NCBI GenBank assembly: GCA_900321255.1
Contig: ONVK01000033.1
Span: forward strand, 1 to 32,670
DNA length: 32,670 nucleotides
Reading direction: 5' to 3'
Origin: an uncultured Lentisphaerota bacterium
GTDB taxonomy: Bacteria; Verrucomicrobiota; Kiritimatiellia; RFP12; UBA1067
The translations under genes and the position numbers were made by a program. The notes beneath the pieces were generated by a model. It had not been told where the DNA came from, did not search any database, and saw nothing but the letters and a program-made list of their open reading frames with translations. Of this stretch, positions 1-32,670 are shown in pieces; within the stretch, counting starts at the first letter, position 1, and every line of letters starts with the position of its first letter.

Positions 1-14
1 TTGCTTTCTTTTCC

Positions 15-32
15 CTTGCGCTGGAGCGCAAG
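15..32. repeat. perfect 8-bp-arm palindrome at the window edge
   Basis: CTTGCGCT and AGCGCAAG are perfect inverted arms separated by GG. The palindrome lies downstream of the last complete gene of the defence operon. Neither strand has a T-run after it, so it is not a standard intrinsic terminator. A possible minus-strand start codon at 46 would put it inside the first codons of a gene leaving the window, but about 15 codons are too few to identify one. Confidence 0.4.
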
Positions 33-115
33 AGGCGGAGAGCCATGCTCTTAGACAATGCCAGAAAATTTTATTCGAGAATTACAGTTGCTGTCCCCGC
101 AGTTTTCAGCATTCA

Positions 116-1354
116 TTATACAGTGTATTCCACCCTAAAACGACTTTCACCTGTCTCCGTAACATCGACCCACAAACCGCCTTTCTGGACAACATTTCGC
201 TTTACCGCAAAAGCAGGATGCCCAAATTGATTTTTCTCTCCGTATGTCGCTACACACACACGCCCGTCAATCGGCAAATTCCCATTCCCAAACGAATTTA
301 ACGAACCATGATGAGGCAATTGAACCATACCAATACTTTTGACGTATCTCCCAAACACCCTCGTCAAATCTGCATCGTCCAACGATATATCTCCCGTATA
401 GAGGCAACCCGGACATCCGTGAAAAATCGAAGACTGCTCATGCCGTAGAACCCGATCAAGCCAATACTCTGCAAATTGATCGCAGGGACAGTAGCACCCC
501 CAAACATCCCCATCAACGACTTCTCCCATGCTTGAGCATGCGCCATCACGAGGCCCCGAATAAAGAGCCATCGAGTTCCGATTAATTCCACCTGGCAATG
601 CCTTGTAGCAACGACGCAGGTCCTTTAAATTCTTAATCACAAAATCAGGATCTTTAAGATTTGCAATCTGAAAACCTTTCCCAAAAACATTCTCCAACTC
701 ATCTATCAGATTAGAATACCACTGTGGCTTATGATTGTATGGCATCAAAATCCACCTCAGCATTCGCTCATTGTCAGGAAGATTGTTCCCGATTAAAATC
801 TTAGTCAACGAAGGAACTTCTTTCTGTAGATCCTCAACTTCAACGCCTTCATCGTCCACCTCATTCCCCATTGGCGACCGCTCACCATCTGCAGGACGGA
901 CAAATGTTACTTTCGTATCTTTGCCGAAATACTCTTCGGGACTATTGATAATACTATTAAGGATACTATTAAGGGCATCGTTTATCCTTCCCCATCTTGA
1001 CCTACTCAAATGATATCCAGTCAAAATATACCGTTCTTCCGCAGACAGTAGCGGCAAAATGACCCTGCGAATCTGGTGACTCTTGAGACATGGAATCAGA
1101 TTAACATGGTCGTCATCAAGATGCGAAACGAACAATATATCAACGCCATGTCCATCAGGGAAGGCCTGTTCCACCCGCTCTTCAATATCTTTTCTTTTCA
1201 GAGGAGTTCCATCACAGTTTCGTTGCAATCCACAATTTTTCAGAGATCCACAATCATAAACGACACGAAAGACACAGTTCCGTTCAGAGTTGAAAAATTC
1301 CTCTGAATAGAAAGCACCTTGTCCAACGGGATGAAATGTCCGAATCATTTTCAT
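116..1354 (-). CDS. ComEC-like metallo-beta-lactamase-fold hydrolase, last complete gene of the defence operon
   Basis: This 412-residue soluble protein has the metal-binding core of a ComEC/Rec2-type metallo-beta-lactamase fold. SHLDDDH at residues 77-83 gives the HxDxDH form of the motif (H78, D80, D82, H83). YTGD ends at D322, and HHGS is at 348-351. NRNS near 258-261 also resembles ComEC-type proteins. No membrane channel domain is present. Between NRNS and YTGD lies a cysteine-rich insert (C287, C289, C291, C314, C317) that could hold an extra metal ion. Relatives hydrolyse phosphodiester bonds in nucleic acids or nucleotides; the substrate here is unknown. An AGGA about 7 bases before the ATG acts as ribosome site. 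The gene follows the DGQHR-TIR gene by 53 bases, which suggests a shared transcript. Confidence 0.8.
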   Translation of the reverse strand: MKMIRTFHPVGQGAFYSEEFFNSERNCVFRVVYDCGSLKNCGLQRNCDGTPLKRKDIEERVEQAFPDGHGVDILFVSHLDDDHVNLIPCLKSHQIRRVILPLLSAEERYILTGYHLSRSRWGRINDALNSILNSIINSPEEYFGKDTKVTFVRPADGERSPMGNEVDDEGVEVEDLQKEVPSLTKILIGNNLPDNERMLRWILMPYNHKPQWYSNLIDELENVFGKGFQIANLKDPDFVIKNLKDLRRCYKALPGGINRNSMALYSGPRDGACSSMGEVVDGDVWGCYCPCDQFAEYWLDRVLRHEQSSIFHGCPGCLYTGDISLDDADLTRVFGRYVKSIGMVQLPHHGSLNSFGNGNLPIDGRVCVATYGEKNQFGHPAFAVKRNVVQKGGLWVDVTETGESRFRVEYTV

Positions 1355-1407
1355 TGTACAATCCTTTACCCTTCGCCATTGACGAAGTATCTATTCGTCC
1401 TAGATCA

Positions 1408-2946
1408 TCATCCCAATTTCTTGGCAATTTCGGGAAGATGGTTCTTAACAATTGACTTAATGCTATTGTAGTATCCAGTCGCAGAATATGGAATATACTG
1501 CAACTTATCCATATCAAAAGGAACTCGGCCACCGCTTTTGACATATTCTTCATTTTCCACGAAGACCTTATCTGGCTTTGAATCGTCGTTAGAGCGAATC
1601 AACAACATCTGCTTGCCATTACCTTCAGCCAGACCAACCTCGAAAATCACATTCTCATTATTGCCCGTAATGTCTGCAACGAAAATATCGCACTCTTTTA
1701 TCTTCTCAATCAGTCGCCTGTCTATGCGCTGGGCCGCACCCCTAAACCGCATGATCGGTATCAACTCGTATTTTATGCCATCGTCATTCTTCTTCGGGTC
1801 GCTTAATTCGGAAAGAACTTCTCTAAACAACTTATTATACTCATTAACATGTGGGTTTGAAACATAAGGCATGGCGACAAACACCTTATACGGTCCTCTT
1901 TGGTGCATTTTCTCAAAAACGGAGATCAATGCCTGTGGATCAATCTCGCCAACATCCCCCAATGCGTTTTCCGACACCCAACAAGCAAACAGTTCAGCAT
2001 CTGATCCCCTTGCAACAAAATACACAACCGCGATTGTCATCCCAAGGCTCAACGACAACAACTGCCTTTGCTCCAACAGCATATCCACCTTAATAAGCCA
2101 CCGCCTTATCCGCGCAACAGAATGTTCATCCTCCCCTATAATCTTCCGCTCCAACAAGAGAGTTATCACACGCACAAGAAAAGTCCGTTTATCCTTATCG
2201 ATAACGCCAGTAAGAAAAGGCAAGTCGTTTAGTTCGCCATCTTCGATTAGGCGCCTTGCAAGATAAAAAGCCCATCCAAAGGACTTGTTCGCCTGCAAAT
2301 AAAGGCCAGTAAAGAGATACTCGTCCGTTCCCGGATTTTTGGACTCTAACACAAGTTCCAAATTCTTTTCTTCCGAAATTGGCACCGCGCGATAGTTGAT
2401 ATTGTGAAAAATCAACGCAGCATTTCTTTGATAAGCAATCTGATCCGGGAAAACAACAATGCAAAACGGAATTCGCCTTTGCCTAATTCCCGATGGATCC
2501 TCATCGATACTCGGAACCGCCATTAAACGATGATTACCATCAATCCGACGAAATGGTTTTTGTTCCTGAAGCCCCTTCAAAAGTGTCATGGCAAAAGCCC
2601 GAACCGTCCATTCTTTCACAATCGGCTTCCCCAGCGTAAGTCGTATATCCTTCTCTGCGTAACGCCGAACCTGCTTCTGCTCCCGCCCATTCAACAGGCG
2701 ATCAATTTCATGTCCTTTCTCTTCTAACCCGAGTGCCGCCCAGGTCGTTCCAAGAATCACCTCCGGGAAAAATAAACCCTGTTTGTCATTAAGGAAGTCC
2801 CGTATATCTTCAACATGATCATTAATTGCATCACGTTGAAAGTTATCGTCAGCGATAGATGCGTCTGCCAACTCACCAAACGGAGCAAAACCCCGAAAGC
2901 TTATGAATGTTCCAAATGCCCGCTCAACTCTTCCCGATAAATACAC
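1408..2946 (-). CDS. DGQHR-domain protein fused to a C-terminal TIR/deoxyribosyltransferase-like domain
   Basis: This is a 512-residue two-part protein. The N-terminal half (about 1-340) has the signature of DGQHR/DndB-like, ParB-related domains, with DGNHR at residues 136-140 in place of DGQHR. The C-terminal part (about 353-512) starts with VFVAMPY at 355-361. It continues to CDIFVADITG around 419-428 and then NVIFEVGLAEG, where E436 is the expected catalytic glutamate of the TIR/nucleoside 2-deoxyribosyltransferase-like superfamily. Such domains cleave N-glycosidic bonds in NAD or nucleosides. DGQHR domains occur in DNA-modification and phage-defence loci. A strong AGGAGGG lies 6 bases before the ATG. 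I infer a defence effector whose DGQHR part senses or regulates; the substrate cannot be read from sequence. Confidence 0.75.
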   Translation of the reverse strand: MYLSGRVERAFGTFISFRGFAPFGELADASIADDNFQRDAINDHVEDIRDFLNDKQGLFFPEVILGTTWAALGLEEKGHEIDRLLNGREQKQVRRYAEKDIRLTLGKPIVKEWTVRAFAMTLLKGLQEQKPFRRIDGNHRLMAVPSIDEDPSGIRQRRIPFCIVVFPDQIAYQRNAALIFHNINYRAVPISEEKNLELVLESKNPGTDEYLFTGLYLQANKSFGWAFYLARRLIEDGELNDLPFLTGVIDKDKRTFLVRVITLLLERKIIGEDEHSVARIRRWLIKVDMLLEQRQLLSLSLGMTIAVVYFVARGSDAELFACWVSENALGDVGEIDPQALISVFEKMHQRGPYKVFVAMPYVSNPHVNEYNKLFREVLSELSDPKKNDDGIKYELIPIMRFRGAAQRIDRRLIEKIKECDIFVADITGNNENVIFEVGLAEGNGKQMLLIRSNDDSKPDKVFVENEEYVKSGGRVPFDMDKLQYIPYSATGYYNSIKSIVKNHLPEIAKKLG

Positions 2947-2984
2947 TAAGCCCTCCTAAATTCTCATAGTGACGCCTTAAAATT

Positions 2985-4148
2985 CTAGAATTTCTCCAAA
3001 TTCAACGCAGGGAGTCCCGGAGCGCATCTTCTTGCATTTGTATATGCCAAGGCACGTCCGACTTTTGTGATGTCGAATGATTTCTTTAACCCATCTATCC
3101 ACTTTTGCACTACAACAAGCGAAGGATATCTTTGCCACTCTACTTCAAATGTTTTCTTTACTTGTTTCATCAAGCTCTGGTCTCTAACATATAGTGAAAG
3201 CACCTCTTTCATTGCGGCGACCTGAACGTCGGCAAGCGCAACAGGGAGACCATTAGGAACCCTATCCAGCACCTCAGGAACAGACTGAAGATTAGGCCAT
3301 TCAGCGCATTCCGATTGCTTAACTAGAGGAAGCCTCACATAGCCGGTCATAAGCTCATTAGGAATAAGCATTTCCACGGGCAACCCAACATCCACCAATA
3401 TCTGCTGCGCATTAATGAACGATGGGGATTTTTTATCAATCCCAACACAAACATACCCGTCCATCACCTCCGCATAATAATCAACAACCCGCTTAAATTC
3501 CCCAAATGGCGACAAAACGATAGCATCAAGCATATTCAGGTTCTCCATCCAGCCCTCTCCCTTTGGCAATGCTTGAACACCAAGACTAGCATAAAGGCCT
3601 TCTAGCGCAGTTAATCCTTTTGCCAAGCTAATCCCCAAGATTGGGACTGGGCGAAAATTGCCAAACGCAAATACAACCGTAAGGGCCCTTAATTCATCGT
3701 CATCAACATCCGAAACAATCTCTATCGCCCGACTAATACCCGTATGCGTTTTACGTTGTAATTTGCCATCCATTCTAGCCACTAGCAACTCAGACAACAT
3801 CTCAATGTCGCTCTTTCGATCTGATGATGCCGCCGAGGATTGCGCCTTCGCAATCTCCCTTTGGAATTTCGGGTCGGCAAAAGACGACATATCTGCCTTC
3901 TGCTTTTGGATTTTGGCGAGCGTCATTGTCACAAGATTTTCAACACGCTCTTTTGCGACCTCAAAAGCTTCGCCAGTTAAATCTCTAATCGCATCAGAGA
4001 TCTTTTCGTCGCATATTTCCCTCGCCCGTTTCTCGTCAATTCCAACATTAAGCACCCCAACTTGAAATTGCGATGCCCCCGCTCCCGCCTTCTGAATCTG
4101 CGACGAATCAGCCATTGTACACTTCGCCCGTTTGAACCATGACAGCAT
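2985..4148 (-). CDS. LPO_1073/Vpar_1526-like protein of unknown function
   Basis: This is a 387-residue protein with no transmembrane segment. It opens with a short basic stretch, then a Q-x-Q-x-A-G-x(5)-Q-x-Q motif at about residues 18-30, and then GIDEKRAREICDEKI. The opening resembles what I recall of the uncharacterised LPO_1073/Vpar_1526 family; that assignment is from memory and tentative. The middle is helical and rich in E, K and R. The start at 4148 is chosen because AAGGGAGG lies 5 bases upstream. A second ATG at 4115 overlaps the stop of the preceding 56-residue gene (ATGGCTGA) and could also be used. The same G-x-Q-type motif appears at the end of that small membrane protein, suggesting that the two proteins work together. 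Confidence 0.6.
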   Translation of the reverse strand: MLSWFKRAKCTMADSSQIQKAGAGASQFQVGVLNVGIDEKRAREICDEKISDAIRDLTGEAFEVAKERVENLVTMTLAKIQKQKADMSSFADPKFQREIAKAQSSAASSDRKSDIEMLSELLVARMDGKLQRKTHTGISRAIEIVSDVDDDELRALTVVFAFGNFRPVPILGISLAKGLTALEGLYASLGVQALPKGEGWMENLNMLDAIVLSPFGEFKRVVDYYAEVMDGYVCVGIDKKSPSFINAQQILVDVGLPVEMLIPNELMTGYVRLPLVKQSECAEWPNLQSVPEVLDRVPNGLPVALADVQVAAMKEVLSLYVRDQSLMKQVKKTFEVEWQRYPSLVVVQKWIDGLKKSFDITKVGRALAYTNARRCAPGLPALNLEKF

Positions 4149-4278
4149 TATCGCCTCCCTTCTGCGTTTGGCGAATAGACTTGTTTATGCCGATCTTAAA
4201 ACCAATGAGTCCTCCGACGCTTCCACCGATAAGTAGTGGCACGAGCACCTTGATCAGTTCTATCACTATATCTTTCAT
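4108..4278 (-). CDS. 56-residue single-pass membrane protein, part of the defence operon
   Basis: This short frame starts 13 bases after the hsdS stop and ends inside the next gene. Residues 4-31 form one glycine-rich hydrophobic helix (core VLVPLLIGGSVGGLIGF), followed by a basic K/R stretch. The C-terminal tail GGDNAVMVQTGEVYNG resembles the G-D-N-x-x-x-x-Q motifs seen in the first residues of the following protein. An AGGGAG 9 bases upstream and GAGG closer in provide a ribosome site. The frame overlaps the next gene in a different reading frame (4108-4148), which supports translational coupling. Its function is unknown; a membrane anchor or receptor for the next protein is a reasonable guess. 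Confidence 0.65.
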   Translation of the reverse strand: MKDIVIELIKVLVPLLIGGSVGGLIGFKIGINKSIRQTQKGGDNAVMVQTGEVYNG

Positions 4279-4291
4279 TTCCTCATTCTCC

Positions 4292-5686
4292 CTACCTTAC
4301 AATCTTAGCCTCTATCTTTTTCTTTACCACATCCAGCGCGGCGGTTGCGTCGGCTTTCAGCTTGCGGGCTTCGGCGCGGATGGATGATGCTTTTAAAGCT
4401 ATTCCATCTTGCATAGCAACATCAGGAAGTATCAAGGGCAACTTATTCAGCAGCTCCAGCGAAACATTGTTGATGTTTGTGCCACCAAGATGTCGAAATA
4501 TTAGTCCTCTGAAAATCGACGATTGCATGTATGCGGCCACGTATTCAGGGTTCACTCCCGCGTCTGTGCGCAACACCATCATAAACCCACCGATATAAGT
4601 GTCATCGGGAGCATTTTTAACGTACGCAACCTTGCCGGCGTGCTCCTTACTCCCACTTGCCGCGCAAATCAAAATATCGCTGTCCTTAATCTGTTGTGCA
4701 GGGCTAAACGTCAAATCAGAATTTACATGCACCAAATCAGAAAGGTCAAGTTCGAATTTTTCGAGAGAGACATTGTTTGCTCGAAGAATGGCATGGCCAC
4801 ACTCTGCTTCGTCCTCGGATTTATATGTCACGCCTCTGACAAATGTCCCAACCGAACCCAAACGGCAACACCGTTTGTCCTCCCGGATCAAATCCGCCAA
4901 ATCGCGGAAGAAATTTTGATTGTAGTGTGCATCAAACCTATCGTTAAGGACTTCCTTCGCGGGTACGGTGAAGATGCGAGAGGAAAGCGATGTGTCGGGC
5001 TTGGGGAGCTTGGCGATGCCGAGCTCGTTCAATACCATGTCGTCGATGGAAGCGAGAAGGTTCGTCGCCTTTTCGTCCGCCGCGCGCTTTGCCGCGTATG
5101 CCGCATCAAGCTCGGCAACGATCTTCCGCTGCTCCGACAAGGGCGGCAGGGGGATGGACAAATCCATCAACTGCTCGGTATTGAGACTTTGAACCGTCGC
5201 ACCACTCTTGCACACCAGCGGCAGCAACCGCGAGCCAAAGACATCGAAGAATGCGCCCAGATAATCCACACTCACGCGATCATCAGGAAAGAACGCCTTG
5301 ATGTCCTGATTGATCGTCGTCGGTTTGTGCGTGACCATTACCGGCAATGTGTGTTGCAAAATCCCACTCCGGCTTACCATGAGAACCGCCGGACGATTCA
5401 CGTAGCAAGTCGTGGATTCGGCAAGCGCCAATTCGGTAACATGATCTTCCGAATCCTCAAACCGAAATGCCTTGAAATCCTTTGCCGACACCCACGGAAT
5501 CGATCCGTTCCAATATTCCGGATGGGCGGTGGACGGCGTTCCGCCCGTGCGGAAATAGGACAATGACAACAACTTTGCAGACGGATAAGTCGATCTGATT
5601 CGCGTCCGTCTCAATGCATGATGATACTCAGGATCCAGCCGCCTACCATGCGCTTCAGACGCCTTTATCGTAAACATCTTGCCCAT
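4292..5686 (-). CDS. hsdS: type I restriction-modification specificity subunit HsdS
   Basis: This 464-residue DNA-recognition subunit has the standard HsdS layout: target-recognition domain 1 (about 25-175), a conserved helical spacer with PLPPLSEQRKIVAELDAAY around 175-200, target-recognition domain 2 (about 235-415), and a second helical spacer at the C-terminus. It directs the methylase/nuclease partner to a bipartite recognition site. It starts 2 bases after the yhcG stop with GGGAAAG as ribosome site. The second recognition domain is visibly more AT-rich than the first, as expected where recognition domains are swapped by recombination. The recognised sequence cannot be predicted by eye. 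Confidence 0.93.
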   Translation of the reverse strand: MGKMFTIKASEAHGRRLDPEYHHALRRTRIRSTYPSAKLLSLSYFRTGGTPSTAHPEYWNGSIPWVSAKDFKAFRFEDSEDHVTELALAESTTCYVNRPAVLMVSRSGILQHTLPVMVTHKPTTINQDIKAFFPDDRVSVDYLGAFFDVFGSRLLPLVCKSGATVQSLNTEQLMDLSIPLPPLSEQRKIVAELDAAYAAKRAADEKATNLLASIDDMVLNELGIAKLPKPDTSLSSRIFTVPAKEVLNDRFDAHYNQNFFRDLADLIREDKRCCRLGSVGTFVRGVTYKSEDEAECGHAILRANNVSLEKFELDLSDLVHVNSDLTFSPAQQIKDSDILICAASGSKEHAGKVAYVKNAPDDTYIGGFMMVLRTDAGVNPEYVAAYMQSSIFRGLIFRHLGGTNINNVSLELLNKLPLILPDVAMQDGIALKASSIRAEARKLKADATAALDVVKKKIEAKIVR

Positions 5687-5688
5687 GG

Positions 5689-6795
5689 TTATTTCTTTCC
5701 CTTCCGAACCCGCACCTTTGCCACCTTTTGCGGCGCGGCAAGTAGTCGCGCTTCTTCAAAGGCGGCGCGTTCGCGCTGGAGCTCCCTTCGCAGCTCCTCT
5801 TCCGTCGGCAGGTTCAGGTGATACTTCACCGCAAAGAGATTGCGCTCGTGCTCGTTCAGTGTATAGCGGATCACCGCCTCGTCACGATCAGAACCAAGGA
5901 CAATGCCGACTGGTGGATTGTCACCGGGATTCATACGCTCGCGTTCGTAGTAGTGCTTGTAGAGCTGCATCTGCCCAAGGTCTTCGGGCGTGACCTTGCC
6001 AACCTTCAAATCGACCAGGAAGAAGCAACGCGCAAGGAAGTTGTAGAAAACGAGATCGCAATGATAGACCTCATTGCCAACGTGAATCGGGCACTGCTCG
6101 CCGACCAATGCAAAGCCGCGCCCCAACTCCAACAGGAACTTCCCCAAATGACGGATAAGCCCCGCCTCCAAATCTGCTTCCTTGTAGGCAAACGGAGAAA
6201 CACCCGTGAACTCCAAGATCGCCGGACTTCTCACAATGTCCTTCGGTTCCGGACGACTGCGCTTCACATAACCTGACGCCTTCTTGAGATCGACATGATT
6301 CGCAAGCAACCGTTCGTAGAACTGCGTCGAGATCTGCCGCTGTAGGTCGCGCACTCCCCATCCGGACTTGGCACACTCTTCGAGATAGAACTGCCGTTTC
6401 TTGGCATTTTCAACGCTCGCTAACGTACGATAATGGGACCAGCTCAATTGGTCACACAGTGTGTGACGATTTGGGAATGCAAGAAATACCAGTCGCATGT
6501 ACTTGAGGTTTGTCGATGTGTAGCCGGGGCCGAACTCCGCCGTCAATTTCAGCGAAAGACCCTTGATGAGACCATCACCGTACTTCGCACGTTCCGCCCC
6601 GCCCTGCTTCTCGACAATCTCACGCCCGACATTCCAATAGGCGGCAACCATCTCCTTGTTGGCAACGGTATAAACCTTCGCACGTGCCTTCGCGATATAC
6701 GACCGGACGCTCTTGTACAGTTCCGCCTCGACGGATTCGACGACCTCGACATCCGGCGTGATCAAAGCAGCCTTTGCCTTGCGTGCTTTCTTCAT
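5689..6795 (-). CDS. YhcG/DUF1016 family PDDEXK nuclease
   Basis: This 368-residue protein has an N-terminal DUF1016 helical domain (about 25-165; YWNVGREI and LSWSHYRTL are characteristic). A YhcG-type PD-(D/E)xK nuclease domain follows (about 195-340). Likely catalytic residues are D247 in HCDLVFYN and D262-L-K264 in FLVDLKVGK, with Q275 and Y279 of the Q-x3-Y motif following. The tail is basic. Members commonly sit between hsdM and hsdS, where their role in restriction is unresolved. The start overlaps the upstream gene's stop by ATGA, and the run of G just upstream serves as ribosome site. Confidence 0.9.
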   Translation of the reverse strand: MKKARKAKAALITPDVEVVESVEAELYKSVRSYIAKARAKVYTVANKEMVAAYWNVGREIVEKQGGAERAKYGDGLIKGLSLKLTAEFGPGYTSTNLKYMRLVFLAFPNRHTLCDQLSWSHYRTLASVENAKKRQFYLEECAKSGWGVRDLQRQISTQFYERLLANHVDLKKASGYVKRSRPEPKDIVRSPAILEFTGVSPFAYKEADLEAGLIRHLGKFLLELGRGFALVGEQCPIHVGNEVYHCDLVFYNFLARCFFLVDLKVGKVTPEDLGQMQLYKHYYERERMNPGDNPPVGIVLGSDRDEAVIRYTLNEHERNLFAVKYHLNLPTEEELRRELQRERAAFEEARLLAAPQKVAKVRVRKGKK

Positions 6796-8939
6796 CGCCC
6801 GCCCCCCTCTTCAGCTGCCGCATTGATGAACTTCGCCAACTCCGCGCCGATCTCGTCCAGCTCGTTGACCTTGGTCGGCTTGCCGGTCGCGTCAAAGCCA
6901 ATGTCGTCGGCAATAGCCATGAAGATGTCCTCGTCCGGGAAGGCCTCCGCCGCGGCGGACTTGTATTCGGAATCAAGCTTGTCGCGCAACTCGGCGACGG
7001 CCTTCTCCGCGACTGCGGCGATCTGATCCGCCGTCGCCTTGTACTCGGGAATCTCCTTGCGCTCCTTCGGCTTGAGCGCGGCAAATTCAGCCCGCTTGTC
7101 GAGCTTTGCCAGCTCCGCCTTGCGCGTCTTCTCAATCTCGACAAGACGCTCGACAAGCTTGCCCTTCTCCGCGATCTTGCGCTGAAGAGACTCTTTGCCC
7201 ACACGCAGTTTCTCCGTCTCGCGCTTCGTGCGCTTGCGGAGGAACAGCACCGAACTCTTCACGCCTGCGCCCGTGCTCATGAACGTGGTCTGCGGAAGCG
7301 ACACCACTGCCAAGACGCGGAACTTCTCCATCATCCAGTCACGGACATACTGGAGCGAGGCATTGGTCAGAATCCCGTCTGGAATGACGATTGCGAGATA
7401 GCCACCTTCGACGAGGAAATGCCAACATTGCTCGATGAACAATATCTCAGACGACACGCCCGGACGTTGCGCCGCCTTGGACTTCGGATTGAGCCAATCC
7501 ACTCCGCGCTCAGCAAGCCCATACAATCCCAAGTAGGCATGCTCCGTCTGTTTGATGGTGGAACCGAACGGCGGATTGGTGATGATACAGTCAAAGCTCT
7601 CGTCCTTGAAACCCCTGTTCCCACTCTTTGTTGCGATATCCCCAATCGGCTGGAGTCCGTCAGCCGCCACGACGTTCGTATGGCCATCGTCATGGATGAT
7701 CATGTTCATCTTCGCCGTCCGCGCAATCTGCTCGTTGATCTCAATGCCGAAAAGCCGCTCCTGCGCGAACCCATGCCAGCTCTTGTAACAGCCGATGGTC
7801 GTTGCGCCGTACTTCTTCTCTGCCGCCTTGCGCACCTTGTCGAGCGCATGCAGTAGAAATCCGCCCGACCCGCAGGACGTGTCAAGGACGCGCCAGTTGC
7901 TCGCTATCGGCAGGACATCAACGATAAACTTCACCACCGCCCGAGGCGTGAAGAACTGCCCGAAGTTGCCCCGAAAGAAGGACGTCATGAACGTCTCGAA
8001 TGCACGTCCTTTCGAATCAAGATCTGTCTCGGTCAGGTTGACATCCTCAAGATAGGAAACAACAGTACGAACCTTGGCCGGAGAAAGCCGAATGTCATCC
8101 TTGAACACTTCAGGCGCCTGCTTGCGTCCCTCGGCATAGAGGTCTTTTAGCCGCTTCAGAAGTGCCGCGTTCGTCTGTTCCGGAGTATCTTCGGCAATCA
8201 CCTGAAACGCATAAGGATCGCCGTCTTCGCGATCTTCCTTGCGCTCATCCCAAATCTTGCAGAAGATCAGTTTGTCGAACTCGTCGAATGCGTCGGACGG
8301 ATTCAGCTCGCCGCCACCCCACAGCGCCTGATGCGCCTGGGCGAAACGATGGGTCAATTCGTCTTCCGTCACTTGCTTCAGCGCAAAGGTCTTCTGCCCG
8401 TGCTTCCCGATGCCGCCGTTGACACCATAGCGGTATTCCGAAATGTACATCGACCCAAAGCGCGGAATGTCCGCAACCGTTTTACGCGCCTTGGGCTTCT
8501 TGTCCGGAACTTCGTAATACTCATTCTTGATCCCGGATGTCGTCCAGACATAACGCGCCCCTTCCGACACCGCATAACTGAACGCCTGTTCGACCGCCTG
8601 ACGGAATTCGGCCTCTGTCACCTCCACCTTCTTGCATTCGACGATGATGATCGGCATTTCGTGCTTTGAATCGGCATAGACCTCGATGTCGGCCTCGCGC
8701 AACGACGAACCTATTGTCACAGGCGCAAACAGCTGGATGCGGTCATCGGGATATTCATACTGCAAGACCAGCGTCAAATAGGCCTTGGCCTCGATAATCG
8801 CCTCCGGCTTCGTCCAATCGCGCGAAATCCCATGCCGAAGATACTCGATCCGCTTCCCGTCATCGTCGATGCGTATCAGCTTCTTCGCCACACCCTGCGC
8901 AATTAGGTCGTCACTCTGCGTAATCAGTTTTTTCTTCAT
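6792..8939 (-). CDS. hsdM: fusion of an HsdR-N-like PDDEXK nuclease domain and an HsdM-type N6-adenine methylase
   Basis: At 715 residues this is about 200 longer than a usual HsdM. The N-terminal domain (about 1-190) carries a PD-(D/E)xK nuclease core: D84 in READIEVY, E101-x-K103 in IIIVECKK, and a downstream Q-x3-F-S-Y. The methylase follows: QFFTPR at 328-333, SAM-binding motif I LDTSCGSGGF at 352-361 and catalytic NPPF at 455-458. A charged coiled coil (about 585-670) precedes the acidic C-terminus. Together with HsdS this layout resembles BcgI-type (type IIB) or related single-chain RM enzymes. No ATP-dependent motor domain is present here; a conventional hsdR could lie beyond the left edge. 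A GAGG precedes the ATG, and a promoter is at 8974-8979. Confidence 0.92.
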   Translation of the reverse strand: MKKKLITQSDDLIAQGVAKKLIRIDDDGKRIEYLRHGISRDWTKPEAIIEAKAYLTLVLQYEYPDDRIQLFAPVTIGSSLREADIEVYADSKHEMPIIIVECKKVEVTEAEFRQAVEQAFSYAVSEGARYVWTTSGIKNEYYEVPDKKPKARKTVADIPRFGSMYISEYRYGVNGGIGKHGQKTFALKQVTEDELTHRFAQAHQALWGGGELNPSDAFDEFDKLIFCKIWDERKEDREDGDPYAFQVIAEDTPEQTNAALLKRLKDLYAEGRKQAPEVFKDDIRLSPAKVRTVVSYLEDVNLTETDLDSKGRAFETFMTSFFRGNFGQFFTPRAVVKFIVDVLPIASNWRVLDTSCGSGGFLLHALDKVRKAAEKKYGATTIGCYKSWHGFAQERLFGIEINEQIARTAKMNMIIHDDGHTNVVAADGLQPIGDIATKSGNRGFKDESFDCIITNPPFGSTIKQTEHAYLGLYGLAERGVDWLNPKSKAAQRPGVSSEILFIEQCWHFLVEGGYLAIVIPDGILTNASLQYVRDWMMEKFRVLAVVSLPQTTFMSTGAGVKSSVLFLRKRTKRETEKLRVGKESLQRKIAEKGKLVERLVEIEKTRKAELAKLDKRAEFAALKPKERKEIPEYKATADQIAAVAEKAVAELRDKLDSEYKSAAAEAFPDEDIFMAIADDIGFDATGKPTKVNELDEIGAELAKFINAAAEEGGGR

Positions 8940-8973
8940 AAGCCTCGTGGTTTGTCTGCTGCCTTTTCGTTGT

Positions 8974-8979
8974 ATTATA
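8974..8979 (-). promoter_or_regulatory. -10 box of the defence operon promoter
   Basis: The minus strand reads TATAAT here, 34 bases before the methylase start codon, leaving a leader of roughly 28 bases with a GAGG ribosome site. No convincing -35 was found at 16-18 bases. A second AT-rich hexamer, TAAAAT, lies just upstream. Confidence 0.55.
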
Positions 8980-8992
8980 GCATTTTAGCGCC

Positions 8993-9112
8993 CTATACAC
9001 CTGTCTGTAAACTCATAGAAGGATATGTCGTGCCGATAACGCACCTTTCCTTTACAGCAACAGCTTGTTGGTGATAGCACCTGCTCTGCTCTATAACCTT
9101 GCTCTTTCTCAT
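8993..9112 (-). pseudogene. relic of the N-terminus of a REP-associated tyrosine (IS200-like) transposase
   Basis: This is a 39-residue frame beginning MRKSKVIEQSRCYH. The start matches the pattern MR(R/K)S(R/K)...RCYH of REP-associated tyrosine transposases and of the clearer relic at 30666-30887; both share GGTGCTATCACC at the nucleotide level. After about 15 residues the similarity ends and the frame closes at a TAG. The catalytic HUH motif and tyrosine are absent. It has its own promoter 6 bases before the ATG. It could be a dead fragment whose promoter now contributes to the defence operon. Confidence 0.5.
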
Positions 9113-9118
9113 ACAGAC

Positions 9119-9124
9119 ATTATA
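9119..9124 (-). promoter_or_regulatory. extended -10 box of a leaderless transcript (transposase relic)
   Basis: The minus strand reads TTTTTGATATAAT, then 6 bases, then ATG. TGaTATAAT is an extended -10. The spacing puts the expected transcription start at or next to the start codon. The layout is repeated at 26411, 27650, 30895 and 32336. Confidence 0.6.
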
Positions 9125-9155
9125 TCAAAAATCCATATGCCATATCGTTGATACG

Positions 9156-10244
9156 TCATGGAGTAACGGTTGGTTGCGGCGGGGGCGGGAAGAGGATGTC
9201 GAAGGTGGTGCCAACATTGAGGGTGGAGTGGCAGGCGATGTCTCCGCCGTAGAGTTCGACGATCGAGCGAACCATAGAAAGGCCGAGACCGGTGCCGGGC
9301 AGCGTACGCACGTCGGCGCAGCGGTAGAAGCGCTCGTAGATGCTGCTGACCTCATCTTCGGGGATGCCGATTCCCGTGTCCGAGACGGAAAGACGTATGC
9401 CATCGACAGCGGCGGAAAGCCCGACGCAAATGGAGCCGCCGACGGGCGTAAACTTTATCGCGTTGTCGACAAGATTGCCCACAAGTCGCTGCAGCTTGTC
9501 GGCATGTCCCATCATGAAAACCGCCTCGTCCGGCATCTCCACCTTAAGGCAGACGCCCTTCTCCTCCGCCACCGCCGCATACACGTCAACCGCGTCGCGG
9601 ACGATAGCCGACATGTCCTGCGAGGACGCGGGCGCATCTGCACATCCGCTGTAGTTGCGCGAGATCTCCGCGTTCGTGTCGATGACGCGCAGCACCGAGC
9701 GGCTCGCGGACATTATCGCGGCGGACGCCTCGTCTGCGCCGACGAGCGAATGGGAGAGCCGGTCCGCCTCGTTGTAGATGTTCGTTATCGGCGCGCGCAA
9801 GTCGTGCAGCACGTTCCTTGCGAGGTTGCGTATCTCGTCAGACTGCCGTGCGCGGACGGACTGCAGCCGGTTGAACGCGGCGGCCAGGGCGTCGATCTCA
9901 GCGATTCGCGTGTCGGCGTCCACGGGATCCGACTTGTCGCAGCGCACGAGCGCATCGACGTCTCTCGCAAACTTCTCTATCGGGCGCGTGAGCCGCCTCG
10001 ACACCATCCTGAACACTACCACGCCGACCACGGCAAAGACCGCAAACGCCATGGCGACCCACAGCGTCACCCAGACGTATTCCGCGATGACATACATGTA
10101 GCCCTCGACGTCGGTGCGCCGCAGGAGCAGCCCCGCGCCGAGGCAGAGCGCCACGCCCGAGGACAGCGCCATTGCCGCGAGAAGAAGCGGCACACCCGCC
10201 GCGTTGATCATCCGGCGGATGCTCAGTTTTCTACTTGAAGACAT
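9156..10244 (-). CDS. HAMP-containing sensor histidine kinase
   Basis: This 362-residue membrane sensor kinase has two transmembrane segments (about 17-42 and 58-79) enclosing a very short external loop, a HAMP linker (about 80-130) and a dimerisation domain with VLHDLRAPIT (phospho-accepting H147). The ATPase domain shows NLVDNAIKF (N box), DTGIGIPEDE (G1) and GTGLGLS (G2). The tiny loop suggests that it senses the membrane or a partner protein rather than a soluble ligand. The ATG at 10244 is preferred over a TTG at 10250 because AAGGGA lies 8 bases upstream. It overlaps the response-regulator gene by 14 bases and is the last gene of the RHS operon. Confidence 0.93.
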   Translation of the reverse strand: MSSSRKLSIRRMINAAGVPLLLAAMALSSGVALCLGAGLLLRRTDVEGYMYVIAEYVWVTLWVAMAFAVFAVVGVVVFRMVSRRLTRPIEKFARDVDALVRCDKSDPVDADTRIAEIDALAAAFNRLQSVRARQSDEIRNLARNVLHDLRAPITNIYNEADRLSHSLVGADEASAAIMSASRSVLRVIDTNAEISRNYSGCADAPASSQDMSAIVRDAVDVYAAVAEEKGVCLKVEMPDEAVFMMGHADKLQRLVGNLVDNAIKFTPVGGSICVGLSAAVDGIRLSVSDTGIGIPEDEVSSIYERFYRCADVRTLPGTGLGLSMVRSIVELYGGDIACHSTLNVGTTFDILFPPPPQPTVTP

Positions 10245-10896
10245 AGCCAACGTCCCTTACTGTGTGAATCACCTCTTCCGCCCCGCCCGCGGCAAGCTTC
10301 TTGCGGAGGCGGCTGACATTCGCGGAAACTACGCTGCCGACGGAGTCGATGGGCCCCCACACGTGGTCGGCAATCGTGTCGTAGGTGAGGCACCTGCCCT
10401 TGTTGCGCATCAGCAGCACAAGGAGCTTCATCTCGCGCGGAGAGAGGTCTATCGGCTGTCCGTAGCGCCTCACCGTATGGGTGTCGATGTTGACGACAAG
10501 CCCCTTCGACGACAGCACCTCGGGCTTGGAATCGGGCACAAGCCGCCGCGCGATCGCCTGCAGACGCAGCGAAAGCTCGTCGATGGATATCGGCTTGACG
10601 AGATAGTCGTCGGCGCCCATCTTGAGCCCGGCGATGCGCTCCGCCTCGCTCGCATGCGAGCTGAGGACGGCAAGGTAAGTCCTGGAACCGCGATTCCTCG
10701 CCGTCCGTATCACGTCAAGGCCGCCAAGTCCGGGCATTTCGATGTCCACAAGCGCAATGTCGTAGTCGCCTTTCAGCAACAGCGACAGGCCTTCCCTCCC
10801 GTTGCGGGCGAAGTCGCATTCAAACCCGCACATCCCAACGGCTGCGGCAGCGTGCTCAGCCGACATCTTGTCGTCCTCTATCACAAGAACCTTCAT
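10231..10896 (-). CDS. OmpR/PhoB-family response regulator
   Basis: This 221-residue protein has a receiver domain (1-120) with acidic pocket E7-D8-D9, phospho-acceptor D51, switch S79/S80 and K101, followed by an OmpR-type winged-helix DNA-binding domain (about 125-221; LSPREMKLLVLLMRNKG and VSRLRKKL). It is the partner of the overlapping kinase. The start overlaps the preceding membrane-protein gene by ATGA, with GGAGG upstream. The four 11-bp-spaced repeats at 19333-19374, in front of the first gene of this operon, have the geometry expected for its binding site. Confidence 0.95.
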   Translation of the reverse strand: MKVLVIEDDKMSAEHAAAAVGMCGFECDFARNGREGLSLLLKGDYDIALVDIEMPGLGGLDVIRTARNRGSRTYLAVLSSHASEAERIAGLKMGADDYLVKPISIDELSLRLQAIARRLVPDSKPEVLSSKGLVVNIDTHTVRRYGQPIDLSPREMKLLVLLMRNKGRCLTYDTIADHVWGPIDSVGSVVSANVSRLRKKLAAGGAEEVIHTVRDVGYVFK

Positions 10897-11654
10897 TTCC
10901 CCGCCTCCTCTTTTTTCCCTGTCTTTCGCTCTATGAGCTTTCCCGTCGCAAACTCCAGCTCATAGCGCTTGCCCTTAAGCGTCTCTAAATACAGCCTGTC
11001 CTTGCCTTCATCCCAACGCGCGACGTCATCCAACAAGACACGGCCATTAAAACGATGCGACCAAAAGTCGTAATTCGCCCATTCGTCGGCGAGCATGTAG
11101 TGTTCTGGGCCCTTGTCGCCGCCCTCACGAGATATTCTATAGTGGCCGCCGGCGAAAGTCCACACCATCCGACGCAGGTGAGGGATTTTCTTTCTCTCGT
11201 AGGTCTTCTTCCCCAAACGCTCCGCCTCTTTCTTCCGCTCAATATTCTCACGCGCGATCTCTGTATGCCCAATGTCGGCAAGGAGAATAAGGACGAGGAT
11301 CACAACGTAAAGCACGAAGCCGATTGGCAGTGCGCAAATCGAAGCAGCAAGCATCCGTCTGCCTGCCGGGCGCGCGAATCTAAAGAACAGCAAAACAACA
11401 GGCAGGACAAGCATCTCCACCGCAAAGCCAGGAGCAATAAAAACGGCAAGCCACCCGCCCGTGTTGCTAAGTGCCACGATCAGCTCGTCGGGGAATTCCG
11501 GCAGAAAACGATAAGGTGAATCGCTGACGTTCGCAAGAAGCAGAACCCCTGATACAAGCGCCAGCAGCAGCGGCGCGAGGAACGCCGCCGCAGGAAGCCA
11601 CGGACGTCGTATCAGCAATTCAACAAAGGACGATACCAAGCGCTTGATCTTCAT
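10893..11654 (-). CDS. three-helix membrane protein between the RHS gene and the two-component genes
   Basis: This 253-residue protein has three predicted membrane segments (about 18-40, 57-82 and 92-117) and a charged cytosolic-looking C-terminal domain of about 125 residues. That domain is rich in tryptophan and tyrosine and ends in a YELEFATGKLIERK-like strand. It matches no family I recognise. Its ATG overlaps the RHS stop codon (ATGA), with GGGAGG 8 bases upstream, so it is made together with the RHS protein. Its position immediately after an RHS tip is where immunity genes usually sit. An equally good alternative is a signalling adaptor between the RHS protein and the kinase that follows. 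Confidence 0.8.
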   Translation of the reverse strand: MKIKRLVSSFVELLIRRPWLPAAAFLAPLLLALVSGVLLLANVSDSPYRFLPEFPDELIVALSNTGGWLAVFIAPGFAVEMLVLPVVLLFFRFARPAGRRMLAASICALPIGFVLYVVILVLILLADIGHTEIARENIERKKEAERLGKKTYERKKIPHLRRMVWTFAGGHYRISREGGDKGPEHYMLADEWANYDFWSHRFNGRVLLDDVARWDEGKDRLYLETLKGKRYELEFATGKLIERKTGKKEEAGK

Positions 11655-14600
11655 CGTTTCCACCTCCCGCTCTCCTTGAAATGGACCTCCCACTTAAAAG
11701 GCTTTATGAAACCCAGATACTGGGAAAGACATGCAACGTCAACTCCAGCGACAACACCTAACGACTTGGCCATGTCATTTGCGCTAATGTGCGAAAGTCC
11801 CCACCACTCAAAATCGTATGTATCCGACACAGTAACGTTGAGGGCGACGCGATCAGCGCCACGAATGGGCCTGCAAACATAGCCGTCATACGATATTTCC
11901 ACCTGATGCGCGGCGGCGAAAAGATCTCCAGTAAGGAACTCTATTGACGCCGATTCGTTGACGCTGCTCATCCCGGCTGGCAGCGATTTTATCAGGCGAC
12001 GCAAATCTTTCTTGTATTCGGCGGATTCACGAATTTCCGCGATGACGGCATTTCCAATTTTGCCGCCCTCCCTGAATACCACCGGATATGTATGATCAAT
12101 CCCCAACACTGACTCTTCAAGAAGTGTTGCCGCAAAATTCCACTCCATTTTTCCCCTGAAGTACAGCACGGAAAACGCAAACCAGCACGTCCTTGGATCT
12201 GGCAGCATGTCGAGGGGATACATTGAGAGCCCCAGGTAGTCGCAGCTGTCGAGCGGGTCGTTTTCGCAGAACGCGTACAAGTTGACGCCACCTTCCTCCC
12301 CAATCGGATCACGCGTCATCCAGCGGCCAAGCACAGGTGAATAGCACCTGCATTCGTAGAGCAGAAGCCCCGTCGTCTCGTCCTGGTATTTCGTCGAGAA
12401 CCCGAAGCGGAAGTCTCCCGCCTGTTCGCCAGAGGACAAAATCACGTTGCCAAAGCAATCGTAAACGTAGCGAGCGACAAGCGAGCCCGACGCATCGACG
12501 TATGCGGTTATGTTTCCGTTCGCGTCGTAGAGCGGCACATACGCCGTGCCGTCGTGGACGAGCAAGACGAGGCCGCCTACGCCGCCCGCTCCATCGAGGG
12601 AGGAAGAGACGTCGCGCCCCCAGAAGTATTCGTCTACGCCGACATTCTCGCCGCCAGTCGTCCGCAACTCGCGCACGAGGTTCCATCCGTCGTAGAAGAA
12701 GAACGAGGTCGATTCGCCGGACGTCCTTGCGACGCGTCGGCCGAACGCGTCGTATGCGAAGGCGGCGAGCTCTTCGTTTGTAGTCGAAACCGAGTCGAGC
12801 CGAAGCGCGGAGTCGTAGCCGAAGGACTTGCCGTCAAATTCGGCGACGCAACCGTCGGCGTCCGTCACAACAGTCTCGCCGCCGAACGAGACGCATTGAT
12901 TAAGGGCATTCGCCGTGCATGCATAGACGTTCGTGCCCTGCGCGAGCGAAACGAAGTTGCCCGCATTGTCGTAGGAGTAGGCAAACGATGCTGCGGGGCT
13001 TCCGCTCTCGCAGATCTCGGCGGCAGTCGTCCGCCCCAACGCGTCATGGGCAAAGACGCTCTCGTTGCATCCGACGATTCTTCCCGACGCGTCGCGAGAG
13101 TAGTCGAAGCCCTCGACGGCAACACCGTTGACGAAGTTAGTGACAGCAACGACAATGTCGCGGCGGAAAGCGTCACGCACAACCTGGCGTCTCACGACCG
13201 TGCCGCCCGCAAGCGTCGTGACCCACCCCTCGTCCTCTCCGTCTTCGGAATACGAATAGACAATCGACGCCACGTCGTTTGAAAGCGAAGCGACCCTTCC
13301 GCGTCCATCGTAGGAAATCATCTGCCAGCGAACGCCGGGGATTCCACGCCCGCACACCCTGCCAAACTCGTCGACAGCGCGGGCGTAGGCGAATACGTTT
13401 GTGCCGACGGTCGCAGTTTCGCCCGTGGCGACGCCACCGGCGTTTCGGGTATAGGCGTATGCCGCCACTGCGTTTGACGCCGACGACATGCGGCCGAACT
13501 CGTCGTAGCCGAAAGCGGCGTCTCCCTTGCCGTCGCTTGACGACACGCCTACGAGACGGTGCGACGCGTCGTAGGAAGAACTCGACCAGGAGCCGGAGGG
13601 ATTCACCTCCTGGAGGACGGCTCCGTCACCGGCGTAAGAGTATGTCGCCTGGGAGTCGTCGGCATAGCGCTTTGCAAGGCACTTGCCAGTGTGCGGATCA
13701 TAGCTCCAAGTTGTCACATCCCATATTATACCATCTCTTGTAGTCGATAGTGACGTGCGCCGTCCGGCGGTGTCGTATGTGAATCTTGCGGGCTGCGTCG
13801 CGCCAGAGCGCTCAATGACCTTCCCCACGGCGTCGTAGCGCGTCGTGACAGCGCCACCGAGCGCATCTATCTCGAGAACGCGGTGGCCAAAGCCGTCGTA
13901 TCCATAGTGTTCAGTCGCAAAGGAATCGGCGTTTGTGTACGCGTGCTCCGCCACGAGGTCGCCAGCCGCGCTGTATTCATATGCGCTAACGATCTGGCCA
14001 CCACCCCTTGAGACGAGGACATTGCGCCCAAGCGCGTCGTAAGAGAAGAGTCGCGTTCCGTCAGCCCCCAAGGTTTCAGTCGGAAGACCGCCGAGCGTTG
14101 TGCGCGAACTGACGCCGTAGACGGAATTGCTTATAACCGTCACGCGCACTCCCGGCTCTGCGCCCGCAAACTCGCGCACATCGTCGACTATTCCCGACGA
14201 CGACAGGGTGACGACGTGGGAGACAAGGCCGTCTTCGCCAAGTCCCGTAAGCTGTGTGCGCGACTCGGAGACGGAATTGGTGACGCTGCCGACGACAACG
14301 TTCCTTTCGACACGCCACCAGACGCCAGTGCCGTCGACGCAATATTCAGAATTCCTCGTTGTCGTCACGCCATCGCAGACGCCGCCGATGCGCTCGCCAA
14401 ACGCGTTGTAGCTTGCGGTTGTCGTGCGGGAGACGCCGTCTGCCGAGAACACAGTCGCGCCGACACGTCCGCTGGAGCCGATGTATGTCGTCGCCGTGTT
14501 GCCAAGCGGCGTCTCTACGAGAACCGTTCGTCCGAGGAAGTCGGAGTGGACGATCCTGTTGGTCACTACGCCACAGTCGGAGGACTCGGATATCTCGTAC

Positions 14601-17600
14601 CTGACCGCGCATCCGTCCGCACCGTAATCTTCTTTTGCAAATTCGCGCGCCCACTTCCCATCCCAGCGGCGCTCCACAACCGACGAGCCGCCGCGCACGC
14701 GCGTCGTGACTGTTTCCAGGACGGGCGACTGCGCGTCGCCGTCATACACGCGCTCAAGAGTCGTCGTCCTGTCTTCATAGTCGGACATCTCGACGACAGT
14801 CCTCTTGCCGCGCTCGTCAGCCGACACCATGTAGTCGGAACTGCCGTAGGGATAGGCCGATGTCGTCTGGCTGACGACACGCCCTGCCGACGCCGTGCTG
14901 TTCGTCGCCTCGCCAGCCGACTCCGCGACATAGACGACGGCGTTTGTCTTGCGCCCAAGGCCGTCCATGAAGTGCTGCGTCACGCGGTGCAGTCCATTCG
15001 TAGAAATGTCGCGTAGCCAGACGTCCTCCTCGGCGTAGTAGAGCCGATCCTGTCCGGTGACTGCCGAACGGAGTTTCCTGCGGCCATTACGGTCCTCGCT
15101 CCAAAGGAGTCGGCAGCACGAATATGCGTTGGTGAGAGATGTCCCGTCGGAAAACGCCTTTGACCGCAGGCGGTTTTTCTCGTCGTATGTCGAGACCGTC
15201 TCGTCGACAATCACATCTCCGTCCTCAAGACACGACGCTTCGCGCAAGACGTTGCCAAACGACGTGTCACGTACTGTCCGACTGTAGAGAGGAAGAGCCA
15301 CGCCGCCAAAGGAAGTGTGCGCATCGTCCACTACCCTTCCGTCCGCGACGGTGAAAGCGTGGCTGCAAAGCATTCCGTTTTCGTCCTGGCTCTCTGCGAC
15401 GCTTCCGCGAAGGACAAGCGGAACTCCCTGTGCCGTCTCGCTGAAGGTCGTGACCCAGGAATAGGCGTTGGACGCATCGCCTCTGGCAGAGGTTGGCCCT
15501 GCGGCACGCCATGTCTCGTGCTTGATCGCTGGCATACCATCGTGCATCACATGCGTGTAGCGGTGCCACGTGCGCCCGATCAAGACCGCAGCGCCGCCGC
15601 GAACTACATAGCGCGTCTCGCAACGCGGCTTGCCGGCATCCTCGATCTCCCCGTCATCACCGGCAAACGGATCATAGCTGCGAACCGTCACGTACGCATC
15701 AGTTAGACCGCTCGCGTCGGAAAGGTCGCTTCCAGCGACCGTCGGGAATGTCTGCGGCCTGGGCGAACCGTTGCGCTGTTCGACGAGCAATGTCTCGAAT
15801 CCGTTTTCGTCATAGTCGTGGTAAGACCATGAAAGACTGTTGCCGTAAAGGAGCCGAACCTTGCCATGCCGCGGCGAATGTGCCGCGTCGTCCCAGTATT
15901 CGGCACGCCGCCAGATGGAGCGCCTTGCGGACGTCTCGCACCAATACGTCTGGCGCAGCACGGCGTTGACGCCGATTCCTATTCTCGACGACTCCACGAC
16001 CGTGGAACTGACGAGACCGCCAGCGGCACTTGATACCGTCCTCGTCTCGACAAGGCGTCCGTCCTGCGGATCGTTCAATCCGTCAGACCGAGAAAGCGTC
16101 TCGACAATGCCCGATATGTGATCTGTCGAAGACCATACGCCCTCGCTAAAGCCATACGTCTCGTCTCTCATTATGTTTCCTATGCGGCTTATCTGGCGAA
16201 TGCGTATCTGCGAGGCAGCGCCGTTTTCATTTACAAGCTCCCATGTGTACTCAAGGGCGCCCGTGGCATGCGTTCGCGCGACTACGCGAGCGCCGTTAGG
16301 CATCGGCTCCACTGTCACGTCGCGCCCTCGATCGTCAAGTGAGGAGTATGTCACGGAAGCGCCGTTCGTGACGACCGACACCTGTGCGTCGCTTCTCGCC
16401 TGAAAAGCGAAGCAAGCGGGCGACACCAATACCGGCGCGTCGGACCTGAAATACAAAAAGCCGCTGTGCTGCCCGAGGCGCGGCGAGCCAAGCGAGACGC
16501 GGAACTTGACCGAGCCGAGCTCCGCCCCGTCTGCGGAGTCGCACTGTCCGTCGGCGCAGTCGTCCTCGCAACTCTCGCATTCGCCAAGCTCGGTAAGAAG
16601 TTCGGCATCCGACACAACAAGGCCGTCATCAAGCCCAAGCATCCGGCGAAGCGCAGTGCCAGTCCACACAACCTGCCCGAACACCCTCACATAGCCTGTC
16701 GCCGAATCGTCCGTCTCCGTGCAGGACGTGCTGACGCATTCCAGATCGTCCGCGCCGGAAGTCACGACAGGATCGCTTTCAAACGACACGCATCCGTCGG
16801 CCGACATGAACCAGTTTCTCCACAGGCACCTGCTGTCTACCGGATATCTGTTGGTCACGGCATAAACCTCGTTGTCCGTGTCGTAGGCAAGCCCTACCAC
16901 AGAACTTTCGCGGCGCGTGCCAAAGAACACCGAAGGATCGAGCGCGATGAGCTTTCTTCCACGGCTACCGCCCCTCATGAGCCCTGGCGCCGGAGCCCCG
17001 GAGCTTGGCCAGGTCTGCGGCACATAGCACTCGCCTGTTTTCAGGATTTCAAGCGTGCCGCCAGAGCTATTACCCGCAAAGCGCAGCTTGCCGCCAGAGG
17101 CGGTCTCTATGTCCTCAAGTCCCGGAAGATCCGTTTCGGCTTCGTAAAGGGGCGCAGACGACGGACGCGCAGACCTGTCGAATGTCACGCGCATGGGATT
17201 TGCCGCGTCTCGAATTGCGACGAGGGCCAATTCCGCGCCGTTTGTCGGATCATATACCGAAGTGCAACCCGAGAAGTCGACTACCGGGGCGTATGAGAGG
17301 AGATAAATCGGAGTCGCCGACCTTATGCTCGTCTCGGTTGCACGAAGCCGTATCGTGACGGAACTGGCGCCGTTGGTCAGCGGAAGGTAAAGCGTGTCGC
17401 CAACCTGCGATAGACACGCCGTGCCAGTAGAGCCGCTGCCATCCTCCCATTCAAGCGTCAAGCCACGAAGAAGCCAGTCTCCGGCGGCGTCAGGAAGCGA
17501 CGAAAGGAAGAAATGACGCCAGCCGTCCATCGGATTGACGTCGAGTGTCCGCTCGTATACGAGATTCGTTTCGCTGAAATCCCACTCTGCCGCGAAACCG

Positions 17601-18688
17601 TCCCACAGCTTTATTGCGGAAAGAGATTTCGCCGCCGTTTCAACCTCAACTTGATATTGCTCGTTCGTCGCCGATCCAACCACGCGGTCGAGTATCTCGC
17701 CATTCGGAACGCTGCACGCATTCGGATCGGTTCCCTGCAGCACTTCGTCGCCGTCAGATATTCCGTCGCCGTCGGAATCGGCGAGACCGGGATCCGTGTG
17801 GTAGACGTTGACTTCATCCCACGAGGAAAGTCCGTCGCCATCGCGGTCAAGGCAGGTCAAGTCGCCAGGACGCAGACGGTAGAACGAAACGGAAGTAACG
17901 TTGGTGGAAAGCCCGGCAGAGACAGTGCGCCCGCAGCGAGAGACAGACGCCGTGCAGTTGCCGGCGCAATCGCCGATACGCGAGAGGTCGTACCGAAACG
18001 ACACGTCGCCACCGCGCGACAGTTCTGCCGCGACGGAAACAGGCGTATTGGTCAAGCGGCCGAAGAGAGCGTTTATCCACGCACAGGCAAACGACTCCCA
18101 GGCGGTCGATATTCTCCATGAGAAGCTATCCGAAGTCCCGTCTGGCAACATGAAGCAATTTGCCGCCGGAACGATGGACATCTGCGTGCCAATCGACGAG
18201 AACAGCACATCTCCGACTGCGATGTCACCAGAAGACGTCATGAAGGCGCGATCGCCTTCCTCCGCAAACGGGATGTCCGACCGCGCGATGCCGATCCAGT
18301 CGTCTGCCGCGCCGCGCTTTCGCCATTCGGACACTTCAAGCGCACCGGCGGGCGATTCAGCCGCCCATGACTCGTTCGTGCCAATGCGCCAAAGGACATA
18401 GCCGACGGATATCTCGTCCTCGGTAAAGCCGCTGACGAAGGACTGATCTTGAAATGGCCGCACGATGCCAAGCAAGTTGTTTGTAGGATTCTTAACAGAA
18501 CCGAACAAGATCATCTGCGCGGCAAAAAGCACGACGACGATGCGTCCCGGCCACGGCAGCCGACGGAAGCTGGCGAGGAGCCGTGCAAGCGGATGGACAT
18601 CAAGCTGATTGAGCCACAGCGCAATGCACACTGGAATTGAAACGGCGATTCCGGCAAGACACACGTACATCAGGAAGTTCGAAAACAT
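11651..18688 (-). CDS. giant RHS/YD-repeat protein with calcium-binding repeats and a variable C-terminal tip
   Basis: This 2345-residue surface or secreted protein has two hydrophobic segments at 5-25 and 48-64 that would anchor or export it. Thrombospondin-type-3-like repeats lie near 276-325 (DRDGDGLSSWDE, DSDGDGISDGDE). Long stretches of RHS/YD repeats follow (SYDALGR, YDGFGH, RYDAVGKV, YDEFGRM and similar). The core ends in the conserved junction YECRCYSPVLGRWMTRDPIG and NLYAF..NDPL around 2110-2150. The remaining roughly 190 residues are divergent and less GC-rich, with the motifs DTYDFEWW and KPFKWEV near the end. In polymorphic toxins this position carries the toxin, but no catalytic motif is evident. 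An AAGGAGG precedes the start. Confidence 0.93.
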   Translation of the reverse strand: MFSNFLMYVCLAGIAVSIPVCIALWLNQLDVHPLARLLASFRRLPWPGRIVVVLFAAQMILFGSVKNPTNNLLGIVRPFQDQSFVSGFTEDEISVGYVLWRIGTNESWAAESPAGALEVSEWRKRGAADDWIGIARSDIPFAEEGDRAFMTSSGDIAVGDVLFSSIGTQMSIVPAANCFMLPDGTSDSFSWRISTAWESFACAWINALFGRLTNTPVSVAAELSRGGDVSFRYDLSRIGDCAGNCTASVSRCGRTVSAGLSTNVTSVSFYRLRPGDLTCLDRDGDGLSSWDEVNVYHTDPGLADSDGDGISDGDEVLQGTDPNACSVPNGEILDRVVGSATNEQYQVEVETAAKSLSAIKLWDGFAAEWDFSETNLVYERTLDVNPMDGWRHFFLSSLPDAAGDWLLRGLTLEWEDGSGSTGTACLSQVGDTLYLPLTNGASSVTIRLRATETSIRSATPIYLLSYAPVVDFSGCTSVYDPTNGAELALVAIRDAANPMRVTFDRSARPSSAPLYEAETDLPGLEDIETASGGKLRFAGNSSGGTLEILKTGECYVPQTWPSSGAPAPGLMRGGSRGRKLIALDPSVFFGTRRESSVVGLAYDTDNEVYAVTNRYPVDSRCLWRNWFMSADGCVSFESDPVVTSGADDLECVSTSCTETDDSATGYVRVFGQVVWTGTALRRMLGLDDGLVVSDAELLTELGECESCEDDCADGQCDSADGAELGSVKFRVSLGSPRLGQHSGFLYFRSDAPVLVSPACFAFQARSDAQVSVVTNGASVTYSSLDDRGRDVTVEPMPNGARVVARTHATGALEYTWELVNENGAASQIRIRQISRIGNIMRDETYGFSEGVWSSTDHISGIVETLSRSDGLNDPQDGRLVETRTVSSAAGGLVSSTVVESSRIGIGVNAVLRQTYWCETSARRSIWRRAEYWDDAAHSPRHGKVRLLYGNSLSWSYHDYDENGFETLLVEQRNGSPRPQTFPTVAGSDLSDASGLTDAYVTVRSYDPFAGDDGEIEDAGKPRCETRYVVRGGAAVLIGRTWHRYTHVMHDGMPAIKHETWRAAGPTSARGDASNAYSWVTTFSETAQGVPLVLRGSVAESQDENGMLCSHAFTVADGRVVDDAHTSFGGVALPLYSRTVRDTSFGNVLREASCLEDGDVIVDETVSTYDEKNRLRSKAFSDGTSLTNAYSCCRLLWSEDRNGRRKLRSAVTGQDRLYYAEEDVWLRDISTNGLHRVTQHFMDGLGRKTNAVVYVAESAGEATNSTASAGRVVSQTTSAYPYGSSDYMVSADERGKRTVVEMSDYEDRTTTLERVYDGDAQSPVLETVTTRVRGGSSVVERRWDGKWAREFAKEDYGADGCAVRYEISESSDCGVVTNRIVHSDFLGRTVLVETPLGNTATTYIGSSGRVGATVFSADGVSRTTTASYNAFGERIGGVCDGVTTTRNSEYCVDGTGVWWRVERNVVVGSVTNSVSESRTQLTGLGEDGLVSHVVTLSSSGIVDDVREFAGAEPGVRVTVISNSVYGVSSRTTLGGLPTETLGADGTRLFSYDALGRNVLVSRGGGQIVSAYEYSAAGDLVAEHAYTNADSFATEHYGYDGFGHRVLEIDALGGAVTTRYDAVGKVIERSGATQPARFTYDTAGRRTSLSTTRDGIIWDVTTWSYDPHTGKCLAKRYADDSQATYSYAGDGAVLQEVNPSGSWSSSSYDASHRLVGVSSSDGKGDAAFGYDEFGRMSSASNAVAAYAYTRNAGGVATGETATVGTNVFAYARAVDEFGRVCGRGIPGVRWQMISYDGRGRVASLSNDVASIVYSYSEDGEDEGWVTTLAGGTVVRRQVVRDAFRRDIVVAVTNFVNGVAVEGFDYSRDASGRIVGCNESVFAHDALGRTTAAEICESGSPAASFAYSYDNAGNFVSLAQGTNVYACTANALNQCVSFGGETVVTDADGCVAEFDGKSFGYDSALRLDSVSTTNEELAAFAYDAFGRRVARTSGESTSFFFYDGWNLVRELRTTGGENVGVDEYFWGRDVSSSLDGAGGVGGLVLLVHDGTAYVPLYDANGNITAYVDASGSLVARYVYDCFGNVILSSGEQAGDFRFGFSTKYQDETTGLLLYECRCYSPVLGRWMTRDPIGEEGGVNLYAFCENDPLDSCDYLGLSMYPLDMLPDPRTCWFAFSVLYFRGKMEWNFAATLLEESVLGIDHTYPVVFREGGKIGNAVIAEIRESAEYKKDLRRLIKSLPAGMSSVNESASIEFLTGDLFAAAHQVEISYDGYVCRPIRGADRVALNVTVSDTYDFEWWGLSHISANDMAKSLGVVAGVDVACLSQYLGFIKPFKWEVHFKESGRWKR

Positions 18689-18700
18689 GCCACACCTCCT

Positions 18701-19285
18701 TCAGCGAATGCGTATCTTCATTGCATCGATAGTCACCGCCGCGCGGAAAGAGTCGCACGAGCCCTCCGCGCCACGCACCACAAGGCGCACCATGTTCCAG
18801 CTGGGGTCGAACATCCACGCTGGAAGAGCACCTTCCATTTCACATTCAAGCTGGACGTCGTTTTCCGTGGCGGCAAGTCTTTTCGCACGGAATCCAGATA
18901 CGTGCATGGCGAAGTCAAGCCGCTTCTCCTCGTTTGTCGTCGCTGCATCGCAGAGAAACGGCTCTTCGCCGAGACTGCGGATGAACCACTCGCCGCAATC
19001 CCACCCGACGGAAAGCCCTCGCTCGGAAACGTCAAGTACGCCGTTCGTGTTTGCGTCAAGGCCGAAAGCGACCTCGACGTTGTTGCTTTCGCAGCTCAGG
19101 AACTCAAGCGAGAACCTAAGGTCCTCCGCAGGATTTCTTGCGAGGCGGAGAGGGAAATTTGTCGAGACCTCCGTGTCTGCATAGACCCAATGCGGCATTG
19201 CACCAATGTCAATGGCCGCAAAGCAAATTTCTGCAGCCACAGCGCAAGCTGCAGAAACACCCCATTTTAAACTATTTTTCTTCAT
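18701..19285 (-). CDS. secreted small partner of the RHS protein
   Basis: This 194-residue protein has a signal peptide (KK, then a hydrophobic stretch to residue 24, ending CFA-A). The mature part is beta-rich. It contains DANTNGVLDVSE near residues 76-87, an EF-hand-like calcium loop similar in style to those in the RHS protein. I do not recognise a named family. Its stop is 12 bases before the RHS start, so the two are co-transcribed and could be exported together. AAGGGAAAA lies a few bases before the ATG. It is the first gene of the operon and lies directly behind the 11-bp repeat array. Confidence 0.82.
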   Translation of the reverse strand: MKKNSLKWGVSAACAVAAEICFAAIDIGAMPHWVYADTEVSTNFPLRLARNPAEDLRFSLEFLSCESNNVEVAFGLDANTNGVLDVSERGLSVGWDCGEWFIRSLGEEPFLCDAATTNEEKRLDFAMHVSGFRAKRLAATENDVQLECEMEGALPAWMFDPSWNMVRLVVRGAEGSCDSFRAAVTIDAMKIRIR

Positions 19286-19318
19286 CGCGTTTTCCCTTTT
19301 TGGTGGAGCAACGCGATG

Positions 19319-19324
19319 ATTCTA
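19319..19324 (-). promoter_or_regulatory. -10 box of the RHS-two-component operon
   Basis: TAGAAT on the minus strand, 33 bases before the first start codon. The first 9-mer repeat ends 8 bases upstream of it, and the repeat array occupies the -35 position, as in PhoB-activated promoters. Confidence 0.5.
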
Positions 19325-19332
19325 AAAAAGAT

Positions 19333-19374
19333 TTCCTACAAATTTCCTACAAAATTCCTACAATTTTGTAGGAA
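19333..19374 (-). promoter_or_regulatory. four 9-mer sites at 11-bp spacing, probable response-regulator binding array
   Basis: TTCCTACAA occurs on the plus strand at 19333, 19344 and 19355. Its inverse TTGTAGGAA occurs at 19366. All four starts are exactly 11 bp apart, about one helical turn, and the last two form a perfect palindrome with a 2-base centre. OmpR/PhoB-family regulators bind tandem half-sites with this pitch, and such a regulator is encoded in the operon this array controls. Confidence 0.7.
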
Positions 19375-19925
19375 ATGGCCCCTAAGTGATAGAAAATTGC
19401 GATATTCAGCGAAAAAGCAGCATTAAAAAATGTCTACTCCACGAACTACACGGTTACGACACGAAGGATGGTTGGAGCGTGGTTGTTGGATGGTTGGGGA
19501 AATGGTTATGCAATGTTTGAATTGTCCGAAAGTCGGGCGGATGTCCGTCCGTGGGCGGAGCAAGGGCGCGTTGCTCTGCGCGTCGCGTCTCTAAAACGCA
19601 AGGCAAATGGACTTCCACCCGCGCCCGTGGGGAGTTGTGCGCAAATCGCCCCTAAGTTGTCCAAGTCAGTTGCGCCCCAACGGGCGCGGCGCGGCAAGTC
19701 TGCCGCGGTTGAGAAATGGTTGAAGCGGCAGTTGGAGTTTCGGGATGAGCAGAGAATACCAGGGGCGGTTGGGGGCGGCAAAGGCCCCGCGTAGCGGGGA
19801 GAGTAGGACGTCGCACCCCCGCTAGGGCGCAGACCTCTAGCGACTTCGCCACGCGAAGCGACCTTCGGTCGGGTCATATCTTCGGGCTCAGCTTCGCCGA
19901 GGGGGATATAGCTTTTGTAAAAAAT
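19375..19925. other. intergenic region between the RHS operon promoter and groEL
   Basis: About 550 bases with no gene I can support. A plus-strand frame of 108 codons (19468-19794) lacks a ribosome site and family resemblance. The part next to groEL (about 19780-19910) is rich in short overlapping GC-rich inverted repeats, such as CCCCGC/GCGGGG and CGCTTCGC/GCGAAG. It could fold as RNA at the 3' end of the groEL message, but no hairpin is followed by a clear T-run. Confidence 0.5.
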
Positions 19926-21623
<1,698 letters not shown>

Positions 21624-21911
21624 TTACTTCTCGAGGACTCCCAGGAGGTCCTCCTCGCGGACGAGCTGCAGCTTCTTGCCGTCGAGCTTGATCTCGGTCC
21701 CGCCGTACTTCGGGAGGAGAACGGTGTCGCCCTTCTTGACGTCGAACTTGATCTCCTTGCCGTCCTTGTCGAGCTTCTTGCCGACGGCGAGAACCTTGCC
21801 CTGCATGGGCTTCTCCTTCGCGGAGTCGGGGATGTAGATTCCGCCGACGGTCTGTTCCTTTTCCTCGATCGGCTCTACGAGAACGCGATCACCCAATGGT
21901 CTGATGTTCAT
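21624..21911 (-). CDS. groES: co-chaperonin GroES (Hsp10)
   Basis: This 95-residue subunit is the lid of the GroEL chamber. It has the usual length and motifs: [14 protein letters not shown], the mobile loop with [12 protein letters not shown] (about 23-34), [15 protein letters not shown] and the C-terminal [21 protein letters not shown] supplies the ribosome site. It starts 25 bases after the dnaK stop, so dnaK and groESL appear to share a transcript. Confidence 0.98.
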
Positions 21912-21936
21912 TTGTTGTTTTCCTTTCTTTCCAAAA

Positions 21937-23853
21937 TTATTTCATCGTGAAGTCTGCGTCGACGACATCGTCTCCGCCCTTCTCCTTCTTGGGCTCGTCC
22001 TGCGGGGGTGGCGTGCCAGCTCCCGGAGGCGGAGTGCCGGCGCCGGCCTGCTGCGAAGACGAATACATCTCCTGCGCGACTGGCTCCATCGCCTTCATGA
22101 GCGCATCCTGCTTCGACTTGATTTCGTCGATCGGCGCAGGCGGCTGCTTTGCAAGAGCGTCCTTGAGATCCTTGAGCGCGGCCTCGACAGGCGCCTTCTT
22201 GTCGGCGGAGATCTTGTCGCCCGCGTCCTTCAGTGTCTTCTCGACCTGGAACGCGAGGCCGTCGGCCTTGTTGCGCTCCTCGACCTCGGCGTGGCGCTTC
22301 TCGTCCTCCGCGGCATGCGCCTCGGCGTCCTTGCGCATCTTCTCGATCTCCTCCTTGGAGAGGCCGCCGGCGGCGGTGATCGTGATCTTCTGCTCCTTGC
22401 CGGTGCCCTTGTCCTTCGCGGAGACGTTCAGGATGCCGTTCGCGTCGATGTCGAACGTGACCTCGATCTGCGGTACGCCGCGCGGGGCGGGCGGAATGCC
22501 GTCAAGGTTGAAGTTGCCGAGCGCCTTGTTGTCGCGCGCCATCTTGCGGTCGCCCTGGAAGATCGCGATCGTCACGGCCGGCTGGTTGTCCGCAGCCGTA
22601 GAGAAGACCTGCGACTTCTTCGTCGGGATCGTCGTGTTGCGCTCGATGAGCGGAGTGAGAACGCCGCCGAGCGTCTCGATGCCGAGCGTAAGCGGCGTCA
22701 CGTCCAGGAGGAGCACGTCCTTGACCTCGCCCTTCAAAATGCCGCCCTGAATCGCCGCGCCCATCGCAACGACCTCGTCGGGGTTCACGCCCTTGTGGGG
22801 CTCCTTCCCGAAGAGCGACTTCGCCTTCTCCTGGAGGAGAGGCATGCGCGTCTGGCCGCCGACGAGAACGACCTCGTCAACGGTCGAGAGCTCGGCGTCG
22901 GACATGCACTTGCGGCACGGCTCGGCCGTGCGGTTCACGAGATCCATAGTCAGCGTCTCGAGGATCGGGCGCGTAAGCGTCGCGGTGAGGTGCAGAGGAC
23001 CAGACTGGTTCATCGTGATGAACGGCAGGTTGATGTCGTAGGTCGTCGCGCTCGAGAGCGCGCACTTCGCCTTCTCGGCCTCTTCTTTCAGGCGCTGCTT
23101 CGCCATCGTGTCGGCGAGGAGGTCGACGCCGTTGTCCTTCTTGAAGTTGTCTGCGAGCCAGGTCATGATCGCCTGGTCGAGATCGTCGCCGCCGAGGTGC
23201 GTGTCGCCGTTCGTCGCCTTCACCTCGAAGACACCGTCGCCGATGTCGAGGATCGAGATATCGAACGTGCCGCCGCCGAAGTCGTAGACTGCGATCTTCT
23301 CGTTCTTCTTCTTGTCGAGGCCATACGCGAGCGAGGCCGCGGTCGGCTCGTTCACGATGCGCTTCACATCAAGGCCAGCGATGCGGCCGGCGTCCTTCGT
23401 CGCCTGGCGCTGCTGGTCGTTGAAGTAGGCGGGGACGGTGATGACCGCCTCGGTGATCTTCTCGCCGAGGAACGCCTCCGCGTCCTCCTTCAGCTTGCGG
23501 AGCACCATTGCGGAAATCTCCTGCGCGGTGTAGACCTTTCCGGCTACCTCGACCGCCGCGTCGCCGTTCGGCGCCGCAACGACCTTGTAGGGAACCATCT
23601 TGATTTCGTCGCCCATCTCGCTGAAGCGGCGGCCGATGAAGCGCTTAATCGAATATATCGTCGACTGGGGGTTGGTCACCGCCTGACGCTTCGCGGCCTG
23701 GCCGACGAGAATCTCGCCGTTCTTCGTGAATGCGACGATTGAGGGGGTCGTGCGTGCGCCCTCCTTGTTAGGGATGACTGTCGCCTCGCCGCCTTCCATG
23801 ACAGCCATGCAGCTGTTCGTCGTTCCAAGGTCAATTCCAAGTACTTTTGCCAT
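21937..23853 (-). CDS. dnaK: molecular chaperone DnaK (Hsp70)
   Basis: This 638-residue ATP-dependent chaperone has [13 protein letters not shown] at the start, the ATPase motifs [12 protein letters not shown] and [10 protein letters not shown], the interdomain linker [15 protein letters not shown] and the substrate-binding domain. A proline- and glycine-rich tail ends in [11 protein letters not shown]. The ATG at 23853 gives the canonical MAKVLGIDL; a longer upstream frame has no support. grpE and dnaJ are not adjacent, which is unusual. A probable sigma-54 promoter lies at 23902-23920. Confidence 0.98.
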
Positions 23854-23901
23854 AATCTTCTTCTCAACTTTCTTTCGCCCACCATGGGCGACGCAAGATT
23901 T

Positions 23902-23920
23902 AAGCAAAGAGCGTGCCAAA
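23902..23920 (-). promoter_or_regulatory. sigma-54-type promoter upstream of dnaK
   Basis: The minus strand reads TTTGGCACGCTCTTTGCTT. This matches the sigma-54 (RpoN) consensus YTGGCACG-N4-TTGCW, with GG and GC exactly 10 bases apart. Transcription would start near 23892 and give a leader of about 40 bases before the dnaK ATG. The match is seen directly; activity is inferred. Confidence 0.65.
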
Positions 23921-23964
23921 CGGCTCGAAATTGTCCAAAACCCCAATTTTCAAGGAAAATACGC

Positions 23965-24001
23965 TGTGACACATGACACACCTGTGACATTAGTTGTGAC
24001 A
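23965..24001. promoter_or_regulatory. cluster of TGTGACA repeats upstream of dnaK
   Basis: TGTGACA occurs at 23965, 23983 and 23995, with a related ATGACA at 23973 and a similar TTGTCGC just beyond. The cluster lies about 45-100 bases upstream of the sigma-54-like promoter, where an enhancer-binding activator would bind. The protein that recognises it is unknown. Confidence 0.4.
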
Positions 24002-24061
24002 ATTTGTCGCAACTTTGCTTGCTTTATGTGTGAGTGCTTCGCGCTGGATTTAGCTAATTAG

Positions 24062-24703
24062 TGATGTTCAATGCCGATTTGCCTTCCATCGTGCGGTCAC
24101 GGTCGGGGCAACCGTGCTCGCCCTTTGAGGCGGGCGCCTTGCCCGTCCTTCGACCCGCTCGCCGTATACATATACGGCTTCGGGGTCGAGTCCTGTGCAA
24201 TCCGCGCTCGGCAAGACCCCGACCGTGACCGCGCAGCGCATCCTCGGGAACTGGGCTAACGGCACACGCGTTCGTCTCTCGCTTCGGGGAAAAGCTCGAC
24301 TCCTCCCGCACGCTGCATCCACCGTCCGCTGCGCGATACTTCGTCGGCGGGATACCGCCTTCTCGTCTCGCGCGCGTCCGTTGGCGCATCACGCGAACCG
24401 GAGTCTTGCCGTTCCCCTGCGCATGTTCCTCACACATGCGCCGTTAGCCCGACCTGCCGCTGTGGCACGTTTTTCTTCGTAGTCTTTGCGCTCGCCGACT
24501 TATCGTCGGCTCGCTTAACTACTTGTGACCGCAACCGCGCTTCAATCCAACGCGAATCCGACACTAGACAACTCTAACTGGGAGAGCGCCACGCTAGCGC
24601 CCGCTTACGCGGCTCGGCCTACGGCCTCGGTGGATATGGCGTCTCGCCGGCGCCATGGTCGCATATAAATGACTCCGCGGCAAATCCGCCGCGATGACAC
24701 CAA
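24062..24703. other. gene-free, hairpin-rich region between dnaK and the accessory block
   Basis: About 640 bases with no supportable gene; the frames here are arginine- and proline-rich and look like GC-rich shadows. It contains a 16-bp perfect inverted repeat (24093-24108 with 24217-24232). Between its arms is an 18-base palindrome GCCGTATA-CA-TATACGGC. Other stems include GCCGAC/GTCGGC near 24495 and CGCGGC/GCCGCG near 24676. The texture suggests dispersed non-coding repeats or a structured RNA. Confidence 0.5.
24093..24232. repeat. 16-bp inverted repeat enclosing a central palindrome
   Basis: GCGGTCACGGTCGGGG at 24093-24108 is perfectly complementary to CCCCGACCGTGACCGC at 24217-24232. 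The 108-base interior holds the GCCGTATA/TATACGGC palindrome near its middle. It has no coding content and could be a small non-autonomous element or a long RNA hairpin. Confidence 0.55.
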
Positions 24704-24736
24704 CGCGCAAATAGGCCTTTTACAACGGTTTCGCGG
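24704..24736. repeat. dispersed 3'-end repeat, copy A
   Basis: This is one of five related sequences whose minus-strand core reads GGAACCGTTGTAAAAGCC followed by (T/A)GTTTGCGCG. Here it provides the TAA stop of the preceding gene. It matches copies at 25577, 26490, 28169 and 29630, each just at or after the end of a gene. Confidence 0.7.
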
Positions 24737-25445
24737 TCCCCGCCTGTTTCTTCGCCGCCTTCTCCCGTTCTTCGCGAAGCTCCTTGCGCTCCTTGCACCA
24801 ACCGACGACAGCGGCATATGCAAATAGCGACACAAAGACCGACATCAGCAAGCCAAAAGCCAGGCCGACGACCTCTCGGCCATGAAGACAAGAGTTACGG
24901 GCGGCCTCAATCGCTTCGGCAACCTCTGAGATGAACAGTCCTATTACGCCGGCGAATACAAGCCACAGAACTGTCGCGCAACCCCATCCAATGCGATGTC
25001 GCTCGTGAAGCTCGGCAAGAGACGCCGATCCCTTATGCTCTCGAACATAGCGCACAAGTTCGCCGAATGTCTTCACCCTGCTCCAGACATCTTGCTCGAA
25101 GACGAGCCTAAACTCGTGCTCAAGGTCTTGCATGACGTCATTGACGCCATCTTCGTCAATCGACGCCAGCATATGAAGAGTGTCACCTGGCACGAGACGG
25201 CCGTTTGGCAATCCAAGGCAGACCTTGAAATCGTCCAGACAATATGCAGCAATGCGGCGATCTTCCCCGTCGGGCCAGAGTTCCGTGTACTCGATGTCAG
25301 GGCGTTGTCTGAGCTGGGCAAGAAGAGACTTTCTCAGTAGCGAGTTCCCTCCATCCCACGACTTCGCACATTTCCGGCGAAACGCGGAAGCTCGCTCCGC
25401 ACAGTCGTCTCTCAGCGGTTCAATCCTTGTAATTCGAGTTGTCAT
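24720..25445 (-). CDS. membrane protein with two C-terminal helices, unknown function
   Basis: This is a 241-residue protein. The soluble N-terminal part (about 1-150) includes PGDTLHMLASIDEDGVNDVM and a helical stretch ending TFGELVRYVREH. That faintly resembles acyl-carrier-protein-like folds but lacks the modified serine; the resemblance is weak. Two membrane segments follow (about 154-175 and 195-220), then a very charged K/E/R tail. Its ATG overlaps the stop of a 26-residue upstream frame (ATGA), and no ribosome site precedes it, so translation probably depends on that frame. The stop codon lies inside repeat copy A, so the 3' end may have been reshaped by the repeat. Confidence 0.72.
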   Translation of the reverse strand: MTTRITRIEPLRDDCAERASAFRRKCAKSWDGGNSLLRKSLLAQLRQRPDIEYTELWPDGEDRRIAAYCLDDFKVCLGLPNGRLVPGDTLHMLASIDEDGVNDVMQDLEHEFRLVFEQDVWSRVKTFGELVRYVREHKGSASLAELHERHRIGWGCATVLWLVFAGVIGLFISEVAEAIEAARNSCLHGREVVGLAFGLLMSVFVSLFAYAAVVGWCKERKELREEREKAAKKQAGTAKPL

Positions 25446-25522
25446 TGAATCAGTTGGGGAGACACCCCTTTGGCGTTGCTCTTTTTATCGCCCATTTCGT
25501 TGCCGTCCGTAACTTCCCTCAT
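25442..25522 (-). CDS. 26-residue leader-like ORF, likely 5' remnant of another accessory gene
   Basis: It begins MREVTDGNEMGDKKSN and ends with ATGA overlapping the next gene. Its first 29 bases closely match the start of the membrane-protein gene at 29210 (MSEVAEGNE). This suggests a leftover 5' end of a related gene that now acts as a coupled leader. A TATAAT lies 20 bases upstream. Confidence 0.45.
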   Translation of the reverse strand: MREVTDGNEMGDKKSNAKGVSPQLIQ

Positions 25523-25555
25523 TCTCAACGACTTTGTGGCATATTATAGCGCAAC
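25516..25555. repeat. promoter-start repeat, copy 1
   Basis: On the minus strand this reads GCGCTATAATATGCC, then CAAAG, then TGAGAATGAGGG. A near-identical copy lies at 31724-31763. It carries a perfect TATAAT (25543-25548) and the ATG of the 26-residue frame, so a promoter plus start codon appears to have been duplicated as a unit. Confidence 0.6.
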
Positions 25556-25576
25556 TGCCACGCTGAAATCCACGAG

Positions 25577-25608
25577 CGCGCAAACATGGCTTTTACAACT
25601 GTTCCGCG
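25577..25608. repeat. dispersed 3'-end repeat, copy B
   Basis: Same core as copy A with one change (CAGTTGTAAAAGCC on the minus strand). It supplies the TAA stop codon of the kinase-like gene. Beyond it the plus strand reads GGGGTCAGAC, a sequence common at the ends of elements mobilised by tyrosine transposases. Confidence 0.7.
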
Positions 25609-26402
25609 GGGTCAGACACTTCGCGGCTCATGGCTGCCGGATTGAAACCTGTCAGCCATTCTATCACATCCTCGGCAATGCGGCCAAGGCGTATCAATGG
25701 GTCGATAAAATACACCTTGCCATCGTCACCAAGGAGCACATTGTCACCATGAGCCCCGACATCCGTGACGGACACCACGCCGTCTCCAAAGAAATATCTA
25801 TCCTCCCGGACAAGCCCTCTCTGCGCAAGCAACGCCTCAATTTGATTCTCAGTCGGGAAAGCTTCTGTACTCACAGCATTTTGCTTGAGCACCACGCGAA
25901 TCTCGCCAAGTTCCAGCGTAATACCGACGAATTCATAAGCGCATTCGGGGAAAAGTATGTTGTGAATGACATGCTCGTATATCCAATCCGACTCAGAAGT
26001 GTGCTTGAGAGGACGCTTCGCATCAGGATTCTTGACCTTGTAGAATGCAGACTCTGAGCGATTCCAGTAAACCTCGCTTTCGCCAGTCCGCTTGGAAACC
26101 AGGTCGCCGAGTGTCGCAATCTGCGTCTTATCAAGCCAAAGGCCAGCCTCTTTGGCAGCATCAGTTAGTCGGCGTATCTTATCGCCCGCGCTGCTATCTG
26201 GAGTTCGGCCTCGTTGAGACGACAACGCCGCCGCAAGCAGTCTGACACGGCGGCAATCAGATATGGCCTTGCCTCTTGCGGACGCGAACCGATGAATTCC
26301 GCCACGGACATAGTGCTGTCCGACATCTGCAGATTCTGCATTTCGCTTGGCATCGTCTCTCCTCTTGAAAAGTTTGCAGATAAACTCTTTCAAATTCATC
26401 AC
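25593..26402 (-). CDS. kinase-like protein resembling the polyvalent-protein kinase domain
   Basis: This is a frame of 269 codons. The C-terminal 190 residues contain GESEVYWNRSESAFYKVKNP (nucleotide-lobe-like), IRVVLKQNAV and PTENQIEALLAQRGL. SVTDVGAHGDNVLL (near 217) and KVYFIDPLIRLGR (near 234) follow, in the order of catalytic loop and metal-binding loop. It resembles kinase domains described from phage-type polyvalent proteins; this is a motif-level call. The GTG start at 26402 lies 8 bases after a TATAAT. The segment at about residues 18-80 looks like out-of-frame sequence, while another frame there encodes a convincing peptide (see the 26165-26353 entry), so the gene may carry two compensating frameshifts or an overlapping gene. 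Confidence 0.68.
   Translation of the reverse strand: MMNLKEFICKLFKRRDDAKRNAESADVGQHYVRGGIHRFASARGKAISDCRRVRLLAAALSSQRGRTPDSSAGDKIRRLTDAAKEAGLWLDKTQIATLGDLVSKRTGESEVYWNRSESAFYKVKNPDAKRPLKHTSESDWIYEHVIHNILFPECAYEFVGITLELGEIRVVLKQNAVSTEAFPTENQIEALLAQRGLVREDRYFFGDGVVSVTDVGAHGDNVLLGDDGKVYFIDPLIRLGRIAEDVIEWLTGFNPAAMSREVSDPAEQL
26165..26353 (-). CDS. 62-codon ORF embedded out of frame in the kinase-like gene
   Basis: It starts MPSEMQNLQMSDSTMSVAEF and ends AELQIAARAIRYAD. Its composition and codon choice look like real protein, unlike the kinase frame over the same bases. The ATG is preceded by AGAGGAG at good spacing. It stops just where the kinase frame becomes protein-like again (DAAKEAGLWLDK). 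It is either an independent small protein or the true N-terminal section of the kinase gene displaced by frameshifts. Confidence 0.5.
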   Translation of the reverse strand: MPSEMQNLQMSDSTMSVAEFIGSRPQEARPYLIAAVSDCLRRRCRLNEAELQIAARAIRYAD

Positions 26403-26410
26403 TGTTGTGT

Positions 26411-26416
26411 ATTATA
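26411..26416 (-). promoter_or_regulatory. extended -10 box of the kinase-like gene
   Basis: The minus strand reads TTTTGGTATAAT, 8 bases, then GTG-ATG. The TGgTATAAT extended -10 and the spacing fit a leaderless transcript starting at the GTG. Confidence 0.6.
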
Positions 26417-26489
26417 CCAAAATCTCAGGCGTTTGCGGGCGGTCACGCATGAAACCCGATTGGATCGTTGTTCTCCAGAACGGCAACAA

Positions 26490-26522
26490 CGCACAAACAT
26501 GGCTTTTACAACGGTTCCGTGG
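26490..26522. repeat. dispersed 3'-end repeat, copy C
   Basis: The minus strand has CGGAACCGTTGTAAAAGCC followed by ATGTTTGTGCG. It begins 13 bases after the stop of the leucine-rich protein gene and lies upstream of the kinase-like gene's promoter. Confidence 0.7.
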
Positions 26523-26535
26523 GGGCGGTCACCGA

Positions 26536-27642
26536 CTATTTCCACTCCCCTTGCTTTCGAACCCATGTCTTGCGCTCCCCAGGAATGTTTCCATCGCAAG
26601 TTAACATTTCCAAGGAAGGGCAACATCTCTCTAAGGTAATTGGAGATATCGGATAGATTGGGAAATTCAGCAAATCCAACTCGCGCAATTTTGGCATAAC
26701 ACCCATATCCTCAACACTTCTGATCAACGACCAATTTATCGCAAGATACTCGAGATTCAACAAATCAACATCCGCCAGAGAACGAACCGCCACTCGTTCC
26801 AACCTTAAACTCTTTAAAGGCATCTGTGACAAAAACTCCAGACTATCAACCCCCGTCCAATCGCCTCGGAGCATCAGCGTCTCAAGTTTTGTGTGCTTAC
26901 TAATCATTTGGGCGCACCTTGACTGAAGATCAATGCGCTCCATTGGAGCCCAGACATCCAGACCTTTTAGATTGGATAGATGCTCAAAGGATTTGTTCAC
27001 ATTGGCTTCTGAAAGTTTAAAACAAAGATTAGTAACACTACTTGGCAATATATCCAACGATGAAAAAACCAACGGAGCGCTAAAAGTCTCAAGCCATTTC
27101 ATGTCGCGCACGCATCTCTCATCGTCTATTCCGATCACTGTAGACAAGTCGAGAGACCGCAATTGCCCGACTTCTATAGCCGAGAAGTTCTCAAGTTTAG
27201 TCTTTGCGACAATAAGCAATGAATGCAAATTCGTCACACACGCCAAAAACGACATGTCAAGATTCGCCAAGTCCGTTGCAGAAAGACAGAAAAACCTGAG
27301 ATTCTCAAGCCGTGTTTTTTGCCCGATTCGCGCACAAATGTTGCTAAGCCCTTCATAAGTAACACGAGCATGAAAACAATCGTCCCAAACAATGCTTTCA
27401 CCAGTCGTTCGCTTGTCAACGTGTAGAAAAACCAATATATCCCTTTCATCATCTTCGCTGGCAGACACCCAATTAGGTGCCCCTTCTCCTGGCCGCCATT
27501 CAAGCCCCAACGCCAAGCAGTCCCCACACCACCCAACCAACATAAGAATTGCAACAATACGACATCCGACAATCGAAAACAGCAATACCAAGCTCCTAAT
27601 GTGCCAAGCCCAATTCAACAAGTTCTCGCTCAATTTCCTCAT
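26536..27642 (-). CDS. leucine-rich-repeat protein with an N-terminal membrane segment
   Basis: This 368-residue protein has an N-terminal hydrophobic segment (about 15-45) acting as signal or anchor. Irregular leucine-rich repeats follow from about 90 to the end (LENLRFFCLSATDLANL, LRSLDLSTVIGI, LKGLDVWAPM, LETLMLRGDW, LKSLRLERVAV, LEYLAINWSL, LRELDLLNFPI). Such repeats bind other proteins; the partner is unknown. The start at 27642 is chosen because a TATAAT lies only 7 bases upstream and the codons before it are not protein-like. It is the closest thing to a classical surface protein in the accessory block. Confidence 0.82.
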   Translation of the reverse strand: MRKLSENLLNWAWHIRSLVLLFSIVGCRIVAILMLVGWCGDCLALGLEWRPGEGAPNWVSASEDDERDILVFLHVDKRTTGESIVWDDCFHARVTYEGLSNICARIGQKTRLENLRFFCLSATDLANLDMSFLACVTNLHSLLIVAKTKLENFSAIEVGQLRSLDLSTVIGIDDERCVRDMKWLETFSAPLVFSSLDILPSSVTNLCFKLSEANVNKSFEHLSNLKGLDVWAPMERIDLQSRCAQMISKHTKLETLMLRGDWTGVDSLEFLSQMPLKSLRLERVAVRSLADVDLLNLEYLAINWSLIRSVEDMGVMPKLRELDLLNFPIYPISPITLERCCPSLEMLTCDGNIPGERKTWVRKQGEWK

Positions 27643-27649
27643 GCGTCGT

Positions 27650-27655
27650 ATTATA
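27650..27655 (-). promoter_or_regulatory. extended -10 box of the leucine-rich-repeat gene
   Basis: The minus strand reads GATTTGTGATATAAT, 7 bases, then ATG. It shares TTTGTGRTATAAT with the promoters at 30895 and 32336 and implies a leaderless mRNA. Confidence 0.65.
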
Positions 27656-27755
27656 TCACAAATCCCCAAACTCAACCCGCGGCAAATCTGACGCGACGAC
27701 CCGCGCAAATGTCATTCGAGCATTCATTAGTTAGTTCCCTCTCTTGGAATATGAT

Positions 27756-28103
27756 TCATGCATGACTATTGCAAAACCATGTAAAGCCATAGATCGAAAG
27801 CAGCACCAACACCACATAGAAAGCAAAGGCCACCCATCGCGCTCGCCGTTCATCCACCATCAGGAACATAAGCCCGGCGGCGATATACAGAATATAGGAA
27901 ACGACAAAGAATAGCAACCGCCACTCGCCCGTGACATCGCATCTCATAACATCATAGCACATACCTATGATCGCCCATGCTGTAAACCAAGGCGCAAAAA
28001 GAACACTTGCGGCGGCAAACCCCAATACCTCCTGCCATTCGCCAAACAACAACAATACACCTGGAATGTAGGAGACTGCAAGCAATAGTAAAAACTTTTT
28101 CAT
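27756..28103 (-). CDS. small four-helix membrane protein, unknown function
   Basis: This 115-residue protein is almost entirely hydrophobic. It has four predicted membrane helices (about 4-20, 27-50, 63-82 and 90-108) separated by short charged loops. No family is recognised. AAAGGAG lies 8 bases upstream of the ATG, so unlike its neighbours it has a normal ribosome site. A run of three 9-base tandem repeats precedes it. Confidence 0.7.
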   Translation of the reverse strand: MKKFLLLLAVSYIPGVLLLFGEWQEVLGFAAASVLFAPWFTAWAIIGMCYDVMRCDVTGEWRLLFFVVSYILYIAAGLMFLMVDERRARWVAFAFYVVLVLLSIYGFTWFCNSHA

Positions 28104-28120
28104 GCTTCCGCTCCTTTCTC

Positions 28121-28147
28121 AATCCTGTTAATCATGTTAATCCTGTC
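28121..28147. repeat. three tandem 9-mers (AATCCTGTT type)
   Basis: AATCCTGTT, AATCATGTT and AATCCTGTC follow each other without a gap, upstream of the small membrane-protein gene. The unit looks like a simple dispersed repeat; no function is evident. Confidence 0.6.
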
Positions 28148-28168
28148 AAAAAACCTTCCCGCGACGGC

Positions 28169-28190
28169 CGCGCAAACAGGCCTTTTAACG
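28169..28190. repeat. dispersed 3'-end repeat, copy D (partial)
   Basis: It contains the TTAAAAGGCCTGTTTGCGCG end of the repeat on the minus strand, but the GGAACC part is missing. The TAA stop of the 341-residue gene lies within it. Confidence 0.6.
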
Positions 28191-29210
28191 ATGAAACCTT
28201 GTTGATTCCAGCACGCCCTTCATCTCCTTTGCATCGGGAGTGGGGAAATAGCCGCTAAGCACGACTGCCTTACCTGTGTCGGAATCGAACAAAACCGCAA
28301 AATGCCTATAAAACGCCGATTCGTAATTGACGACGCAATAATAGCACTTGTTTCCGTTGACCATTGCCAACTCGTCCAAAACCGTTTGACGCTTCAGCTT
28401 GTCGAAATCTTCGTCGGCGAACGATTCCACAGTCGCCTCGAAGTTCTCCTTTGTGTCATTGGAATCCAGAATGCTGAAAAGCTCAATGGAAGAGTCTTTT
28501 CCGTCCATCATGATGCAGACGACGGCCTCGCCTAACGATTTGACGCAGGACGACCACCCCTCAGGAGGCCTGAACACCACATGCCCTTCTGTCAGCTCAC
28601 CTTCCGGCAATTCGGATTGCCGAATCTCGACATTTCCATTGTAGCCAAGGACCACTTGGAAACTTCCAACCACAACCCAGACAAAAGGCAAGAAGACAAT
28701 AAGCGCTGCCGCAGCCCAGGTTCCGAGTCCCGCATGGCGATATTGCCGCGGAATCACCCGTGAAACCTGTTTCGAAACACGAAAGTAAACAAGCCAGACA
28801 ATCGACAAGAACACAGTTCCAACCGCCTGTCCATACTCCCTCGCCGACATTTCATCCTGCATCAGCGACAATGACAAAACGCCACCGAGCAGGCAATAGA
28901 CCAGGAAAAACCTCGCCCAGAAAACGGCCGACGGCCATCGCCTGTGGAGCGCGGCAAAAGTCCAGATTGCCACAACAAGCAAGCCGAGCACCGTTACGAT
29001 CCCTGTCGTCGCAAGGATGATGCTACCATAGCACTCGGCAGGGTCCACCATGACTACCGTCTCGTCAAGACTCCACAACGGCGAGAGCAGCAATCCAAGC
29101 ATGAAAAGTGCGAGCCATCCGCGAATCCGCGTGTTGCTTCTCAGCCATTCAGCCGTGACTCGGCTATCAGCATTTGATTCAATTTCGTTGCCTTCCGCCA
29201 CTTCACTCAT
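28185..29210 (-). CDS. membrane protein with a C-terminal soluble domain, unknown function
   Basis: This is a 341-residue protein. A hydrophilic N-terminus of about 30 residues (MSEVAEGNE) is followed by five hydrophobic segments (about 32-48, 60-85, 95-115, 130-147 and 168-190). A soluble domain of about 150 residues then begins near EGHVVFRPPEGW. That domain has the beta-strand style of small lipoprotein-like stress domains, with SAFYRHFAVLFDSDTGKAVVLSGYF near the end. No ribosome site is visible, and TATGGT lies 8 bases before the ATG, a weak version of the leaderless promoter. Its start resembles the 26-residue frame at 25522. Confidence 0.75.
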   Translation of the reverse strand: MSEVAEGNEIESNADSRVTAEWLRSNTRIRGWLALFMLGLLLSPLWSLDETVVMVDPAECYGSIILATTGIVTVLGLLVVAIWTFAALHRRWPSAVFWARFFLVYCLLGGVLSLSLMQDEMSAREYGQAVGTVFLSIVWLVYFRVSKQVSRVIPRQYRHAGLGTWAAAALIVFLPFVWVVVGSFQVVLGYNGNVEIRQSELPEGELTEGHVVFRPPEGWSSCVKSLGEAVVCIMMDGKDSSIELFSILDSNDTKENFEATVESFADEDFDKLKRQTVLDELAMVNGNKCYYCVVNYESAFYRHFAVLFDSDTGKAVVLSGYFPTPDAKEMKGVLESTRFHR

Positions 29211-29259
29211 ATAAGGGCACCATACACGTACCTCTGAACGTTTCTGTCTACGCGATCAA

Positions 29260-29556
29260 TCATATTTCAGACATTTCCTTGCGGACATTGTAGGCGAAAC
29301 ATGGGCTGCGTTCAAGAGCTGTGTGCGAAACGACATCCACATTGCGTCCAAGCATCCTCTTGAAAGAATCTTGCATGCCTAAATAATCTGACAATGTAGG
29401 GCTGGGGTTGAACTTGACTAGAAAGTCCACGTCGCTGTCGGGGCGCTCCTCTTTTCGGGCGCACGAACCGAAGACCCAAAGCTTCTCGGCTTTGTGTTTC
29501 CTCGCGATAGCGTATATCTCATCCCGCTTCGCGCGTATCTCGTCCATCATGCACAT
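29260..29556 (-). CDS. MNT-type minimal nucleotidyltransferase
   Basis: This 98-residue protein has the nucleotidyltransferase signature GSCARKEERPDSDVDFLVKF near residues 30-49: the G-S turn and the D-x-D pair that binds metal and NTP. MNT proteins usually pair with a HEPN RNase and neutralise it by adding nucleotides. No HEPN gene lies next to this one; the downstream gene is a membrane protein. AUG codons at 29550 and 29547 are alternative starts. A TATAAT lies at 29571-29576. Confidence 0.85.
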   Translation of the reverse strand: MCMMDEIRAKRDEIYAIARKHKAEKLWVFGSCARKEERPDSDVDFLVKFNPSPTLSDYLGMQDSFKRMLGRNVDVVSHTALERSPCFAYNVRKEMSEI

Positions 29557-29570
29557 CTCAAAGCAACGGC

Positions 29571-29576
29571 ATTATA
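29571..29576 (-). promoter_or_regulatory. extended -10 box of the MNT gene
   Basis: The minus strand reads TATGGTATAAT, with TGg directly before TATAAT. It lies 14 bases before the first possible ATG, slightly farther than at the other accessory genes. Confidence 0.5.
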
Positions 29577-29629
29577 CCATATTTTTAACTTGCATTGCTG
29601 CATAGTTTTCACGCGCAAGCCGTCAGCAC

Positions 29630-29662
29630 CGCGCAAACAGGCTTTTTACAACGGTTCCGTGG
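29630..29662. repeat. dispersed 3'-end repeat, copy E
   Basis: The minus strand has GGAACCGTTGTAAAAAGCC followed by TGTTTGCGCGG, preceded by GGGGACAGACTCCAC. It starts 26 bases after the stop of the YcxB-like gene. Confidence 0.7.
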
Positions 29663-29688
29663 AGTCTGTCCCCAACTCCTTGCGAGAC

Positions 29689-30669
29689 TTAGATGGTGGA
29701 TCCTCCGTAGAGCAGACAATATGTTGCCACGGCTGAATAACAAGCAATAGCAATCCAACCAACGCATTTCACAAGGCGGTTCGTCGATTTCCACCATCGG
29801 CGGAATCCCCATATCAACGCCCAGTACATCAATGGGGAAACAATCAGCAATGAGCAGATTGCCGTTGGCGTGCCACCCTCGACGCGGAATATAGCCAAGG
29901 CGGCGCAAATGATCATCAACGGACCAAGCGCCGCAGATACGATGGCCGCCAACAGAACAAACGCCAAACTACCAATAGGAGCGGCTGACACCTCTGCAAA
30001 AACCGAATTGGCTCCGCAAAACACCAAGGTGGCGACAAGACACCCCACGACAAGCGCACCCCAAACAGCACCACACTTCAAGAGCGTGTTGAGGCGAAAA
30101 TCTTGTTTATTGTCCTGGCGCACCCGGCCCTTTTGCCTCTCTTTGATCACCATCATTTTATTCTTAAGATACTCGCCTAATTCCGCATCAACCGCATATT
30201 TTGGTATGCCGACAAGAACAGGCCTCGCGCTCAGGAAAGCATAAAAATCCTTCGTCGCTAATCCAAGTGTCATTTCATCCCATCGCACCTTTTCCTTGCC
30301 CAAGCCAATCCCGTCGTCATCAATCTTCACCTCGACATCAATCTCGTTGTCAGTTTCAATCGGACACGATTCATACACTCTTGTATATTCGTGTTTAACT
30401 TTGACTACCCGCTTAACCAACTTTATTAGTCCAATGGCCGCAAGCAAGGCTATGGGAAGCGACACGAAGAGGTGGTACCAGAGATCCACAACTCCAGCAC
30501 CCGAAAAGAATCCGTAGAGCTGGATAATCACTGAGGTGCAACCCCAGCACAAAATCACAGGAAGAATAGATAGAAAAATAAAATAGATGACAATGCTGCG
30601 CAAGTAAAACTGTCTTACAAAAGAATAGTATAGCCCTCTTGTCCGCTTATAAGTTATTGTGACATTCAT
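29689..30669 (-). CDS. YcxB-like membrane protein
   Basis: This 326-residue protein has two N-terminal membrane segments (about 24-52 and 62-83). A soluble domain (about 105-170) follows with DVEVKIDDDGIGLGKEKVRW and LSARPVLVGIPKYAV, the pattern of the YcxB-like domain. Four more hydrophobic segments lie between about 195 and 320. The function of YcxB-like proteins is unknown. The ATG overlaps the stop of the transposase-relic frame (ATGA), and GGAG lies 8 bases upstream, so the relic's promoter probably drives this gene. Confidence 0.75.
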   Translation of the reverse strand: MNVTITYKRTRGLYYSFVRQFYLRSIVIYFIFLSILPVILCWGCTSVIIQLYGFFSGAGVVDLWYHLFVSLPIALLAAIGLIKLVKRVVKVKHEYTRVYESCPIETDNEIDVEVKIDDDGIGLGKEKVRWDEMTLGLATKDFYAFLSARPVLVGIPKYAVDAELGEYLKNKMMVIKERQKGRVRQDNKQDFRLNTLLKCGAVWGALVVGCLVATLVFCGANSVFAEVSAAPIGSLAFVLLAAIVSAALGPLMIICAALAIFRVEGGTPTAICSLLIVSPLMYWALIWGFRRWWKSTNRLVKCVGWIAIACYSAVATYCLLYGGSTI

Positions 30670-30887
30670 GCCAGAATCTCCGAGCTACATATCCTGTTAT
30701 TGGCAAAGAAAACCAACAGGGTCGGACCTGATTGCCACAGTAAATTGCCACAGTAAGTTTTCCTTATCATAGCGGCGCAACCCTTCCGGTTCGCCGCTTG
30801 CATTCCTTCAAACTCAAACACGCGGCGGGAGACGCGGCTGATCAGGTGATAGCACCGATTTGGAAGATGTATCCTGCTACGTCTCAT
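30666..30887 (-). pseudogene. REP-associated tyrosine transposase relic inside an inverted-repeat element
   Basis: This is a 73-residue frame starting MRRSRIHLPNRCYHLISRVS, the typical first 20 residues of IS200-like REP-associated tyrosine transposases. After VFEF the frame runs into a REP-like hairpin and repeat sequence. The HUH motif, catalytic tyrosine and most of the protein are missing. The frame stays open through the element and ends in ATGA on the start codon of the YcxB-like gene. Confidence 0.7.
30771..30798. repeat. REP-like hairpin
   Basis: AGCGGCG and CGCCGCT form a perfect 7-base stem, extended by AACC/GGTT across a single unpaired C, with a CTTCC loop. Such hairpins are the usual substrates of REP-associated tyrosine transposases, whose relic surrounds it. 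Confidence 0.65.
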
Positions 30888-30894
30888 GCTGAAC

Positions 30895-30900
30895 AGTATA
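30895..30900 (-). promoter_or_regulatory. extended -10 box of the transposase relic
   Basis: The minus strand reads GTTTGTGATATACT, 7 bases, then ATG. TGaTATACT is an extended -10 at leaderless spacing, matching the promoters of unrelated neighbouring genes. Confidence 0.6.
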
Positions 30901-30968
30901 TCACAAACTCCCGCTAGTGTGGCATTTTGCTGTGGCAATCAGGTCTGCCCCTGTTGCCTCTGGCGAAT

Positions 30969-31376
30969 TTACGCAAATGGGTTGACAACCGCCATGCCGC
31001 AGTAGAGCTGTCCGCCGTTCAGGTCTTCCGTGACGATTTCATGGCAGCCAAGCTTCTTCGCCGCAGCCACCATCACTGCGTCGTGATATTGGATTCCATA
31101 TTCGCGCCGGATGTGAATTGCATCGCGCAGCATGTCAGACGTCACCTCGCTCCTGACGAGGCGGTAAAAATACGAATAGTAGCCCTCTATCTGCTCGTCC
31201 GTCGCAAGGGACCTTTTCAGCATGACGTTGGTGAACTCCTGGAGTATCTGAAGCGAAATCACCCCATCGTGGTTCACCTCGAGCGCGTGGCGCAACAGAT
31301 CGAGCGCAATCGCCCTTTTGCGCGGATCCTGATTGCTTGCGGCATAGACAAGAATATTCGTGTCAAAGAACCTCAT
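30969..31376 (-). CDS. vapC: PIN-domain toxin of a VapBC-type pair
   Basis: This 135-residue protein is a probable Mg-dependent ribonuclease toxin. The four acidic PIN residues are visible: D5 in FFDTNILVYA, E47 in ILQEFTNV, D99 in YHDAVMVAAA and D118 in VTEDLNGG. The length is normal for VapC. Its ATG overlaps the stop of the antitoxin gene (ATGA), the classic coupling of these pairs. The inverted-repeat element begins 12 bases downstream. Confidence 0.92.
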   Translation of the reverse strand: MRFFDTNILVYAASNQDPRKRAIALDLLRHALEVNHDGVISLQILQEFTNVMLKRSLATDEQIEGYYSYFYRLVRSEVTSDMLRDAIHIRREYGIQYHDAVMVAAAKKLGCHEIVTEDLNGGQLYCGMAVVNPFA

Positions 31377-31624
31377 TTGTCACACTCCATCGACCGTTCG
31401 GCGGCGTCGGCGCGGCTATACTTGTATCCAGGTTCCATCTCGATAGAGTTCGCCATCGCAAAGGAATAGAACTCGTCAGCAAGAGACTTGCGCTCAAGCC
31501 GAATCTCGCGATCCTTCGCAATCAGCAAATCGCGAATATACTGGTTGAGACTTGTCCCCTGCTCTTCAGCCCAACACCGAACATTCTGAATGACATTGGG
31601 AGGTGCTGCCAGAGTTATATTCAT
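31373..31624 (-). CDS. vapB: ribbon-helix-helix-like antitoxin of the VapBC-type pair
   Basis: This 83-residue protein starts MNITLAAPPNVIQNVRCWAE and continues TSLNQYIRDLL: a beta strand and two helices typical of ribbon-helix-helix DNA-binding antitoxins. The charged C-terminal half would bind the toxin. The start at 31624 is chosen over 31669 because AAGGAGGAGAT directly precedes it and an operator-like palindrome occupies the region farther up. It should neutralise the PIN toxin and repress its own operon. Confidence 0.88.
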   Translation of the reverse strand: MNITLAAPPNVIQNVRCWAEEQGTSLNQYIRDLLIAKDREIRLERKSLADEFYSFAMANSIEMEPGYKYSRADAAERSMECDK

Positions 31625-31638
31625 ATCTCCTCCTTGTG

Positions 31639-31668
31639 TGCGCACATATTTTAGCATATATGTGCGCA
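31639..31668. promoter_or_regulatory. operator palindrome of the toxin-antitoxin operon
   Basis: TGCGCACATAT (31639-31649) and ATATGTGCGCA (31658-31668) are perfect 11-base inverted arms separated by 8 bases. They lie 15 bases upstream of the antitoxin ATG. A possible -10 (TAAAAT on the minus strand) lies between the arms, and a TATAAT at 31685-31690 lies upstream. This is what autorepression by the antitoxin/toxin complex would need. Confidence 0.8.
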
Positions 31669-31684
31669 ATCAAGCAACAAGAAG

Positions 31685-31690
31685 ATTATA
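31685..31690 (-). promoter_or_regulatory. candidate -10 box of the vapBC operon
   Basis: TATAAT on the minus strand, 17 bases upstream of the palindrome; bound repressor would cover the transcription start. No good -35 was seen. The TAAAAT inside the palindrome is an alternative -10. Confidence 0.4.
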
Positions 31691-31723
31691 ACTTGGCAAA
31701 ATCATAAGAACTTGCCACAACAC

Positions 31724-31763
31724 CCCTCATTTCAAGGGCTTTGAGGCATATTATGGCGCGACC
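31724..31763. repeat. promoter-start repeat, copy 2
   Basis: Near-identical to 25516-25555, but with CATAAT for TATAAT. It overlaps the stop of the BspA-like gene. The ATG it carries opens only a 14-codon frame, so here the repeat is an orphan 5' end. Confidence 0.6.
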
Positions 31764-32329
31764 GACAGTTCGCTTTTTAGGGCCTCGCCCTTAAGGAAGA
31801 GGACGCGCGGGAATATCGGCGCGCCGCTCTGCGCGGCACCATCCTGCGCCGTCATGACTGGGGAGAACGGATACACGCAAGCCAGCCGACGCGAGCAGCC
31901 CGCGAACGCATTGGACGCGACAAGCACCGAGGTCGCCTCGTGGAGGACAATATCCGTAAGGTTCGTAGCACCGGCAAAGGCGCGGCTCTCGATACGGCGG
32001 ACGCGCCCCTCGAAGCTGACGACGCGAAGGTCTGTCGAGTTCTCGAACGCCCGCGCGGGAACGAGGCGCACGCTCGAGTCGACGTCGAGGCGGCGGATGC
32101 TCGCGAGCGAGCCGAGCGGGACGCTCCCTGCAGGAACGGCATTTGTCGCGAAGGCACGCGCAACGCCCTCCCCAGCCTTCACGAAGACGGGGCGAGCCCC
32201 CTCTTCCGGCGCCACAGGGAACTCCACAGGCTGCACTATGGGGTTCGCAAGAAGACGGACGGAATACCAGTCCGCCGACCGCAGCGCAAGCGGACCAACC
32301 AGCACAAGCAGCAACGCCAATGTTCTCAT
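31751..32329 (-). CDS. secreted BspA-like leucine-rich-repeat protein
   Basis: This 192-residue protein has a signal peptide (MRTLALLLVLVGPLALRSA). About 70 residues after the signal peptide come LRR_5/BspA-type repeats: VPARAFENSTDLRVVSFEG, RIESRAFAGATNLTDIVLHE and VASNAFAGCS. Such proteins are usually exported and bind host or cell-surface ligands; this one has only about three repeats. The start at 32329 is preferred over 32422 because it opens the signal peptide and lies 6 bases after a TATAAT. The last codon and stop are in promoter-start repeat copy 2. Confidence 0.85.
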   Translation of the reverse strand: MRTLALLLVLVGPLALRSADWYSVRLLANPIVQPVEFPVAPEEGARPVFVKAGEGVARAFATNAVPAGSVPLGSLASIRRLDVDSSVRLVPARAFENSTDLRVVSFEGRVRRIESRAFAGATNLTDIVLHEATSVLVASNAFAGCSRRLACVYPFSPVMTAQDGAAQSGAPIFPRVLFLKGEALKSELSVAP

Positions 32330-32335
32330 GCCGAT

Positions 32336-32341
32336 ATTATA
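32336..32341 (-). promoter_or_regulatory. extended -10 box of the BspA-like gene
   Basis: The minus strand reads GGGTTTGTGGTATAAT, 6 bases, then ATGAGA. It is the clearest example of the shared leaderless promoter. Confidence 0.65.
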
Positions 32342-32420
32342 CCACAAACCCCCATACTGGTTCGCTACTTGCGACCGCGTGAGAAGTTGACAATCGGCAG
32401 CCGACCCTCCCGGGACCAGC

Positions 32421-32454
32421 AAAAAGAGCGCGGCAGGACTGCCGCGCTCTTTTT
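32421..32454. terminator. bidirectional intrinsic terminator
   Basis: AAAAAGAGCGCGGCA and TGCCGCGCTCTTTTT are perfect 15-base arms around a GGAC loop, with A- and T-runs that serve either strand. It lies 20 bases past the stop of the minus-strand gene at the right edge. Confidence 0.92.
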
Positions 32455-32474
32455 CTTGGGATTTCTCCCGATTG

Positions 32475-32670
32475 TCAGCCGAGGAGGTCGTCCCCGCCGG
32501 TCGAGCCCATCGACTCGTCGGAGTTGACGACGTCTCCGCCGTCTGCGGACGTGTCGCCCGTGTCGAGCTGAAGGTTGGGCTCGCCGAGATCGTCGTCGTC
32601 GTCGTTCTCCTCTCCGGGAAGACCCGACGCCGGGATGCCGTAGAGCTCCTCGTGGCGCTTGCGCTGCTCC
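32475..32670 (-). CDS. C-terminal part of an unidentified gene with an acidic tail (5' end outside the window)
   Basis: Sixty-four codons and a TGA are visible. The visible part starts EQRKRHEELYGIPASGLPGE and becomes very acidic and glycine-rich (NDDDDDLG, DTGDTSADGGD, STGGDDLLG). GC-rich third positions resemble the housekeeping genes of the window rather than the accessory block. It is followed at once by a strong terminator. The visible part is a disordered tail and does not identify the protein. Confidence 0.7.
   Translation of the reverse strand, partial: EQRKRHEELYGIPASGLPGEENDDDDDLGEPNLQLDTGDTSADGGDVVNSDESMGSTGGDDLLG

Follow-up and report, generated by a model that had tools for sequence, protein, structure and literature searches.

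The closest described systems are the promoter sites of response regulators such as PhoB and PhoP. In E. coli K-12, the activated promoters phoA (CTGTCATAAAG TTGTCACGGCC GAGACT TATAGT) and pstS (CTGTCATAAAA CTGTCATATTC CTTACA TATAAC) consist of two 11-bp units, a gap of 6 bp, and the -10 hexamer. Structural models of PhoB with RNA polymerase require strict spacing to the core promoter elements (PMC10294691). PhoP of M. tuberculosis requires 7-bp motifs separated by a 4-bp spacer, and tandems of three or four motifs are bound better than two (PMC4832192). The boxes of Salmonella PhoP occur in both orientations and at fixed distances from the -10, with two boxes at some promoters (PMC3335776). 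A search of open-licence papers turned up no work on the control of Kiritimatiellae RHS genes by a response regulator.

In the window (i.e., the whole stretch of DNA analysed, 32,670 nucleotides), direct inspection located TTCCTACAA on the plus strand at 19333, 19344, and 19355, and its inverse TTGTAGGAA at 19366. Read on the minus strand from 19375 to 19319, the region is TTTCCTACAAAA / TTGTAGGAATT / TTGTAGGAAAT / TTGTAGGAAAT / CTTTTT / TAGAAT, with a pitch of exactly 11 bp between the three direct units (Table 1). The 9-mers stop 8 bases short of TAGAAT, just as an earlier sequence-only reading of this DNA had placed them; in the 7+4 register, the final 11-bp unit stops 6 bases short. At a spacing of 16–18 bp, the best -35 candidate matched TTGACA in only 3 of 6 positions, and a sigma-70 scan reported no promoter, which agrees with the statement in that reading that the array replaces a -35 box. 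The array pattern was matched twice in the window versus 0 times in 100 dinucleotide shuffles, and the two-unit pattern (up to 3 mismatches) 11 times in the whole genome versus 0 times for a backwards-read control; a chance origin of the array was ruled out by these two controls.

The PhoB-type layout claimed for the array matched the E. coli phoA and pstS promoters to the base, i.e., in the 7+4 direct repeats, the 6 bp to the -10, the missing -35 box, and the position of the TGT core. In contrast to the E. coli pho box, the array has three direct units plus a constant inverse half-site, and its core is TTGTAGG instead of CTGTCAT. The M. tuberculosis PhoP sites share the 7-bp motifs and the strict 4-bp spacer, but their motif is TCACAGC, and a constant head-to-head inverse unit is not described in the available part of the source (PMC4832192). 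With Salmonella PhoP, the array shares the use of both box orientations and a fixed distance to the -10; that system differs by its hexamer half-sites, 5-bp spacers, and several architectures per regulon (PMC3335776), whereas the array has a single rigid architecture. Two features are unusual, namely the inverse fourth half-site, which is constant, and the shift of the box described below.

Table 1 Features of the array and of the operon behind it (positions refer to the window)
Feature	Positions	Strand	Remarks
Fourth half-site, inverse	19366..19374	+	Reads TTCCTACAA in operon direction; upstream end of the array; in 20 of 20 intact TTGTAGG arrays
Direct unit 1, TTGTAGG+AATT	19353..19363	-	
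Direct unit 2, TTGTAGG+AAAT	19342..19352	-	
Direct unit 3, TTGTAGG+AAAT	19331..19341	-	6 bp upstream of the -10
-10 hexamer TAGAAT	19319..19324	-	TATAAT in G060 and G085
Leader inverted repeat CATCGCGTT...AACGCGATG	19283..19318	-	Start codon inside the 3' arm
n194, 194 aa, first operon gene	18701..19285	-	Unknown family
RHS/YD-repeat protein, 2345 aa	11651..18688	-	Pfam RHS_repeat 4e-18; NCBIfam Rhs_assc_core 1e-20
p266, 266 aa, hydrophobic segments	10893..11693	-	No known family; 43-bp overlap with the RHS end
Response regulator, OmpR/PhoB family, proposed array binder	10231..10896	-	Pfam Response_reg 2e-21, Trans_reg_C 4e-21
Histidine kinase	9156..10250	-	HAMP + HATPase_c; motif VLHDLRAPI

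The array precedes a minus-strand operon encoding n194, an RHS protein, the putative membrane protein p266, a response regulator (RR), and a histidine kinase (HK), packed with a 12-bp gap followed by overlaps of 43, 4, and 20 bp. No Pfam or NCBIfam match was obtained for n194. Probing a sampled set of the phylum with p266 returned the window genome only; its relatives within the family came from tblastn. The window RHS protein carries both RHS repeats and the RHS-associated core domain. Its C-terminus is conserved in G085 (95%) and alignable to the end in G005 and G091 and is thus unlike a swapped toxin tip. Between the -10 and n194 lies an inverted repeat whose pairing is preserved with altered bases in G005 and G091. 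If transcription begins about 7 nt past the -10, the 5' arm would be only partly transcribed, and the repeat may therefore act either as an RNA hairpin or as a DNA site. Just downstream of the operon (4292–8939), restriction-modification-like genes were found (Methylase_S, YhcG nuclease, N6 methylase). Of these, the genes for YhcG and the N6 methylase have near-identical copies beside the operon in G090 and at most weak matches in the other relatives.

Domain profile searches identified the RR as the sole recognisable DNA-binding protein among the operon products, with the adjoining HK gene encoding its partner kinase, and its domains confirmed the earlier assignment to the PhoB-type family. 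The nearest solved relative is 1kgs (E 1e-35), and the identity to PhoB is 31%. A PhoB orthologue was considered and rejected, as the RR scored 145.9 bits against the equivalog cut-off of 296.2 for TIGR02154; the context (RHS, p266, HK, and restriction-modification genes as neighbours) also speaks against this identity, and the candidate targets are RHS clusters, unlike the phosphate uptake and PhoR-linked setting of the PhoB system. Like PhoB, the RR belongs to the OmpR/PhoB family, and it retains equivalents of PhoB R201, R203, T217, and R219, those of R201 and R219 being conserved in all orthologues compared. Within the DNA-contact set of PhoB, R201 and R219 are identical in the RR, T194 is replaced by V, and V197 by A. 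Variation in the recognition helix is expected between family members with different boxes. In PhoB, R201 and R219 contact bases (PMC3264566).

We favour, at a probability of roughly 0.8, the reading that the operon's own RR uses the array as a PhoB-type operator and activator site. The HK would phosphorylate the RR, which would then bind head-to-tail to the three TTGTAGG half-sites, with another subunit occupying the inverse half-site; the bound RR would replace the -35 box and bring RNA polymerase to the -10. Binding would lead to positive autoregulation of the RHS operon, and the same RR would drive the other array-bearing RHS-linked clusters; it would probably act on a small RNA as well. 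From the sequence comparison we infer binding by this RR, its dependence on phosphorylation, and activation rather than repression. Repression is within reach of OmpR-family regulators, PhoB itself being dual by site position (PMC10294691), and the third unit sits between the -35 and -10 positions; the array could hence be a repressor or dual operator through which the RR keeps the RHS operon silent in the absence of a releasing signal. This is unlikely, as a promoter without a -35 box should be weak on its own and the geometry agrees exactly with the activated promoters phoA and pstS.

The window genome contains four further arrays, three on contig C142 and one on C36. Those on C142 front a second RHS cluster (PA14 protein, DUF1573-DsbD fusions) with no regulator in view, and the one on C36 precedes a small-RNA-like element. 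Among the 115 genomes of the family, all of which, like every genome surveyed, are incomplete metagenome-assembled genomes (MAGs), 20 intact TTGTAGG arrays were found in six (G000, G005, G060, G085, G090, G095); each has the inverse half-site, the 11-bp pitch, and exactly 6 bp from the last unit to the -10. Damaged arrays occur in G045 and G092, and G093 has a nearly intact variant with more mismatches. An order-wide search (162 genomes) returned only isolated weak matches outside the family, and weak matches to the pattern in G030, G035, G118, G120, and on C81 of G000, isolated and with two or three mismatches, were taken as chance. Arrays were grouped into class A (in front of the RHS-RR-HK operon), class B (in front of other RHS-linked clusters), and class C (in front of a small-RNA-like element). 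The sequence-only reading had proposed self-activation of the RHS operon; the comparison supports this but makes it too narrow, since the array also stands unlinked before other RHS clusters and the small-RNA-like element and thus marks a regulon.

Class B RHS proteins differ among themselves and are more variable than the window RHS protein. On C38 of G095 (L080-L082), five consecutive cassettes are each led by an array, with RHS proteins of 1351–1819 aa that are 55–72% identical. Additionally, the ATG of a DUF1573-DsbD fusion lies at most about 8 bp past the class B -10 at two loci (L009:18086-18101 and L080, i.e., G095 C38, 12018), which suggests a leaderless transcript. On C92 of G005 (L068:10568-10677), the units are intact and the usual -10 is missing, with AAAGGGTCGGACCCTT there instead.

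Over seven representatives, positions inside the array were conserved in 6–7 of 7 and those outside in 3–4 of 7; the flanks vary between classes and the array remains constant. This bears on a reading in which the array is no operator but a terminator, a hairpin, or a mobile repeat travelling with RHS clusters: a terminator scan flagged the 8-bp stem formed by the inverse pair, class B arrays of one cluster have longer flanks in common and are in part duplicates, and class C arrays lie within a conserved block. Such a reading is very improbable. The terminator or hairpin was rejected since direct units follow the flagged palindrome, are conserved beyond it, and have the -10 downstream, in 20 of 20 intact copies at 6 bp from the array; the constancy of the array between differing flanks and the half-sites of G091, changed in concert except for one unit in one of four arrays, argue against it as well.

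The operon of G091 has diverged strongly from that of the window (identities of 42% for n194, 44% for RHS, 30% for p266, 59% for RR, and 45% for HK). Its promoter reads ACCTTACAATT / TTGTAAGGTAC / TTGTAAGGTAC / TTGTAAGGTTT / GTTTGG / TAGGAT, i.e., the inverse half-site, three units, pitch, and 6-bp gap are kept, and all half-sites have changed from TTGTAGG to TTGTAAGG. Three more TTGTAAGG arrays lie elsewhere in this genome, two of them as a divergent pair and one of the three with a degenerate first unit (CTGTAATC); the inverse half-site and the 6-bp gap to the -10 are present in all four. A joint change of all half-sites is as predicted for a sequence-specific protein with altered specificity. 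The recognition-helix position of PhoB D196 is Ser in the window RR and Gln in the G091 RR. This position makes no DNA contact in PhoB, KdpE requires Arg193 there, and the corresponding Glu215 of M. tuberculosis PhoP contacts bases (PMC3264566, PMC4832192). A link between the Ser-to-Gln exchange and the box shift, seen in one event only, is suggestive. The pair of G091 and the window offers a clean natural test of a regulator and all of its sites changing specificity together.

Of the 346 genomes of the class, 7 have an orthologue of the RR (at least 59% identity; next relatives about 43%), and all 7 belong to the family of the window. Two regulator-bearing genomes are uncultured Kiritimatiellae/Verrucomicrobia MAGs, one from goat duodenum, and the window genome shares their genus or family. 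The array precedes the n194-RHS-p266-RR-HK operon in G000, G060, G085, G005, and G091, and in G090 it precedes n194, while the RR gene is on a separate contig. The array is thus present before the RHS operon in 6 of 6 orthologue genomes with an assembled operon start, and no operon keeping the RR without the array was seen among them; G043 was left out of this check as its contig begins inside the RHS gene. Five of the seven orthologue genomes are among the six with intact arrays (115-genome family; Fisher p = 8e-7 with phylogeny ignored), the other two being G043 and G091. G095 has arrays and no visible RR; the 5' end of its operon is on C119, and the kinase gene breaks off after residue 41 where C38 ends, precisely at the expected location of the RR, which places the RR in an assembly gap. 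For class A, the co-occurrence is partly trivial and carries no independent weight, since array and RR lie in the same operon and may move together. Independent evidence of association comes from the class B and C arrays, which are unlinked.

In the incomplete MAGs G045, G092, and G093, which retain class C sites, no RR orthologue was found, one of these genomes being 91% complete. Decay or missing contigs could account for these sites, as could a DNA-binding protein other than the operon RR that reads the array. Elsewhere, the same small element stands behind another tandem box, which makes further regulators of this kind likely. A reader of this kind is nevertheless quite improbable for the window array: the RR is the only recognisable candidate in the operon, intact class A and B arrays are limited to genomes with the RHS-RR-HK operon, and the box has shifted in G091, a genome with a diverged RR.

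In class C, the array is directly followed by a short conserved segment in which two terminator-like hairpins occupy about 105 nt (fold of -44.1 kcal/mol, z -7.3), the element lying in a conserved block of about 350 bp (G000 C36 L011:5340-5500, L070, L074, L077, L186). These blocks are placed after unrelated operons, e.g., nucleoside hydrolase, GH2, and GH92/RND genes. The element probably encodes a small RNA; a search near the arrays at loci L001, L003, and L016 gave no Rfam match. In G085, G090, and G092, the class C body stands behind another tandem box, GATTTAAGATTA GATTTAAGATTC, whose pitch is 12 bp and whose distance to the -10 is 6 bp.

Tentatively, the observations could be joined into a dedicated two-component RHS regulon working through an obligatory four-site array (one head-to-head and three tandem sites) and also driving a mobile small-RNA cassette with a box that is exchanged between regulators from genome to genome, although we regard this wider picture as doubtful. 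No description of the obligatory four-site form was found for OmpR/PhoB regulators in the literature examined. A box, a candidate regulator, and a target set are proposed from sequence alone for giant RHS proteins of an uncultured gut lineage. The second tandem box (GATTTAAGRTTA GATTTAAGRTTC, 12-bp pitch, 6 bp before a -10) was located about 40 times across eight genomes (L188, L191, L195, L199-L228), which makes a second regulator of similar habit likely.
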